A DNA stretch of 64,000 nt, taken from positions 124,001 to 188,000 of the forward strand of contig JAQTWT010000002.1 of the NCBI GenBank assembly GCA_028689145.1, in the 5' to 3' direction. Below are positions 1 through 64,000 of the stretch, one piece after another; the stretch's first letter is position 1, and each line of letters starts with the position of its first letter. The notes under the pieces are model-generated. The model was not told the origin of the DNA. It saw only the letters and a program-made list of their open reading frames with translations, and made no database searches. Origin of the DNA: Gallionella sp. (GTDB lineage: Bacteria > Pseudomonadota > Gammaproteobacteria > Burkholderiales > Gallionellaceae). Both the position numbers and the translations under genes were made by a program.

Positions 1-2
1 GC

Positions 3-581
3 AAGAGTGGCAGCCCGTTATTGACCGGCATCCTTGTCGGCATGGTGATCGGTGTCGGATTGGCTGCCGGATTGGCCTGGTATATCATGAAGTCGCCCAG
101 CCCGTTCGTGCAGAAAGAGCAGGTGGTGAGCAAACCGCCGGTAGTTGCCGCAAAACCGATAGCGCCCGCTGCTGCCGCAGCATCCGATATGCAACCGGAA
201 GCGGCTGCTTCCGGCGTGACTGATGGCAAGCCGCGTTTCGAGTTCTATAAGGTGCTGACTGACAAACAGGATGCGACTGTTGGCGCATCGGGTAAGGCTG
301 ACAAGCAGCAGTCCGGCAAACAGACGATAGACAGTAAACCGGCAGCTGCCGGCGAATCCTCTTACCTGCAGTCCGGGTCGTTTTCCAGTGCCGACGATGC
401 TGAGAAATTAAAGGCAAGGCTTGCCATACTGGGGGTTGAAGCCAGTATCCAGACCGTAACTATTCCCGATAAGGGCGTCTGGCACCGTGTGCGTTCCGGG
501 CCTTACAAAAATACCGCCGAGATGGACAGTGCGCGGAGTTTATTGAAACAAAACGGGGTGGATGCCAGTCCAACCCGCTAG
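3..581 (+). CDS. SPOR-domain membrane protein, FtsN-like (5' partial)
   Basis: The reading frame is already open at the left edge, with in-frame codons K-S-G-S-P-L-L before the first possible TTG at 21, so the true start lies outside the window. A single transmembrane helix follows (TGILVGMVIGVGLAAGLAWY), then a Pro/Ala-rich periplasmic linker, then a C-terminal SPOR domain of about 75 residues beginning near YLQSGSFSSADDAEKL. SPOR domains bind denuded peptidoglycan at septa. One N-terminal anchor, a disordered linker and a C-terminal SPOR domain is the FtsN layout. The downstream dsbA-like gene begins 36 bp later and may be co-transcribed. The FtsN role is an inference; the SPOR assignment is firm. 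Confidence 0.85.
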   Translation, partial: KSGSPLLTGILVGMVIGVGLAAGLAWYIMKSPSPFVQKEQVVSKPPVVAAKPIAPAAAAASDMQPEAAASGVTDGKPRFEFYKVLTDKQDATVGASGKADKQQSGKQTIDSKPAAAGESSYLQSGSFSSADDAEKLKARLAILGVEASIQTVTIPDKGVWHRVRSGPYKNTAEMDSARSLLKQNGVDASPTR

Positions 582-617
582 CAGCAAAACAACAGCCATT
601 ATTAAAAGGAGCGATAA

Positions 618-1238
618 GTGAAAAAACTGATACAGAATTTGTTTATTGCAGCTGTTTTATTGATTAGCGGTACGACTTTTGCCGCGCCCGAGTTGGGCAA
701 AGATTACAAATTATTGAACACGCCGCAACCGACCGGTACCAAAAAAATCGAAGTGCTGGAATTCTTTTTTTACGGTTGTTCGCACTGCTTCCACCTGCAT
801 CCGCAGTTGAGTGCATGGGAAAAGAACATGCCCAAAGATGTGGCGCTGGTTTTAGTACCGACCATTTTCCGCGATACGTGGGAGCCGATGGCGCGTACTT
901 TCTACGCGCTCGAAGCGCTCGGGCAGCAGCGCCAGTTGCACGATGCGCTATACAAGGCATGGAACGTGGATAACGATGTGCTGAACGAGGAAGCAAAAAT
1001 ACTCGATTTCATCGGGCCGCGTGGAGTGGATCGTGCCAAATTCTCTGCGGCTTACAACTCGTTTTCAATGGAAAGCAAAGTGACCCGCGCCAAGCAAATG
1101 ATTCGCAGTTACGGGATTGCCGGCACTCCAACTTTGATTGTAGACGGCAAATACCTCATCACCGGTCTGCAGCCGGAAGAGACCATTCGTGTGCTGAATG
1201 AAGTGATCGCCATCGCGCGCAAGGCCAAGGCAAAATAG
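618..1238 (+). CDS. dsbA: Periplasmic thiol:disulfide interchange protein DsbA
   Basis: A 206-residue exported thioredoxin-fold oxidase that would introduce disulfide bonds into secreted proteins, being re-oxidised by DsbB in the inner membrane. The start is GTG at 618, preceded by a good ribosome site (AAAAGGAG). An N-terminal signal peptide (about residues 1-22, ending TTFAA) is followed by the catalytic motif in FFYGCSHCFHLHP; the CSHC pair differs from the CPHC of E. coli. The cis-proline loop is visible as GIAGTPTLIV near residue 170. Length is normal for the family. It follows the SPOR gene by 36 bp, an arrangement seen in many betaproteobacteria. Confidence 0.92.
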   Translation: MKKLIQNLFIAAVLLISGTTFAAPELGKDYKLLNTPQPTGTKKIEVLEFFFYGCSHCFHLHPQLSAWEKNMPKDVALVLVPTIFRDTWEPMARTFYALEALGQQRQLHDALYKAWNVDNDVLNEEAKILDFIGPRGVDRAKFSAAYNSFSMESKVTRAKQMIRSYGIAGTPTLIVDGKYLITGLQPEETIRVLNEVIAIARKAKAK

Positions 1239-1346
1239 TAAAATTGTCCCGGCTCGCTGGTGAGCTCTGCATGGCCATTCGACTGATGAAACGACTAGCC
1301 ATCACTAGGCAATCCAAAAACGATTGCCAAGCGATTGGTTAAAACT

Positions 1347-2123
1347 ATGCAAAAGACGCATATTAAGTCGCTGGTCATTAGCGGCGCATCGGGCGGCTTG
1401 GGTTTGGCGCTCGCGCGCCATTATCTCGCGCGCGGCGCAAAGGTTGCCGCCTTTGCCAGACGCGCCGAGTTACTGCAAGTTCTCGCTAAAGAATTTCCCG
1501 GTCAGGTTTATTGCTATGCGCTGGATGTGCGCAATGCTGCTGCCGTTCAGAATGCGGCCAACGATTTCATCGCGCGTGCCGGTTGTCCTGATGTGGTGAT
1601 CGCCAATGCCGGTGTGAGCGCAGGTACGCTTACGGAATATGCCGAAGATACCGATGTGTTTCAGCAAGTGATGGATATCAACGTGCTGGGTATGGTGAAA
1701 ACCTTCCAGCCTTTTGTTGCCGAAATGCGCGCAGCGCGGCAAGGAACGCTGGTGGGTATCGCCAGTGTGGCGGGCTTGCGCGGCTTGCCGGGGGCGGGTG
1801 CCTATTCGGCCTCCAAAGCGGCGGCGATTTCCTATCTGGAATCCTTGCGTGTCGAGTTGCGCGACAGCGGTGTGAAGGTCGTCACGATCTGTCCGGGTTA
1901 TATCAAGACAGCGATGACCGATATCAATCCGTATCCGATGCCGTTTCTGTTGCAAGCCGATGAGGCGGCTCGGCGTATGGCGCATGCCATCGAGCGGCAA
2001 ATTGCATTCACGGTGATACCGTGGCAAATGGGATTGGTCGGGAGAGCGCTCAAGTGGTTGCCGTGCTGGCTGTATGATCGCCTGTTTGCCGGTGCGCCGC
2101 GCAAACCGCGCAACCTGCTGTAA
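1347..2123 (+). CDS. SDR-family short-chain oxidoreductase
   Basis: A 258-residue classical short-chain dehydrogenase/reductase. The nucleotide-binding glycine motif is GASGGLG near the N-terminus, NAG follows in VIANAGVS, and the catalytic Ser-Tyr-Lys set is GIASVAG...AYSASKAA (YxxxK). A hydrophobic C-terminal tail (MGLVGRALKWLPCWLYDRLF) suggests membrane association. I prefer the ATG at 1347 over the in-frame TTG at 1335 because the protein then begins just before the first beta strand; neither has a strong ribosome site. The substrate cannot be told from sequence. It stands alone, about 110 bp after dsbA. Confidence 0.85.
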   Translation: MQKTHIKSLVISGASGGLGLALARHYLARGAKVAAFARRAELLQVLAKEFPGQVYCYALDVRNAAAVQNAANDFIARAGCPDVVIANAGVSAGTLTEYAEDTDVFQQVMDINVLGMVKTFQPFVAEMRAARQGTLVGIASVAGLRGLPGAGAYSASKAAAISYLESLRVELRDSGVKVVTICPGYIKTAMTDINPYPMPFLLQADEAARRMAHAIERQIAFTVIPWQMGLVGRALKWLPCWLYDRLFAGAPRKPRNLL

Positions 2124-2248
2124 TAACTTGCGGTATGCGTCTGTGCAAAAGATTTCTCGACGGTGTACCGGATATCAAATATCGCTTCGCGGGGTTTTAT
2201 CGCGTCAAGCGTTAGTCTTGCAGGAAATTTTGTTATACGCCTGAAGAA

Positions 2249-3427
2249 TTATTTCCGGCTGAAATCATTAATCAAGTCAAAATATTTGTTGTCCTCAGCG
2301 GTTGTCGGGGAGACTATGGCCGATTTAAATTCGTCCTGACTGTATTTTTTGAACAGGTTTTTTTGTCTTCTGTGCAAGAGCCATAATAATGCTATCAGAA
2401 GCAGGATAACGGCGATTAAAATCCAACTAAGCACGGAAATCCCTCGGTCATCCGTTGGTGTTGCGATTTGCGCGGGAATTTTCACGGGAGCAGGCGCAGG
2501 TGTCGCAACCGGGCTGCTTTCCGGAATACCGATTGCCGGGGTCATCTCCAGAGCTAGTGCGGGAGCGGAGGGCGCGGCAGCTTGAGCCTTTAACCTGTCC
2601 ACTTCCTTTAGTAAGGCGATTTGTTTTTCAAGCAAAGCAATTTGTTGTTCGATTGCCTCGTTTTCTTTTTGCAGTACAAATATCTCGTCGGCGTATGAAC
2701 CTTCTTTCTTGATCTTCAATTCCGCCGCCGCTGCATTGTTTTTCGGCTGTTTTGCCTTCAGTGCCGGTTTGGTTGGTGTTTCTGAACGGTTTTTTCGCCG
2801 GACAGTCTCGGGCGGATTTGTTGCGGTTGCGTCCGCTTCGGCAGGAAGACTTTCGTTCTTGTCCGGAACAGCCTTTGTTGGTTCATGCGCTGCCGGTTTA
2901 TCTTCGGCATCGCTGGTCATCTCGACGATATTACCCATCAGAACACCGTATTTGCCGGAAGGCAAAGCGGCGTTGACAGCGTGATCTTCATCATACGACG
3001 GTACGGCTGCCATGTCGTTATGGCTTCTAAATTCGGGCAGAAAGTCAAAGGCTTTGTAAACCGAACCGCTTGAAGGCGACTTGTATTTAATAATGAGGCG
3101 ATAAAAGAAATCTTCGCTTCTTTCGCCAATTACCCGCAAAAAATACTGCCCATCCGGTTTTTTCTTGATGAAAAATGTCAGGCGGCCTTCGTAAACTGAA
3201 TCGCAGCCGGTAGCGGTGCTGCCTATCAGCGACGAGCGACATTCGCCGCCTTTGACCTGATAGAACTTGATGTCTTTGTCGTAAGCGCCGATGAGGGCGA
3301 TGTTCGCGGAAAAAGGCTCGCCGACGCGGCTGATAATTTGGCCGTCGCCCAGTGACATCGCCGCCACAGACGGCGAAAGGAAAGCCATGAAAAGCGCCGG
3401 CAGAAAAATTTTTAATGTGAGTTTCAT
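2249..3427 (-). CDS. FimV-like N-terminal domain protein with coiled coil and C-terminal membrane helix
   Basis: A 392-residue envelope protein. It has a signal peptide (MKLTLKIFLPALFMAFLSPS), then a beta-rich domain whose opening (SLGDGQIISRVGEPFSANI) resembles the N-terminal domain of FimV/TspA proteins. A disordered Ala/Lys/Pro-rich stretch, a predicted coiled coil (about residues 245-285, with VLQKENEAIEQQIALLEKQ) and one transmembrane helix (ISVLSWILIAVILLLIALLW) precede a short cytoplasmic tail. No LysM or TPR region is seen, so it is shorter than true FimV. Start: ATG at 3427 puts the signal peptide at the N-terminus; in-frame ATGs at 3448 and 3460 and a longer open frame to 3517 also exist. 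FimV proteins organise polar type IV pili and T2SS; a role here is inference. Confidence 0.65.
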   Translation of the reverse strand: MKLTLKIFLPALFMAFLSPSVAAMSLGDGQIISRVGEPFSANIALIGAYDKDIKFYQVKGGECRSSLIGSTATGCDSVYEGRLTFFIKKKPDGQYFLRVIGERSEDFFYRLIIKYKSPSSGSVYKAFDFLPEFRSHNDMAAVPSYDEDHAVNAALPSGKYGVLMGNIVEMTSDAEDKPAAHEPTKAVPDKNESLPAEADATATNPPETVRRKNRSETPTKPALKAKQPKNNAAAAELKIKKEGSYADEIFVLQKENEAIEQQIALLEKQIALLKEVDRLKAQAAAPSAPALALEMTPAIGIPESSPVATPAPAPVKIPAQIATPTDDRGISVLSWILIAVILLLIALLWLLHRRQKNLFKKYSQDEFKSAIVSPTTAEDNKYFDLINDFSRK

Positions 3428-3550
3428 AGAAAAAGAGCGGGGTACCATGCCAAACGTCATATTCAGTTTATATAGCGATAACCGGATAAAATCACGCGCC
3501 AGTTTAGTCTGCGGCATCGAATTGTAGCTTATTTCGCCGGGCGAATTGGG

Positions 3551-5005
3551 TCAGCCGGCAAGTTTCTGCAGCAAAATTTCGTTCAATTGCGCCGGATTGG
3601 CTTTGCCCTTGCTGGCCTTCATTGCCAAACCGACGAAAAAGCCGAACAGTTTGTCCTTGCCGCTGCGATACTCGGCGACTTTGTCGGCATTGGCAGCGAT
3701 AATCTCGTCCACCAGTGCTTCGATTGCGCCGCTGTCGGAGACCTGTTTTAAGCCTTTTGCTTCGATGATTGCGTCGGCTTTGCCGCCTTCGGCCCACAGG
3801 GTGCGGAACACCTCTTTCGCGCCGGAATTTGAAATAGTGTTGTCCACGATGCGTGCCAGCATGCCGCTCAGCTGTTGCGGGGTGACCGGGCATTGCGTTA
3901 TGTCCAGACCGTCGCGATTGAGTTGCGCAGTTACTTCTCCAGTCAGCCAGTTGGAGCATAGCTTGGCGTTTGGCGTGCCGATTTCGTTCAGACAGGAATC
4001 AAAAAAATCTGCCATTTCGCGCGAAGCAGTAAGATTGTTTGCGTCGTAAGCAGTCAGCGCATAGTCGCCGATGTATCGCTCCCGCCTGACTTGCGGCAGT
4101 TCAGGCAGTGTGGCGCGCACTTGTTCCAGTATTGCCGGTGTGATGTCCAGCGGCAACAGATCGGGGTCGGGAAAGTAGCGGTAGTCGTGCGCGTCTTCCT
4201 TGCTGCGCATCGCGCGCGTCTCGCCCGTGTCCGGGTTAAATAAGATAGTGGCCTGCTGAATCTTGCCGCCGTTCTCCAACGTGTCGATTTGCCATTGCAC
4301 CTCGAAGTCGATGGCTTGTTGCATGAATTTGAACGAGTTGAGGTTCTTGATTTCGCGGCGTGTACCGAGCGGTGCGCCGGGGCGGCGCACCGACACATTC
4401 ACGTCGCAGCGGAACGAACCTTCCTGCATGTTGCCGTCGCAGATGCCGATCCAGCGCACCAGCGAATGCAAGGCTTTGGCATAGGCCACCGCTTCGGCGG
4501 CGGAACACATGTCAGGCTCGGATACGATCTCCAGCAGCGGCGTTCCGGCGCGGTTCAGATCGATGCCGGTCATGCCGTGAAAATCACCGTGTATGGATTT
4601 TCCGGCATCTTCTTCCAGATGGGCGCGGGTGATACGCACCGTCTTTTCATAGGGTTTTCCTGAACCCGACAGCGGCTCGACTTGGATGGTCAGTGCGCCC
4701 TGTCCCACCACGGGCAAATCGAACTGGCTGATCTGGTAGCCCTTGGGTAGGTCGGGGTAAAAATAATTTTTGCGCGCGAACACCGAACGCGGCGCGATAT
4801 GTGCGCCGATGGCGAGGCCGAATTTGATCGCGCGTTCCACCGCTCCCTTGTTTAGCACCGGCAACACGCCGGGCAGCGCGATGCTGACCGCATCGGCCTG
4901 GGTGTTCGGTTCCGCCCCGTAGGCGGTGGCCGCGCCGGAGAAGATTTTGCTGCTGGTCGAGAGCTGGGTATGCACTTCCAGCCCGATGACGATTTCCCAA
5001 GTCAT
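3551..5005 (-). CDS. gatB: Aspartyl/glutamyl-tRNA amidotransferase subunit B
   Basis: Subunit B of GatCAB, the kinase and tRNA-binding subunit that converts Glu-tRNA(Gln) and/or Asp-tRNA(Asn) to the amide form. The start is ATG at 5005 ([15 protein letters not shown]), which matches the conserved N-terminus; longer in-frame extensions lack family similarity. The signature [14 protein letters not shown] is present, as is the C-terminal YqeY-like tail (about residues 350-484) with the ending [13 protein letters not shown]. Length (484 residues) is normal. It is the last gene of gatC-gatA-gatB, 34 bp after gatA, transcribed away from mreB. Confidence 0.97.
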
Positions 5006-5039
5006 ATCTATCGTTTCCTTATGGGGCGTTCCATTATTT

Positions 5040-6494
5040 TTATAATCCTTGCGGCGCGCGACTGTGCCAGTCGGTCGCCAGTTGATATTGGTGCGCGGCA
5101 TTCAGCATGCGCGCCTCGTCGAAATAGTTGCCGATGATCTGTAAACCGACCGGCATATCGTTTGCGCCGAAGCCGCACGGGATCGACATGCCCGGCAGTC
5201 CGGCCAGATTCACCGCGATGGTGTAGATGTCGGACAGGTACATCTGCACCGGGTCGTCACCCTTTTCTCCGAGTTTGAACGCGGTGGAAGGCGCGGTCGG
5301 CCCCATGATGACATCGCACTGCTTGAATGCTTCGGTGAAATCCTGCGCAATCAGGCGGCGAATCTTCTGCGCTTGCAGGTAGTAGGCATCATAGTAACCA
5401 TGGCTTAGCACATAAGTGCCGATCATGATGCGACGCTTTACTTCCGCACCGAAGCCCTGCGCGCGGCTCTTCTCGTACATATCGGCAAGATCGGTGTATT
5501 CCGGCGCGCGGTAGCCGTAGCGCACGCCGTCGAAGCGCGACAGGTTGCTGGAAGCTTCCGCCGGGGCCAGCACGTAATAGACAGGCACGGACAGTTTTGA
5601 ATTGGGCAGGCTGATCTCCACCACGGATGCGCCGAGTTTTTTGTATTCGGCAATCGCGGCCTCGACGGTTTGCGCAACATCGTTGCCCAAACCCTCGGCA
5701 AAGAATTCCTTCGGCAGGCCGATGCGCAGGCCATCCAGCGGTTTGGACAAATCGCGCGCATAGTCTTCCTTGTCGCGTTGCAGCGAAGTGGAGTCGCGCT
5801 CATCGAAGCCCGCCATGGCATTGAGCAACATTGCCAAATCTTCCGCGCTGCGCGCCATCGGACCAGCCTGGTCGAGGCTGGAGGCGAAAGCGATCATGCC
5901 GTAGCGCGATACCACGCCGTAAGTGGGCTTCAAACCGGAGATGCCGCACAGTGCGGCAGGCTGGCGGATCGAGCCGCCGGTATCGGTGCCGGTAGCCGCC
6001 GCGCACAGGCGCGCTGCGACCGCCGCCGCCGCACCGCCGGAGCTGCCGCCGGGTACGCGTGACTGATCCCAAGGATTTTTCACGGTACCGAAATACGAAG
6101 TTTCATTGGAAGAGCCCATGGCGAATTCGTCCATGTTGGTCTTGCCGAGATTTACCGCGCCGGCGTTATTGAATTGCCCGATGACATGCGCGTCGTAGGG
6201 GGAGACGAAATTCTCCAGCATCTTCGAGCCGCAGGTGGTGCGCCAGCCCTTGGCGCAGAAGATGTCCTTCTGCGCTATTGGGATGCCGGTGAGCGCCTGC
6301 GCTGTGCCGTTGGCCAGCATGGTGTCCGCCGCGCGCGCCTGCGCCAGGCTGGTGCCGGCATCGGTGGTGATATAGGCGTTGAGCGCCGGATTAAGCGCGG
6401 CGATGCGGTCGAGATAGAGCTGCGTCAGTTCGACGCTGGAAATTTGTCCGGCGCGCAACGCGCTGCCGAGTTGTTGCAAACTGGAATTGAACAT
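5040..6494 (-). CDS. gatA: Aspartyl/glutamyl-tRNA amidotransferase subunit A
   Basis: The glutaminase subunit of GatCAB, an amidase-signature enzyme that frees ammonia from glutamine for tRNA-dependent transamidation. The Ser-cisSer-Lys triad is visible: Lys in [10 protein letters not shown] (about residue 79) and the Ser pair in [16 protein letters not shown] and [13 protein letters not shown]. Length (484 residues) is standard. Start ATG at 6494 lies 8 bp after gatC, so translation is probably coupled. Confidence 0.97.
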
Positions 6495-6502
6495 AGTTGA
6501 GA

Positions 6503-6820
6503 CTATTCGATAACTTGTGGGACGAGATACAGTCCCGCTTCGATTTGCGGGGAGCCTTGATATTTCGGGGCTATGGACTGGAACAGCTCGCGCTGGTTGG
6601 TTTCCGTCACGGTATCTGCGCGCAACCGCTGCGACACATCCTGGGCGTGGGACATCGGCGCGATACCCCGGGTATCGACGGCCTGCATTTCCTCGATTAG
6701 GGTAAAAATGCCGGACAGTTGCGAGCGGGCTGCCTCGATTCCTGCTTCGTCCATCGACAGTCTTGCCAGTATAGCGACTTTGCGGACATCAGCATTGGCC
6801 AAAAATATGGTGGGGGACAT
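6503..6820 (-). CDS. gatC: Aspartyl/glutamyl-tRNA amidotransferase subunit C
   Basis: A 105-residue small subunit that wraps GatA and GatB together. The conserved helix with [14 protein letters not shown] and the region [12 protein letters not shown] are typical GatC. First gene of the gatCAB operon; it starts 92 bp from mreB on the opposite strand, so the intervening region must hold divergent promoters. Confidence 0.95.
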
Positions 6821-6861
6821 AGTAAAAACTTTATTGAAATAAGGCTAATAGGGTATCATAA

Positions 6862-7959
<1,098 letters not shown>

Positions 7960-8046
7960 TTCTGTACAGGGAGGGTTAAAACGTGTGGCGTAACTCCCCC
8001 TGCTTGCCGACACTGACCGCCACACATCTCCCTCTCGCCGGAATAG

Positions 8047-8958
8047 ATGGATAACACGCAATCCTTGCAGTTTTTCAATCGCGGGCCAAGCCCGGCAGTG
8101 CGGCTGGTATTCTTCTCGGTACTCTCGTTGTTATTGTTGTTCGTGGATGCGCGCTACCGCTATCTCGAATCTACCCGCAGCGCATTGTCTGTGCTGGTTT
8201 CGCCGATACAGCGCCTTGCCACTATGCCGAGCGTATTGTGGCAACAGGCCGGAGATTTCTTTATCACACAGCGCAGTCTGGTCGATGAAAATAAATCGTT
8301 GAAGCTGCAACACAATGGCGATGCGGCACAATTGTCGCAATTACAGTCGCTGCAACTGGAAAATCAGCAATTGCGCAGTTTGATGGAACTGCCGCAGCGC
8401 AGCGAATTTAACGCGAAACTGGCCGAGGTGATCTATGCGGAACGCGATGTGTTCAAACGCCGGGTGCTGATCAACAAAGGTGCGGATGCAAATATTAAGA
8501 CCGGACAGGTGGTCATGGATAATAACGGCATTGTCGGCCAAATTACGCGCGTCTACCCGTGGCTTTCCGAGGTTACATTGATCACCGAAAAAGACCATAC
8601 CGTGCCGGTGCAGGTGTTGCGCAACGGATTGCGCACCATCGTGTTCGGGGCGGGCGATACCAGCCAGTTGTCGCTGCGCTATATGCCGATCAGCTCGGAC
8701 ATTCAAAACGATGACGTACTGGTAACCTCCGGGCTGGACGGCATCTATCCGCCCGGCATTCCGGTTGCCAAAGTGGTCAAAATCGAGCGTGATGCCGCCT
8801 ACCCGTTTGCGCGTGTCGTCTGCCTGCCGGTGGCCGGTGTCGACAAGCATCGCCACTTGCTGGTTCTGTCCGAATTGCCCAAGCTGCCAGAGCGTCCCGC
8901 TGAAGAAGCCGATGCAACCGGCGCACCGGAAAACTTAAAAATGAAGCAGAAGAAATAA
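8047..8958 (+). CDS. mreC: Rod shape-determining protein MreC
   Basis: A 303-residue bitopic scaffold of the elongasome. It has a short cytoplasmic N-terminus, one transmembrane helix (VFFSVLSLLLLFVDARY), a coiled coil (about residues 75-115, rich in Leu/Gln: LSQLQSLQLENQQLRSLMEL) and a periplasmic double beta-barrel domain (INKGADANIKTGQVVMDNNG onward) that contacts PBP2. The C-terminus carries a charged, low-complexity tail. Its stop codon is directly followed by the mreD ATG. Confidence 0.95.
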   Translation: MDNTQSLQFFNRGPSPAVRLVFFSVLSLLLLFVDARYRYLESTRSALSVLVSPIQRLATMPSVLWQQAGDFFITQRSLVDENKSLKLQHNGDAAQLSQLQSLQLENQQLRSLMELPQRSEFNAKLAEVIYAERDVFKRRVLINKGADANIKTGQVVMDNNGIVGQITRVYPWLSEVTLITEKDHTVPVQVLRNGLRTIVFGAGDTSQLSLRYMPISSDIQNDDVLVTSGLDGIYPPGIPVAKVVKIERDAAYPFARVVCLPVAGVDKHRHLLVLSELPKLPERPAEEADATGAPENLKMKQKK

Positions 8959-9477
8959 ATGTCATACCTTGCCCACGACAACACTGAAATCCATCGTCCG
9001 GTCAGCACTACCTTCATTGTAATAAGTGTACTGGTCGCACTGTTCCTGAACGGGCTGCCATGGGAAGGCATTTGGCTGATGTTGCGCCCGGATTTTGTCG
9101 CGGTGGTTATGTTGCATTGGTGTACCCACAAGCCGTGGCGTGTTGGCATCGGTTTATCCTGGGCAGTGGGAATACTTGCCGATGTGGCCGATGCCAGTTT
9201 GTTCGGACAACACGCGCTGGCCTATACACTGCTCGCCTTTGGCGGTGTCATACTGCATCATCGTCTGAAGATGTTCGATCTGCGCCAGCAAACCACACAG
9301 GTGTTTGTCATCTTTGTGCTGACCTACGCGGTGTATGCGTTGGTGCATTGGCAGGTGAACGGCTACGTGGTATGGACTTACTTTCTCGGTTGTGTGACAT
9401 CAACCCTGCTGTGGGCTCCGCTTGGCATTATGTTCAGGGCGGTATATCAGATGCGCGCAGATAATAAGGGGCCGTAA
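8959..9477 (+). CDS. mreD: Rod shape-determining protein MreD
   Basis: A 172-residue inner-membrane protein with about five hydrophobic segments (for example TFIVISVLVALFLNGL, GLSWAVGILADVADAS, YTLLAFGGVILHHRL). MreD links MreC to the RodA-PBP2 synthase. It abuts the mreC stop with no gap, which implies translational coupling. Confidence 0.93.
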   Translation: MSYLAHDNTEIHRPVSTTFIVISVLVALFLNGLPWEGIWLMLRPDFVAVVMLHWCTHKPWRVGIGLSWAVGILADVADASLFGQHALAYTLLAFGGVILHHRLKMFDLRQQTTQVFVIFVLTYAVYALVHWQVNGYVVWTYFLGCVTSTLLWAPLGIMFRAVYQMRADNKGP

Positions 9478-9534
9478 CGGAATGCAAGCAGATCGGCATT
9501 GTTCCGAAGGGCTGCCGCAGAATAGCAGCAATGG

Positions 9535-11466
9535 ATGTCCGGTTTTTTCCCGCGTGCGCAATACATGAGCAAGTACGTCGAGCTAAAAAATCATCAGCGC
9601 GAGATATTCTACTTCCGCCTGCGGTTGGTCATCAGTATCGGTTTTGTACTGGTATTGCTGGGTATTTTGCTGGTGCGTCTGGTTTACCTGCAAGCGGTGC
9701 GCCACGATTATTACCAGACACTGGCTGAAAGCAACCGCATCTCCATCGTTCCCATCGTACCCAATCGGGGGTTGATTCTTGACCGCAACGGCGTGGTGCT
9801 GGCGCATAACTATTCCAGCTATACGCTTGAAATAAACTCGAGCAAAACAGCCAATCTGGAAGCCACGATAAACGAGTTGTCCACGCTGGTTAATATCACC
9901 CCCAAGGATCGCAAACGCTTCAAGAAATTGCTCACCGAGCGGCGTAATTCCGAGACGCTGATGATTCGTAACCGGCTTACCGATGAAGAAGTTGCGCGCT
10001 TTGCCGCACAGCAATACCGTTTCCCAGGGGTCGAAATCAAAGCGCGGTTGTTTCGCGATTATCCGTACAGCGACAAAACCGCGCATTTGATCGGCTACAT
10101 CGGGCGCATCAACCAGACCGATGTGGATCAACTCGAAGAAAACGATCTGGCGGCAAATTACCGCGGCTCGGATTACATCGGCAAAACCGGTCTGGAGCAG
10201 AGTTACGAAAGCGAGTTACACGGCACCACCGGTGTGGAACAGGTCGAGGTGGATTCGGGTGGGCGTGCCGTGCGTATGCTGTCGCGCACGCCGCCGGCCT
10301 CGGGCAATACGCTGGTGTTGAGCGTTGATGCAAAATTGCAGGAAATTGCCGAGCAGTCGTTCGGCAATTATCGCGGCGCGCTGGTGGCTATCGACCCGAA
10401 CAACGGCGAAGTGCTGGCGTTTGTCAGCAAGCCCGGTTACGACCCCAGTCTGTTCATCGATGGCATCGATCCGCAAAGCTGGGACGAACTGAATAATTCA
10501 CCGGATGTGCCGCTTAACAACCGGGCGTTGCGCGGACAGTATCCGGCTGGTTCCACGGTCAAGCCTTTTATGGCAATGGCCGGTCTGTATTACAAAATAC
10601 GCTCTCCCGATCGCACCATCAGCGATCCGGGATACTTCAATTTGCCCGGCAGCAGCCACCAATACCGCGATTGGAAGCAGGGCGGGCACGGCAGCGTGGA
10701 TATGTTCAAGTCCATCGTGGTCTCGTGTGATACGTACTACTACGGTTTGGCCACCGAGATGGGAATAGACAATATTTTCAATTTTTTATCGCGTTTCGGT
10801 TTCGGCAAAAAAACTGGCATCGATCTTGAGGGCGAAACCTCCGGCCTGTTGCCCTCGCAGGAATGGAAGATGAGGCGCTACAAGGAAAAATGGTATGCGG
10901 GCGACACCGTGTCGGTGGGCATCGGGCAGGGTTATAGTCTGGTGACGCCGATGCAGCTGGCATACGCCACAGCAACGCTGGCCAACAATGGCATCGGTTA
11001 CAAACCGCATCTAGTCAGGGAGGTGCGCAGTTCACGCAGCAATGAAAACCGCCTGATAGAGGTCAAACCGGAAATCGATATGAAACTAGATCCGGCGCAT
11101 CTCGATCTGGTGAAACGCGCCATGGCGGCGGTTACCCAGCCCGGTGGTACGGCCGCACAGGCCGCCGCCGGTGCGCCGTATCACATTGCCGGTAAGACCG
11201 GGACGGCGCAGGTGATCGCCATGAAGCAGGGCGAAAAATACGATGCCAGCAAGATTGATGAACGGCATCGCGACCATGCATGGTTCATTGCTTTTGCTCC
11301 CGCCGAGCAGCCCAAAATCGCGCTGGTGGTGTTGGCCGAAAACGGCGGGCACGGCGGCGGCACGGCGGCACCGATCGCGCGCAAGGTGATGGATTACTAC
11401 CTGCTTGGCAAAGTGCCGCAACCACTACCCGATGCCACGGAAAGCGAGGCTGATCAGCATGACTAA
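9535..11466 (+). CDS. mrdA: Peptidoglycan D,D-transpeptidase PBP2 (MrdA)
   Basis: The monofunctional class B penicillin-binding protein of the elongasome, cross-linking peptidoglycan made by RodA. One N-terminal membrane anchor (ISIGFVLVLLGILLVRLVYL) is followed by a pedestal domain (NRGLILDRNGVVLAHN) and the transpeptidase domain. Its motifs are SxxK as AGSTVKPFMA (Ser nucleophile), SxN-like VVSCDTYYY, and KTG as AGKTGTAQV. Length (643 residues) is typical. ATG at 9535 is used; an internal ATG at 9565 is also possible. It overlaps rodA by 8 bp. Confidence 0.95.
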   Translation: MSGFFPRAQYMSKYVELKNHQREIFYFRLRLVISIGFVLVLLGILLVRLVYLQAVRHDYYQTLAESNRISIVPIVPNRGLILDRNGVVLAHNYSSYTLEINSSKTANLEATINELSTLVNITPKDRKRFKKLLTERRNSETLMIRNRLTDEEVARFAAQQYRFPGVEIKARLFRDYPYSDKTAHLIGYIGRINQTDVDQLEENDLAANYRGSDYIGKTGLEQSYESELHGTTGVEQVEVDSGGRAVRMLSRTPPASGNTLVLSVDAKLQEIAEQSFGNYRGALVAIDPNNGEVLAFVSKPGYDPSLFIDGIDPQSWDELNNSPDVPLNNRALRGQYPAGSTVKPFMAMAGLYYKIRSPDRTISDPGYFNLPGSSHQYRDWKQGGHGSVDMFKSIVVSCDTYYYGLATEMGIDNIFNFLSRFGFGKKTGIDLEGETSGLLPSQEWKMRRYKEKWYAGDTVSVGIGQGYSLVTPMQLAYATATLANNGIGYKPHLVREVRSSRSNENRLIEVKPEIDMKLDPAHLDLVKRAMAAVTQPGGTAAQAAAGAPYHIAGKTGTAQVIAMKQGEKYDASKIDERHRDHAWFIAFAPAEQPKIALVVLAENGGHGGGTAAPIARKVMDYYLLGKVPQPLPDATESEADQHD

Positions 11467-12556
11467 ACGCCAGTTATGGCTGCGCTTTATCGCGCACATT
11501 GATCGCCCGCTGATGCTGGGTATCGGTCTGTTGATGCTGACCAGTTTGCTGATTTTGTATAGTGCCGGCGATGGCGGCTGGTCGCGTGTACTTGGGCAGG
11601 GCGTGAACATCCTCGCCGCGTTGGTTTGCATGTGGCTGATCGCCAATTTGCCGCTGCATTATCTTATGCGCACCGCCGTGCCGATTTATCTGCTGGGCAT
11701 GGCGCTGCTGATCGGCGTGGCGCTATTTGGCGAGATCAGTCATGGTGCCCGGCGCTGGCTGCACATCGGGGTGGCGACCATTCAGCCTTCCGAACTGATG
11801 AAGATCGGCGTGCCGCTGATGATGGCTTGGTATTTCGAAAAGAATGAAGCCACGCTCACGCTTAAAAATTACTTCATTGCCGCCCTGTTGTTGCTTGTGC
11901 CGGTGGCGTTAATCGCGCGCCAACCGGATCTCGGTACCGCGATATTGATTTCCGCCAGCGGTTTCTATGTGCTATTCCTGGCCGGGTTAAGCTGGCGCGT
12001 GATGGGCATTATGCTCGTCTCGGCACTCGCCAGTGCACCAGTACTGTGGTCAATGTTGCACGACTACCAGCGCCATCGTATTCTGATGTTGTTCGATCCC
12101 TCGCAGGATGCGCTGGGCAAGGGTTATCACACCATCCAGAGCATGATCGCGGTCGGTTCGGGCGGTATTCTCGGCAAGGGTTATCTGAACGGGACACAGA
12201 CTCACCTTGATTTCCTGCCGGAGCGCACCACCGATTTTATTTTCGCGGTATATTCGGAAGAATTTGGCTTGCTGGGCAACCTGATTCTGTTGTCGCTGTA
12301 TATGTTTGTGATCGGACGAGGTTTTATTATCACAGCGAATGCCTCGACCTATTTTACCCGGCTGATGGCCGGTTCAATCACGCTGACTTTTGCCACTTAT
12401 GCATTCGTTAATATGGGCATGGTTAGCGGCATCTTGCCGGTGGTCGGCGTGCCGCTGCCGCTGATAAGCTATGGCGGGACATCGATGCTGACCCTGCTGC
12501 TGGGTTTTGGTATGCTGATGAGTATTGAGACGCATAAAAAGCTGGTTAAAACTTGA
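11459..12556 (+). CDS. rodA: Peptidoglycan glycosyltransferase RodA (MrdB)
   Basis: A SEDS-family polymerase with about ten transmembrane helices that polymerises lipid II with PBP2. The start is ATG at 11459, inside the end of mrdA. Family motifs seen are GARRWLHIGVATIQPSELMK, IARQPDLGTAILI and the C-terminal GVPLPLISYGGTSML. Length of 365 residues is normal. The 8-bp overlap with mrdA points to coupled synthesis of the polymerase-transpeptidase pair. Confidence 0.95.
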   Translation: MTKRQLWLRFIAHIDRPLMLGIGLLMLTSLLILYSAGDGGWSRVLGQGVNILAALVCMWLIANLPLHYLMRTAVPIYLLGMALLIGVALFGEISHGARRWLHIGVATIQPSELMKIGVPLMMAWYFEKNEATLTLKNYFIAALLLLVPVALIARQPDLGTAILISASGFYVLFLAGLSWRVMGIMLVSALASAPVLWSMLHDYQRHRILMLFDPSQDALGKGYHTIQSMIAVGSGGILGKGYLNGTQTHLDFLPERTTDFIFAVYSEEFGLLGNLILLSLYMFVIGRGFIITANASTYFTRLMAGSITLTFATYAFVNMGMVSGILPVVGVPLPLISYGGTSMLTLLLGFGMLMSIETHKKLVKT

Positions 12557-12593
12557 CGGTACCAGCCCAGAACCTCTTTCCAAAGGAGAAAAC

Positions 12594-13523
12594 ATGAACA
12601 GGCAAATCGCAATTCTGGCACTGGCAACACTGGCGCTCACAGCTTGCGGCAGCGCACCGCAACGGCCGGTAGAAACGCGCGGCACCCCTGCGCCAGTTGA
12701 AGATCATGTGGTCGGTTCACCGGTAGCACCGGGCGGCTACCTTGCCGGCGACGGCCCAGGTGCCGACGTGCCCGCCAATCTTGAAGATATTCCCGATGCG
12801 GTACCGAGAAATGAACCGCTGCACCGTTACGCTAACCGCCCGTATGTTGCGCTGGGTAAAACTTACAAGCCGCTGACAACTGCCGGGTATTTTAAAGAGC
12901 GCGGTATTGCCTCATGGTACGGCAAGAAATTCCACGGTCAGCACACCTCCAGCGGCGAGATCTACGATATGTACGCCATGACTGCCGCGCATCCCACACT
13001 GCCGATTCCCAGCTATGCGCGCATCACCAACGTTGCCACAAAAAAATCGGTTGTGGTGCGTGTCAATGACCGTGGCCCGTTCCTGCACGAGCGCGTGATG
13101 GACCTTTCCTATACGGCGGCGCACAAATTGGGCATTGTCGGCAACGGTAGTTCGGAAGTTGAAATCGAAAGCGTGACAGCCAATAGCGGCACGAAGATTA
13201 TTGCCAAAGCCGAGCCGGTAAAAAGCCGATCACTGGTTACAGCCGAAGTCGCTACCGGCAGTCCGGCGACATCTGCCGGAGCAACAGCTGACAGCAAAAT
13301 TTATTTGCAACTCGGCGCGTTTAAATCCCAAGAAGCCGCTGACAGTTTTGCGGCCAAAATGCGCGCGGAGTTGGGTGATGACGGCAAACAGCTCAGCGTA
13401 TTCGTAAAAGACGGCCTGACCCGTGTTCATCTCGGGCCGTTTGCGAGCCAGAACGAAGCCCGCGGCAACGCGGATAGTTTAAAAGAAAGGCTGGGGTTTA
13501 AACCGATGCTCAATTTGCATTAG
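12594..13523 (+). CDS. rlpA: Septal ring lytic transglycosylase lipoprotein RlpA
   Basis: A 309-residue outer-membrane lipoprotein. The start ATG at 12594 has a clear ribosome site (AAAGGAG) and gives a lipobox (LALTACGS, Cys near residue 18). A double-psi beta-barrel domain follows (GIASWYGKKFHGQHTSSGE ... RVNDRGPFLHERVMDLS), with the glutamate and aspartate expected for lytic transglycosylase activity on glycan strands lacking stem peptides. A C-terminal SPOR domain (YLQLGAFKSQEAADSFAAKM) targets it to division sites. Last gene of the rod-shape set, 37 bp after rodA. Confidence 0.94.
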   Translation: MNRQIAILALATLALTACGSAPQRPVETRGTPAPVEDHVVGSPVAPGGYLAGDGPGADVPANLEDIPDAVPRNEPLHRYANRPYVALGKTYKPLTTAGYFKERGIASWYGKKFHGQHTSSGEIYDMYAMTAAHPTLPIPSYARITNVATKKSVVVRVNDRGPFLHERVMDLSYTAAHKLGIVGNGSSEVEIESVTANSGTKIIAKAEPVKSRSLVTAEVATGSPATSAGATADSKIYLQLGAFKSQEAADSFAAKMRAELGDDGKQLSVFVKDGLTRVHLGPFASQNEARGNADSLKERLGFKPMLNLH

Positions 13524-13627
13524 ATGCCGGTTTTTTGATGATAACTGGCCTGGGCAGGCATCGGTCGGATATGCGATTCCTGAATATCCAAAGCGGCGCA
13601 GTTTCAAAACTGCCGAAGGTGAAACGC

Positions 13628-14011
13628 TCAGTCTGAGGAGGCTTGCACAACTGAATTGGCTCTCCTTGCACGGGAGCCGGTTGAAACAGCCTGTATTGCA
13701 TTCGTCGTCGCGGCATACGCGCCGCGCCGGGGAGATTGCGGCAAAGCATCGAGCTTTAACGAGCTGACATGTTTGGCTCTTCTGTCAAAGTGACGCACCT
13801 TTGACAGATTGATTTTGTTGAGATTGCGCTGCTTTTCCATAGCGGCGGCTCTGTTTATATTATTGATGTCTGCGGCAAAAGCGCTGATGGTAAATATTGC
13901 GCCGACTAGAAACAGCATAGTGCCCAAAAGCAGCGCTTCCAGTGTACATATCACTGTTGCAGGGCGGCAGCTCTGGTTGGTTGTCAGGGTAGTTGCAGTA
14001 AAGTTCGGCAT
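13628..14011 (-). CDS. Small hypothetical exported or membrane protein
   Basis: A 127-residue frame I do not recognise. The start ATG at 14011 is supported by a strong ribosome site on the minus strand (AAGGAG, 7 bp upstream). The N-terminal half contains a hydrophobic stretch like a signal anchor (ALLLGTMLFLVGAIFTISAFA) preceded by a polar region. The rest is basic and Arg/Asn/Ser rich (RHFDRRAKHVSSLKLD) without a domain. It is convergent with rlpA. It could be a real lineage-specific envelope protein or a chance frame; the hydrophobic segment and ribosome site favour the former. Confidence 0.45.
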   Translation of the reverse strand: MPNFTATTLTTNQSCRPATVICTLEALLLGTMLFLVGAIFTISAFAADINNINRAAAMEKQRNLNKINLSKVRHFDRRAKHVSSLKLDALPQSPRRGAYAATTNAIQAVSTGSRARRANSVVQASSD

Positions 14012-14453
14012 GACTGTTCTCCTTCGCAAGTTTTTCAAACACCACGGGGAACAGCCGGTCTATGAGCACGAATGGATATTCATGCTGCAGTCCCGCTACC
14101 ATAGTTTCCCTTAGGCCGGTGACTTTGCGCCCTTGCCTTTCAACAAGTTTGCCAAGTAACTGCAGGTTATTTGGTCACCTTGAACCGGTCAATATCACAT
14201 GCGACGAATGGTTCATCTTTGTGGACAGGTGGTTACATTAATAGCAAACACACGTGGAATCGCGCCTATTCGATAAAGTAGATGCTAAAATCAATGGCAA
14301 GTACCGTAGCGAGAATTATTAAATCCTATGCTGCGTAATTCTTGCCGAGGATTAAAAGCCCCAGTCAATCAGAAGCAGGAACATAAACATTGGCCTACCG
14401 AGGCAATTCACAACCAGCACTGTGAACCGGCATGTATTTAAGGAGTAAGTTCC
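14012..14453. other. Intergenic region, no gene seen
   Basis: A 440-bp stretch between the small minus-strand gene and the plus-strand membrane-protein gene. Short frames on both strands lack ribosome sites and family features. It presumably holds divergent promoters; I could not pick out a convincing -35/-10 pair. Confidence 0.4.
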
Positions 14454-15164
14454 ATGAACCTGATGTTCTGGAAAAAGAAAACAAATCCCGACGAAAGCTC
14501 GGACATTTCGCAGGAAAAAACTGCCGATACCGAAACCACGGATACGGATTCTCCCGAAGCCGAAACGCCGGCAAGGGCGGGAGTCTTTGCCAAAATAAAA
14601 TCCAAACTCGCAGCCCTGGTTAGCCGTTTCGAAAAAGCTCCCTCTTTCCGGGCGGAGGAAGAGCAAGAACCGGGTAAGTCAGAAACTTCCGAAGCCGCAG
14701 AAGAAGACAGCTCCGCGCCACGGCCTGCCAACTTCAAAAAACGCCTGATCATTGGCGGCGCAATCAGTCTGATAGTTATATTGCTGGCCGGTATTGTATT
14801 TGCTGTTTTGAAGATATTTATGCCTGCACCAAAACAGGAAGTTGATGCGCCTGTTGTTGTGGAACCGGCTCGCATCGCTCGTCCGGTGCCGCGAGCCGAA
14901 ATACCCCATGCCGAAACGGATGTCACCCCAGAAAAAATTATCGAACCGCAAGCGCCGGCACCGGTAGAGGAACCCAAAAAAGAAATGCCACCGCCTGAAG
15001 CAACTGCAGAGCCGCAAGCTGGTGATGGTGCTTTGTCAGTGTCGGAAAGCGGTGATATAACCGTTGGCAACAAAGATCCTCAGGCTGCCGCACTGTCGCT
15101 GAAAGAAGCGATTGAAGCTATGAACGCAGGCTCGGGTGATTACACCAAAAAGAAGGCCAGGTAA
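14454..15164 (+). CDS. Hypothetical single-pass membrane protein with acidic and Pro-rich flanks
   Basis: A 236-residue protein of unknown function. The start ATG at 14454 has AAGGAG 9 bp upstream. The cytoplasmic N-terminal half (about residues 1-98) is highly charged and Glu/Thr rich. One transmembrane helix follows (IIGGAISLIVILLAGIVFAV), then a Pro/Glu/Ala-rich outer segment of about 110 residues. No catalytic motif is visible. It precedes the signalling group by 125 bp and could be a membrane partner of it, but that is only positional. Confidence 0.6.
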   Translation: MNLMFWKKKTNPDESSDISQEKTADTETTDTDSPEAETPARAGVFAKIKSKLAALVSRFEKAPSFRAEEEQEPGKSETSEAAEEDSSAPRPANFKKRLIIGGAISLIVILLAGIVFAVLKIFMPAPKQEVDAPVVVEPARIARPVPRAEIPHAETDVTPEKIIEPQAPAPVEEPKKEMPPPEATAEPQAGDGALSVSESGDITVGNKDPQAAALSLKEAIEAMNAGSGDYTKKKAR

Positions 15165-15289
15165 TTTCGTTGCGCGCTATAAATGTTTATTGAATCAATA
15201 GTTCAGCCTTTGTGTTGCTGCGGATTTTTGGTATCTCAGCATCATCCAAATAGTTACTTGCGGTACTTATCGAGAAAAGGAGCAGAAAC

Positions 15290-16393
15290 ATGGCAAATAT
15301 TCAGGCATTGACCTATCCGGTTATACACGACCGTGAAGCTTTGGGTGAGTTTGCGGATTCTCTGATGGATCATGTGCCCAGCATTGAACGGGATATGGCC
15401 AAGTTAAGCAGAGAGCCCGGCAACCGTGTGGTAGTTGCGGATATTTTTCGTGCACTGCACAACATAAAAGGCGATGCTGCACTATGCAGGGTTGAAGTAG
15501 CGGGTTTAATTGCGCATCCCATCGAGTCGTTGCTGACCCGCTTGCGCTCCGGCGAGGTGCGTTATACGCCGTTGTTGGGCGAGGTAATACTGCTCGCGCT
15601 TGATCGGCTGGAGCTGGCAATTGAGGTGCTGGTGGCCGGTAAAACTGTGGAGCACCTGAAGCTTGCCGCACTGGTGGAAGGGTTGGAGCGGATGAGCAGT
15701 GCGCCGCAGGCTGAAATTGACCCTGACGCAACCCAGTTGATTAAATCGGTTACCGGGTTTGAGCCACAATCTACGCTGCGTGATTCGATTGGCAAACTGC
15801 CTGCCAAGAAAGGCCTCAAGGATAGTACGACTCCCGATCTGCAGTTTTTTCAGTCCCTCGCATTGCAATTTGAAACACGTTCCCCCTTGTTCAAGGGACG
15901 CACCGGACGTATCCATCAATTGGCGCTGGACACCAATCGTGTAGCGGGTAGCCCGGTGGATGCCACGCAGCTGGAAGCCGCAGTTTATATGCACGATGTG
16001 GGGATGATGTTCTTGCCCGAAGAGGTCTGGCTTAATATAACCAGTATGAGCGATGAGAAACGGCGCATTCTTCACTCGCATCCCGGATTTAGTGCCGGAT
16101 TGCTGGATCGGATGGGTGGCTGGGAGGCGGCTGCAGAAATGGTGCGCCAGCATCATGAGATGCTCGATGGAGCCGGTTATCCCGGCAAGCTGAAAGGCAA
16201 TGAAATTTGTCCGGGAGCCAAGATACTGGCTATCGTGGATGCCTTCGAGGCCGTCATGCTCAAACACAGCACTAGGGGACATAACCGCTCTATTTTGCGT
16301 GCCATTGCGGAAATTAATGCCTGTAACAACCAGTTTGCACCGGAGTGGATCGAACCGTTTAATTCGGTTATCCGGCGTATGGTTGAACAGTAA
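15290..16393 (+). CDS. HPt domain fused to HD-GYP-type phosphohydrolase domain
   Basis: A 367-residue signalling protein with a good ribosome site (AAAGGAG). Residues about 10-135 form an HPt-like helical bundle with a candidate phospho-acceptor His57 in RALHNIKGDAALC, the same pattern as CheA P1. Residues about 185-365 form an HD-GYP-like domain: HD at 235-236 (MHDVGMMFLPEEVW), HSHPG near 262-266, and HHEMLDGAGYPGKLKG at 288-303. HD-GYP enzymes hydrolyse cyclic di-GMP. Here the usual HDIGK reads HDVGM, so the metal-site neighbour lysine is missing and activity may be altered. It is followed by a histidine kinase and a receiver protein, giving a possible phosphorelay. Confidence 0.82.
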   Translation: MANIQALTYPVIHDREALGEFADSLMDHVPSIERDMAKLSREPGNRVVVADIFRALHNIKGDAALCRVEVAGLIAHPIESLLTRLRSGEVRYTPLLGEVILLALDRLELAIEVLVAGKTVEHLKLAALVEGLERMSSAPQAEIDPDATQLIKSVTGFEPQSTLRDSIGKLPAKKGLKDSTTPDLQFFQSLALQFETRSPLFKGRTGRIHQLALDTNRVAGSPVDATQLEAAVYMHDVGMMFLPEEVWLNITSMSDEKRRILHSHPGFSAGLLDRMGGWEAAAEMVRQHHEMLDGAGYPGKLKGNEICPGAKILAIVDAFEAVMLKHSTRGHNRSILRAIAEINACNNQFAPEWIEPFNSVIRRMVEQ

Positions 16394-16558
16394 GCCGCCC
16401 GCACCAAAACAGCCGTACCTGCAGGTAATGAATACGATGGCGACTGGTAAGTGCGGTGGCCATATGCGACATCAAGTGGTAGAGCGTTGGTATTTGCCGT
16501 GCAATAATGAAGAATTGCATAATTGCACACAACCCCTTAATTAAGGATGTTAAATATT

Positions 16559-17245
16559 ATGGACAACAAACAGGAATCAACCCCCGATATATCGGCTTTT
16601 CTGGCTTCGGCGATACACGATATGAAAAACTCGATCAGCATTCTGATCAAATTTCTGAATTCCAGTATCACCGAACTTGAACCTGAAGCGCAACGGCGCG
16701 CTGCACCGATGCTGTATGAGGCGCAGCGGGTCAACGACAATCTGATCCAGATGCTGGCCATCTACAAAGTTGGCAATCAATTTTACCCGTTCGATTTGAC
16801 GGAGAATTCAATCGACGATTTTATTCAGGGTGTCGCCGCGCAAAACCAGCACCTGCTGGATTATCTCGGTATCGATCTGGAACTGGATTTCGACGAAGAT
16901 ATGACATGGTATTTCGACAACGAGTTGGTGACCGGCGTTATTTCCCACGCCTTGAGCAATGCGTCGCGCTACACCAAGGGTAAGCTGAAGCTTTCCGCGA
17001 AGGAAGAAGACGGGGAACTGGTGATCCGGGTGGAGGATAACGGCGGCGGTTTTCCCGCCGGCGTGCTGGCAGAAGGGGATGCTGTCAAGAAAGGGGTGAA
17101 CTTTTCCTCCGGCGGGACGGGGCTGGGGTTGTACTTCTCTTCCATGGTGGCCAAGCTCCACAAGAATCGCGGCAAAACCGGTGCCATGTTTCTGGAAAAC
17201 GGAGGCGCATATGGCGGCGGTTGTTTCATCTTGCGGTTGCCATAG
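16559..17245 (+). CDS. Cytoplasmic histidine kinase lacking a sensor domain
   Basis: A 228-residue kinase core only. The dimerisation helix with the H-box SAIHDMKNSISI lies near residue 20; the ATPase domain has an N-box-like SHALSNASRYT, a G1 box VEDNGGGFP and a G2 box GGTGLGLYFSS. There is no transmembrane helix, PAS or GAF domain, so the signal must come from a partner. I use the ATG at 16559, because the upstream ATG at 16547 overlaps the AAGGA ribosome site. The receiver-TPR gene starts 17 bp later, so the pair is probably co-transcribed and cognate. Confidence 0.85.
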   Translation: MDNKQESTPDISAFLASAIHDMKNSISILIKFLNSSITELEPEAQRRAAPMLYEAQRVNDNLIQMLAIYKVGNQFYPFDLTENSIDDFIQGVAAQNQHLLDYLGIDLELDFDEDMTWYFDNELVTGVISHALSNASRYTKGKLKLSAKEEDGELVIRVEDNGGGFPAGVLAEGDAVKKGVNFSSGGTGLGLYFSSMVAKLHKNRGKTGAMFLENGGAYGGGCFILRLP

Positions 17246-17262
17246 GCGAAAAAGGGAATTTC

Positions 17263-18888
17263 ATGTTCAATGTTTCAGATGATCCAAACGCGCTGTTTGC
17301 CGGCAAATATTTTTTAATCATTGACGACTTTCAGGGCATGCGCTCGATGATGCGGGAAATGCTCAAGACATTCGGTGTCAGAAATATCGATACGGCTGCC
17401 AATGGCAATGAAGCGATCGCCTTTCTGGAAAAAAACAAATACGATGTTGTGCTGTGCGATTTTAACCTGGGTGCCGGCAAAAACGGGCAACAAACACTTG
17501 AAGAAGCAAAACATCGCGATCTGATCGGCTTGTCAACGGCCTGGATGATCGTGACCGCCGAGAAGACCGCGGATATGGTTTTTGGCGCTGCCGAACATAT
17601 GCCGGATGACTACATCATCAAGCCGGTCAACGAAGCCACGATGAGAACCCGGCTGGAAAAAGCAATTCTCAAAAAAGGCGTGCTCGTCGATATTGAAAAA
17701 GCCATGCGCGCAAAAAATCACGCCCGTGTCATCGCTCTTTGCGACGAAGTGATGGCCTCGACCAAGACCAATATTACCGAGTTGCAGCGCATCAAAACCA
17801 GCACGCTGCTGGCTACCGGGCAACACGATCTTGCGCAGCAGGTGTTCGAACAGATACTGGCCAAACGCGATATCCCCTGGGCCAAAACCGGTTTGGGCAA
17901 AGTGGCCTTTTACAAAAACGATGTGGAGCGGGCGCGGCAATTATTTCGTGAAGTTATCAACCAGAATTCCGCCTATCTGGAAGCGCACGACTGGCTTGCC
18001 AAGTGTCACGAGGAAGCCGGGGAGCTGGAAGAAACGCAACGTGTACTGCTGCGCTGCACGGAATTGTCGCCGCATTCGGTTTTGCGCCAGAAAAATCTGG
18101 GGGAACTTGCGCATAAGCGCGGCGATATGGAAACGGCGGAGAAGGCTTTCCGAAAAACCATCAAGCTGGGTGAGTTTTCCGTGCATAAATCGCCGGTCGC
18201 CTACCTCGGTTTGGCCAAAATATGTTCTACAAAAAACAACCCGGCCGAAGCCTTGCAGATACTGAAGAATATCCACAAGGAGTTTGAAAATCCTGAAACC
18301 GCCCTGCACGCCAAGGTGGTGGAAGGTATGGTTTACCGCGATGCGGGCGATCATGTTAACGCGGGAAAAATTTCCAAGGAAGTGGCAGAGCTGATCCGCT
18401 CGGATAACAATAAAAGCAATGTCGGTGTCATGCTTGAGGCTACCCAGCTATTACTGGCGACAGGAAACAAGGAGGCTGCCGAAAGTCTGTCGCAGAGCAT
18501 AGTCAAAAACAATCATGAAAATGCCGAGTTGCTGGCGCAGGTCAACGATCTGTACAGTCAGGCCGGCTTTCAGGACAAAGGACAGGAGCTTGTCGACAGA
18601 TCAAGGCAGGAGGTTATTGAAACCAACAATCGCGGGGTGGTTCTGGCCAAGGAGGGCAAGCTGGATGAAGCGATCCGTTTGCTCAGCGATGCGCGCACCT
18701 TGCTGCCAAACAACCGGCGGATAATGATCAATCTGGCCAACATGGCGGTGATGTCGATGCGACAGAACGGCAGAAGCGATCACCTGATGCAACTGGCAAG
18801 GGAATGCCTGGAACGTGTCGCAAAACTTAACCGTCAGGATGAGTGGTGCGCCAAGATGCAGGCGGCACTGGACACCTTGCCCGAGTAA
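17263..18888 (+). CDS. Response regulator with C-terminal TPR array
   Basis: A 541-residue two-part protein starting at ATG 17263 (ribosome site AAAGGG). Residues 1-125 form a receiver domain with acidic pair Asp21-Asp22, phospho-acceptor Asp66 (VVLCDFNLG), Thr98 and Lys120 (YIIKPV). The remainder is helical tetratricopeptide repeats (for example GDMETAEKAFRKTIKLGEFS, GKLDEAIRLLSDARTLLPNN) that would bind protein partners; no DNA-binding or enzymatic output domain is seen. The output is probably a phosphorylation-gated scaffold. The adjacent sensorless kinase is the likely donor. Confidence 0.88.
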   Translation: MFNVSDDPNALFAGKYFLIIDDFQGMRSMMREMLKTFGVRNIDTAANGNEAIAFLEKNKYDVVLCDFNLGAGKNGQQTLEEAKHRDLIGLSTAWMIVTAEKTADMVFGAAEHMPDDYIIKPVNEATMRTRLEKAILKKGVLVDIEKAMRAKNHARVIALCDEVMASTKTNITELQRIKTSTLLATGQHDLAQQVFEQILAKRDIPWAKTGLGKVAFYKNDVERARQLFREVINQNSAYLEAHDWLAKCHEEAGELEETQRVLLRCTELSPHSVLRQKNLGELAHKRGDMETAEKAFRKTIKLGEFSVHKSPVAYLGLAKICSTKNNPAEALQILKNIHKEFENPETALHAKVVEGMVYRDAGDHVNAGKISKEVAELIRSDNNKSNVGVMLEATQLLLATGNKEAAESLSQSIVKNNHENAELLAQVNDLYSQAGFQDKGQELVDRSRQEVIETNNRGVVLAKEGKLDEAIRLLSDARTLLPNNRRIMINLANMAVMSMRQNGRSDHLMQLARECLERVAKLNRQDEWCAKMQAALDTLPE

Positions 18889-18951
18889 GCGGACTGGCAT
18901 CATGCCCGTGGACTGTTAAAAATTATCCTGATTTTCCAACAGCAGTCAGTG

Positions 18952-19866
18952 TCAACTTTGTGCATGGTGGGCTGTAATCGAGAATTCAACCAGATCGGCA
19001 GGGTTCTCGGCATAAGATTGCCCCATGCTGATTGAGCCGGAACCCTGCAGAATCAGCTCCTCCCGCGCAATGCGTACCACACTGCCCTCATGAAAGCGGA
19101 CATAAGTCCCGTTGGTGCTCTGGTCAACAATGAAGAACTTTCCGAAGCGCAATTCGATGCGCGCATGCTGACGCGAAGAAAAACCGTTTTGCACGATGAA
19201 ATCGCAGGCATCTCCTCTTCCCATAATCGCGCTCCTGCGCTCCTTGTTTACCTTGAGTGTCAGGTCGCGGTAACTCAAGGTCAGTTCGTCGATATTATCC
19301 GGCGACTTGCGGAATATTGGTGTGCCGATTCGGGTACTCAGCATGTCGTCCAACTCCCAGATCACGATAAAAATATCGAACTCTTCCTGCTTGCCTTTGA
19401 ATTCGGCGCGCATGATCTGGCGCGTTCTCTCCTGCAAGGCTGTCGGCAGGGCATCCACCACGGCTTTGGTGGTCATGATCTGGCTTGCTCTGGAGGTTGC
19501 CGCAACACGCGCGGCGACATTGACGGTGTCGCCGAACACGTCGCCCGACTCGCGGATCACATCGCCATAATGGAAGCCGACGCGAATGTGCATCTGATGA
19601 CCGTCTTCCGGCTTGCCGTGCTCAACCGCATGCTGCATCGCGCAGGCGGCGTTGAAGGCCGCCTCAGCACTGGGGAATACACACATAATTTCATCGCCGA
19701 TGGTTTTGATCAGTCGTCCCTGAAAGGCGGCTATCCCGCCGGTCATTGTGGCGATGCAGCGCGCGATCAAACGGCGTGCCGTTTCGTCTCCGAGCTTATC
19801 GTAAAGCGCAGTGCTGCCGCAAATATCGGCAAACAGGACGGCAAGTTTTTCGGTGTCTTGTGGCAT
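18952..19866 (-). CDS. Class III nucleotide cyclase with C-terminal FHA domain
   Basis: A 304-residue soluble protein. The cyclase homology domain (about residues 5-170) shows metal-binding Asp14 (LFADICGSTALYD) and Asp59 (LIKTIGDEIMCVF), with Lys55 in the substrate-selecting position and the transition-state Asn/Arg in FGDTVNVAARVAA. An FHA domain occupies about residues 205-290 (IMGRGDACDFIVQNGFSS, then RQHARIEL and QSTNGTYV) and would read phosphothreonine. It converges on the receiver-TPR gene and is likely to synthesise cAMP under control of a phosphoprotein. Start ATG at 19866 has only a weak ribosome site. Confidence 0.88.
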   Translation of the reverse strand: MPQDTEKLAVLFADICGSTALYDKLGDETARRLIARCIATMTGGIAAFQGRLIKTIGDEIMCVFPSAEAAFNAACAMQHAVEHGKPEDGHQMHIRVGFHYGDVIRESGDVFGDTVNVAARVAATSRASQIMTTKAVVDALPTALQERTRQIMRAEFKGKQEEFDIFIVIWELDDMLSTRIGTPIFRKSPDNIDELTLSYRDLTLKVNKERRSAIMGRGDACDFIVQNGFSSRQHARIELRFGKFFIVDQSTNGTYVRFHEGSVVRIAREELILQGSGSISMGQSYAENPADLVEFSITAHHAQS

Positions 19867-19986
19867 AAGTGAGGTTTTACCCGTTTTCGTCCTCTAGTAG
19901 GATAGGTTTTATGCTACCAGTTTTTTGATTTTGTCGAGCGTTGAGCTAGTTTGCCATCAACCGGATTGGCGATTTGGAACCCATGT

Positions 19987-20112
19987 ATGAATACGAAAGT
20001 TCTGGTTTGTAGGGTAATTCCCCTGATTTTTATCAGCTTACGTTTTTTATTGGGATTGTCGATTTTCGTGTCACCCTTGGCAGATGAGTTTTCGGGAGGT
20101 GGCTCATGCTAA
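19987..20112 (+). CDS. Possible 41-residue signal-peptide-like small ORF
   Basis: A short frame between the cyclase and the next plus-strand gene. It has Lys and Arg near the N-terminus, a hydrophobic core (VIPLIFISLRFLLGLSIFV), a plausible cleavage region ending SPLA, and a short Gly-rich end with a terminal Cys. There is only a weak GGAA ribosome site. Composition alone suggests an exported peptide; a chance frame is equally likely. The rest of 19867-20286 shows nothing else. Confidence 0.2.
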   Translation: MNTKVLVCRVIPLIFISLRFLLGLSIFVSPLADEFSGGGSC

Positions 20113-20286
20113 AATATACAGTTGTAGAAAGATTATCCCAATTGATGTGGCAGGGTGCTCGCGGATATGGTCTGAATCTTGGTGAAATAACGGTGAGCGG
20201 GATGTTGTTCATGCGGGATAGGGATTTTAAAACTACAATTTTTTGACTGATATTTTTATGGTCAGGTCTTTAATGCTGGAGAAAAA

Positions 20287-20739
20287 ATGGAACATTCGCC
20301 TGATAAAACGAACAGATGGCTCTTGGTTATGATCGGGGTCATCGTGGTCGCTGTAGTGGTTTTAATATTGAGTCAAAAGAAGCCGGCAGAATGGAAAAAG
20401 ATTGGCGAGGCTCCGGGCCTGACGTATTACGCTGATTTGTCCAGCATTCGCAAAACAGATAAAAGTAAAACGATCTTGTTGCTGGCGGACAATAAAGAGG
20501 CTCAGTTGGACAATGATAAATCGTATATTTCATCAAAACAGCAATACGAAATTGACTGCAAGAGTGTCAAAAAACGGCTTGTGGGTTTCGCGCTATATGC
20601 GGAAAAAATGGGAACAGGTAATGAGGTTGCAACATCCAATCTGCCAGATCAGGAGTGGTCTCCAGCTCCACCCAATACTGTTGCCGGGGCTATGTGGGAA
20701 CTTTCCTGTAACCAGCCTTGGTGGAAATTCTGGAGCTAA
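20287..20739 (+). CDS. Surface-adhesin protein E-like domain protein, membrane anchored
   Basis: A 150-residue protein with a GGAG ribosome site. An N-terminal helix (WLLVMIGVIVVAVVVLILSQ) anchors a small outer domain. The pattern W-K-IGEAPGLTYYADLSSI, then ...YEIDCKSVKKRLVGFALYAE and MWELSCNQPW with two conserved Cys, resembles the surface-adhesin protein E family common in beta- and gammaproteobacteria. Function in those families is largely unknown. It stands alone, next to a decayed insertion sequence. Confidence 0.6.
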   Translation: MEHSPDKTNRWLLVMIGVIVVAVVVLILSQKKPAEWKKIGEAPGLTYYADLSSIRKTDKSKTILLLADNKEAQLDNDKSYISSKQQYEIDCKSVKKRLVGFALYAEKMGTGNEVATSNLPDQEWSPAPPNTVAGAMWELSCNQPWWKFWS

Positions 20740-20827
20740 TTGACAAAGGTTGTAAAACTTCACTATACAAACTATTAAGATACCAAAAGGGGGGTGTCGG
20801 CCCAATTTTCTGGGAGGGTATCCAGAA

Positions 20828-21060
20828 GGGAGTGTCCTGAATTTTGTGTAAACGGAATTTCTCTCCTGCCACGGCATCTGTTTTTCGAATTGGTTAGTAA
20901 ACCGGTTTAGTGCAGTTTTCTAGTCCCTGGTCAGCATCGTCCATTTTTTGCTGATGTTGTTCAGCGCCAGATAAAACAATTCCAGTAGCGTCTCATTGCT
21001 GGGGACGAGCCACGGTTCATCAGTTTGGTCACCACCTGTAACCAGAACCTGGCTCTTTCG
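20828..21060 (-). pseudogene. Decayed C-terminal end of an IS256-family transposase with its IS terminus
   Basis: On the minus strand, translating with one frameshift near 21000 and one in-frame stop (TAG where the family has Trp) gives a recognisable IS256-type C-terminus: VTKLMNRGSS, then SNETLLELFYLALNNISKKW, then KTALNRFTNQFEKQMP. Downstream, at about 20828-20853, the sequence reads like the terminal inverted repeat that normally follows this gene (minus strand ...ACACAAAATTCAGGACACTC). Everything upstream of about 21060 is lost or unrecognisable. It explains most of the gene-free 20740-21240 stretch. Confidence 0.7.
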
Positions 21061-21240
21061 GTCTGGGCGATCCATATGCTCAGCACTCCTTTTTGGGGTT
21101 AATGGGTTATTGGTGGTAAAAACGGCTTTGCTTTCCGTATTACCCTATCTGTGGCATTCTTCGCATCTCAAATGTACCTATAACAATTATTCCTGTTGAC
21201 CAGATTGGCAACTTGGGACGACAGTCGGGAGACGGCGGCA

Positions 21241-22491
21241 ATGAAGTGTGTAGATGATTTTCGTCTGCGTTTAGGCAAGCGTGAGCTGGTGCCCATCATG
21301 ATCGGCGGAATGGGCGTGGATATTTCGACCGCCAAACTGGCGCTGGAAATCGCGCGGCTGGGCGGAGTCGGACATATTTCTGATGCGATGCTGCCCACCG
21401 TTACCGATCGCCTGTACAAGACCCGTTTCGTCAAAGACAAGCTCCAGCAGTACAAGTACAACGTCGCCAATTCGGATAAATCCAAAGTGCAGTTCGATCT
21501 CGGCCAACTCGCAGAGGCGACCCGTTTGCACGTCAGCCACACCATGCAGGCCAAGCGCGGCGACGGGATGATTTTCATGAACTGCATGGAAAAACTCACC
21601 ATGAATGCGCCGCGCGAAACCTTGCGCGTCCGCCTGCGCGTTGCGCTGGACGAGGGTATCGACGGCATCACGCTGGCGGCCGGGCTGCATCTCGGCTCGT
21701 TCGCGCTGATCGAAGACCATCCGCGTTTCCGCGATGCACAACTGGGCATCATCGTTTCCTCGCTGCGCGCGCTGCAATTATTTCTGCGCAAGAACGCCAA
21801 AATGGGCCGCCTGCCCGATTTTATCGTGGTGGAAGGGCCGCTGGCGGGCGGTCATCTCGGCTTCGGCATGGATTGGGCGCAGTATGATTTGCGCACCATC
21901 ACCGCCGAGATTCAGCAATATCTTCAGGCCGAAAAACTGGACATCCCGGTGATCCCGGCGGGCGGTATCTTTACCGGCAGCGACGCAACGGACTTTCTGG
22001 AAAACGGCTGCGCGGCAGTGCAGGTGGCGACACGCTTCACCGTGGCCAAAGAATGCGGTATCCCGGAAAATGTGCAGCAGGAATATTTCAAGGCCAGCGA
22101 AAGCGACATCGAAGTGAATATGCTATCGCCGACCGGCTACCCGATGCGCATGCTGAAAAACTGCCCGGCGATCGGCTCGGGCATCCGCCCCAACTGCGAA
22201 GCATTCGGCTACGTGCTGGATGCTAACGGCAACTGCTCGTACATCGACGCGTACAACCGCGAAGTGGCAGCAAATGCCGGAGCCAAAAAACTTTCCGTCA
22301 AAGACAAGATTTGCCTGTGCACCCACATGCGCAACTACGACTGCTGGACGTGCGGCCATTACACCTACCGCCTCAAGGACACCACCCACCGCAACGCGGA
22401 CGGCAGTTATCAGATTCTGACCGCCGAGCAAATCTTCCACGACTACCAGTTCAGCACCGACAACAAGATCGCGCTGCCAGCGAGGGTGTAG
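21241..22491 (+). CDS. NPD / nitronate monooxygenase-family flavoprotein
   Basis: A 416-residue TIM-barrel FMN enzyme of the 2-nitropropane dioxygenase-like family. The N-terminus has the family opening PIMIGGMGVDISTAKLALE; the FMN phosphate region shows VVEGPLAGGHLGF and IPVIPAGGIFTGSDA with VQVATRF. A Cys-rich C-terminal segment (KDKICLCTHMRNYDCWTCGH) is additional to the basic barrel and could bind metal. I chose ATG 21241 (GGGAG upstream) over the in-frame TTG at 21196. The substrate cannot be assigned; family members act on nitronates or as enoyl reductases. Confidence 0.8.
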   Translation: MKCVDDFRLRLGKRELVPIMIGGMGVDISTAKLALEIARLGGVGHISDAMLPTVTDRLYKTRFVKDKLQQYKYNVANSDKSKVQFDLGQLAEATRLHVSHTMQAKRGDGMIFMNCMEKLTMNAPRETLRVRLRVALDEGIDGITLAAGLHLGSFALIEDHPRFRDAQLGIIVSSLRALQLFLRKNAKMGRLPDFIVVEGPLAGGHLGFGMDWAQYDLRTITAEIQQYLQAEKLDIPVIPAGGIFTGSDATDFLENGCAAVQVATRFTVAKECGIPENVQQEYFKASESDIEVNMLSPTGYPMRMLKNCPAIGSGIRPNCEAFGYVLDANGNCSYIDAYNREVAANAGAKKLSVKDKICLCTHMRNYDCWTCGHYTYRLKDTTHRNADGSYQILTAEQIFHDYQFSTDNKIALPARV

Positions 22492-22535
22492 AGAGCCCCT
22501 CGCAACCTCTGACATATTGGTTCGGGCGGCGCTTG

Positions 22536-22562
22536 AACAATTCGAGCACGCCCCCTTTGATT
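22536..22562 (-). repeat. Inverted partial copy of the cassette-flanking repeat
   Basis: 27 bp that match, on the minus strand, the first part of the repeat at 22983 (25 of 27 positions by eye). With the copy at 22983 it brackets the small membrane-protein gene as an inverted pair. Confidence 0.7.
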
Positions 22563-22600
22563 ACGCAGCATCCGCGCAACCTTTAGCTGCAAAGGAAAAA

Positions 22601-22972
22601 ATGAGCAATCATCGTGAATCTGTGGATGGAGGTCTCGGTCTTGAACACGAGAAAAATCGTCAACGAGTCGTATTGGAATCGGCAGCAAAATTCCGATTTT
22701 TCTTCGTTGGGCTAGTGTTTGCCATTCTTTCTTTCGCGATACAATTTCCCATTAAGAGCGAGGAGTTTTATCTCAAGCTCACCGAGACAAGCTCGTGGGC
22801 GCTAATTGCCACAACAGGCCTGCTTTCTCTTGCAGACATTGGAGGGTTCTCTCTTTCTTTAGAGCCTAATTCAAGCCTCACAAAGCTAGCTCGTGGCGTC
22901 ATGTGGGTTTGCTTTCTATTTGGTGTAGTCTTGCTGCTCGCATCAAAGATATGTGCATCTTTCGGCAGTTAA
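22601..22972 (+). CDS. Small hypothetical membrane protein
   Basis: A 123-residue protein starting at ATG 22601 with AAAGGA upstream. It has an acidic/basic N-terminal stretch, then two or three hydrophobic segments (FRFFFVGLVFAILSFAI, WALIATTGLLSLADIGGF, VMWVCFLFGVVLLLASKI). No family is recognised. It is bracketed by inverted copies of a repeat that also flanks the neighbouring toxin-antitoxin pair, so it may have arrived as a unit. AT content looks higher than in the NPD gene just upstream. Confidence 0.55.
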   Translation: MSNHRESVDGGLGLEHEKNRQRVVLESAAKFRFFFVGLVFAILSFAIQFPIKSEEFYLKLTETSSWALIATTGLLSLADIGGFSLSLEPNSSLTKLARGVMWVCFLFGVVLLLASKICASFGS

Positions 22973-22982
22973 TTGCAGTTCG

Positions 22983-23029
22983 AATTAAAGGGGGCGTGTT
23001 CGAATTGTTTTTCCAAGCCCGGATGGGTT
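22983..23029 (+). repeat. Direct repeat copy 1 flanking the ParDE-like module
   Basis: A 47-bp sequence repeated at 23650-23695 with one substitution and one single-base indel. It starts AATTAAAGGGGGCGTGTTCG and ends GCCCGGATGGGTT. It lies just past the stop of the small membrane gene and 45 bp beyond the stop of the ParE-like gene. Confidence 0.85.
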
Positions 23030-23074
23030 AAGGGAAACCTCAGGGACAGACCACGGTTAATTAAATGAACTGGC

Positions 23075-23380
23075 TCATGGCTTTCTTATGGGGCGCGATT
23101 GTTTGTTTTTGCGCGATTGATGCGCAACGGTCAGCACGATCACTTTCGTAGGTGTCAGCTTGTAGATGATCGAATAGGGAAATGTTGAGAGTACGAGTTT
23201 GCGTGTCCCCGCCCTCGTCCAAGGTTTGCCCATCAGGGGAAAGTCTAACAGTCCGTCCGCCGAGTCGGTTATGTATTCGATTACCCGTAACGCTGCTGAT
23301 GGATTTTCTTGCCCGATAAAGGCTTTGATGGTTTTTAAGTTTAAGGTTGCGCGGGTGGCATACTCAACGCTTCTTAACAT
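23075..23380 (-). CDS. ParE/RelE-superfamily toxin
   Basis: A 101-residue toxin-like protein with the fold signature of ParE: N-terminal helical hairpin (VEYATRATLNLKTIKAFIGQ), FPLMGKPW..GTRKLVLSTFPYSIIYKL strand region and VIVLTVAHQSR strand with the usual His-x-x-Arg end. ParE proteins poison DNA gyrase and RelE relatives cut mRNA; which applies is not clear. It follows its antitoxin with a 17-bp overlap on the minus strand, the standard layout. Confidence 0.85.
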   Translation of the reverse strand: MLRSVEYATRATLNLKTIKAFIGQENPSAALRVIEYITDSADGLLDFPLMGKPWTRAGTRKLVLSTFPYSIIYKLTPTKVIVLTVAHQSRKNKQSRPIRKP

Positions 23381-23600
23381 TTTTTACGCCCAGCATTTTT
23401 TTTACTTCATCGGCTGAGTGAACTCGCCCGGTATCCGCGTCCGCCAGTCCCGCATCAACTTCTGCAAGCAACCATTCTTCATAATCCAGACGATCTTTAA
23501 CGGCTTGCTTGACGATTGAGGTAGGTGTTGCGCGTGTGCCAGCGGTGAATTTGTTCAGTCTGTTGAGCAGGGATTGTGGAAGTTCAATTGCATGGTTCAT
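23364..23600 (-). CDS. ParD/RHH-type antitoxin
   Basis: A 78-residue antitoxin. The N-terminal part (MNHAIELPQSLLNRLNKFTA, then TPTSIVKQAVKDRLDYEEW) fits a ribbon-helix-helix DNA-binding domain, and the C-terminal acidic helix (VDAGLADADTGRVHSADEV) would wrap the toxin. First gene of the pair; RHH antitoxins usually repress their own promoter. Confidence 0.8.
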   Translation of the reverse strand: MNHAIELPQSLLNRLNKFTAGTRATPTSIVKQAVKDRLDYEEWLLAEVDAGLADADTGRVHSADEVKKMLGVKNVKKR

Positions 23601-23649
23601 GGTGTGCCCTCCAAAGTTTTATTGCTTGTCTCAAATTTTACACGAAAGC

Positions 23650-23695
23650 AATTAAAGGGGGCGTGTTCGAATTATTTTTCAAGCCCGGATGGGTT
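23650..23695 (+). repeat. Direct repeat copy 2 flanking the ParDE-like module
   Basis: A 46-bp near-identical copy of 22983-23029 in the same orientation, 667 bp away. It stops 8 bp before the end of the orphan antitoxin gene at 23704, where that gene's toxin partner would be expected. Confidence 0.85.
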
Positions 23696-23703
23696 GCGCA
23701 GCT

Positions 23704-23943
23704 TCATGTGCGCGGATCGGTGTGGCGAGCGAAGAACGCCTCCATCTCCTCGTCGGTCGCAAACTCGCCGCGTTGTGCTTGCGCCAGCCCTTCATGGATG
23801 CGCCCGATGATGTGGCGTTGCTGCGCAAGGTACAGCGCCACCGCCTCGTTGGCCAGTTCGCTTTCATCGCGCTGCGTTTCTGCCGCCAGATGGTCGAGCT
23901 GAATTTTTAATTCCGGCCGGATTTCAAGGGTGGTCGCGCTCAT
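23704..23943 (-). CDS. Orphan RHH-type antitoxin
   Basis: A 79-residue protein with a CopG/RHH-like start (SATTLEIRPELKIQLDHLAA), helix SELANEAVALYLAQQ and an acidic C-terminal helix ending EEMEAFFARH, the pattern of ParD/RelB-type antitoxins. No toxin gene follows; the downstream position is occupied by the direct repeat at 23650. It appears to have lost its partner, or to act on the neighbouring ParE-like toxin, which is unproven. Confidence 0.7.
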   Translation of the reverse strand: MSATTLEIRPELKIQLDHLAAETQRDESELANEAVALYLAQQRHIIGRIHEGLAQAQRGEFATDEEMEAFFARHTDPRT

Positions 23944-24039
23944 GGCATGCTCCGAATATTTTTGCGATAAGCGATGTTACACCAAACAACTTTGTCCGAA
24001 TGCCCCATAAACCCCCGTGATGATAGAATTTCAGCGTGC

Positions 24040-24083
24040 GTAGGGTGCATTCCATGCACCATGGTGCGCACAGCGCACCCTAC
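24040..24083. repeat. GTAGGGTGC palindromic (REP-like) element
   Basis: An imperfect 44-bp palindrome beginning GTAGGGTGC and ending GCACCCTAC. It is one of several GTAG-bounded palindromes in this window. A half-element (TGTAGG ... CCTTACC) follows at about 24112-24152. Confidence 0.75.
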
Positions 24084-24182
24084 TGGATGCGTGGAATTAA
24101 AGGCGCGATAGTGTAGGTATTGCTGCGCTCCACCTCTCCCAATCTGCCTTACCTTGCTGTTGTTTATAAGCTACACTGATCC

Positions 24183-24266
24183 ATGATCGAAATGCGCTGG
24201 TATCGTCAGGCCGACATCGTGCGTGCCAAGACATATTGGGCGGACTGGAAACGGAGGAATTCATGA
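24183..24266 (+). pseudogene. Stub of a HigB/HI1419-type toxin
   Basis: A 27-codon frame, MIEMRWY then RQADIVRAKTYWADWKRR, whose second part resembles the C-terminal end of upstream (HI1419-like) RelE-superfamily toxins, where a Q-x-x-DI-xxA helix ends the protein. Its MIE start also looks like the usual toxin N-terminus, so an internal deletion may have joined the two ends. It overlaps the antitoxin start by 4 bp (ATGA), as an intact toxin would. The family match is by eye only. Confidence 0.5.
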
Positions 24267-24595
24267 AAAAAGTGTTGCGTGGTTCGGTGTCGCACACCGA
24301 AGAAACCATCAAGGAGTTGCGCGCCGACCGGCAGTTTGCCGTCGAGTATCTGAAGGCGGCGCTGGAGGAGTTGGATGATCCCGACAACCGTGCGGCGGGA
24401 CTTTTGGCTTTGCGTGATGTGGCCGAGGCATACGGCGGCTTGGGGGCGGTTGCAGCTCAGGCAGGTATCAGCCGCGAAGCGCTTTACCGTTCGTTGTCGC
24501 CGAAGGGCAATCCGACCTTGAAGACGCTGCTGGCGGTGTTGAAGACTGTGGGGATGCGCCTCTCGGTCGAGCCGGAAAATCACGCTCACGCTTAG
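24263..24595 (+). CDS. HI1420-type (HigA-like) antitoxin, HTH
   Basis: A 110-residue addiction-module antidote protein. The start ATG at 24263 has a strong GGAGG site. The N-terminal region (RGSVSHTEETIKELRADRQF) and the long motif AEAYGGLGAVAAQAGISREA followed by LYRSLSPKGNPTLKTLLAVL form the helix-turn-helix typical of the family that sits downstream of HI1419-like toxins. Here the toxin is only a stub, so this antitoxin is effectively an orphan. Confidence 0.8.
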   Translation: MKKVLRGSVSHTEETIKELRADRQFAVEYLKAALEELDDPDNRAAGLLALRDVAEAYGGLGAVAAQAGISREALYRSLSPKGNPTLKTLLAVLKTVGMRLSVEPENHAHA

Positions 24596-24605
24596 TCCGA
24601 AGCTC

Positions 24606-24691
24606 GGTAGGATGGGTTAAACGTAGCGATACCCATCGTTGTCGATGTTGCTGGAATTTGTTGGGTATCGCTGTGCTCCACCCAACCTACC
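24606..24691. repeat. GTAGGATGGGTT palindromic (REP-like) element
   Basis: An 86-bp imperfect inverted repeat with arms starting GGTAGGATGGGTTAAACG and ending CACCCAACCTACC, with inner pairing GCGATACCCA / TGGGTATCGC. It lies between the antitoxin and the groES promoter and may also serve as a transcription stop or mRNA stabiliser. Confidence 0.8.
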
Positions 24692-24758
24692 AAATCTCGC
24701 CAAGTGATTAGGTGCTCCCTCTGTAACACCCTCCCGAACAAAATAAACTTCCTTCGCT

Positions 24759-24787
24759 CTTGAAATTAAGCGGTGCTGCCCCTATTA
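24759..24787 (+). promoter_or_regulatory. Sigma-32 (RpoH)-type heat-shock promoter of groESL
   Basis: CTTGAAA at 24759-24765, a 13-bp spacer, then CCCCTATTA at 24779-24787. This fits the RpoH consensus (CTTGAAA, 11-16 bp, CCCCATNTA) closely. It abuts the CIRCE operator, so transcription would start inside or just before the operator. Confidence 0.8.
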
Positions 24788-24814
24788 TTAGCAGTCGCAG
24801 GCGGGGAGTGCTAA
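24788..24814 (+). promoter_or_regulatory. CIRCE operator (HrcA binding site)
   Basis: TTAGCAGTC at 24788-24796, nine bases, then GAGTGCTAA at 24806-24814. The CIRCE consensus is TTAGCACTC-N9-GAGTGCTAA; only one base differs. HrcA bound here would block the adjoining promoter when GroE is free. Confidence 0.92.
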
Positions 24815-24873
24815 ACAGTTTCCGGCATTTCGCCTTCGCTTTTAATTAACCAATTGATTTAGGAGTGAAAGAT

Positions 24874-25164
24874 ATGAAGATTCGTCCTTTGAATGATCGC
24901 GTTATCGTCAAGCGTATGGAAGAAGAGCGCAAAACCGCTTCCGGCATTGTGATTCCCGATGCGGCCACCGAAAAGCCGGATCAGGGCGAAATCATCGCCG
25001 TGGGCAAAGGCAAGACCGGCGACGACGGCAAGCTGCAGGCAATGACTGTCAAAGTCGGCGACCGCGTGTTGTTCGGTAAATATTCAGGTCAGGCGTTCAA
25101 GATGGACGGGCAGGAATATTTGACCATGCGCGAAGATGACATCATCGGCATCGTCGAAGCCTAA
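24874..25164 (+). CDS. groES: Co-chaperonin GroES
   Basis: A 96-residue heptameric lid for GroEL. It starts at ATG 24874 ([20 protein letters not shown]); an upstream in-frame GTG is part of the ribosome-site region (AGGAG). The mobile loop ([15 protein letters not shown]) and roof region are standard. First gene of groESL, with the promoter and operator described immediately upstream. Confidence 0.98.
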
Positions 25165-25197
25165 ACAGCTACCCGGAATATTTGAAAGCACTTTTAA

Positions 25198-26859
<1,662 letters not shown>

Positions 26860-26917
26860 TTCCCCCTCAACAACACTTCCCCGATGCAACGGGGAAATGT
26901 CGGGAAGGTGATGCAAA

Positions 26918-26941
26918 CAAACCCCGCTTCGGCGGGGTTTG
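26918..26941 (+). terminator. Rho-independent terminator of groESL
   Basis: A 10-bp perfect stem (CAAACCCCGC / GCGGGGTTTG) with a stable TTCG loop, 58 bp after groEL. The T-run is short (GTTTGTC), so some read-through is possible. Confidence 0.85.
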
Positions 26942-27020
26942 TCATTTGGCGCGTTATCGGTATAATGCGCGGCTTCGCGAGTTGGCCGGTTTGTATGGTC
27001 GATAGCGGAATGCAGAAAAT

Positions 27021-27096
27021 GGCCTGGTAGCTCAGTCGGTAGAGCAGAGGATTGAAAATCCTTGTGTCGGTGGTTCGATTCCGCCCCGGGCCACCA
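27021..27096 (+). tRNA. tRNA-Phe (anticodon GAA)
   Basis: A 76-nt cloverleaf: acceptor GGCCTGG pairs with CCGGGCC (one G-U), D arm GCTC...GAGC, anticodon stem around TTGAAAA giving GAA, T arm GGTGG-TTCGATT-CCGCC, and an encoded CCA end. Closely resembles the E. coli tRNA-Phe. Confidence 0.97.
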
Positions 27097-27155
27097 GATT
27101 TGGCGTGCGGTGCACGCAAAATAAAACAGGGGTCACCCTCGTTTTAGTTAATTAA

Positions 27156-27180
27156 AAATGCCCGATCCGTTCGGGCATTT
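27156..27180 (+). terminator. Rho-independent terminator after tRNA-Phe
   Basis: A 10-bp perfect stem (AAATGCCCGA / TCGGGCATTT) with a 5-nt loop and a following GTTTTT, between the tRNA and prfC. Confidence 0.88.
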
Positions 27181-27204
27181 GTTTTTCACGGCGCATAAAT
27201 ATTC

Positions 27205-28854
27205 ATGAGCAATTTGACTGGTGACGATTCGACAGCGATTTCAGAGACGGCGGCAGCCGGTTCTGAGGGGATCGTGCGCGAGGTTAAACGGCGCCGCACT
27301 TTTGCGATTATCTCTCACCCCGACGCGGGCAAGACCACGCTGACCGAGAAGCTGCTGCTGTTCGGCGGTGCGATCCAGATGGCGGGCACGGTGAAGGCGC
27401 GCAAGAGCAGCCGCCATGCGACTTCGGACTGGCTGGAGATCGAGAAGCAGCGCGGTATCTCGGTGGCCAGCTCGGTGATGCAGTTCACTTACGACGACTG
27501 CGTGATCAATCTGCTCGACACGCCGGGCCACCAGGATTTTTCCGAGGACACTTATCGCGTGCTGACCGCTGTGGATGCGGCGGTGATGGTGGTAGACGCG
27601 GCCAAGGGTGTCGAGGCGCAGACCATCAAGCTGCTCGAGGTGTGCCGCTTGCGCAACACGCCGATCATTACCTTCATCAACAAGATGGATCGCGAGGTGC
27701 GCGAACCGCTGGAAGTGCTGGACGAGATCGAATCGGTGCTGAAGATCAAATGCGCGCCGGTCACTTGGCCGATCGGCATGGGCAAGCGTTTTCAGGGTGT
27801 GTATCACCTGCTCAACGATGAGGTGTTGCGCTTCTCTCCGGGCGAAGCCAAGGCCGGGCAGGAAGTCGAAACCTTGCGCGGCGCACAAATCGAACAACTG
27901 GACAAACTGTGTCCGGGCGAAATGCAAACCATGCGCGACGAAACCGAACTGGTGATGGGTGCGGGCGCATCGTTCGATCTGCACGAATTCCTCAAAGGCC
28001 AGCAATCGCCGGTGTTCTTCGGTTCCGGCGTGAACAACTTCGGCGTGCGCGAAATTCTGCGCGCGCTGGTGGACTGGGCGCCGCCGCCGTTGCCGCGCGC
28101 CACCGATGTGCGCATGGTGCAGCCGACCGAAGCGGCTTTCACCGGTTTCGTGTTCAAGATTCAGGCCAATATGGACCCGAACCACCGCGACCGTATCGCA
28201 TTCCTGCGCGTGTGTTCAGGCCGTTACAGCTCGGGGATGAAGGTTAAACACCGCCGCACCGGCAAGGAAATGAAGCTGGCCAACGCGGTGACGTTCATGG
28301 CCAACGAACGCACGCGCATGGACGAGGCGTACGCGGGCGACATCATCGGGGTACACAACCACGGCCAGCTGCAGATCGGCGACGTGCTCACCGAAGGCGA
28401 AGCGCTGACCTTCAAGGGCATTCCTTACTTTGCGCCCGAGCTGTTCAGCCGCGCGCGGCTGCGCGATCCGATGAAGGCTAAACAACTACAAAAAGGCCTG
28501 CGCCAACTCGGCGAAGAAGGCGCAGTGCAGGTGTTCGAGCCGCTGGTGGATACCAACCCGCTGATCGGCGCGGTGGGGCAGTTGCAGTTCGAAGTGGTCG
28601 AGCATCGGCTGAAATCCGAATACGGCGTGGACGCGGTGTTCGAGCGTGCCGGCATCCATACCGCGCGCTGGGTGACCTGTGCCGACAAGGCGCACCTCGG
28701 TGAATTCGTCAAAGCCAATCAGGGGCGTCTGGCCAAAGATGTGGACGGCAACTACGCCTACCTCGCCGACACCGGCGTGAACCTGCGCCTCGCGCAGGAA
28801 CGCTGGCCGAAAGTGCAGTTTCATGCCACGCGCGAGCATGGTCAACAGCTGTAG
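27205..28854 (+). CDS. prfC: Peptide chain release factor 3
   Basis: A 549-residue translational GTPase that recycles RF1/RF2 from the ribosome after peptide release. G-motifs are G1 [14 protein letters not shown]3 [11 protein letters not shown] and G4 NKMDRE; the RF3-specific C-terminal domains follow ([20 protein letters not shown]). The N-terminus carries about 25 extra acidic/Ser-rich residues before the G domain compared with E. coli RF3. ATG at 27205 is the only good start. Confidence 0.96.
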
Positions 28855-28935
28855 GATGTACTCCCGAGTGTCGCCAGAACAGAATCGTAAGGGGGTATTT
28901 GAAAGTGTTGGTCAATTTGCTAATCTGTGTAGTGC

Positions 28936-28994
28936 GTAGCGTGCGCTGTGCGCACGACAACACAACCCAAAATCGTGCGCACAGCGCACGCTAC
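28936..28994. repeat. Perfect GTAGCGTGCG palindrome (REP-like)
   Basis: Two perfect 22-bp arms (start GTAGCGTGCGCTGTG, end CACAGCGCACGCTAC) around a 15-nt loop, in the 250-bp gap between prfC and the ABC ATPase gene. A second, outer pair of arms (GAAAGTGTTGGT near 28901 and ACCAACACTTTA near 29005) encloses it. Confidence 0.9.
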
Positions 28995-29105
28995 CGATAG
29001 CATTACCAACACTTTAAAATGCACCCGAGTCGCAAGGCTTTTTGATGCTGGGCTGCATATTGAGTTATATTTAGCCTAATTCATAATCGCGACGACCATA
29101 GAATT

Positions 29106-30188
29106 TTGTCCAACACCATTCCCGATATAACGCTTTGCGCACGCAATTTGACGCGCGGCTTCGGCAACAAGCAAATCATCCATGACGTGTCGCTGGAACT
29201 GAAGCGCGGCGAGGTGCTGGGCTTGCTCGGACATAACGGCGCGGGCAAGACCACCACGCTGCAAATGCTGACCGGTTGTTTGTTGCCGGACAGCGGCGCG
29301 ATTGAAATTTGCGGCATTGATCTGGCGCGCCAACCGGTATCGGCCAAAACGCATATCGGCTATTTGCCGGAAACGCCGCCGTTGTACCGCGAGCTCAGCG
29401 TGAACGATTACCTGATCTTCGCCGCGCGGCTGCGCGGCATGCAGCCCGCTGCCGCGAACGAAGCTTTGGCGCAAACCATGCAGCGTTGCGGGCTGGAAGC
29501 AGTCGGCAAAAAAATCATCGGCACCCTGTCCAAAGGGTACCAGCAACGCGTCGGCATCGCGCAGGCGATTATTCACAGCCCCTCCGTGGTCGTGCTGGAC
29601 GAACCGACGGTCGGTCTCGATCCGACGCAGATCCGCGACATCCGCACCCTGATCCGCGAATTGGGCGATAGCAGCAGCGTGATTCTTTCCACGCATCTGC
29701 TCGGCGAAGTGGAAAGCGTGTGCGACCGCGTGGAAATCATGCAGGCCGGCAAGCTGATCTACAGCGACACCAGCGAGCGGATGCAGCAGTTCGGCTGCGT
29801 AGCAGGGTTTATCGTCAGCCTGCGCAATCCGCCGCCGCTGTCCGAGTTGGAAAATATCGCGGGCGTTTGCAATGTGGAGCAACTTTCCGCCAGGCAGTTC
29901 CGCGTAACGCATGTGCCGGACGAGAATCCAAGCGGCGCGTTGCTGGCGCTGGCGGCACAGCACGGCTGGCAACTTGAACAACTCACCCCGCTGCACGCCA
30001 CGCTGGAAGAAGTGTTCGTGAAGATCACCGACACCGAAAAAATGCGGGCGGATATGCAGGACAACCAAAAGCCCGTTCGCCCTGATCCTTCGACAAGCTC
30101 AGGACTGAAGGCTATGGTCGAAGGGTGTGTGCCGACAGAAACGGTGCATGCTTCGACAAGCTCAGCACGAACGGAGGAAAAACCATGA
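29106..30188 (+). CDS. ABC transporter ATP-binding protein (GldA-like)
   Basis: A 360-residue ABC ATPase for an ABC-2 type exporter. It has Walker A GHNGAGKTTT, signature LSKGYQQRVGIAQA, Walker B SVVVLDEPTVGLDP and the switch His in LSTHLLGEVE. The start appears to be TTG at 29106, since no in-frame ATG precedes the conserved DITLCARNLTRGFG region. The last about 38 codons (from about 30073) are encoded by dispersed-repeat sequence (two copies of CTTCGACAAGCTCAG) and do not resemble ABC ATPases. The stop overlaps the permease start (ATGA). Confidence 0.88.
   Translation: MSNTIPDITLCARNLTRGFGNKQIIHDVSLELKRGEVLGLLGHNGAGKTTTLQMLTGCLLPDSGAIEICGIDLARQPVSAKTHIGYLPETPPLYRELSVNDYLIFAARLRGMQPAAANEALAQTMQRCGLEAVGKKIIGTLSKGYQQRVGIAQAIIHSPSVVVLDEPTVGLDPTQIRDIRTLIRELGDSSSVILSTHLLGEVESVCDRVEIMQAGKLIYSDTSERMQQFGCVAGFIVSLRNPPPLSELENIAGVCNVEQLSARQFRVTHVPDENPSGALLALAAQHGWQLEQLTPLHATLEEVFVKITDTEKMRADMQDNQKPVRPDPSTSSGLKAMVEGCVPTETVHASTSSARTEEKP
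30073..30174. repeat. Dispersed repeat inside the ABC ATPase 3' end
   Basis: Two direct copies of CTTCGACAAGCTCAG (30088-30102 and 30151-30165) bounded by CCGTTCG (30073) and CGAACGG (30174) in inverted orientation. A related sequence (GCTTCGACGGGCTCAGGACA) occurs in the 32552 palindrome. It is translated as the C-terminal tail of the ATPase. Confidence 0.75.
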
Positions 30189-30928
30189 TCCGCCTGCTCG
30201 CGATGCGCGAACTGCGCAGCCTGTTCTCGATGCCCTCGACCTGGTTCATGCTGGCCGGGCTGCAATTTATCTTTGCGTGGTTCTTTTTGGCGCGGCTGGA
30301 AGCGTTTCTGGAGATACAGCCGCAGCTCGCGCAACTGGCCAACCCGCCCGGTGTGACGGCCACGGTCGCCGCGCCGGTGTTCAACACAGTCGCGCTGCTG
30401 CTGATGATGCTGGTGCCGATGTTCACCATGCGTCTGATCGCCGAGGAGCGACGCAGTCATACTTTCGCGCTGTTGCTCTCGGCACCGCTGTCGGGCCGTC
30501 ATATCGTGCTCGGCAAATTTTTAGGCTTGATGGTTTTTTTAGTGGTGCTGGTGGCTTCCGTGCCGTTGATGCTGTACACCATGGCGCTCGGCACCGATCT
30601 CGATCACGGCCTGCTGTTGAGCAATATGCTCGGCCTGTTGCTGTTGGCCGCCAGCTATGTCGCGCTGGGCCTGTATGTTTCCGCGCTCACCACCCAGCCG
30701 GTCATCGCCGCCATCGGTGCGCTGGCGGCATCGGTCGGCCTGTGGTTGGCAGATATCGGTGCCTCGGCGGAAGACTCGCCCTGGCATGTCATCTCGCCGT
30801 TCAACCACTTCCAGAATTTCAACGCCGGTTTGCTGGATAGCGGCGATGTCGCATTCTTCGTGCTGTTCAGTATGTTTTTCCTGTTGCTGACGATGCGCCG
30901 CATTCACAATAACCGTATTTACGGGTGA
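30185..30928 (+). CDS. ABC-2 type permease (GldF-like)
   Basis: A 247-residue inner-membrane permease with six hydrophobic helices (for example LAGLQFIFAWFFLARLEAF, TVALLLMMLVPMFTMRL, LVVLVASVPLMLYTMALG). The cytoplasmic motif RLIAEERRSHTFALLLSAPL is typical of GldF/NosY-type ABC-2 permeases. Start ATG at 30185 overlaps the ATPase stop. Partner of the GldA-like ATPase and of the GldG-like protein after the following palindrome. Confidence 0.85.
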   Translation: MIRLLAMRELRSLFSMPSTWFMLAGLQFIFAWFFLARLEAFLEIQPQLAQLANPPGVTATVAAPVFNTVALLLMMLVPMFTMRLIAEERRSHTFALLLSAPLSGRHIVLGKFLGLMVFLVVLVASVPLMLYTMALGTDLDHGLLLSNMLGLLLLAASYVALGLYVSALTTQPVIAAIGALAASVGLWLADIGASAEDSPWHVISPFNHFQNFNAGLLDSGDVAFFVLFSMFFLLLTMRRIHNNRIYG

Positions 30929-31005
30929 TTCCATTTCTAAATCAAAAAAATATCATGCCTATGAACAATTTTCAGTTTGGCACTATTGCAGGATGGACGA
31001 AAGCC

Positions 31006-31085
31006 GTAGGATGGGTGAAGCGTAGCGTAACCCATCAATGCCGCAACCAATCCGAGCTAAAACGATGGGTTATCACCCATCCTAC
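31006..31085. repeat. GTAGGATGGGTGA palindromic (REP-like) element
   Basis: An 80-bp inverted repeat with outer arms GTAGGATGGGTGA / TCACCCATCCTAC (13 bp, perfect) and inner arms AACCCATC / GATGGGTT. It splits the ABC operon between the permease and the GldG-like gene. Confidence 0.88.
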
Positions 31086-31143
31086 TGAAAACCATTCAGA
31101 GGCATAAAAAATATTGCTGCTTTAAAAAAAATTAAAATGAGAT

Positions 31144-32508
31144 ATGTTACGTAAATTACTCACCTCTCCGATGTTGCGCAACCTGCTGTTCGTGCTGCTG
31201 CTGTCCGCTGCCGCGCTGGGTGCAGGCTATCTCGCCGTGCATTATCACGTGCAGCGCGACGTTACCCTGAACGCCGGCAACAGCCTTGAGCAGGCCAGCG
31301 TGGAGGTGCTCAAGCAACTGAGTGGCCCGGTTACGATCACCGCCTATGCTACCGAGCAGGACGCGCGCCTCGGCGACATCCGCAAGATCATCAGTAATTT
31401 TCTGTCGCTCTATCAGCGCTACAAGCCGGATATCAAACTACTCTTTATCGACCCCGAAAAAGAACCCGAGAAAGCCCGTGCCGCACGCGTCCAGCTTAAC
31501 GGCGAAATGGTGGTCGAATACGCCGGTCGCAGCGAACACCTCACCCAGCTCAACGAGCAAATCCTTACCAGTACCCTGCTGCGCATGGCGCACAGTAGCG
31601 ATCAGCTGGTGATGTATCTGGACGGGCACGGCGAGCGCAAACTGGACGGCATCGCCAACCATGACCTGGGTGCGGTGTTTGGCGCAAAACTCAAACAGAA
31701 CGGCTTCCGCATCGGCAGCCTGAATCTGGCGCTGGCGCAGGAAGTGCCGCAAAATGCCAGCGTACTGGTCGTCACCCAGCCGCAGATCGATCTGATGCCG
31801 GGCGAAGCGGAAAAGCTGCTGCGCTATGTCGAGCGCGGCGGCAACCTGCTCTGGCTGCTGGATGCCGGTTCCTTGCACGGATTGGAATCCCTCGCCGAAA
31901 AGCTAGACCTGCTGCTGCCGCCCGGTATCATCGTCGATCCGTCCTCCACCGGCATGAACGCACCGGCTACCTGGTCGCTCGGCGCGGTCTATCCGCCGCA
32001 TGCAGTCACGCGCAATTTTAATTTAATCACCGCCTTTCCCTCCGCGCGCCCGCTGGCGTGGAACGAGAACCCGGAATGGCAGCATCAGGTATTGGTGGAA
32101 GTCGCCGCGCGCGGCTGGGTCAGCCGCAGCGCGGCCAACGGCAATTTCTCTGCGGCGCAACTGCGCTTCGATAAACAGCACGACACTCCCGGCCCCGCCA
32201 TCATTGCGGTTGCCCTGCAACGCAACATCAACGACCGAGAACAACGCATCGTGGTGGTCGGCAACGGCGCATTTCTCGCCAACAGCTTCGCCGGAAACGG
32301 CGGAAACGTGGATCTGGGTATCAATATGGTGAACTGGCTGGCCAGCGAAGAGCGACTCATCACCCTGCAACCGCGCCCCGCCAGAGACAGCAATCTGCTG
32401 CTCGGTAAAACGCAACTCACCGCTATCGGCCTCGGCTCATTGATTATCCTGCCGCTGCTGCTATCGGCAGTGGGCGGGCTGATGTGGTGGAGACGGCGCA
32501 AGGCTTAG
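31144..32508 (+). CDS. GldG-like ABC-associated substrate/auxiliary protein
   Basis: A 454-residue protein of the GldG family (ABC-type uncharacterised auxiliary component). An N-terminal membrane helix (LLFVLLLSAAALGAGYLAV) and a C-terminal helix (LTAIGLGSLIILPLLLSAVG) bracket a large periplasmic part that starts with the DUF4350/GldG-like pattern (VTLNAGNSLEQASVEVLKQL, then VTITAYATEQDARLGDIR). In Bacteroidetes, GldAFG supports gliding; in proteobacteria the exported substrate is unknown. Follows the permease by about 215 bp with a palindrome in between. Confidence 0.78.
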   Translation: MLRKLLTSPMLRNLLFVLLLSAAALGAGYLAVHYHVQRDVTLNAGNSLEQASVEVLKQLSGPVTITAYATEQDARLGDIRKIISNFLSLYQRYKPDIKLLFIDPEKEPEKARAARVQLNGEMVVEYAGRSEHLTQLNEQILTSTLLRMAHSSDQLVMYLDGHGERKLDGIANHDLGAVFGAKLKQNGFRIGSLNLALAQEVPQNASVLVVTQPQIDLMPGEAEKLLRYVERGGNLLWLLDAGSLHGLESLAEKLDLLLPPGIIVDPSSTGMNAPATWSLGAVYPPHAVTRNFNLITAFPSARPLAWNENPEWQHQVLVEVAARGWVSRSAANGNFSAAQLRFDKQHDTPGPAIIAVALQRNINDREQRIVVVGNGAFLANSFAGNGGNVDLGINMVNWLASEERLITLQPRPARDSNLLLGKTQLTAIGLGSLIILPLLLSAVGGLMWWRRRKA

Positions 32509-32551
32509 CCGGTGCTTTACTATGTTATAGAGTTGGCCATTAAATGGTTTT

Positions 32552-32655
32552 ATAGGCTGGTGGTGAGCAACGCGAACCCCAGCTGCTTCGACGGGCTCAG
32601 GACAGGCATGTTCGAGATTGCAAAACGCTGGGGTTCGTGCCTCACCTCCAGCCTA
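32552..32655. repeat. Long TAGGCTGG palindrome (REP-like)
   Basis: A 104-bp inverted repeat with arms TAGGCTGGTGGTGAGCAACG... and ...CTCACCTCCAGCCTA, and inner arms GCGAACCCCA / TGGGGTTCGT. Further out, ATAGAGTTGGCCATTAAA (near 32527) pairs with TTTAATGGCCGACTCAAT (near 32679). The whole gap 32509-32929 holds this structure and no credible gene. Confidence 0.85.
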
Positions 32656-32929
32656 CGCATAGCGATCTTTTTAATCTGTTTAATGGCCGACTCAATAGTT
32701 ACTATGTATTGCATCATGGTCAATAAGCTGTTATTTAGTTGTCAGGTTCATGTAATGGAAATGAGGCCACTGTTGCCTTATTCGGACTCATTGCGTAGTA
32801 TTCGCGCCGTTGCTGGTGAATCCTTCGGGTTATGCTTCTGCTCGCCACGAATGAATTAACCCACCTTCGCTTTAGAATTATTACGCCGCATTTCCATTGA
32901 AAACGTTCTTATAAACCAGTTATCTCTAT

Positions 32930-34744
32930 ATGCAAACCAATTTCTCTTTTCGTTCGATCAATCTTGCCCACATCAGCCTGGCGTTCATCGGGGTTATGTG
33001 GGTTTTCCCTTTTCTGGATTTTCGTCACGCCTTTCCGGATACTACCTTCTATCAGGAATGGGAAGCAGCGTTGATTGGTTTGTGTGCAATGCCTTTATTG
33101 CTGACCAAACGCTATTGGCAACAAGTGGAGATACCGCGCATTGTGTTATTGCCCATCGGCTTGCTGCTGTTGTTGCCGGTACAGTATTTTTTGGACAAGA
33201 TAGCAAGTCTCGATCAAACGCTGTTGCTGAGTATGTATCTTTTGGGGGCGGTCCTACTCATCATATTGGGGCATCGCTTGCGTGAGGAACTGGGGTTACC
33301 TAAGTTGGCTCTGGTGTTGGCTGTATTACTTTTGCTGGGTGCTGAACTGAATGCCTTGGTTGGCATTCTGCAGCATTTTATGTGGTCCACATTCTTGGAT
33401 CGGGTTGTTTCGGTCAAAGTTTCGGCAGCGGTTATTGGCAATATTGCGCAACCAAATCAATTCGCTAACTACATAACACTGGGACTGGCATCGGTTGGCT
33501 TGTTATATGCGCGTGGCTTATTGCGCATTTGGCAGGCTGTATTGCTGGTGATGCCGTTATTGTTCGTGCTAGTGTTGAGCGGTTCCCGTGGTGCGTGGTT
33601 GTACCTGCTGTTTATGGCGGGTATGTCCTATTTATGGCAGCGCCGCGATCAATCTTTTGTGCCGTTGATGAAATATGCTGTCTGGTTGGTGCTGGGTTTT
33701 GTTTTGATGCAGTTCATTGTGCAAATTCCTTGGTTAGTGGGCACTAGTGGAAAAATCACCGCGTTTGAACGCACCTTCGGCAATGCGGGAGGTATCAGTA
33801 TTCGCATTCATTTGTGGAAAGAGGCATGGCTGATTTTCACTCATTTTCCGCTGTTGGGTGCCGGGTTTGGACAGTTTGCTTGGCAGCATTTTCAGCTGGG
33901 TGCCGAGTTGCAGAATGTACAAATCAACGGCTTGTATAATCATACGCATAATTTGGTGATGCAGTTGGCCGCTGAAACCGGATTGGCCGGTTTGTCTGTT
34001 TTGTGCGGTACGCTTGGCGTTTGGTTATGGCAAGCGTACATCGGAAGTCGTGACGTTAATCTCTGGTGGGGTTACATCGTACTGGCAGTGTTGGGTATTC
34101 ATAGTATGACTGAATACCCGTTATGGTATGTTCACTTTATCGGTATAGCGGCTGTTTTACTGGGGATGCTGGAAAGCAAGGCGTATCGATTCGAATTGCG
34201 CAATTTTCAATCAAATTTGATGAGAATGTCGGTTAGCGTGCTGTTACTGTTTGGAGTTTTTTCGCTGGTACAGCTGTACCAAGGGTACAAAATTTTGGAA
34301 GGTGGGCTGGCACTGCGTTTCTTGGCTAATAGCGATGATAGTGCCAGAACGCGCTTACGCAATAGTATGCTTGAGGTGCACGGCAACTATGCGCTATTGC
34401 GGCCTTCGGCCGAAGTGTTTTTAGCCGGAATGATCGTGCCGGATACAAATCATCTGACGGACAAGCTTGAATTAAATAGTAAGGCAATACGGTTTTTACC
34501 CACTGATGCTTTGGTTTATCGCCAGATATGGCTGCTGGCTCTGTCTGATCGCTTGCCTGAGGCAAAAATCCAATTGCATAATGCCCTGTGGGCTCATCCT
34601 AATGTATTTGTAGCAGCAAAAAACGAGTTGAACCAAGCGGCACAGCAAGATCCTGCGCATTTTGCTGAATTGTTAGAATATGCTGAGCAGAAATATGAGG
34701 AGTATCAGCAAGCATTGCTTGCTAAACAATCCAAACTGGAATAA
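32930..34744 (+). CDS. PglL/WaaL-family O-oligosaccharyltransferase or ligase
   Basis: A 604-residue polytopic protein with about twelve N-terminal hydrophobic helices and a soluble C-terminal part from about residue 440. The Wzy_C-type motif VLVLSGSRGAWLYLLFMAG and the loop ITAFERTFGNAGG...GAGFGQFAWQHF match the family; NHTHNLVMQLAAETG carries the periplasmic His residues used by PglL/WaaL ligases. NIGNIAQPNQFANY-like sequence (near 33440) is typical of pilin O-glycosylases. It would move lipid-linked glycan to protein or lipid A. No pilin gene is adjacent; target inferred only. Confidence 0.82.
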   Translation: MQTNFSFRSINLAHISLAFIGVMWVFPFLDFRHAFPDTTFYQEWEAALIGLCAMPLLLTKRYWQQVEIPRIVLLPIGLLLLLPVQYFLDKIASLDQTLLLSMYLLGAVLLIILGHRLREELGLPKLALVLAVLLLLGAELNALVGILQHFMWSTFLDRVVSVKVSAAVIGNIAQPNQFANYITLGLASVGLLYARGLLRIWQAVLLVMPLLFVLVLSGSRGAWLYLLFMAGMSYLWQRRDQSFVPLMKYAVWLVLGFVLMQFIVQIPWLVGTSGKITAFERTFGNAGGISIRIHLWKEAWLIFTHFPLLGAGFGQFAWQHFQLGAELQNVQINGLYNHTHNLVMQLAAETGLAGLSVLCGTLGVWLWQAYIGSRDVNLWWGYIVLAVLGIHSMTEYPLWYVHFIGIAAVLLGMLESKAYRFELRNFQSNLMRMSVSVLLLFGVFSLVQLYQGYKILEGGLALRFLANSDDSARTRLRNSMLEVHGNYALLRPSAEVFLAGMIVPDTNHLTDKLELNSKAIRFLPTDALVYRQIWLLALSDRLPEAKIQLHNALWAHPNVFVAAKNELNQAAQQDPAHFAELLEYAEQKYEEYQQALLAKQSKLE

Positions 34745-34783
34745 ATAGGGACGCGACTTGCTTTGCAATTTATTTAGCCGTAT

Positions 34784-35458
34784 ATGATCGGGATTATTAG
34801 TGCCACTAGGTTGTCGGAGAGTGAGTTTTGGAGCAAAGCTGCGCTGGGTATATCGTTGCGGCGTCTTGCACAAGACACTAGGCTTGTTGCGCACATAGCG
34901 TTTGAAAATCAGCGTGGCCTTTCGGATGTGTTCAATGCGTACATCAACACACCGGAAGGGTATCCAATCCTTGTTTTCATACATGATGATGTCTGGATAG
35001 ACGATTTTTTCTTTGTTGATCGCATAATTCACGGTCTCAAAACATTCGATGTCATCGGTGTTGCCGGCAATCGACGGAGGCTGCCGAACCAGCCGGCTTG
35101 GGCATTTATTGACAATAAATTTACATGGGATGCCAAGATAAATCTAAGCGGCAGCATAGCTCACGGTAGCAATCCATTTGGTGGGGTTTCGATTTTTGGG
35201 GCTGCTCCCGCTCAATGCGAGTTGTTGGATGGGGTCTTTCTTGCCGCCAAGAAATCCAGGCTCAATGCAACTAAGGTTCAATTTGATCCACGCTTCGACT
35301 TTCATTTCTACGATATGGATTTTTGCCGAAGCGCCAGAAAAAACGGTTTACGTCTTGGTACTTGGCCGATATGTCTCACGCACCAAAGTGGAGGGGCATT
35401 TGGAAGTCCTCTCTGGAACGAAAAACATCGTCTTTATCAAGAAAAATGGCAGTCATAA
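34784..35458 (+). CDS. GT2-like glycosyltransferase (short)
   Basis: A 224-residue protein. The acidic metal motif VFIHDDVWIDD near residue 70, followed by VIGVAGNRR and the late DFHFYDMDFCRSARKNGL motif, match the small glycosyltransferase family related to GT2 (DxD-type). It has no membrane segment. It begins 39 bp after the ligase gene and is followed 15 bp later by a methyltransferase gene, suggesting one transcript. Confidence 0.7.
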   Translation: MIGIISATRLSESEFWSKAALGISLRRLAQDTRLVAHIAFENQRGLSDVFNAYINTPEGYPILVFIHDDVWIDDFFFVDRIIHGLKTFDVIGVAGNRRRLPNQPAWAFIDNKFTWDAKINLSGSIAHGSNPFGGVSIFGAAPAQCELLDGVFLAAKKSRLNATKVQFDPRFDFHFYDMDFCRSARKNGLRLGTWPICLTHQSGGAFGSPLWNEKHRLYQEKWQS

Positions 35459-35473
35459 GCTAGGAATCTGCCA

Positions 35474-36142
35474 ATGAAGCAAACACCAATGCACTTTGAC
35501 TACAATCCGGATATTCTGCGGATTATGCCCTTAAACCTTAGAAGGGTTATCGAGGTGGGGTGTAGCAGCGGTGCTCTGGCTAAAGCTTATATCGGCATGA
35601 ATCCGGAATGCATTTACACGGGCATAGAAATTGATCCAAATTTTGCGGCAATTGCGAAAGCGTCCTGCAATGAAGTCATTTGCGGGAATATCGAAAATAT
35701 TGCCGAAGAAAAATTCCTTGAATTATTTCCTTCGGATTGCTGGGTTTTTGGAGATACGCTTGAGCATCTGTATGATCCATGGGCTCTCCTTCAGCGTATT
35801 AGGTCCCGGCTCGCACCAGATTCTCAGATTATTGCCTGTATCCCGAATGCGCAACATTGGAGCGTTCAGGTTAATCTGAGCAGCGGATTGTTCAGGTATC
35901 AGGACCATGGACTCATGGATCGCACGCATATCCGCTGGTTTACCCGAACCACCATGATTGAGTTGTTTGAGTCAACCGGCTATAAAATAATCGAGGGTTT
36001 TCCTAGAATTTTTAACGAACCGGCAAGAGAGAAAGTTTTGCCAGTGATCGGGGCTATGGCGCAGGCTATAGGCACCGACCCGCAGCAAGCTGTAAACGAT
36101 GCCATACCGTTGCAATGGGTCATTAAAGTCATGCCGGTTTAA
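35474..36142 (+). CDS. Class I SAM-dependent methyltransferase
   Basis: A 222-residue soluble methyltransferase. Motif I is VIEVGCSSGALAKAY, the acidic end of strand 2 is YTGIEIDPNF, and the post-motif region VFGDTLEHLYDPWALLQRIR matches glycan-locus methyltransferases; a late DRTHIRWFTRTTMIELFEST motif is typical of those linked to O-antigen genes. Substrate unknown. Last gene of the short plus-strand run; converges with the radical SAM gene 11 bp away. Confidence 0.82.
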   Translation: MKQTPMHFDYNPDILRIMPLNLRRVIEVGCSSGALAKAYIGMNPECIYTGIEIDPNFAAIAKASCNEVICGNIENIAEEKFLELFPSDCWVFGDTLEHLYDPWALLQRIRSRLAPDSQIIACIPNAQHWSVQVNLSSGLFRYQDHGLMDRTHIRWFTRTTMIELFESTGYKIIEGFPRIFNEPAREKVLPVIGAMAQAIGTDPQQAVNDAIPLQWVIKVMPV

Positions 36143-36153
36143 CAGGAATTACC

Positions 36154-37536
36154 TTATGATTTTGCAAACCTTAAAAGGCTTTTTACTCCATCCAATAGTA
36201 TTCGCAGTTCACTAAGGGAAAGCAGGCGTTTCATTTGCCGCAACACATATATCGGGCGGAAATAAAACTGGCGGAACGCTTCTTTATATTTTAGCTGTAA
36301 CATCTCCACTGGTGCATTCGGCAAAGCCATAACTGGCACACTAAGGTCATACTCTCTCCAGTCTTTCGTTAATAAATATCGGTTTTTATCTGCCCAGTCA
36401 AACATTTCTGTGCCGGGATACGGGACTGTAATATTGAATAATGCGATGTCTGGATCCAATTTCAACGCAAATTTTATGGTCTCATCCATTGTTTCAGCCG
36501 TCTCCCCCGGATTGCCCAGCATAAAGGTGCAACGGGAAGTGATACCATGTTTTCTTGCCAACGCTACTGCAAATTCATTTTTCTCTTTCTGGATAGGTTT
36601 TCTTATGTTGATGAGTATTTGTTTGTTGACGGATTCTATGCCATACATCACCTGATGGCAGCCAGCTTTTTTCATTTGCCCTAGCATTTCGTCACTTATA
36701 CAGTCCGTTCGAGCGAAGCATGACCATGTAACATCCAGTTTGTTCTTTGTAATAAGTGAGCAAAGTTTATTTATATTTTCCGGGTAGACGGTAAATGTAT
36801 CATCATAAAAGCAAATTTCTTTTATGCCATATTTTTCTACAAGCATTTTCATTTCACCGAAAATGTGTTCTGCAGATCGCTTTCGCAATTTGCTGGCGGC
36901 AGAATTGCAAAAGGTACACTTACCCGGGCAACCACGAGTAGCCGTCATATTGATAGCGGGAGTTCTTTTATAGGCTCCCACTGCTGGTTTGTAGAGCGAT
37001 AGATTCACCTTGTGAAAGGCGGGATACGGCAGCGAGTCCAGATCATGCACAACACCAGGCGGGCCAACATGAATTATCTTTCCGTCCTTTCTGTAGGAAA
37101 TCCCATTTATAGAGGCAGCATTCTCTCCGCTAACCAGCCTGTAGAATATTTCCTCCCCTTCACCGCGTACTACATAGTCCACATCACCTTCCATGAAGCT
37201 TTCTTCAGGTAACGCCGTGGGGTGAACACCACCAAGGACGACCGTCGCATCAGGTTTTTCCTGCTTGATAATTTTTGATATCAGGTAGGCATTGTGCGCC
37301 AAGGGGGTGGTGGCGGTAATGCCATAAAAATCGTAATCGCAAACCCTGATCGCCGCTTCCATCTCTTCTGGGCTGGCAAGGGTGGCCTGGAAATCTAGTA
37401 CATCACACTCTATGTTTTTATCTTCAAGATATGCTGCGATATAGAGAAGGCCTAATGCAGGCATTGAACTTCTGACTTGAGACCAGATGCTTCCTTTTTT
37501 TACTTCCCATGGCGGGTTTATCAGGCAAATCTTCAT
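36154..37536 (-). CDS. B12-binding radical SAM protein
   Basis: A 460-residue enzyme with an N-terminal cobalamin-binding (Rossmann) domain (MKICLINPPWEVKKGS, TVVLGGVHPTALPE) and a radical SAM barrel whose 4Fe-4S motif CxxxCxxC is RGCPGKCTFCNSAA. Family members methylate unreactive carbons or rearrange substrates in lipid, antibiotic and glycan pathways; the specific reaction is not evident. ATG at 37536 is used (a TTG lies just upstream). It starts about 95 bp from the end of the GT2 gene, on the same strand. Confidence 0.85.
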   Translation of the reverse strand: MKICLINPPWEVKKGSIWSQVRSSMPALGLLYIAAYLEDKNIECDVLDFQATLASPEEMEAAIRVCDYDFYGITATTPLAHNAYLISKIIKQEKPDATVVLGGVHPTALPEESFMEGDVDYVVRGEGEEIFYRLVSGENAASINGISYRKDGKIIHVGPPGVVHDLDSLPYPAFHKVNLSLYKPAVGAYKRTPAINMTATRGCPGKCTFCNSAASKLRKRSAEHIFGEMKMLVEKYGIKEICFYDDTFTVYPENINKLCSLITKNKLDVTWSCFARTDCISDEMLGQMKKAGCHQVMYGIESVNKQILINIRKPIQKEKNEFAVALARKHGITSRCTFMLGNPGETAETMDETIKFALKLDPDIALFNITVPYPGTEMFDWADKNRYLLTKDWREYDLSVPVMALPNAPVEMLQLKYKEAFRQFYFRPIYVLRQMKRLLSLSELRILLDGVKSLLRFAKS

Positions 37537-37631
37537 CAAGTAAATAACACATCCACAATTAGAAGGCTACAAGGCTCACAAATATAAGTAGGTATAACAT
37601 ACTGTTTTTCAGAATAAATGGCTGTTTCAAA

Positions 37632-38327
37632 TTATCTAAATAAGTTATATTTGAAAATGCAATAAATAGCACGGATGCCATCTTTCCAACCAATTTTCTT
37701 GCCTTCTGCATAAGTCCTGCCGTAGTATGAAATTCCCACTTCGTATATACGGCAGCCGGTTTTGGCCACTTTAGCGGTAATTTCTGGCTCAAATCCAAAA
37801 CGGTTTTCCTCAATATGTATCGACTGGATAATTTCCCTGCGGAATGCTTTGTAGCAAGTTTCCATATCGGTCAGATTCAAGTTGGTGAACATATTTGAAA
37901 ACAACGTCAAAAAACCATTTCCGACCGAATGCCAGAAATATAAAACACGGTGCGCATCGCTGCCTTTGAAACGAGATCCGTAAACAACATCGGCCTTGTC
38001 GTGTAGTATCGGCTCAATCACTCGGGAGTATTCGTTTGGGTCATATTCCAAGTCGGCATCCTGAATAATCACAATGTCTCCCGTAGCTGCGGCAATTCCA
38101 GATCTCAACGCGGCACCTTTGCCAAGATTAACCTCGTGAAAAATAATGGTATGTACCATACCGCTTTGAATAGTCTGATTTTTAAGTTTTTCGCGCGTGC
38201 CGTCTGTTGAACAATCGTCAACAATAATGATTTCCTTGTTATCGTAGGGTGAGTCAATTACAGCTTGTATGATCACATCAATGGTATGCAACTCATTAAA
38301 GCATGGAATGATGACAGATAGCTTCAT
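37632..38327 (-). CDS. GT2 family glycosyltransferase (DPM1-like)
   Basis: A 231-residue GT2 enzyme. It opens with [19 protein letters not shown]; the metal motif appears as [13 protein letters not shown] and the acceptor region as [15 protein letters not shown]. This is the short polyprenyl-phosphate-sugar type (dolichol-phosphate mannose synthase relatives) without C-terminal membrane helices. Start ATG at 38327 has AGGA upstream. It would charge a lipid carrier with a sugar for a membrane transferase such as the large membrane protein encoded at 39602. Confidence 0.85.
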
Positions 38328-38373
38328 AAGCTTTTCCTGTTGTAATACTGAGACACCTATCAAGAAGTGCGTG

Positions 38374-39312
38374 CTAGATCACACGCTTGAAAAAAGCTAT
38401 GGTTTCCTTTAATCCATCTTCCAGACACACTTTTGGTTCCCAATTGAGCTGTGCTTTAGCCATTTCGATATTGGGCTGCCGCTGTTTTGGATCGTCTTGA
38501 GGAAGCGGCAGATAGATTAATTGCGAACGCGAATTGGTCAACCGAAGGATTGACTCAGCCAACTCCAGCATGCTGGATTCGACAGGGTTACCAAGATTGA
38601 GCGGCCCGGTCAGGCCGGCATCGCTGCTCATCATTTTAACCATGCCATCGATCAAATCGTCCACATAGCAAAAACTGCGCGTCTGCGAACCGTCGCCATA
38701 TAAAGTGATGGGCTCCCCCCTAAGCGCCTGAACGATAAAGTTGCTCACTACTCTACCGTCATTGGGATGCATACGCGGGCCATATGTATTGAAAATTCGC
38801 ACTACCTTGATTTCTAGCCCATGTTGGCGGAAATAGTCAAAGAACAGGGTTTCAGCGCAACGTTTGCCTTCATCATAACAACTGCGCGGCCCAATCGGAT
38901 TGACCCGACCCCAATAATCCTCTGTTTGCGGATGCACCTCTGGATCCCCGTATACCTCACTTGTAGAGGCCTGCATTATTCTCGCTTTGACCCGTTTTGC
39001 CAAACCCAGCATATTGATAGCGCCATGGACGCATACCTTCGTTGTTTGTACTGGATCGCGCTGGTAATGAATCGGGGAAGCCGGGCATGCCAAATTATAT
39101 AGCTGGTCTATTTCTACGTAGAGCGGGAATGTAATATCGTGCCGAATTACTTCAAAATAGGGGTGTGGTAGCAGATGCTTAATATTGGTCTTGCTTCCTG
39201 TAAAATAATTATCTACACATAAAATGTGATGGCCCTCGTGCAGCAATCGTTCGCATAAGTGCGAACCCAAAAAGCCTGCCCCGCCTGTAACAAGGATTTT
39301 ATGGGGCTTCAT
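38374..39312 (-). CDS. UDP-glucuronate decarboxylase / UDP-xylose synthase-like SDR
   Basis: A 312-residue extended SDR with NAD motif [14 protein letters not shown], active-site region [20 protein letters not shown] and [16 protein letters not shown] (YxxxK). The [15 protein letters not shown] and [11 protein letters not shown] signatures are those of UDP-xylose synthases, which decarboxylate UDP-glucuronate. Predicted product: UDP-xylose for local glycosyltransferases. Same strand as the GT2 gene, 46 bp upstream of it. Confidence 0.88.
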
Positions 39313-39601
39313 GAATGTGCTGTAAGTTTTCCAAAATATAACGGAATTGAATTTCTTGGCATACTGGGTACGGGGCGTTATTGTAGGATAGTTTTCTACG
39401 TTTTTTATTGCCCCAGGTTAGATTTGATCGCACTAGTGTCCGCACCTCAATCGCCTCAAAAGAGTTATTGATTTTTAAAAACTGGGGCAACAATTTCTTC
39501 TTTTCAAATTTTTGCCCCTTATTATCTGTGCAGGATACAAGAAATTTCCCGCCCGTTTTGATTCCTTAATCCTTCAGACCGCTTTCGCGTGCAGGTCTCA
39601 T
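39313..39601. other. Intergenic region, no gene seen
   Basis: About 290 AT-rich bp between two minus-strand genes. A 64-codon frame here has no ribosome site or recognisable feature. It may hold the promoter for the UDP-xylose-synthase-like gene. Confidence 0.4.
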
Positions 39602-41383
39602 TTAAAAAATTGGTAAATTTGTGGGGGGGTTCTTTACAAAACCTTTGCCAAACCCTGCTTTCTCATCTCGCAACCAAACGCTATTTCCTATTACTGTTGG
39701 CGCGCAGGGTATTGGTGCCCCCCAGCATAGTGACTGGTCTATGGGATTATTTGGATAAACATACTTGAAATTATTAGATTGCGCGATTGCCAACCCTGTT
39801 GGGGATAACGGTTTATCCGGCCATAATATCCACCATCCCGGATCGCTTAATACCGTTTTCAATACTTTCAGCACAGCTACAGTTGATTCCTCATGAAATT
39901 GGATTTTTTTGTAGGTGGTTATTATTGGTGTGACTGCAAAACAGGCACCTATAACTATTAGTACAGCCTTAAATTTACTGGAACAGACAGTGACTCTATG
40001 CTTGGATAGGGACAATTCCAGCAAAAACGATGCGCATGCCAGTGCGGGAATAACCAAAAAATACGCTAGGCCGAATCGCAAGTGAGGAGCTTTTATTATA
40101 GTGAACGTAATGCCCGCAAATGCAATGAATAAGATATATAGACATATCTCTTTGCCAACCTGAAGGCGTTTAAAGTATAACCAGCACCCGCATAGTATAT
40201 TCGTTAAGAACAACCATTTCATTAATGATTTGTCATTAAATATATTGTTATTTGGCGGGTCTCTCCATATCCAATTAAAGTTGGTTGCATCAGCCGGCGT
40301 GGGGCCAGTCCACCTTGCGAATTCAAGAATTGTTTTTGACATATTTTTGGCATTCTCACTACCCAGTGACCAAGGCAAATCAGTGCAAAAATAGGGGGCA
40401 GGGTATAGAGGACAACCAGATGTAATAGTGGACGTTGCCATTAGTATCGTCATGAACGTAATAGAAAAGGCGAGTGCAGCAAGTGCCTTATCTGAAGAAA
40501 AGCCTCTCGCAAATATGTAGTAAACCACGGCGATACCGAGTAAGGGTAACGAACTGAGTTTTATTGATACTGCACCCAAGGCAAGAATTAGCACAACCAT
40601 TTCCGGGCATCTCGCACCATTGTCAATTTTTCCCCGACCATTTATCGAAATAGTGATGATAAGCCAAGCCAAGATCAAAACTAAAAGTGCAGCAGGCAAG
40701 TCGGGGGAAAGGGAAAGAATCAAATCAGAAAAGAAATAGTGGCAAAATAAGGCAAACATAAAAATGAAAAAGTAATCGCCCAACTTGGCACTGCGATCAA
40801 AAATTCTACCTAGCATTACTATGGTTTGCAGCGTCATGAGATAAAAAATAAAACTGTTTATCCCAATAACAAAGTGGTCTTTTAGCCACCCTGTTTGTAG
40901 TGGAGCGGCAAGTGCAAACCATGCAGAAGTAAAGCCAAATCGGTCATGGATTAACGCTAATCCAGGAACAGAGCCATATACTGCCAACCATTTAGCCATT
41001 TGGTGGTGATAGGCTCCAGTATCTACCAAAGAATCCGTACCAATTGCTGAAAAAAAAGATAGTACCAAAGTGACAACCAATAACACTGGCCACATTGTGC
41101 GATTAATTGAAAATTGGTAAGTAATTGGCGTGAGTCTTCTCAAAAAATAGGGCAACGCTAGTGCTGTAATAGTAAGCGCCGCGACAAGCCATGTAAGTGG
41201 AATAAATAAAGAAACAAACAACAGTAGAATTGCCAAGGTGACTATACCTAGCCAGATTGCAACAAAAATCCGATCTTCCGTCTTGGGTAAACAAATCTGC
41301 AAGTTAAATTCATACAAAATTGGCATACCGATAATAGTAAATATCGCACCTAACGTAGACCAAAGTATTATTAACGAAAGCAT
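39602..41383 (-). CDS. Large polytopic membrane protein, glycosyltransferase-like
   Basis: A 593-residue protein with about twelve to thirteen hydrophobic helices and a C-terminal soluble tail. The first outer loop has DSLVDTGAYHHQMAKWLAVY, with acidic and His residues as in ArnT/PMT-type (GT-C) enzymes, but I cannot assign the family. The start at ATG 41383 lies 11 bp after the methyltransferase stop, with AGG upstream; an in-frame extension to 41446 would overlap that gene. Unusually AT-rich for this window. A GT-C transferase using a polyprenyl-phosphate sugar is a reasonable guess; a polymerase is an alternative. Confidence 0.55.
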   Translation of the reverse strand: MLSLIILWSTLGAIFTIIGMPILYEFNLQICLPKTEDRIFVAIWLGIVTLAILLLFVSLFIPLTWLVAALTITALALPYFLRRLTPITYQFSINRTMWPVLLVVTLVLSFFSAIGTDSLVDTGAYHHQMAKWLAVYGSVPGLALIHDRFGFTSAWFALAAPLQTGWLKDHFVIGINSFIFYLMTLQTIVMLGRIFDRSAKLGDYFFIFMFALFCHYFFSDLILSLSPDLPAALLVLILAWLIITISINGRGKIDNGARCPEMVVLILALGAVSIKLSSLPLLGIAVVYYIFARGFSSDKALAALAFSITFMTILMATSTITSGCPLYPAPYFCTDLPWSLGSENAKNMSKTILEFARWTGPTPADATNFNWIWRDPPNNNIFNDKSLMKWLFLTNILCGCWLYFKRLQVGKEICLYILFIAFAGITFTIIKAPHLRFGLAYFLVIPALACASFLLELSLSKHRVTVCSSKFKAVLIVIGACFAVTPIITTYKKIQFHEESTVAVLKVLKTVLSDPGWWILWPDKPLSPTGLAIAQSNNFKYVYPNNPIDQSLCWGAPIPCAPTVIGNSVWLRDEKAGFGKGFVKNPPTNLPIF

Positions 41384-41394
41384 TCGTATACCTA

Positions 41395-42000
41395 TTATTT
41401 TCGTAATATGCAAAGATTGTTCATGCCCAACTGAAAATAACAACACTTTTCCATTTTTAAGTTTGTTTTGCCAAAAAGAAAAGCCAGATCGCGGCGATTA
41501 TAGTAAGCTTTATGATCCCGAATTTCAGCTTCTGAAACAACCCTTAATTTATATGCAAGAAACTCAAGAATCGGTTTGGCAATTTTGCTGGGAACAGTTA
41601 CAACCAAACATCCCCCGGGAGACAGTATTCGTTCTATTTCATGTGCAATTTTAACAGGCTGGGTAAGGTGTTCCAAAACAGCGAGCATGGTAACCACGTC
41701 GAATGATTCATTTGCAAAAGGGAGCTTCCCGTCAAGCATGACCTTCTGCGTCTTGATTTTCCCTGATTGAATTTCTGGAGCTTTGAAATCAATACCCACG
41801 CCTTGCGCGATGTGAGGCTCCACGGTTTTCAAAAGCTTTGCTTCCCAGCCGCAACCAATATCGAGCATACGGCAGGACGGGTACTGCCGTATGCTCGGCA
41901 AGACCTTGCTGATACGCATTTGTCGCAGCAGGGATTCGAGTATAGCTTCTTTCAATTCGAGCCCCGAAAGACAAAGTGCCGCCGGGAAGTGCAATTCCAA
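41395..42000 (-). CDS. Class I SAM-dependent methyltransferase (5' end uncertain)
   Basis: About 201 residues. Motif I is RMLDIGCGWEAKLLKT, then GVGIDFKAPEI; the post-motif region is FDVVTMLAVLEHLTQPVKIA and GGCLVVTVPSKI, the UbiE/Methyltransf_11 pattern. The N-terminal boundary is unclear: the frame begins with TTG at 42000 and stays open, without an ATG, to about 42084, into the repeat element at 42050; an internal ATG lies at 41919. The gene may have lost its natural start to the insertion. It is upstream of, and close to, the large membrane protein gene. Confidence 0.72.
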   Translation of the reverse strand: MELHFPAALCLSGLELKEAILESLLRQMRISKVLPSIRQYPSCRMLDIGCGWEAKLLKTVEPHIAQGVGIDFKAPEIQSGKIKTQKVMLDGKLPFANESFDVVTMLAVLEHLTQPVKIAHEIERILSPGGCLVVTVPSKIAKPILEFLAYKLRVVSEAEIRDHKAYYNRRDLAFLFGKTNLKMEKCCYFQLGMNNLCILRK

Positions 42001-42049
42001 GAAAATACCGATATTGTTGCAGTTATCTTCCTCGGCATCATCTCGATGT

Positions 42050-42217
42050 CTAGTGTCGCGAACCAGAAAAATGAAACATTAAACGGTGTCCTTTTTCGCC
42101 ATGCTGTGTTGCACCTCTTTGCCGTATACCCCATACATTAAAACTAGGAGCCTGCGCCTTGCCTAGCAAAAAATCTATCCGTTTCATTTGTCCCGTTATT
42201 CTGGTTTGCGACACTAG
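42050..42217. mobile_element. MITE-like element with 17-bp terminal inverted repeats
   Basis: Ends are CTAGTGTCGCGAACCAG (42050-42066) and, inverted, CTAGTGTCGCAAACCAG (42217-42201), differing at one base, and both are followed inward by a nearby AATGAAAC. The 168-bp interior encodes nothing. A transposase scrap lies 64 bp to the right, so this may be the remaining end or ends of one insertion sequence rather than an autonomous MITE. Confidence 0.6.
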
Positions 42218-42280
42218 GATATCCAAGCATAAATAGAATATTCGACGAGTCTAACAGCAGGCCGATAGGCTGGCAAGGAT

Positions 42281-42379
42281 AGTGGGCTTCCTCCGCCAGA
42301 CGGCCATCATCAATGCATCCAGCGCCAGTTCGGTCGCTATCGTCGGTTTCATCGACCAACCGATGACTGCGCGCGAGTA
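42281..42379 (-). pseudogene. Scrap of an IS3-family transposase (OrfB)
   Basis: On the minus strand from 42379 the frame reads [20 protein letters not shown] then [13 protein letters not shown], which matches the DDE-domain segment of IS3-type OrfB (SRxVVGWxM...LxxALxMAxWRRKP). Both ends are lost: the frame leaves the family after WRRKPT, and the GT41 gene ends 4 bp from its 5' side. Confidence 0.75.
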
Positions 42380-42382
42380 ACT

Positions 42383-45058
42383 TCAGATTCTTGTTTGTCC
42401 GTCACACCACTTCTGCCACATGCCGCGTAGAGCGGCTTCGAAATGTTTTGCAAAACGTGGGGCATCAAAAATTGGCGAGGTCAGCACCTGTTGCCGCAAC
42501 CTGCCGCGCAAGTCTGACAGGCGTTGCAAGTCGGTAGCATGTGATACCGCGCGTGCCACGTAATCATCGTGATCAGTGGCAACCCATTCCGAAAGACCGG
42601 CATTCATCAATATGCCAACCCCTTGGCGTGACAAAAAACGTTCCCCTGTCAAAGTCAATACCGGCACTCCCATCCAAAGCCCTTCAACACTTGTGGTACC
42701 GCCGGGATAAGGGAACGGATCGAGAGCAATATCTACCCGGTGGTAAGCCTCAAAATATTTATCCCTCGACTCGGGGCCTTCCAGAATAAGCCTGTCCGCA
42801 CCGATTCCGTGGGCGGCAAAACGATCGAAAATATTGTGCTGCACCGATGCTTCATTGAGCTGTTTGGCTTTGAGGAATAAGCGGCTACCAGTAACAGATG
42901 AGAGTACTCTGGCCCATAATGCAACAACATCGTCGTTCAGCTTGGCCAGATTATTGAAACAGCCAAAAGTAATATATCCGTTCGAGATTGCCGGGAGCGG
43001 TGAAACTTTGACATCGATGTTAGGCGGGGTAAAACACAGCCGCGTTTCCGGTAATCGCCAGATTTTTTCCGTGAAATAGGCTTCTTCCGTTTCAGGTAGA
43101 GCCCAAGGATCGGCAAGAAGATAATCGATTGCCGCAACTCCCGTGGTGGCGAAATATCCCAACCAGCTTACCTGAACCGGTGCAGGCTTCCAGGCAAACA
43201 TGGGCAGGCGGTTATATTGGGTATGACCGGAAAGATCCAGCAAAATGTGTACGCCATCTGCGCGAATCAACCGGGCGGCGGCCTCATCTTCCTTGCCTAA
43301 TAAAGGCTTCCATGCGGCGAAATAAGGTTTGACTCGCGCGGTGAGTTCGTCTGTCTTGTGGTCGGTAGGATAAGCGATTAACTCAACGGCAGTCTGGTCA
43401 ATCTGACCCAGAAGGCTTTCCAGAAAATAACCTGCAGGGTGATTCCTGAAGTCACCCGATACAAATCCGATGCGCAGGCGTTTGTCCTGCTTCAAGCATG
43501 GCCAATCAGAAAATTGAGACGTTGCTTTGCGGCTTGCCATCAGGCCATATTGACGGGCTTCCGCAAGGCAATACGAAGGAGTGTGACCGGAGACGTAATT
43601 AAGTGAAAACAAAAGACTGCTATAAGCATCGGAGTAGTCCGGCTTGATCTCCAGTGCGCGTCTGAAGCTGGCTTCCGCCTCGATTAATCGCCCCAAATCC
43701 TTGCGGATAGAGCCCAGATTATTATGCGCCTCGGCATAGCGGGGATTGATTTGTATCGCCCGTTGAAAACTGTTCTCGGCCTCATCTAGCCGCCCGAGAT
43801 CATAGAGATTGATGCCCAGATTGTTATGAGCTTCAGCGTATTCCGGCTTGATCAGTAGTGCCTGTTGAAAACTGATATTAGCCTCATCCAGCTTGCCCAG
43901 ATTATTTAGGGTGAGCCCCAGGTTGTTATGCGCCTCTGCCGAATCTGGATTGATCTGCAGCGCCCTCTTGTAACAAGCTTCGGCTTCATTTAGCCGGCCA
44001 AAATCCTTGTGGATATTGCCTAAGTTGTTATGTGTCTCGGCCGAATCCGGTTTAATCTGCAGCACGCGCTGGTAACAGGCGCAAGCCTCGTCAAGTCTGC
44101 CCGAATCTTTAAGTATAAGGCCGAGATTGTTCAGTGCATCGGCATAATCCGGCTTGATCTGCAGCGCCCGCCGGTAGCTGGCCTCGGCATTGTCCGGCTG
44201 ATGAAGTTCTTTGAAAGTGACACCAAGATTAAAATGTGCCTCGGCATAATCCGGTTTAATTCGTAGCGCTTGACGGAAGCTGTTCACGGCCTCGTCCGGT
44301 TTGCCGAGCTTTTTCAGTATGGCTCCCAGATTGCAATGCACACTAGCGTCGCGCGGCGACAGTGTTGCCGCAATTTGCATGGAGGTCAGCGCGTCAGCGC
44401 TTCGTCCTATATGCATAAATGCCGCGCCCAGCACCATCCAGCCTGTCCCATACTGCGGAAAATGTTCCGTCATCGTGCGGGCAAGGTTTACTGTTTCCAT
44501 ATATCGCCCGCTGTTCAATAAGGCTAACAGCGAAGTTACCTCCTGCGGGTCCGGATTTTTTTTTGCGCAAGAGGCGTTTTTGGGAGTCTTGGATTTATTT
44601 TTGCCTGATTTTTGGATTGCAGATGAAACAAGTTGCGCGTTATTTGAGGCAAGCTGATGTACCGCGGCTGATTGTGTTTGCCCCTTAAAGCTTAAACGCG
44701 CGGCCAATGCTTCGAATGCAACACCGTTTAATCCACGTTGCCGACTTTGGGACAGCATTTGCGTTGCGCTATCGGTTTGGCCGGTCTGAATAAGCGCATC
44801 AATATAACTCAGCCAGTATTGTCCCTGATTTGGGTTGAGTTCCAGTGCCGCTTTCAGATGAGGTAGCGCGGCAGCGGGTTGTTTGACCTGCACCGCCAGA
44901 ACACCCAGATTGTGATTGGCATCCGGGTGATTCGGCTGCGCTTGAAGAATAGCGCGGTAAAATTGTTCCGCTTCTTGCAGCCGTCCAGCGTGATGATGGG
45001 CGATGGCTTGTTGCAGCGCAACATCGAGAGTCAAGGTTTGATGGGGTGTATGGTGCAT
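42383..45058 (-). CDS. TPR protein with O-GlcNAc-transferase-type (GT41) catalytic domain
   Basis: An 891-residue protein. Two TPR blocks precede the catalytic part: an N-terminal one (VALQQAIAHHHAGRLQEAEQ), a Lys-rich break near residue 165, then about ten consensus TPRs with repeated EAHNNLG and ALQIKPD motifs. The C-terminal half is SPINDLY/OGT-like: RIGFVSGDFRNHPAGYFLES, ILLDLSGHTQYNRLPMFAWK, then VQVSWLGYFATTG and FGCFNNLAKLNDDVVALWAR, which in this family carry the nucleotide-sugar site. It would glycosylate Ser/Thr of cytoplasmic proteins. ATG at 45058 is chosen; longer starts add a non-TPR extension. It is divergent from the T2SS genes. Confidence 0.92.
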   Translation of the reverse strand: MHHTPHQTLTLDVALQQAIAHHHAGRLQEAEQFYRAILQAQPNHPDANHNLGVLAVQVKQPAAALPHLKAALELNPNQGQYWLSYIDALIQTGQTDSATQMLSQSRQRGLNGVAFEALAARLSFKGQTQSAAVHQLASNNAQLVSSAIQKSGKNKSKTPKNASCAKKNPDPQEVTSLLALLNSGRYMETVNLARTMTEHFPQYGTGWMVLGAAFMHIGRSADALTSMQIAATLSPRDASVHCNLGAILKKLGKPDEAVNSFRQALRIKPDYAEAHFNLGVTFKELHQPDNAEASYRRALQIKPDYADALNNLGLILKDSGRLDEACACYQRVLQIKPDSAETHNNLGNIHKDFGRLNEAEACYKRALQINPDSAEAHNNLGLTLNNLGKLDEANISFQQALLIKPEYAEAHNNLGINLYDLGRLDEAENSFQRAIQINPRYAEAHNNLGSIRKDLGRLIEAEASFRRALEIKPDYSDAYSSLLFSLNYVSGHTPSYCLAEARQYGLMASRKATSQFSDWPCLKQDKRLRIGFVSGDFRNHPAGYFLESLLGQIDQTAVELIAYPTDHKTDELTARVKPYFAAWKPLLGKEDEAAARLIRADGVHILLDLSGHTQYNRLPMFAWKPAPVQVSWLGYFATTGVAAIDYLLADPWALPETEEAYFTEKIWRLPETRLCFTPPNIDVKVSPLPAISNGYITFGCFNNLAKLNDDVVALWARVLSSVTGSRLFLKAKQLNEASVQHNIFDRFAAHGIGADRLILEGPESRDKYFEAYHRVDIALDPFPYPGGTTSVEGLWMGVPVLTLTGERFLSRQGVGILMNAGLSEWVATDHDDYVARAVSHATDLQRLSDLRGRLRQQVLTSPIFDAPRFAKHFEAALRGMWQKWCDGQTRI

Positions 45059-45337
45059 GGTTAAAAATAAAAATGCATTCCGAGTGCAAATTATAACCAA
45101 ACGTACACTTCGAACGCGAAGGCATTTCCACGCAGGCTGTCGTGCATGGCCAAGATTTCAGTTGTGCTGTTGGAGCTTGTCGAGCGGCAAACAGGTTTTA
45201 AACGCTCTTCGGATAAACTCGGGCAAATGTTGTTAATGGAGCGAACCCGTCAATCCGCCGTACCATATAATTGACCGATGTCCCGCAAATCAGGATAATC
45301 CGCGCGATTCATCCAATTAACCCCGACTGATCAGCCC
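45059..45337. other. Divergent intergenic region between the GT41 gene and the T2SS genes
   Basis: About 280 bp with no credible gene. It must hold promoters for both directions; I could not single out clear boxes. Confidence 0.4.
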
Positions 45338-46381
45338 ATGATTTTTCGTTTGCCGGTACGCCGTTTTTTACACAGCACTGAAAAAATCGAAGCGCCTCAA
45401 AATCGCTTCGGTGCCGTGCAGTGGGTCTTGACGCGTCCGCTGTATCGCTTTCAAACTTTCGATCTCGCCCAGGTTCCGGCTAAAAATCGCGCCCAGGCTT
45501 TGCGTCTGGAGCTGGCCCAATGGACATCATTTGCCAGCAGTGATTATTATGTGGGCTGGCACGGACAACAGGCGCTGGTGTGGGGTTGGGATGCCGACAA
45601 GGTAAATCAAGCTATCGTTGCACAAGGTATCAAGCCGCAGCGGGCGCTCGTTCTGCCCGAAACTGTATTGCAAACACCCGTTGAAAATGGTCTCTGTCTG
45701 AGCCGTTGCCATGAAGGTTTTGAGGGGCAGTTCTGGCGCGAAAGCCAGCTTGAGCGCAACCGGTGGTGGCCGCAATTGCCGACCTCCGACGAATGGCTGA
45801 TGTTTCAGCGTGATGCCGGCATCACGCCAAGCGAGCAACAAGCGCAACCTCCCGCGCCACGGGTAAGTCCGCTCAACTTGCAACCCTGGGTAAACGAAGT
45901 CGGGTCGGTGGGCGACCAGGCAATGCAGCTGGAGCGGCTGGTTATTGCGCTGGGCATTTTCTTGTTGTTGTTGCCGACTTTCTGGTATGGATTCAGCTGG
46001 TACAAAATACAGGACAGCGCGGCGCAACTGCGCGATCAACAGCTGCAGTTGCAACAGGAAGCCGGGCCGATCCTGCAAGCGCGCAGTCAGGCACTGGACT
46101 ACCTTGCGCGCATCAGGGTTTTGCGTGCAACCGATCCTTATCCCGGTCAACTCGCGCTGATGGCAAAGATTGCGCAAGTGCTGCCGCAGGATAAATCCTC
46201 TGTCAAAGATTGGGATTTTCAAGCCGGGCAGCTCAAGGTTACCATCACCTCGGGCAGCGATATTTCCAGCACCTTTTTGATTGGCTTGCTGCAGCAGGCG
46301 GGCCCTTTTCGGGACGTGAAGGCGCTGCCCGGACGCGATCCCAAAAGCGTCACGTTCCAAATGGAAGTCATCGGTAGCTAG
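45338..46381 (+). CDS. GspL/PilN-like type II secretion assembly protein
   Basis: A 347-residue bitopic protein. A cytoplasmic domain (about residues 1-200) with the degenerate actin-like pattern of GspL/PilM-N proteins is followed by one helix (LVIALGIFLLLLPTFWYGFS), a coiled coil (QLRDQQLQLQQEAGPILQ) and a small ferredoxin-like periplasmic domain (KVTITSGSDISSTFLIGLL). Assignment rests on architecture and on its place before M-, C- and D-like genes. It ends 2 bp before the next ATG. Confidence 0.65.
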   Translation: MIFRLPVRRFLHSTEKIEAPQNRFGAVQWVLTRPLYRFQTFDLAQVPAKNRAQALRLELAQWTSFASSDYYVGWHGQQALVWGWDADKVNQAIVAQGIKPQRALVLPETVLQTPVENGLCLSRCHEGFEGQFWRESQLERNRWWPQLPTSDEWLMFQRDAGITPSEQQAQPPAPRVSPLNLQPWVNEVGSVGDQAMQLERLVIALGIFLLLLPTFWYGFSWYKIQDSAAQLRDQQLQLQQEAGPILQARSQALDYLARIRVLRATDPYPGQLALMAKIAQVLPQDKSSVKDWDFQAGQLKVTITSGSDISSTFLIGLLQQAGPFRDVKALPGRDPKSVTFQMEVIGS

Positions 46382-46383
46382 AT

Positions 46384-47016
46384 ATGCTCGCTAACTTCCT
46401 TAACCAGTTGCGTGACAACCCCAGATTACGCTGGGGGGTGGCCATGATAGCCGGTATATTCTGGCTGTATGCCATTCTGTTGCTGCAAGAAACAGTGCAG
46501 GAGCAAACTCTGCAGCATCATGCCGCGACACAAACCATAGCGCGTCTGCGTGCTCAACTGGCACAACCGGAGTGGTTGTCGCGGGTTGTGCCGGCCAAGA
46601 CCATGGCTGTGCAGTTGGAAGGGCGGTTGTGGCAAGCCCCCACCACCGGATTGGCGCAGGCCGCATTTCAGGACTGGCTCAATGCCGCCATGCTCAGGGC
46701 GGGCGTATCCCGCCAACAAATCACCGTTACCGTGATAGATGAAGCTGTGCCGAATGCACTCAATCGGAGTCAGGTAGCGGACGGCACAACCCCGGCAAAT
46801 TTATGGAAAATCAAAGCGAAACTGGGCTTTGATTATAGTGCGCCGATACTGCTGGAGTTTTTGAACCAAATTGAAAGCCACGAAAAGCAAATAATCGTCG
46901 GTGCGTTCACTGTGCGCAAGGAACCCATGTCTCACGTCGAGATGGAACTGTACGGCTACTTTCAAAAACAAGCTGCTCCGGCAGGCAAAGCAGATAAAGA
47001 ATTGGTGCCGCTATAG
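46384..47016 (+). CDS. GspM/PilO-like type II secretion protein
   Basis: A 210-residue bitopic protein. An N-terminal helix (WGVAMIAGIFWLYAILLLQE) is followed by a coiled coil and a ferredoxin-like periplasmic domain (LLEFLNQIESHEKQIIVGAF). Such proteins pair with GspL/PilN. It sits 2 bp after the L-like gene and 2 bp before the C-like gene, so the three are one transcript. Confidence 0.65.
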   Translation: MLANFLNQLRDNPRLRWGVAMIAGIFWLYAILLLQETVQEQTLQHHAATQTIARLRAQLAQPEWLSRVVPAKTMAVQLEGRLWQAPTTGLAQAAFQDWLNAAMLRAGVSRQQITVTVIDEAVPNALNRSQVADGTTPANLWKIKAKLGFDYSAPILLEFLNQIESHEKQIIVGAFTVRKEPMSHVEMELYGYFQKQAAPAGKADKELVPL

Positions 47017-47018
47017 TT

Positions 47019-47462
47019 ATGCGCTTTGTTCACGACAATCTGTATCCGTTAATCGCCGCATTGATCTTCGTTGCCGCGACATCTATCTGGTTCGCCACCT
47101 CCGTGCCGCTGCCGCCCTATGCGCCCGCACCGGTTGCGGAATCATGGGGCTTGCCGAAACTGGCAGAACAGGATAGTAAAAAACACATTGAAATTATCAA
47201 TGCGCGCAATCTGTGGGGAGTTATTCTGGCATCGGATGCGCTCAAGGAACCGGAATGGAATGTGGTGGGAATTGCCAGAAGCGGTGCCGAACGTTTTATT
47301 TTGCTGGTTATTGAAGGTAAGCCGGTCGAAATGCTTAAAGTCGGCGATGTGCTGCCGGATGGTGTGAAAATTGTGAAAATTGAAAATGACCGGTTTTTTG
47401 TGATGACACCGGATAAAAAGAAACTCGCCTTTGGACTTTATAAACATGACCCCGCAAAATAG
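47019..47462 (+). CDS. GspC-like type II secretion protein
   Basis: A 147-residue bitopic protein. An N-terminal membrane helix (YPLIAALIFVAATSIWFAT) and a periplasmic HR-like domain (NARNLWGVILASDALKEPEW...VVGIARSG...VGDVLPDGVKI) match the GspC homology region that contacts the secretin N0 domain. It lacks a C-terminal PDZ or coiled coil. Its end overlaps the secretin gene start by 17 bp. Confidence 0.72.
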   Translation: MRFVHDNLYPLIAALIFVAATSIWFATSVPLPPYAPAPVAESWGLPKLAEQDSKKHIEIINARNLWGVILASDALKEPEWNVVGIARSGAERFILLVIEGKPVEMLKVGDVLPDGVKIVKIENDRFFVMTPDKKKLAFGLYKHDPAK

Positions 47463-49647
47463 CGCGCGCTGCCTGCTGGTTTTAGTCAGCCTGCTACTCA
47501 ATGCCTGTGCCGCAGACAAGCATGTCATTCCGCAACCGCTGGTAAAGCCGCGCGCCGAATTGCATCCCGAAGATCTGGAACAGGCTTTGATCTCGCATAG
47601 TGACGGCAGCAACGGCATGACGTTGTCTACCAGCATTCAGGAAATACCCAAGCTGCCTCCGGCAGGCAAGCTGAGCACCGTCAAGAACACCGAGCCGCTA
47701 CCCGTTGCAGTCAAGGATGAACAGGCAAATATTACCGTGGCTTTCGACCAGTTGCCGCTGCCGAATTTTATACAGGCCGTGTACGGGCTGATTCTGAAAA
47801 AGAACTACAGCGTGGATCCGCAAGTTGCCGGCCGCAAAGACCTCGTCACTCTGCGCGCCTCGCAATTGCAAACACCCGCCCAAATTGAAAATGCGGCGCG
47901 GCTGTTGCTCAAAACTTACGGCGTGACTGTGAATGATCTGGGTATGGGCAACTATCGCATTACCCCGGACAATGCTCAGACCGGTTATGCGCCTGAAATT
48001 TTACGCGGTCGCGCGCTGCCGGACGTGCCACTGCCGCTGCGCCCAATCTATCAAATGATCGAATTAAAAGCGGTGCGCACCGGTGAACTAATCAGTTGGC
48101 TGAACAAGTTGTTCGGCAGCAAAGTCAGCATCGTTGAAGATTCCGCCCACAATACTTTGATATTGAGCGGTCAGCCGGGTGATGTGGCGGCCGTGCTTGA
48201 AACCATTGATGTGCTCGATCAACCGGTGATGATGGGGCGCAAAAGCCTGCGTATCAACCCGGTATTTTTGTCTGCCGAGGAACTGAGCGGCAAGCTGAGC
48301 GCGATGCTGAATGCCGAAGGCTATAGTGCAACCAGTTCGGCATCGGCTTCGTACCCGATCAATCTCATCCCGATTCAGGGGCTCAATGCCATCGTGGTAT
48401 TCGTTTCCGATGCGGCCGTCATTCCGCATATCATCGAGTGGGCCAAGGAATTCGATAAACCCAATACCATCCGGAAATCGGGTGGCGGCTACTTCACTTA
48501 CAAGGCGCGCTATACCAACGCCGAGAAACTGGCATCCACCATGCAGTCGGTATTGGGTGAGGCGCAAGCGCCTGCAGCCGTGACTTACGCGCCGGGCCAA
48601 GCGCCGATTGGTGTGTCGCCGGCTCCGCCCAAGGCAGCCGGGCGCGTCATCGTGAATGCGCCCACCAATACGCTGATCATTCAGGGTAGCATCGAAAATG
48701 AAGCGCAGTTGCTCAATCTATTGCAGGAACTGGATAAGCCTGCCAAGTCCGCGCTGATCGAAGTCACTGTGGCCGAAGTGACGCTGGATGACTCTACGCA
48801 ACTCGGGGTGGAGTGGGCGTTTAATGCTGCGGCTGCGGCAGCCCCCGCTGCCGGAGGGGCTGCGCTCGTTGCCGGGGCGCGTCCGAGTATCACGATGGGC
48901 GCGGGCGGTATGGCCATTGCGTACCTCAACGGCAAGGGCGATCTGCGCATGTTGCTCAATATGCTTGCCACCAGCAGCAAAGCCAATGTGCTTTCCAGCC
49001 CGCGTATCATGGCGCGCAACGGAGAGACCGCCACCATCCAGGTCGGTTCGCAGATTCCCACCATCAATCAGCAGCAGACCAATGCCGCGACCGGTGGTAC
49101 CGGGGTGCTGCAATCCGTGCAATACCGCAATACCGGTATTATTCTCACCGTCAAACCGATCATCTACGCGGGTGACCGGATCGATCTGGATATTACTCAG
49201 GAAGTCAGCGACAGCACGAAGATTGGGGTGGCCAGCTCGCCGATTATCGATACCCGCAGAGTGGATACCCGGCTATCGCTCAAAGACGGCACCCCGGTGC
49301 TGCTCGGCGGGCTCATTTCTCAGACCAACAGTCAGTCAGATGCGGGTGTGCCGCTGCTGCAGGATATTCCGGTGCTCGGGCAAATGTTCGGCTCGCATAC
49401 CAAGAACGGACGCAAGACTGAAATGTTGGTGCTGATCACGCCCTATATTGTTGCCGACGATCACGATGCGCAGGAAATTACCAATGCGTTCCGGAATCGT
49501 TTGGGTGAATGGGCGCAAACCGAAACTGTGCCCCCGGTGATGAATGGGAAGCCGGTCCGCAAGCCAACCGCGAAACCCCTCCCGGTATCGGTTGCCGCTA
49601 AGAAAACTGCTATCGAGAAAGCGCCAGCCCCGGTATCAGCCCCTTAA
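47446..49647 (+). CDS. gspD: Type II secretion outer-membrane secretin (GspD)
   Basis: A 733-residue secretin. ATG at 47446 gives a lipoprotein signal (VLVSLLLNAC, lipobox LNAC), unusual for GspD, whose targeting commonly needs a separate pilotin. Then N0 (VAFDQLPLPNFIQAVYGLIL), N1-N3 domains (VRTGELISWLNKLFGSKVSI; TNAEKLASTMQSVLG) and the C-terminal secretin domain with VLSSPRIMARNGETATIQVG and GVPLLQDIPVLGQMFGS. A Pro/Lys-rich tail ends the protein. No gspE, F or G follows, so the rest of the system must lie elsewhere. Confidence 0.93.
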   Translation: MTPQNSARCLLVLVSLLLNACAADKHVIPQPLVKPRAELHPEDLEQALISHSDGSNGMTLSTSIQEIPKLPPAGKLSTVKNTEPLPVAVKDEQANITVAFDQLPLPNFIQAVYGLILKKNYSVDPQVAGRKDLVTLRASQLQTPAQIENAARLLLKTYGVTVNDLGMGNYRITPDNAQTGYAPEILRGRALPDVPLPLRPIYQMIELKAVRTGELISWLNKLFGSKVSIVEDSAHNTLILSGQPGDVAAVLETIDVLDQPVMMGRKSLRINPVFLSAEELSGKLSAMLNAEGYSATSSASASYPINLIPIQGLNAIVVFVSDAAVIPHIIEWAKEFDKPNTIRKSGGGYFTYKARYTNAEKLASTMQSVLGEAQAPAAVTYAPGQAPIGVSPAPPKAAGRVIVNAPTNTLIIQGSIENEAQLLNLLQELDKPAKSALIEVTVAEVTLDDSTQLGVEWAFNAAAAAAPAAGGAALVAGARPSITMGAGGMAIAYLNGKGDLRMLLNMLATSSKANVLSSPRIMARNGETATIQVGSQIPTINQQQTNAATGGTGVLQSVQYRNTGIILTVKPIIYAGDRIDLDITQEVSDSTKIGVASSPIIDTRRVDTRLSLKDGTPVLLGGLISQTNSQSDAGVPLLQDIPVLGQMFGSHTKNGRKTEMLVLITPYIVADDHDAQEITNAFRNRLGEWAQTETVPPVMNGKPVRKPTAKPLPVSVAAKKTAIEKAPAPVSAP

Positions 49648-49864
49648 TTAATTCGGGATAAGGTTGAGCTGTGCCAGATATTTTTGGCATGTCGCAATGA
49701 TTTGCTTTGGGTGTTTTTAAATATTATTTCATTTTTTGGAAACGGAATCGTTTCGGTCTCGGGCTCGGGCTTGAGATATTGCGTTTTGGATGTAGCTCGA
49801 AAGCAAAGCATTACCGCGGTGGCTGGCTTGTTGCAAAAATGATGAAAAAATACTTGCGTGTCGG

Positions 49865-49892
49865 TTGACGCGGTGATTTTGTTTGATATACT
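49865..49892 (+). promoter_or_regulatory. Sigma-70-type promoter of the Thr-rich exported protein gene
   Basis: TTGACG at 49865-49870, a 16-bp spacer, and TATACT at 49887-49892, in the 368-bp gap after gspD. A start near 49900 would give a leader of about 115 nt before the ATG at 50016. The rest of the gap (49648-49864) shows nothing else. Confidence 0.75.
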
Positions 49893-50015
49893 TCGCCCGT
49901 CTTTCGAAAGACAGTTACATGAATAGCTGCGTTAAATACGTGTAATTTGAAATGCGGCTAAGTTCAATGTAGTTTTTAGTTTGATCAACTATGATAATCA
50001 CGGAGTGAAATAACT

Positions 50016-51455
50016 ATGAAAAAAAGCAACGTAATTCTTCAAACAGCAATCGCATCCGCATTGCTGGCAATGGCCGGAACAGCTTCAGCGCAGGCTGGAT
50101 TGACTACTACAACAGTTGCTTTTGCGACTGAGCAATTTACGGGTACTAGCCCGAAAACATCGCACGTTGTTCAAAACCTTGTGGTTAAACCTGGTACGAC
50201 GATTCCACTTAACTCAAATGTGACCGTGGCAATTGCATTGACGGGCGGCACATGGACGGCTGTACCAACAGGTAATACCGGCGCTTTGTCGACTACTTCT
50301 TCTGTGTCAGTTAACGCATCTGCAAGCTCTGTTCTCATACTGAATATGGGCCTGATTTCCGCTGTTGGTGTCGGCGGAACGCTTGCTACTATTTCGATGC
50401 CAAGCATTAATTATACGGGTACCTCGGTCACTGGAACGGCTACTATTTATGTGGGTGATACCGTTGACTCCGCAACCATGGCAACAGCCACTGTTTTTGA
50501 TGCAACGTCCGCTGCGCAATCTATAGCGACCTATTCGCCAGGCGTTACTTTGGCAGCGACAGCCAACACGACTGCATCCAAGATCGATTTGACCGCAACT
50601 ACACCAAGCATTGTGTTTACGGCTGTTTCTACCAGTGTTGCTGATATCGACACTAACTCAACCACCACTTACAAGCTTGGTACGTTGACCATTACGGATA
50701 ATGCTAAGAAAATCTGGCATAGCCCTGGAACTAATTACACGACTGCAGTATCGGCACCTAACATAACCGCTACCATTGCTGCTCCGGCCGGTTTCTTTGC
50801 GGCATTGGGCACCACTGGCGTGATTACACTGGAAGATGCTAGCGCTATCAACGCATGTGCCGCCCCAACCGCTTCCGCAACTTCCGTAGCCTATACCGTG
50901 GCGGCTAGTGCAGCGGCTGCAACATCGGTTGCGGTGACAGGTTCAGCTATGGCTGGTCATACATCAGGTCAGGCTTATGACGTTTGTATGACTGTGAATG
51001 GCACAACCGCGATGACTACAGGTACCCCAACTATTGCAGTAACGCTGGGTTCTGCTTTGTCCAGCCCAAGCAACTCTGTTACCTTGGCTGCAACCAACCT
51101 GCAGGCGCTGGATAGCAACGGTTCGACATTCAATGTGCGTAACTACGTACCTGCCGCTGCAACCGGTTACAGCACTTTCGTGCGCGTGATCAACACCGGT
51201 TCGCTGTCTGCTGCTGTGAGCGTTGCGCTGGTCGATGAAACAACCGGTACTGCCGGTACCGCTGGTACGCTGGCTACTCTGGCAGCCGGCGCTGCACGTA
51301 ACTTCACACCTGCTGAAATCGAGGCTGTGACCGGTGCTGTAGCTTCAACTGCCCGTCCGCGTCTGCGTATCACTGCTCCAACCAACACCATGGACGTGCA
51401 AACGTTCCTGGTGCAGCCTAACGGCACCGTTTCCGACATGACTGGCGCTCAGTAA
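50016..51455 (+). CDS. Thr/Ser/Ala-rich exported surface protein
   Basis: A 479-residue protein with a GGAG ribosome site. The signal peptide (ILQTAIASALLAMAGTASAQ) ends at a clear ASA-QA site. The mature part is dominated by Thr, Ser, Ala, Val and Gly in beta-strand-like runs with only two Cys. A conserved-looking C-terminal module of about 115 residues begins near YVPAAATGYSTFVRVINTGS and ends SDMTGAQ. It resembles S-layer or other secreted structural proteins, but I recognise no named family. It has its own promoter and terminator, which points to high expression, and sits next to a secretin and near O-glycosylation genes. Confidence 0.8.
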   Translation: MKKSNVILQTAIASALLAMAGTASAQAGLTTTTVAFATEQFTGTSPKTSHVVQNLVVKPGTTIPLNSNVTVAIALTGGTWTAVPTGNTGALSTTSSVSVNASASSVLILNMGLISAVGVGGTLATISMPSINYTGTSVTGTATIYVGDTVDSATMATATVFDATSAAQSIATYSPGVTLAATANTTASKIDLTATTPSIVFTAVSTSVADIDTNSTTTYKLGTLTITDNAKKIWHSPGTNYTTAVSAPNITATIAAPAGFFAALGTTGVITLEDASAINACAAPTASATSVAYTVAASAAAATSVAVTGSAMAGHTSGQAYDVCMTVNGTTAMTTGTPTIAVTLGSALSSPSNSVTLAATNLQALDSNGSTFNVRNYVPAAATGYSTFVRVINTGSLSAAVSVALVDETTGTAGTAGTLATLAAGAARNFTPAEIEAVTGAVASTARPRLRITAPTNTMDVQTFLVQPNGTVSDMTGAQ

Positions 51456-51496
51456 TCAGTAGAGCAATAGTTATCAGGTAACGAGCAGCAAGTAGT

Positions 51497-51526
51497 AAAA
51501 AAGGGCAGCTTAGGCTGCCCTTTTTC
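51497..51526 (+). terminator. Strong rho-independent terminator
   Basis: A GGGCAGC / GCTGCCC stem with a TTAG loop, an A-run before it and TTTTT after it (stem extends through A-T pairs). It ends the exported-protein transcript. Confidence 0.92.
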
Positions 51527-51747
51527 TTTGCGCAGCTTTTGTGTAATCGTTGTTGTCGAACGCATCATCTATGGAGCATGAAGCACGGCAATGATATAAA
51601 TTATTTTAAGAATAATTTGCAGCATCGTTGTATCTCTCATTTAACCTCAAGCGCTAGCGTCAAGCGGGGCTTCTGGGTTAAAATCACACGCTTTGCTAAC
51701 GGGTATACCAGCCCGAACGCGGCGAACATATTACCTAGAGGAATTTT
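51527..51747. other. Intergenic region before the polysaccharide locus
   Basis: About 220 AT-rich bp without a gene. It holds the presumed promoter of the manC-led locus and a GAGGA ribosome site directly before the GTG of manC. Confidence 0.45.
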
Positions 51748-53169
51748 GTGCGGTTAATCCCAACTATTCTTTGCGGCGGTGCCGGATCACGGTTGTGGCC
51801 TGTCTCGCGCGAGTTGCACCCCAAGCCGTTCATCCGTTTGAGCGACGGGCAAAGTTTGTTGCAGAAGGCCTTCCTGCGCGGCGCAATGTTACCGGATGTG
51901 GAGGAAATTCTAACCGTTACCAACCGCGAACTGTTCTTCAAAACCGAAGACGAGTTTCGCGAGGTCAACGCGACAGGTATTCCCACTTCTTTCATTCTCG
52001 AACCATTCGGGCGGAATACCGCGGCAGCGATTGCCGTTGCCACCCTGCAGACCAAACAAAAGCATGGCAAAGACGCGCTCGTGCTGCTGCTTGCGGCAGA
52101 CCATTTGATCGCGGATCAGGGCGCTTTTACCCAAGCCGTTGCGCAGGCAATCAAACTGGCGCAGTCGGGCAAACTGGTCACTTTCGGCATTCAGCCGGAA
52201 GCGCCCGAAACCGGCTATGGATACATCGAAGCCGAAGGCAGCGACGTGCTGCGTTTTGTCGAAAAACCCAGCCTTGAGAAAGCGCAGGCCTACCTCGCCT
52301 CCGGCCGTTACCTGTGGAATTCGGGCATGTTCTGTTTTACTGCCGGTGTCATGCTGCAAGAGATGGAGCGGCACTGTCCGGAAATTCTGGCCGCCTCGCG
52401 CGTCTGCATGGCGCAATCCCGCAAGGCCGAGGGCGACGGTTTTGCGCAGGTTGATCTTCATCCTGAAAGCTTCGATCAGATACCCGACAATTCGATTGAT
52501 TACGCCGTGATGGAAAAATCCGCCAATGTGGCGGTGGTGCCGTGCAGCATCGGCTGGAGCGATATCGGGTCGTGGAGCGCCTTGGGCGATCTTACCGCTG
52601 CGGACGAAAAGGGCAACCGCGTTGAAGGCGAAGCGCTGTTGCACGATGTCAGCAATTGTTACATCCAGAGCAACGAACGGATCGTGGGCGCGCTGGGTGT
52701 CGATAATCTGATCATCATCGACACGCCCGATGCAATCCTGATCGCGGATCGCAACCGGGTGCAGGATGTCAAATTGCTCTATGCCAGCCTCAAGGCTGAC
52801 GGGCATGAGGCGCACAAGCTGCATCGCACCGTCCATCGTCCCTGGGGTACCTATACCGTTCTGGAAGAAAGCGCGCGCTTCAAAATCAAGCGGATCGAAG
52901 TCAAACCGGCCGGTAAACTCAGTCTGCAAATGCATCATCACCGCAGCGAGCATTGGATTGTGGTGAGTGGCATGGCGAAGGTAACCAATGGCGATAGCGA
53001 GACGCTGGTTAATACCAATGAATCCACTTATATCCCGGCCGGCCACATGCACCGTCTGGAAAACGTGGGGGTTGTCGATCTGGTCATGATCGAAGTGCAA
53101 AGCGGCGAATATCTCGGCGAAGACGACATTGTCCGGTTTGATGACAAATACGGGCGCACGCCCCAGTGA
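51748..53169 (+). CDS. manC: Mannose-1-phosphate guanylyltransferase / mannose-6-phosphate isomerase
   Basis: A 473-residue bifunctional enzyme making GDP-mannose. It starts at GTG 51748 after GAGGA. The nucleotidyltransferase motif is GGAGSRLWPVSRELHPKPF; the zinc/isomerase motif is FVEKPSLEKAQAYL with a C-terminal cupin domain (PWGTYTVLEESARFKIKR ... LQMHHHRSEHWIVVSG). GDP-mannose feeds the gmd and rmd products encoded downstream. Homologues are ManC, CpsB and WbpW. First gene of the export locus. Confidence 0.95.
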   Translation: MRLIPTILCGGAGSRLWPVSRELHPKPFIRLSDGQSLLQKAFLRGAMLPDVEEILTVTNRELFFKTEDEFREVNATGIPTSFILEPFGRNTAAAIAVATLQTKQKHGKDALVLLLAADHLIADQGAFTQAVAQAIKLAQSGKLVTFGIQPEAPETGYGYIEAEGSDVLRFVEKPSLEKAQAYLASGRYLWNSGMFCFTAGVMLQEMERHCPEILAASRVCMAQSRKAEGDGFAQVDLHPESFDQIPDNSIDYAVMEKSANVAVVPCSIGWSDIGSWSALGDLTAADEKGNRVEGEALLHDVSNCYIQSNERIVGALGVDNLIIIDTPDAILIADRNRVQDVKLLYASLKADGHEAHKLHRTVHRPWGTYTVLEESARFKIKRIEVKPAGKLSLQMHHHRSEHWIVVSGMAKVTNGDSETLVNTNESTYIPAGHMHRLENVGVVDLVMIEVQSGEYLGEDDIVRFDDKYGRTPQ

Positions 53170-53225
53170 ATCTTGTGGCGTTGCCGAGACGGCTGTTTTA
53201 CGCGGCGTAACCGGGGGTATCGTTT

Positions 53226-54023
53226 GTGCGGAATATGCTAAAGTCTTTGTGGATGTATCGCGGCTTCATTTTAGGTAACGTGCAGCGCGAGTTCCAGTCT
53301 AAATACCGCAATTCGTTGCTGGGTGCAGCGTGGACGGTGTTTAACCCGCTGGCCATGATCGTCGTGTATACCCTGATCTTCACCAAGGTCATGCATGCCA
53401 AGCTGCAGCCGGGTATTGACAATGAGTTTGCCTATAGTATTTATCTGTGTGCCGGCGTGCTTGCCTGGGGGCTGTTCGCCGAAATTGTCGGACGCTCGCA
53501 GAATACCTTTCTTGAGCATGCCAATTTACTCAAAAAGCTCAGCTTTCCCCGGCTGTGTCTGCCGGTCACCGTGGTGGCCAATGCACTGTTGAATTTTGCC
53601 ATTGTGTTCGGTTTGTTCAGCGCATTTCTGTTGATTACCGGTAATTTCCCAGGGGTGGTTTATGTGGCATTGCTGCCCGCATTGGCAATCATGGTTGCTT
53701 TTGCGGTTGGCCTGGGCATCAGCCTGGGTGTGCTTAATGTGTTCTTTCGCGATATTGGCCAATTCTTCGCTATTTTTATCCAGTTCTGGTTCTGGTTAAC
53801 CCCGATTGTTTACCCGATCAGCATCTTGCCCGAACCGCTACGCCCGTTGATGGGTTATAACCCCATGGCTAATTTGATCGGCGCATTTCAGGATATTCTT
53901 GTGGCACGCCAATGGCCCGCATGGCAGGGATTGTTGCCGGTAGCCCTTCTCGCCGTTGCCATGTGTGCTTTGGCTCTGTACCTGTTTCGCACGCATGCGG
54001 GCGAAATGGTGGATGAGTTGTGA
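53226..54023 (+). CDS. wzm: ABC-2 polysaccharide export permease (Wzm)
   Basis: A 265-residue permease with six helices. The N-terminal cytoplasmic amphipathic stretch (MYRGFILGNVQREFQSKYRN) and the motif LGAAWTVFNPLAMIVVY are typical of Wzm/KpsM-type O-antigen exporters. GTG at 53226 is preferred for its GGGGG-rich site; ATG at 53235 is also possible. It pairs with the Wzt gene 57 bp downstream. Confidence 0.92.
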   Translation: MRNMLKSLWMYRGFILGNVQREFQSKYRNSLLGAAWTVFNPLAMIVVYTLIFTKVMHAKLQPGIDNEFAYSIYLCAGVLAWGLFAEIVGRSQNTFLEHANLLKKLSFPRLCLPVTVVANALLNFAIVFGLFSAFLLITGNFPGVVYVALLPALAIMVAFAVGLGISLGVLNVFFRDIGQFFAIFIQFWFWLTPIVYPISILPEPLRPLMGYNPMANLIGAFQDILVARQWPAWQGLLPVALLAVAMCALALYLFRTHAGEMVDEL

Positions 54024-54080
54024 TGCGGTTGGGCGCAACGGCCAAACAGCTTCGACGGCTTGCAGTTTTGGGACTCTGAA

Positions 54081-55304
54081 ATGGGCACTATTACCATCAC
54101 TAATTTAGGCAAGGCCTATAAACAATATCCCACCCGCTGGTCACGCCTGACGGAATGGCTGGTGCCGTTTGGCAAACCCCGCCATCAACTAAAATGGGTG
54201 TTGCAGGACATAAACTTCAGCGTCAGTCCGGGCGAGGCGGTGGGTATCATCGGTATCAACGGCGCGGGTAAAAGCACGCTGCTAAAAATGATTACCGGCA
54301 CCACGCAGCCGACGACCGGCAGCGTGCATATCACCGGGCGTGTGGCGGCGATGCTTGAGCTTGGTATGGGCTTTCATCCGGATTTTACCGGCAGGCAAAA
54401 TGCCGTGATGGCCGGGCAGCTATTGGGGATGAGCGTCGAGGAAATTGCCGGCCTCATGCCCGAAATCGAAGCCTTTGCCGAAATCGGGGATTACATGGAT
54501 CAGCCGGTGCGCGTGTATTCCAGCGGCATGCAAATGCGCGTGGCATTTAGCGTGGCAACGGCGCGCAGGCCGGATGTGCTGATTGTCGACGAGGCTTTAT
54601 CGGTGGGCGACGCTTACTTCCAGCACAAAAGTTTTGACCGTATCCGCGAATTCCGCAAACAGGGCACTACCTTGCTGATCGTTTCGCACGACAAAGGCGC
54701 TATTCAATCCATCTGCGACCGGGCCATCATGCTGGATGGCGGCAGGCTGGGCAAACTGGGCGAGCCGGAAGCGGTGATGGATTATTACAATGCGATGATT
54801 GCGCAAAAAGAGAACTCCAAGATTGAACAAGTTGTGCTGGATACCGGCAAGGTGCAAACCACTTCCGGTACAGGCGAGGCGGAAATTGAGTCGGCTGTTC
54901 TCCTGAATAGTGAAGGCAAGCCGGTTGAGGTGATTAATGTGGGGGAGCGCATCACTCTGGCAGTCACCGCGCGCGCAAAAGTGGCTATTCCCGAGTTGGT
55001 GTTGGGCTATCTGATTAAAGACCGGCTCGGGCAACCGATTTTTGGCACCAATACGCACCACTTGGGGCAAGCGTTAAAGCAAGTCGAAGCCGGCGAGCGT
55101 GTAAAATACCGGTTTTCTTTTCCGGCCAATATGGGAGAGGGTTCTTACTCGGTTACGCTCGCGCTGCATGCCACGGACTCGCACCTTGCGGCCAATTATT
55201 TTTGGAAAGACAGAATGATACTTTTTAACATTGTGAATATTAATCGTCTGCACTTTATCGGTGTTGCGTGGCTGGCACCCGAGTGGGAATCGAATCGTGG
55301 CTGA
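54081..55304 (+). CDS. wzt: ABC polysaccharide export ATPase (Wzt) with C-terminal carbohydrate-binding domain
   Basis: A 407-residue ATPase. Walker A is GINGAGKSTLLKMI, signature YSSGMQMRVAFSVA, Walker B VLIVDEALSVGD. After about residue 250 comes an extra beta-sandwich domain (IESAVLLNSEGKPVEVINVG ... YLIKDRLGQPIFGTNTHHLG), the Wzt_C type that recognises the terminal modification of the finished glycan in E. coli O8/O9a. This implies a chain-capping step. ATG at 54081 is used. The stop overlaps the giant gene start by 8 bp. Confidence 0.94.
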   Translation: MGTITITNLGKAYKQYPTRWSRLTEWLVPFGKPRHQLKWVLQDINFSVSPGEAVGIIGINGAGKSTLLKMITGTTQPTTGSVHITGRVAAMLELGMGFHPDFTGRQNAVMAGQLLGMSVEEIAGLMPEIEAFAEIGDYMDQPVRVYSSGMQMRVAFSVATARRPDVLIVDEALSVGDAYFQHKSFDRIREFRKQGTTLLIVSHDKGAIQSICDRAIMLDGGRLGKLGEPEAVMDYYNAMIAQKENSKIEQVVLDTGKVQTTSGTGEAEIESAVLLNSEGKPVEVINVGERITLAVTARAKVAIPELVLGYLIKDRLGQPIFGTNTHHLGQALKQVEAGERVKYRFSFPANMGEGSYSVTLALHATDSHLAANYFWKDRMILFNIVNINRLHFIGVAWLAPEWESNRG

Positions 55305-58300
55305 TCCGAATTTTTACCGGGCTTTTCAGGACCGTTACCGCGGCTCAAGAGAGCTGACCAAATCACGGCTGTCGGTTTATCTGCCGTTTATTCTGCCGCT
55401 GCAACAACTGTTCGGGGTTTGCCATTCAACCGATCTGGGCTGCGGGCAGGGAGAATGGCTGGAGCTGATGCGGGACAATGGGCTGGATGTCCAGGGGGTC
55501 GATTTTGACCCGGTGATGCTCGAAGCGGCACGCGCGCGCGGCTTGGATGTTCGCTACGGCGATGCCATTCAATATTTGCAAGCGCTGCCGGCGGGAAGCC
55601 AAATGCTGGTCACGGCCTTTCATGTGGCCGAACATCTGCCATTCGACGTGCTGCAATCCCTGGTGGCGGAAGCGTTGCGCGTGTTAAAACCGGGTGGATT
55701 GTTGATTCTCGAAACCCCCAACCCGGAAAATATTGTGGTGGGTACCGCAAATTTTTACATGGACCCGACCCATCAGCGGCCCATTCCATCGCTGCTGTTA
55801 TCCTATTTGGCGGAGTATTGCGGATTCGAGAGGATAAAAACGCTCAGGTTGCAGGAAACCGTCGGGCCTTCCGAGTTGGGCGACCTGAACTTGCTGAATG
55901 TATTTAATGGTGTGAGTTACGATTATGCCATCGCCGCACAAAAGGGCGGGGATACGGAAGCGCTGGCTGCGACAGCCGGTGCATTTGATTTGAATTACGG
56001 CCTCTCGCTGGATAATCTGGCCACTTTTTATGATCGGCAGATCAAATCCACCATACAACAGGCCGATGCGCACGCACAGCAGGCCGGTGCGCACGCGCAG
56101 CATGCCGGTGCGCAAGCCCAGCAGGCTGGTGCGCAAGCCCAGCAGGCCGAGGCGCAAGCCCGGCAGGCCGAGGCGCAAGCCCAGCAGGCCGAGGCGGAAG
56201 CCCGGCGCGCCATGAACAAAGTTGACGAACTCGGTGAATCCTACCGGCTATGGCAGGCTGAAGCCGACAGGGTTAATCGTGAACTGCAAAACGTGTATGC
56301 AAGCCGATCCTGGCGAATCACTGCGCCGATAAGACAAGCTATGCGTCCATGCAAGTTGGTTGTGCGAAAAACCCGCTCTATTATTGCAAACACAAAAAAC
56401 CTATCCCAAAAAACGCTTAGGAACAGGTTGTTGCGTGTGTTGTGGAATTTGAGAGCCTTGCCTGTCGTTAAATCATTTGAAAGATATTGTGCAATGCACT
56501 GCCCTGCAGTGAATGCACATTTGCGTAAATTCGTTCGTGTGTATTTATATGGTCAGCTGCACAAAGTACCCGTATTTAAATCAGCGTATTGTCAGCCACT
56601 GCCTTCACAGGAATTTGCATACCCCGATATCGGCGGGAGCGTGTTGCACCATTGGCTGCCCGCGGGAAAAAGAATAATTTACTACTATGTCGATCACACG
56701 ATCGGTTGCCCGGTCAACACGGGGATGCAGCGTGTCGTGCGCGGGTTATCCCGCGCACTGTTGGGCGGCGGAGAACAACTCTGCTTTGTTAAATGGAACT
56801 TTGAATACCGTCAATTGGTTCTGGTGAACCGCGATGAGCTTGCCTATTTGGCCCGCTGGCATGGGCCGGAAATTAAGGCTGAAGAAGTAGCCCGGTATCC
56901 GGAAGCCGGGTCGCCTGAAGTGTCGATTTCTAATCATCCCGCAGGAGAAGCCAATTGGTTGGTGATACCTGAAGTGACATATATCAATAATCATCCGTCA
57001 AGCGTCACGCTGGATATCATCATGGCGGCAAAACGGCACGGGCTGAAATCGGCGTTTGTGTTCTACGATGCAACTCCGTTGCGGCGCAAGGAATTGGCCG
57101 ATGTCGCGCCGATGCACGAAGCATATATGCAGCAACTGCTGCTGGCTGATTTGATTGCGCCCATATCGGAGTGGTCGGCCTCCGATTTGGCGGGCTTTTT
57201 CACTCACCACCAACTGGCTTCGTCGAGCACCCTGCCCAAAATTGTGCCCATTCCATTAACGGGTGAATCGCAGCTTTCACCGAGGGTTATGGCAGCGGGT
57301 CAGGCGACGCGCAAATTAATTCTTTCAGTTGGTTCGATTACGTCGCATAAAAATCAGTTGTCTCTGGTGAAAGCCTTTATTGCCTTTACTGTCCGCAATC
57401 CCGGTTGTGGTTGGGAATTGACGTTGGTTGGCAATATTCATCCCGATATCGCTTGCGAGCTGTTGGCTTTAATGTCGCACACACCGGCGATTAGTGTGCT
57501 GGATAACTTGCCGGACGAGGAGCTTGAACGGCTATTAAATCAGTGTGCATTTACAGTATTTCCCTCGGTGATGGAGGGCTTCGGTTTGCCTATACTGGAA
57601 AGCCTGTGGCACGGCAAGCCTTGTATTTGCGCCAATTTTGGCGCGATGTCCGAGGTCGCCGCGGGCGGCGGGTGTCTGATGGTGGATGTTCGCAGCAGCG
57701 ATACTATTGCGCTGGCCATTGAGCGGTTAATCTTTGAACCTGAAACCCTCGCGCGCTTGCAAGCCGAGGCGGTAGCTCGCCCGCTAACCGTTTGGCAGGA
57801 TTACGCGGATGATTTTTGCGGGGCATTAAATCAGGTTTCCGATCCGTTGCATAACATGGGGACAGTCTATTATCTTGTGGATCATACCTGTGCCTATCAC
57901 GCAAATAGCGGCATTCAGCGTGTCGTGAGAGGGATGGCGCGCGCATTGATCGAGTCGGGAGTCAGTCTTGTCCCGGTTAAGTGGGATCGGGCGGCACAAG
58001 ATTTGATCCGGCCCAGCGGGGAAGAACTCGTCAATATGTCGCGTTGGAATGGCCCGCCGGTTAACGGTTGGGCTCCCTGGCAAACGCCGGAAAAGGCTTC
58101 CTTGTCAGACTGGCTATTTATACCGGAGTTGCTGTCGGATCCGGCCGGGCTAAGCAATACCGCGATAAAACGCTATGCGGCAGAACGCCGTTTGCGTACG
58201 GTGGGCATATTTTATGATGCCATTCCCTGGAAGATGACAAACCTCTACACATCAGGCGAGTCTGAGAGACATGGCGAGTATATGCGCGGTCTCAATGAAT

Positions 58301-60123
58301 TTGAATTGGTTTTATCGATCTCCGAATTTAGCCGGAATGATTTGGTGCGATTCCTGCGAAGTGTCAGCGATAGAACACCGAATCTTGAGGACAGGGTGCG
58401 TGCCTGCGTGTTGCCCGGCGAGTTCAGGGAAAGCGAACGGATATTGCAAATACGCCCGGCTCGGGAGGATTCGCCAACACGCATTCTGTGCGTGTGTACT
58501 ATCGAACCCAGAAAGAACCATTTCGTGTTGTTGGAAGCATACAAACAACTGGCGGACAAGTGCGATAAACAGGTTGAACTATGTCTGGTTGGAGGCTCGC
58601 CTTTCCCCGAATTGGCTGCGCAAGTGCAGCACTATATTGACACGGTGCCGGGCATTCGCTGGGAGCGCCATGCCGATGATACGCGGCTGAGAGAGTTGTA
58701 TGACGAGTGCGATTTCACCGTCTATCCTTCTCTGGAAGAGGGATTCGGGTTGCCGATTCTGGAAAGTATTTGGCACGCGCGTCCTTGTATTTGCCGCGAC
58801 TCGGGAGCTATGGCGGAGGTTGCCGAAGGCGGTGGCTGCCTGATGGTTGAAACGGCCAATGCCGATATTCTTGCCGCCGCAATGATGCAACTGACTATTG
58901 ATACCGGTTTGCGCCAGCGCCTTGCGCTGGAAGCGGTAGAGCGTCCCATCAGAACCTGGAGCGATTACGCGCGCGATGCGGTTTTGATGATGGCAAACGA
59001 ACGGCAATTGCCGGTTGCGCAAAAACTGCCGCCGGTGCAGCCGGTTACGCTGTTCAGGCAGGAGGCAATCAATTTGTCAGCGCAGCCGCTGCTGTCGATA
59101 TGTATTTCAACGTATAACCGCGCAGCCTGGCTGGGTCTTAGTTTGCAAAATCTGGAACGGCTGATTCCGGTCGCGCTGGACGAGGTTGAAATAGTGGTGT
59201 GCGACAATACTTCCACCGACAATACCCCGGAAGTCGTGAAGCCCTATATGGGACGAAGCGATTTCAGGTATTACCGCAATCCGGCCAACGTCGGGATGCT
59301 GGGTAATTTGCAAGTTACCGCCCATCATGCCCGCGGTCGCCATGTGTGGATACTGGGCGACGACGATTTGCTAAAACCGGGCAGTATTGAACGGATCTTG
59401 CAGGTATTGCGCACGCAGCCCGACCTTGCGCTGGTCTATCTCAATTACGCCTATACCCGCGAGGACGATGCGGCGGCGGTAAAAGATCTGGATAAATTCC
59501 TGCTGCAAAGCACGCCTGTCGTTGCACCCGGACAGGATATTTTTGCGCCTGTCTGGCGTATCAGCACCGAATCCGAGAATTTTTTTACCGCAATTTATTG
59601 CGTGGTTTTCCGGCGCGACCACGCGCTGCATGCCTATTCCCAAAATACCGACGGCAGGCCGTTTTCGACTATGCTGACTTGCATTCCGACGACGAATCAT
59701 GTGCTGCATCACATGATGGATGAGCCGGCCTGCTGGATCGGTGAGCCGCAGCTGGTGGTCAATATGAATGTTTCATGGCTAAAATACGCATCGATCTGGA
59801 TTTTGGAGCGGTTGCCGGAGGCATTTGATCTTACCGAGAAGATGGGGGCCGATCAGGCTGCACTGGACGCATGCCGTATCAGGCATTTGCCGCATGTCCG
59901 GCACTGGTTTAACGAGATTTACCAGAATGACACGGAATCGAATATTGATTACTTTTCTCCCGTCAGACTGGTGTCGAGATTTAAACACCTTAAAGAATTC
60001 AGGAGCGATATGCAGTATTTGAGGTCTGTCTACGAGGCGGCTCGCTCGCGTGGAGCAAAGGGAACCGATGCGCCAACCGCGGAAGTTTTCCCGACATTTC
60101 AAAATACCCAGGAGTTATCTTGA
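55297..60123 (+). CDS. Giant fused methyltransferase / coiled coil / GT4-GT4-GT2 glycan enzyme
   Basis: About 1,608 residues. Order: SAM methyltransferase (about residues 35-235; DLGCGQGEWLELMRDNGLDV, VAEHLPFDVLQSLVAEALRV); an Ala/Gln heptad array (255-303) leading into a helix ending SRSWRITAPIRQ; GT4 module 1 (about 445-850; YYYVDHTIGCPVNTGMQRVV, catalytic EX7E in MEGFGLPILESLWHG); GT4 module 2 (about 855-1230; YLVDHTCAYHANSGIQRVVR, EEGFGLPILESIWHA); GT2 module (about 1260-1600; LSICISTYNRAAWLGLSLQN, DDD in WILGDDDLLKPG). The two GT4 modules are clearly duplicated. Start: GTG 55297, overlapping wzt by 8 bp; GTG 55261 is an in-frame alternative. A WbdD/WbdA-like polymerase-terminator merger is inferred from architecture and locus. 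Confidence 0.9.
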   Translation: MADPNFYRAFQDRYRGSRELTKSRLSVYLPFILPLQQLFGVCHSTDLGCGQGEWLELMRDNGLDVQGVDFDPVMLEAARARGLDVRYGDAIQYLQALPAGSQMLVTAFHVAEHLPFDVLQSLVAEALRVLKPGGLLILETPNPENIVVGTANFYMDPTHQRPIPSLLLSYLAEYCGFERIKTLRLQETVGPSELGDLNLLNVFNGVSYDYAIAAQKGGDTEALAATAGAFDLNYGLSLDNLATFYDRQIKSTIQQADAHAQQAGAHAQHAGAQAQQAGAQAQQAEAQARQAEAQAQQAEAEARRAMNKVDELGESYRLWQAEADRVNRELQNVYASRSWRITAPIRQAMRPCKLVVRKTRSIIANTKNLSQKTLRNRLLRVLWNLRALPVVKSFERYCAMHCPAVNAHLRKFVRVYLYGQLHKVPVFKSAYCQPLPSQEFAYPDIGGSVLHHWLPAGKRIIYYYVDHTIGCPVNTGMQRVVRGLSRALLGGGEQLCFVKWNFEYRQLVLVNRDELAYLARWHGPEIKAEEVARYPEAGSPEVSISNHPAGEANWLVIPEVTYINNHPSSVTLDIIMAAKRHGLKSAFVFYDATPLRRKELADVAPMHEAYMQQLLLADLIAPISEWSASDLAGFFTHHQLASSSTLPKIVPIPLTGESQLSPRVMAAGQATRKLILSVGSITSHKNQLSLVKAFIAFTVRNPGCGWELTLVGNIHPDIACELLALMSHTPAISVLDNLPDEELERLLNQCAFTVFPSVMEGFGLPILESLWHGKPCICANFGAMSEVAAGGGCLMVDVRSSDTIALAIERLIFEPETLARLQAEAVARPLTVWQDYADDFCGALNQVSDPLHNMGTVYYLVDHTCAYHANSGIQRVVRGMARALIESGVSLVPVKWDRAAQDLIRPSGEELVNMSRWNGPPVNGWAPWQTPEKASLSDWLFIPELLSDPAGLSNTAIKRYAAERRLRTVGIFYDAIPWKMTNLYTSGESERHGEYMRGLNEFELVLSISEFSRNDLVRFLRSVSDRTPNLEDRVRACVLPGEFRESERILQIRPAREDSPTRILCVCTIEPRKNHFVLLEAYKQLADKCDKQVELCLVGGSPFPELAAQVQHYIDTVPGIRWERHADDTRLRELYDECDFTVYPSLEEGFGLPILESIWHARPCICRDSGAMAEVAEGGGCLMVETANADILAAAMMQLTIDTGLRQRLALEAVERPIRTWSDYARDAVLMMANERQLPVAQKLPPVQPVTLFRQEAINLSAQPLLSICISTYNRAAWLGLSLQNLERLIPVALDEVEIVVCDNTSTDNTPEVVKPYMGRSDFRYYRNPANVGMLGNLQVTAHHARGRHVWILGDDDLLKPGSIERILQVLRTQPDLALVYLNYAYTREDDAAAVKDLDKFLLQSTPVVAPGQDIFAPVWRISTESENFFTAIYCVVFRRDHALHAYSQNTDGRPFSTMLTCIPTTNHVLHHMMDEPACWIGEPQLVVNMNVSWLKYASIWILERLPEAFDLTEKMGADQAALDACRIRHLPHVRHWFNEIYQNDTESNIDYFSPVRLVSRFKHLKEFRSDMQYLRSVYEAARSRGAKGTDAPTAEVFPTFQNTQELS
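56059..56205 (+). repeat. Seven tandem 21-bp units coding an exact heptad array
   Basis: Seven in-frame 21-bp units with consensus CAGGCCGAGGCGCAAGCCCA and G, each coding Q-A-x-A-x-A-Q/R. Unit 1 is QADAHAQ, unit 4 QAGAQAQ, unit 7 QAEAEAR. Later units are nearly identical in DNA (units 5 and 6 differ at one base), so the array has probably expanded recently. The unit length equals one helical heptad. Confidence 0.95.
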
Positions 60124-61358
60124 ACAACTATCATCAAATTGATGCTTGCCGGATCAGCAAGAGTAAAAATCTTGTTTCCGTACTCAATCTCGGTTTTCAG
60201 GCGTTGACCGGGGTGTTCCCCAAAACAGCCGATCAACAAGTCACGGTCGGTCCGCTGGAGTTGGTATGGTGCCCCGACAGCGGGCTGTTGCAGCTCAGGC
60301 ATTCTTACGAGCCCTCGGAAATGTACGGCGACAATTATGGTTACCGTTCCGGACTGAATCAGTCAATGGTCAGCCATTTGACGGATAAGGTTGCTTATCT
60401 TGAACGGCTTGTTCCGCTGAAAGCGGGCGATGTTGTCGTTGATATCGGCAGCAACGACTGCACAACGCTGAAAGCATACCAATCCAGAGATATCCGCCGC
60501 ATTGGTATCGATCCAACCGGCAACAAGTTTCTGCAATATTATCCGGCGGAAGTTACGCTGGTGCCGGATTTCTTTTCTGCCGATGCATACCATTCGGTTG
60601 AATCGCGCCCCGCGCGCATTGTCAGTTCGATCGCGATGTTTTACGACCTTGAGTCGCCGGTTGATTTTGCGCGGCAGATTGAGTCCATCCTTGCCGATGA
60701 CGGGGTGTGGCACTTTGAACAAAGTTACATGCCCTCGATGCTGCGCACCAATTCTTACGACACCATCTGTCACGAGCATTTGGAATACTATTCGCTGGGG
60801 GCGGTGAAAACAATTTTGGAGCGCGCCAACTTGCGTCTGGTTGACGTGACAATGAACGCGGTGAACGGGGGGAGCTTCGCGGTAACTGCCGCGAAAGCAT
60901 CGAATCAATCCATTCATTCAAATCAGGCGGTGATTGACTGGCTGCTCGAGCAGGAACAGCGCATGGGGCTGAATACCCCCAAGCCTTACCGCGACTTTGA
61001 AGAGCGAGTGTTCCGCCATCGCGACGACTTGACCCGTTTGATCCGTTCATTGAATGCGGACGGCAAGAAAATACTGGGTTATGGCGCTTCGACCAAAGGT
61101 AATGTGTTGCTGCAATTTTGCGGCCTGACTGCGGCGGATATTCCGGCGATTGCCGAGGTGAATCCGGAAAAGTACGGATGCGTTACCCCGGGTAGTCATA
61201 TCCCGATCGTGTCCGAGGCCGATGCCAAAGCGATGCAGCCGGACTACTTTCTGGTGTTGCCGTGGCACTTTAAGGATGGCATTGTCCGGCGTGAAAAAGA
61301 ATATCTTGCGTCGGGCGGAAAGTTTATTTTTCCTTTCCCTGAAATTGAGATTATTTGA
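60120..61358 (+). CDS. SAM-dependent methyltransferase of the sugar C-methyltransferase type
   Basis: A 412-residue enzyme with three parts: an N-terminal zinc-site-like segment (about residues 1-65), a class I SAM domain (about 85-260; VVVDIGSNDCTTLKAYQ, HFEQSYMPSMLRTNSYDTIC, HEHLEYYSLGAVKTILE) and a C-terminal domain (about 300-412; KKILGYGASTKGNVLLQFCG). This is the Methyltransf_13/14 layout of NovU/TylC-type deoxysugar C-methyltransferases. The N-terminal segment has one Cys in each half (ACRISK, VWCPDS) where relatives use CxxC pairs, so the zinc site may be lost. Start TTG 60120 has AGGAG before it and overlaps the giant gene end. Confidence 0.85.
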   Translation: MNNYHQIDACRISKSKNLVSVLNLGFQALTGVFPKTADQQVTVGPLELVWCPDSGLLQLRHSYEPSEMYGDNYGYRSGLNQSMVSHLTDKVAYLERLVPLKAGDVVVDIGSNDCTTLKAYQSRDIRRIGIDPTGNKFLQYYPAEVTLVPDFFSADAYHSVESRPARIVSSIAMFYDLESPVDFARQIESILADDGVWHFEQSYMPSMLRTNSYDTICHEHLEYYSLGAVKTILERANLRLVDVTMNAVNGGSFAVTAAKASNQSIHSNQAVIDWLLEQEQRMGLNTPKPYRDFEERVFRHRDDLTRLIRSLNADGKKILGYGASTKGNVLLQFCGLTAADIPAIAEVNPEKYGCVTPGSHIPIVSEADAKAMQPDYFLVLPWHFKDGIVRREKEYLASGGKFIFPFPEIEII

Positions 61359-61489
61359 TTTGCTTTCGAACATTGAGGGGCCGGATTTAGGTCAAGCCTG
61401 ACAAACCCGGGCCGGATCATTTTTTTAACCAGTCATTGCTATGCCGCTTGTCCGCAGGTGCGAATTTATTGCCACGGAATGCGGTGTAA

Positions 61490-62583
<1,094 letters not shown>

Positions 62584-62584
<1 letters not shown>

Positions 62585-63438
62585 TGCCAAAATTGCTGCT
62601 AACGGGAGCGGTAGGATTTACCGGCCAGCACTTTACCGCGGCCGCCCTGCAAGCCGGTTACGAGGTGCTGCCGTTATTGGCCGATCTGACCGATGCGCAG
62701 GCCGTGGCAACCGAGGTTGCGGCAGCCGCGCCGGATTATGTGGTGCACCTTGCCGCCATTAGCTCAATCACGCATTCGGATGAAGAAGCGTTCTATCGTG
62801 TCAATTTGTTCGGGACGCAGAATCTGCTCAAGGCACTGGCGGCATTGCGCAATCCTCCCCGGCGAGTTTTGCTGGTAAGCAGTTCAAATGTTTACGGCAA
62901 TGTGCTCGTATCGCCGATTGATGAAACCACTTGCCCTTTACCGGTCAACCATTATGCGATAAGTAAATTTGCGATGGAACGGCTGGCCGACATGTTTGCC
63001 GACCGTCTTGCATTGGTGATAGTCAGGCCGTTTAATTACACCGGCGTGGGGCATGACGCACGCTTTGTGATTCCAAAGCTGATTGATCATTTCAGCCGGC
63101 GCAGTGCATCGGTCGAGCTGGGTAATCTGGACGTGGAACGCGAGTTTAATGATGTGCGCACGGTGTGCGAAGCTTACCTGCGCCTGTTGCAACTGGGGCA
63201 GAACGGTCAAATATACAACGTATGCTCGGGGCGGCCGGTAAGCCTGAACTCGGTGATTGATATCTTGAAACGCATTACCGGTCATGCTTTGCAAATCAGC
63301 GTGCATCCCGATTTTGTCCGTACCAACGAGGTGCATCGCCTGTGCGGCAGCACCGCCAAGCTGGAGGCATGCATCGGCCCGTTGCAACACCCCCCGCTGG
63401 AAGACACCTTGCGCTGGATGTTGTCTGCAAGCGCGTGA
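62584..63438 (+). CDS. rmd: GDP-6-deoxy-D-mannose reductase (GDP-D-rhamnose synthase)
   Basis: A 284-residue SDR. The Rossmann motif is LLTGAVGFTGQHFTAAALQA, and the catalytic Tyr/Lys lie in VNHYAISKFAMERLADMF. The C-terminal pattern NVCSGRPVSLNSVIDILKRI with VHPDFVRTNE is typical of RMD proteins, which reduce the Gmd product to GDP-D-rhamnose. An alternative role in making a different 6-deoxyhexose cannot be excluded. It overlaps gmd by one base, so the two are translated together. Confidence 0.82.
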
Positions 63439-63638
63439 AGGTCATTCTGTAGATTGGTCATTCGTTTAGGGTTGCGCAACATTCATTTTCTTGGCGCTGT
63501 TTACGGCAGAGCGAATGGCGGAGAGTTACGCTAATCTTTATAAAAAGCTATTATCAGCCGGGCTGATGCTGGGTATTCAACTTGCAACAAACCCGAATCA
63601 CCGTGACGGGCGCACTAGAGGATAGGGTTTGACAGGCG

Positions 63639-64000
63639 ATGGGGACATACCGATTTTTGCTTGCGATTGCCGTGGCGTTGAGTCATGTGGAGGTAAGATT
63701 TTTGGGCGGGCATAACCCCGGTGTGGTTGCCGTGATTTCGTTTTTTCTGATCTCCGGTTTTGTGATGACTGGTTTGATGCGCTCCTATTACCCGGAATAT
63801 CACAAAGTGCCGATGTTCTATCTGGACAGGTTGGCCAGAATATTGCCGCAATACCTGTTTTTTTCCATACTCGCAGCGGCAGCTTATTTTCTGTTCAATA
63901 TATCCTCTCCCTACCTGAGTACGATATCTTTGGCCGGTGTAGTGGCCAATCTGCTGGTGATTCCGCTGAATTTTTTCATGTACAGCCAGACCATCGCGGG
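63639..64000 (+). CDS. Acyltransferase 3 family membrane protein (3' partial)
   Basis: The first about 120 residues of a protein cut by the right edge. It starts at ATG 63639, about 200 bp after rmd. Hydrophobic helices appear at once (FLLAIAVALSHVEVRFLGG, VVAVISFFLISGFVMTGLM), with the early conserved His in LSHVE, and the cytoplasmic YLDRLARILPQYLFF pattern is that of the OafA/YrhL acyltransferase 3 family (RxxRIxP motif). Such enzymes O-acetylate surface glycans. A weak ribosome site (GAGGAT) lies upstream. Confidence 0.8.
   Translation, partial: MGTYRFLLAIAVALSHVEVRFLGGHNPGVVAVISFFLISGFVMTGLMRSYYPEYHKVPMFYLDRLARILPQYLFFSILAAAAYFLFNISSPYLSTISLAGVVANLLVIPLNFFMYSQTIA

What the first reader, a model, noticed from the sequence alone, without database searches (positions are those of the whole stretch)
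55297..60123. One-chain polymerase, ruler and terminator for an exported polysaccharide
Seen: methyltransferase, heptad helix array, two duplicated GT4 modules with intact EX7E motifs, and a GT2 module in one frame directly after wzt. Known: in E. coli O8/O9a systems WbdD (methyltransferase/kinase with a coiled-coil ruler) caps chains made by WbdA (dual GT4), and Wzt's C-terminal domain reads the cap. Inferred: here ruler, cap enzyme and polymerase are fused, which would fix their stoichiometry. A kinase domain of WbdD type is not seen. This is the best candidate for an undescribed system here.
Basis: partly seen in the sequence, partly recalled or inferred. Interest (0 to 1): 0.85.

Follow-up and report, generated by a model that had tools for sequence, protein, structure and literature searches.

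The report
One-protein sugar-chain builder, ruler and capper
A single bacterial protein appears to build a surface sugar chain, measure it with a built-in rod and cap it for export; the principle is known, but this combination of parts looks new, and in many related proteins the rod carries short in-frame DNA repeats.

Summary
One open frame (55297-60123, 1608 aa, overlapping the wzt stop) encodes a methyltransferase, an Ala-rich heptad helix made of 21-bp DNA repeats, an SWRITAPIR anchor motif, two related GT4 modules with EX7E, and a GT2 module. Residues 5-346 are homologous to E. coli O8 WbdD (42%, E 3e-81), the methyl-only terminator, not to the kinase-bearing O9 type. The adjacent Wzt is 64.5% identical to O8 Wzt. 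Best reading: an O8-type WbdD fused to its polymerase; chains grow on GT4-GT4-GT2, reach the methyltransferase across the rod, are O-methylated and exported. One-chain terminator-ruler-polymerases are published (K. pneumoniae O12 WbbB, O7 ORF6), so this is a new variant. Elsewhere the same polymerase stands alone or carries an FkbM methyltransferase. Of 90 such proteins, 32 have DNA tandem arrays in the ruler, 28 with periods that are multiples of 21 bp; two plasmid records carry an O8 wbdD with an exact duplication of the ruler. Activity, cap chemistry and chain length are untested.

The parts
51748..53169 (+). ManC-type mannose-1-phosphate guanylyltransferase / mannose-6-phosphate isomerase (GDP-mannose supply)
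   Evidence: NCBIfam TIGR01479, 587.6 bits, over its cut-off
53226..54023 (+). Wzm, ABC-2 permease of the exporter
   Evidence: Pfam PF01061
54081..55304 (+). Wzt, ABC ATPase with C-terminal cap-reading domain
   Evidence: Pfam ABC_tran and Wzt_C; full-length match to a solved Wzt, 8dku, E 2e-83; 64.5% identical to E. coli O8 Wzt over 403 aa
55297..60123 (+). the one-chain protein, 1608 aa, GTG start overlapping the wzt stop
55297..56031 (+). residues 1-245: O8-WbdD-type methyltransferase (terminator)
56032..56307 (+). residues 246-337: predicted coiled-coil ruler, about 92 residues (about 137 angstrom if one helix, by inference)
   Evidence: AlphaFold2 helix 238-334; heptad register
56059..56203 (+). 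21-bp tandem array, 6.9 copies, one heptad per unit, inside the ruler
   Evidence: TRF; unit letters
56305..56454 (+). residues 337-386: SWRITAPIR motif and long helix, candidate membrane anchor as in WbdD
   Evidence: motif shared with O8 and O9 WbdD; AlphaFold2 helix, block pLDDT 57-72
56455..56661 (+). residues 387-455: linker; no match to the C-terminal tail motif of standalone WbdD-type proteins
   Evidence: PSSM scan, -0.1 bits; two short helices, then pLDDT under 50 from 420 on
56662..57846 (+). GT4 module A (residues 456-850), EX7E at 57574-57600
   Evidence: Pfam and NCBIfam, motif
57877..58971 (+). GT4 module B (residues 861-1225), EX7E at 58738-58764
   Evidence: Pfam, motif
59062..60066 (+). 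GT2 module (residues 1256-1590), DDD at 59359-59367
   Evidence: Pfam PF00535, motif
60120..61358 (+). sugar C-methyltransferase of the 3-C-methyltransferase family
   Evidence: Pfam PF08421 and PF08484; 4rv9 D-mycarose 3-C-methyltransferase E 1e-64
61526..62584 (+). GDP-mannose 4,6-dehydratase (Gmd)
   Evidence: TIGR01472 over its cut-off
62587..63438 (+). Rmd-like reductase, probably giving GDP-D-rhamnose
   Evidence: PDB matches 6x3b GDP-6-deoxy-D-mannose reductase 1e-37 and 2pk3 GDP-6-deoxy-D-lyxo-4-hexulose reductase 9e-34; the best match is 4lw8 'putative epimerase' 5e-77; none of the NCBIfam models listed is over its cut-off

Best explanation
The protein is an O8-type WbdD terminator fused to its polymerase. 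The anchor helix after the rod holds it at the inner face of the cytoplasmic membrane. The C-terminal GT4-GT4-GT2 modules extend an undecaprenol-linked chain, probably rich in D-rhamnose from ManC-Gmd-Rmd and perhaps with a 3-C-methyl sugar. The N-terminal methyltransferase sits about 14 nm away at the end of a coiled-coil rod. When the chain is long enough to reach it, its non-reducing end is O-methylated (position 3 by analogy); this stops growth and makes the chain a substrate for the cap-reading domain of Wzt. Shown here: domain order, homology to O8 WbdD and O8 Wzt, repeat structure, predicted rod, gene neighbourhood. Inferred: membrane contact, oligomer, sugar identities, capping, chain-length control, export.
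For: O8 WbdD homology through the ruler and anchor, 42% over 343 columns; hhalign probability 100 to O8 WbdD over 249 columns, 91.8 to O9 WbdD over 120. Wzt 64.5% identical to O8 Wzt over 403 aa, without the insertions of O9 Wzt; it also matches over full length the solved transporter 8dku, whose family reads a 3-O-methyl mannose or rhamnose cap (PMC9445017, passages). Predicted rod and heptad register. A wzt lies within 1.5 kb upstream of the methyltransferase in 59 of 80 related loci, with a median gap of 9 bp. The same GT4-GT4-GT2 polymerase is fused to an FkbM methyltransferase through another coiled coil in G203 and stands alone in G022 and G873: the cap-ruler part is a plug-in. Published one-chain precedents.
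Against: No activity, glycan or length data exist. The polymerase is not an orthologue of O8 WbdA (best local match 21% over 248 columns of one GT4 module), so polymerisation is assumed. AlphaFold2 favours long helices in Ala/Gln-rich repeats (general knowledge), only a monomer was modelled, confidence falls to 60 at the end of the rod, and the anchor has block pLDDT 57-72. The ruler could be merely a spacer. In 21 of 80 related loci no wzt lies within 1.5 kb upstream. The standalone sister L022 also lacks the tail motif, so its absence cannot be tied to the fusion.
Confidence: 0.78

Rival explanations
1. The methyltransferase decorates sugars inside the chain (or a side branch) and does not end it; the helix is only a spacer or oligomerisation stalk, and length is set elsewhere.
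For: The catalytic target cannot be read from sequence. A sugar C-methyltransferase lies next door, so methylated sugars may be part of the product anyway. For WsaE, methylation in vitro did not depend on chain length (PMC2943079 passages).
Against: Close homology to O8 WbdD, placement after a Wzt with an O8-like cap-reading domain, and a predicted rod after the methyltransferase.
Confidence: 0.12
2. The GT modules build the adaptor or side branches and another protein is the polymerase.
For: Three GT modules of two families could make a short fixed oligosaccharide; the donors are unknown; the rest of the genome was not scanned for glycosyltransferases.
Against: None of the six neighbouring genes scanned is a glycosyltransferase; the GT4-GT4-GT2 block travels with the C-methyltransferase, Gmd and Rmd in G203 and G873; multi-GT proteins of this kind of locus are polymerases in the characterised cases (PMC11231755).
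Confidence: 0.12
3. The Ala/Gln repeat is a flexible, freely varying linker with no measuring role; tandem repeats only reflect replication slippage.
For: Arrays have come and gone often (19 changes on the tree); some relatives have almost no ruler (25 residues in L019 and L020, a 37-residue tail in L048, L060 and L072); the plasmid duplication adds 52 residues, not a whole number of heptads.
Against: Of 32 ruler arrays 28 have periods that are multiples of 21 bp, where 1 in 7 would be expected among multiples of 3 (P 4e-20); a free linker would have no reason to keep heptad units. E. coli O8 and O9 wbdD show one length each in the full-length rows listed.
Confidence: 0.15

Closest known systems
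E. coli O8 WbdD (IAI1, P0002, 425 aa)
   Same: Methyltransferase, coiled coil and SWRIT.P(I/L)R anchor align over 343 columns at 42%; gene directly after wzt; methyl-only terminator (activity taken from PMC11231755 and a passage of PMC3482155)
   Different: O8 WbdD is a separate protein with a C-terminal tail; the polymerase is encoded separately (1213 aa); its ruler is about 64 aa against about 92 here (positions) and TRF finds no tandem array in the gene
K. pneumoniae O12 WbbB (PMC11231755, sections 2 and 13 in part)
   Same: Terminator, coiled-coil ruler and polymerase in one chain, polymerase modules at the C-terminus
   Different: The terminator adds Kdo and is a glycosyltransferase, not a methyltransferase; the three modules belong to GT99, GT102 and GT103 (that GT99 is the terminator is recalled), not GT4-GT4-GT2
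K. pneumoniae O7 ORF6 (PMC11231755, section 10 and section 11 in part)
   Same: Methyltransferase, coiled coil and C-terminal GT modules in one chain; CgnL (7pd7) is the closest fold of its methyltransferase and ranks second here
   Different: It has a kinase domain and a CBM and ends chains with methyl phosphate; it has two GT2 modules and a separate ribofuranosyltransferase
Geobacillus WsaE (PMC2943079 passages)
   Same: Methyltransferase plus two GT modules in one chain, encoded after wzm-wzt with overlapping genes; role in the 2-O-methyl cap
   Different: No ruler is stated in the passages read; two GT modules; S-layer glycan of a Gram-positive; sequence not compared here
E. coli O9/O9a WbdD (HS, P0003, 708 aa)
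   Same: Ruler principle, SWRMT anchor motif, place after wzt
   Different: Kinase domain, methyl phosphate cap; the methyltransferase is similar only around the SAM motif

Membership tests
WbdD, O8 type (methyl-only terminator) | methyltransferase homologous to O8 WbdD | tested here: met
   BLASTP E 3e-81, 42% over 343 columns; hhalign probability 100
WbdD, O8 type (methyl-only terminator) | coiled coil between catalytic head and anchor motif | tested here: met
   by prediction only: helix 238-334, heptad register
WbdD, O8 type (methyl-only terminator) | gene next to a wzt with a C-terminal cap-reading domain | tested here: met
   8-base overlap; Wzt_C; 64.5% to O8 Wzt
WbdD, O8 type (methyl-only terminator) | separate polypeptide with a C-terminal tail | tested here: not met
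   fused to GT modules; tail motif absent, -0.1 bits, against 28.1 in O8 WbdD; 23 of 79 standalone relatives lack the motif too
WbdD, O8 type (methyl-only terminator) | terminal O-methylation that sets chain length | not testable with these tools
   needs enzyme assay and glycan analysis
WbdD, O9a type (methyltransferase-kinase) | kinase domain between methyltransferase and coiled coil | tested here: not met
   no kinase among the Pfam families listed; six residues between the last helix before the rod and the rod
one-chain terminator-ruler-polymerase (WbbB type) | terminator, ruler and GT modules in one polypeptide in that order | tested here: met
   (functions inferred)
one-chain terminator-ruler-polymerase (WbbB type) | glycosyltransferase (Kdo) terminator with GT99, GT102 and GT103 modules | tested here: not met
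   the head is a methyltransferase and the GT modules are GT4, GT4 and GT2 by Pfam; the three GT families were not searched as such
WsaE | sequence relation to WsaE | not tested
   WsaE sequence not fetched; only the domain layout is compared, from PMC2943079 passages

The most novel reading that the evidence does not exclude
The glycan ruler is an evolvable dial. In the WbdD-O8 family the coiled coil is repeatedly rebuilt by in-frame DNA tandem duplications, mostly of one or two heptads, so O-antigen length changes in steps without touching the enzymes. The window's protein combines such a repeat-built ruler with a covalently attached polymerase, and the cap enzyme at its tip can be exchanged (WbdD type here, FkbM type in G203). 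A plasmid O8 wbdD allele that differs from another plasmid allele by nothing but an exact ruler-spanning duplication is a natural snapshot of such a step.
Probability: 0.5. Interest if true: 0.75.

Novelty: new variant of a known kind. Interest (0 to 1): 0.58.

Why it matters
It joins a methyl-only WbdD to a GT4-GT4-GT2 polymerase in one chain, which would give one ruler per polymerase and a simple system for testing the ruler model in vitro with a single protein. The comparison shows that cap enzyme, ruler and polymerase are exchanged and fused in different ways, and that many rulers carry DNA repeats of a whole number of heptads. That makes the question of how bacteria evolve the length of surface polysaccharides testable with natural alleles.

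Tried and rejected
Kinase-bearing WbdD: rejected (no domain, no room). WbdA orthology of the polymerase: weak, 21% over 248 columns of one GT4 module. Loss of the tail motif because of the fusion: not upheld, because the closest standalone protein, L022, lacks it as well. Strain-level copy-number variation of the window's own 21-bp array could not be tested: within the own family one search gave, in the own genus, only a polymerase relative (G022), and a class-level draw of 321 genomes with a Pseudomonas protein gave matches in 4, the own included, none closer than 59%. The E. coli O9 gene gave a control, not variation. A plasmid relative in Pseudosulfitobacter lies beside type I secretion genes, not wzt, and was left. 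WbdD itself is not among the 50 fold rows shown; that is inconclusive. Literature: searches listed no paper whose title or printed abstract speaks of tandem-repeat variation of the ruler or of a ruler-duplicated O8 wbdD; the library is partial, and the 2015 papers on the O9a ruler (Hagelueken) and on WbdA-WbdD interaction (Liston, DOI recalled) are not held. The second structure job was not used: no close polymerase relatives that the rule allows were at hand for an alignment.
Full report

What it is. Residues 5-346 align with WbdD of E. coli O8 (strain IAI1, the 425-aa methyltransferase gene after wzt) at 42% identity over 343 columns, E 3e-81, through the ruler and the SRSWRIT.P(I/L)R motif. 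Against WbdD of E. coli O9 (strain HS, 708 aa) only the SAM-binding stretch is similar (E 0.001). Profile comparison gives probability 100 for O8 over 249 columns and 91.8 for O9 over 120. The strain serotypes O8 and O9 are recalled; the annotated wzt names (O8 family, O9 family) agree. The window's Wzt is 64.5% identical to O8 Wzt over 403 aa and 46.7% to O9 Wzt, and it lacks the insertions of the latter. It also matches the solved transporter 8dku over its full length (E 2e-83). The paper on the Aquifex aeolicus transporter reports an O antigen of D-rhamnose and D-mannose capped by 3-O-methyl sugar, and calls the cap analogous to E. coli O8 and Campylobacter fetus B (PMC9445017, passages); that 8dku belongs to this work is inferred, because 8dl0, which has the same sequence, occurs in its text. 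So cap enzyme and cap reader are both of the methyl-only kind.

Likely product. ManC and Gmd are confirmed by NCBIfam models. The gene at 62587 matches GDP-6-deoxy-mannose reductases (6x3b 1e-37, 2pk3 9e-34), although its best PDB match is a 'putative epimerase' (4lw8, 5e-77). The gene at 60120 is a sugar 3-C-methyltransferase relative (4rv9, 1e-64). GDP-D-rhamnose, possibly with a 3-C-methyl sugar, is the likely donor set; this is inference. Whether the chain goes to LPS or to protein is open: the genome has three places matching PF04932 (Wzy_C), one of them in the window, and two matching PF00953.

Relatives of the whole protein. In draws of 158, 399 and 398 genomes (family, order, phylum; the draws overlap), 4, 8 and 6 genomes match at the limits used (1e-50, 1e-60, 1e-60), the own genome included. 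The GT4-GT4-GT2 block, at 40-49% identity, occurs in three others. In G022 it is a separate 1150-aa protein close to a contig end. In G873 it is a separate protein of about 1150 aa; the match is marked with one TAA, whereas the frame listed is open. In G203 it is fused, in a 1648-aa frame, to an FkbM-type methyltransferase (PF05050, 5e-27) through another predicted coiled coil that has its own 117-bp duplication, followed by SFRLTLPLR. In G203 and G873 the block lies with the C-methyltransferase, Gmd and Rmd; in G022 with the C-methyltransferase. So the polymerase cassette is kept and the cap-ruler part is replaceable. Among the matches reported in these draws no other genome has the WbdD-type methyltransferase fused to this polymerase.

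Relatives of the terminator. In 59 of 80 a wzt on the same strand lies within 1.5 kb upstream, with a median gap of 9 bp, and in 57 the Wzt match reaches the C-terminal domain. In 21 it does not: two loci begin too close to the gene, 11 have a wzt elsewhere in the locus, and 8 show none at this threshold. The methyltransferase protein is fused to a GT in at least 3 of 80: L052, L056 and L058, the only frames over 800 aa, shown by Pfam. The 77 shorter frames were judged with the window's GT modules alone, and none matched; L023 and L026 run off their contigs. On a tree of 90 methyltransferase domains six fused proteins need six changes, with four rows of unclear ends set aside. The window's nearest row is L022, a standalone protein (99/90), then L023 (100/99), whose end is not seen. 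Most inner branches are weak (25 of 87 starred) and the bootstrap had not settled. On this tree fusion has arisen several times, and in the window's line after the split from L022.

The ruler as repeat DNA. TRF on 90 proteins (89 WbdD-type including the window, plus G203; three duplicate contigs dropped) finds ruler arrays in 32. The best array has a period that is a multiple of 21 bp in 28 of 32 (21 bp in 17, 42 bp in 8, and 63, 84 and 105 bp in one each); the other four are 33, 66, 66 and 117 bp. Two proteins have arrays outside the ruler. With 1 in 7 expected among multiples of three, the chance of 28 or more is 4e-20; related rows are not independent, so this is a guide. Selection for coiled-coil register is the simple explanation. 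58 of 90 show no ruler array. The presence of an array changes at least 19 times on the tree. Units differ between close relatives: one 21-bp unit in the window, 42 bp in L022, other 21-bp units in L023 and L008. Two P. alkylphenolica records differ by 7 residues in ruler length (308 and 301). Where the anchor pattern was recognised, ruler length runs from 25 to 317 residues.

Control and natural variant. E. coli wbdD shows one length per serotype in the rows listed: all 48 full-length O9 rows are 2127 bp (60 rows listed of 263 records), and all 59 full-length O8 rows are 1278 bp (60 of 303); in a third search all 60 rows listed of 302 have a single ruler copy. TRF finds no array in the O8 gene and one weak 15-bp array (score 50) behind the anchor in the O9 gene. 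In the plasmid collection 6 records hold O8 wbdD, one of them a 4.8-Mb record. Four have the 1278-bp gene. Two (NZ_CP026400.1, E. coli; NZ_CP020505.1, Serratia marcescens; both IncX5, same protein accession WP_064179390.1, identical gene) have 1434 bp. The difference is an exact 156-bp tandem duplication, both copies identical, covering most of the ruler and lengthening it from about 64 to 116 residues. The Enterobacter kobei plasmid allele equals the long allele minus one copy, letter for letter. Wzm and Wzt beside it have the same protein accessions as in IAI1. It is probably one event, and 52 residues are not a whole number of heptads, which does not fit the register rule. Its effect on chain length is not known.

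Tail motif. 56 of 79 standalone proteins end in a motif of the form L(S/T)PRAR.IY.DLK..I; 23 do not. O8 and O9 WbdD, not used in training, score 28.1 and 13.7 bits against a shuffled 99th percentile of 5.6. Of seven fused proteins only L052 has it. The C-terminal region of WbdD recruits the polymerase (PMC3482155 passage; PMC11231755 section 2), so a docking role is a reasonable guess. L022, the closest standalone relative, lacks it as well, so the absence cannot be credited to the fusion.

What is known. PMC11231755 (abstract; section 10; first parts of sections 2, 11 and 13) describes one-chain systems: O12 WbbB with a Kdo terminator, and O7 ORF6 with methyltransferase-kinase, coiled coil and two GT2 modules. 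It also notes that some orthologues end after the coiled coil while others carry GT modules. PMC2943079 (passages) describes WsaE. PMC5082667 (passages) reports that insertions and truncations in the O9a ruler lengthen and shorten chains. PMC13168486 (passages) suggests a methyltransferase-coiled coil ruler for E. coli O101/O162. The window's protein is therefore a new variant of a known kind: a methyl-only, O8-type head on a GT4-GT4-GT2 polymerase. The least expected result here is how the rulers vary in nature.

Noticed in passing
L120:2831-4264 and L121:3001-4434 (NZ_CP026400.1, NZ_CP020505.1): Plasmid-borne O8 wbdD with an exact 156-bp tandem duplication covering most of the ruler; four other records of the plasmid collection have the single-copy gene.
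   Followed up: partly
L110:5553-10547 (G203): FkbM-type methyltransferase fused by a predicted coiled coil (117-bp duplication) to the same GT4-GT4-GT2 polymerase: a different cap enzyme on the same machine.
   Followed up: partly
C-termini of standalone WbdD-type proteins, for example L044, L046, L100, and O8/O9 WbdD: Conserved C-terminal motif L(S/T)PRAR.IY.DLK in 56 of 79 standalone proteins, a candidate polymerase-docking tail.
   Followed up: partly
L112:8638-9516 (G117): A contig ends inside a ruler made of identical 21-bp units (as L008), so such rulers may be cut or collapsed in draft genomes.
   Followed up: no
window 32930-34744: 604-aa multi-spanning protein with a PF04932 (Wzy_C) match: O-antigen ligase or protein O-oligosaccharyltransferase type, a candidate acceptor-side enzyme.
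   Followed up: no
window 42383-45100: 905-aa TPR protein whose C-terminal half looks, by eye, like a SPINDLY/OGT-type glycosyltransferase (recalled, not searched).
   Followed up: no
window 56308-56661: The stretch between ruler and GT4 module A has lower GC3 (0.47) than the flanking parts (0.58-0.65), possibly a trace of the fusion.
   Followed up: no
G000:C18:28027-39574: A second glycan locus with a PF00953 transferase, a GT2, a C-methyltransferase relative that runs off the fetched locus, and a Wzy_C protein.
   Followed up: no
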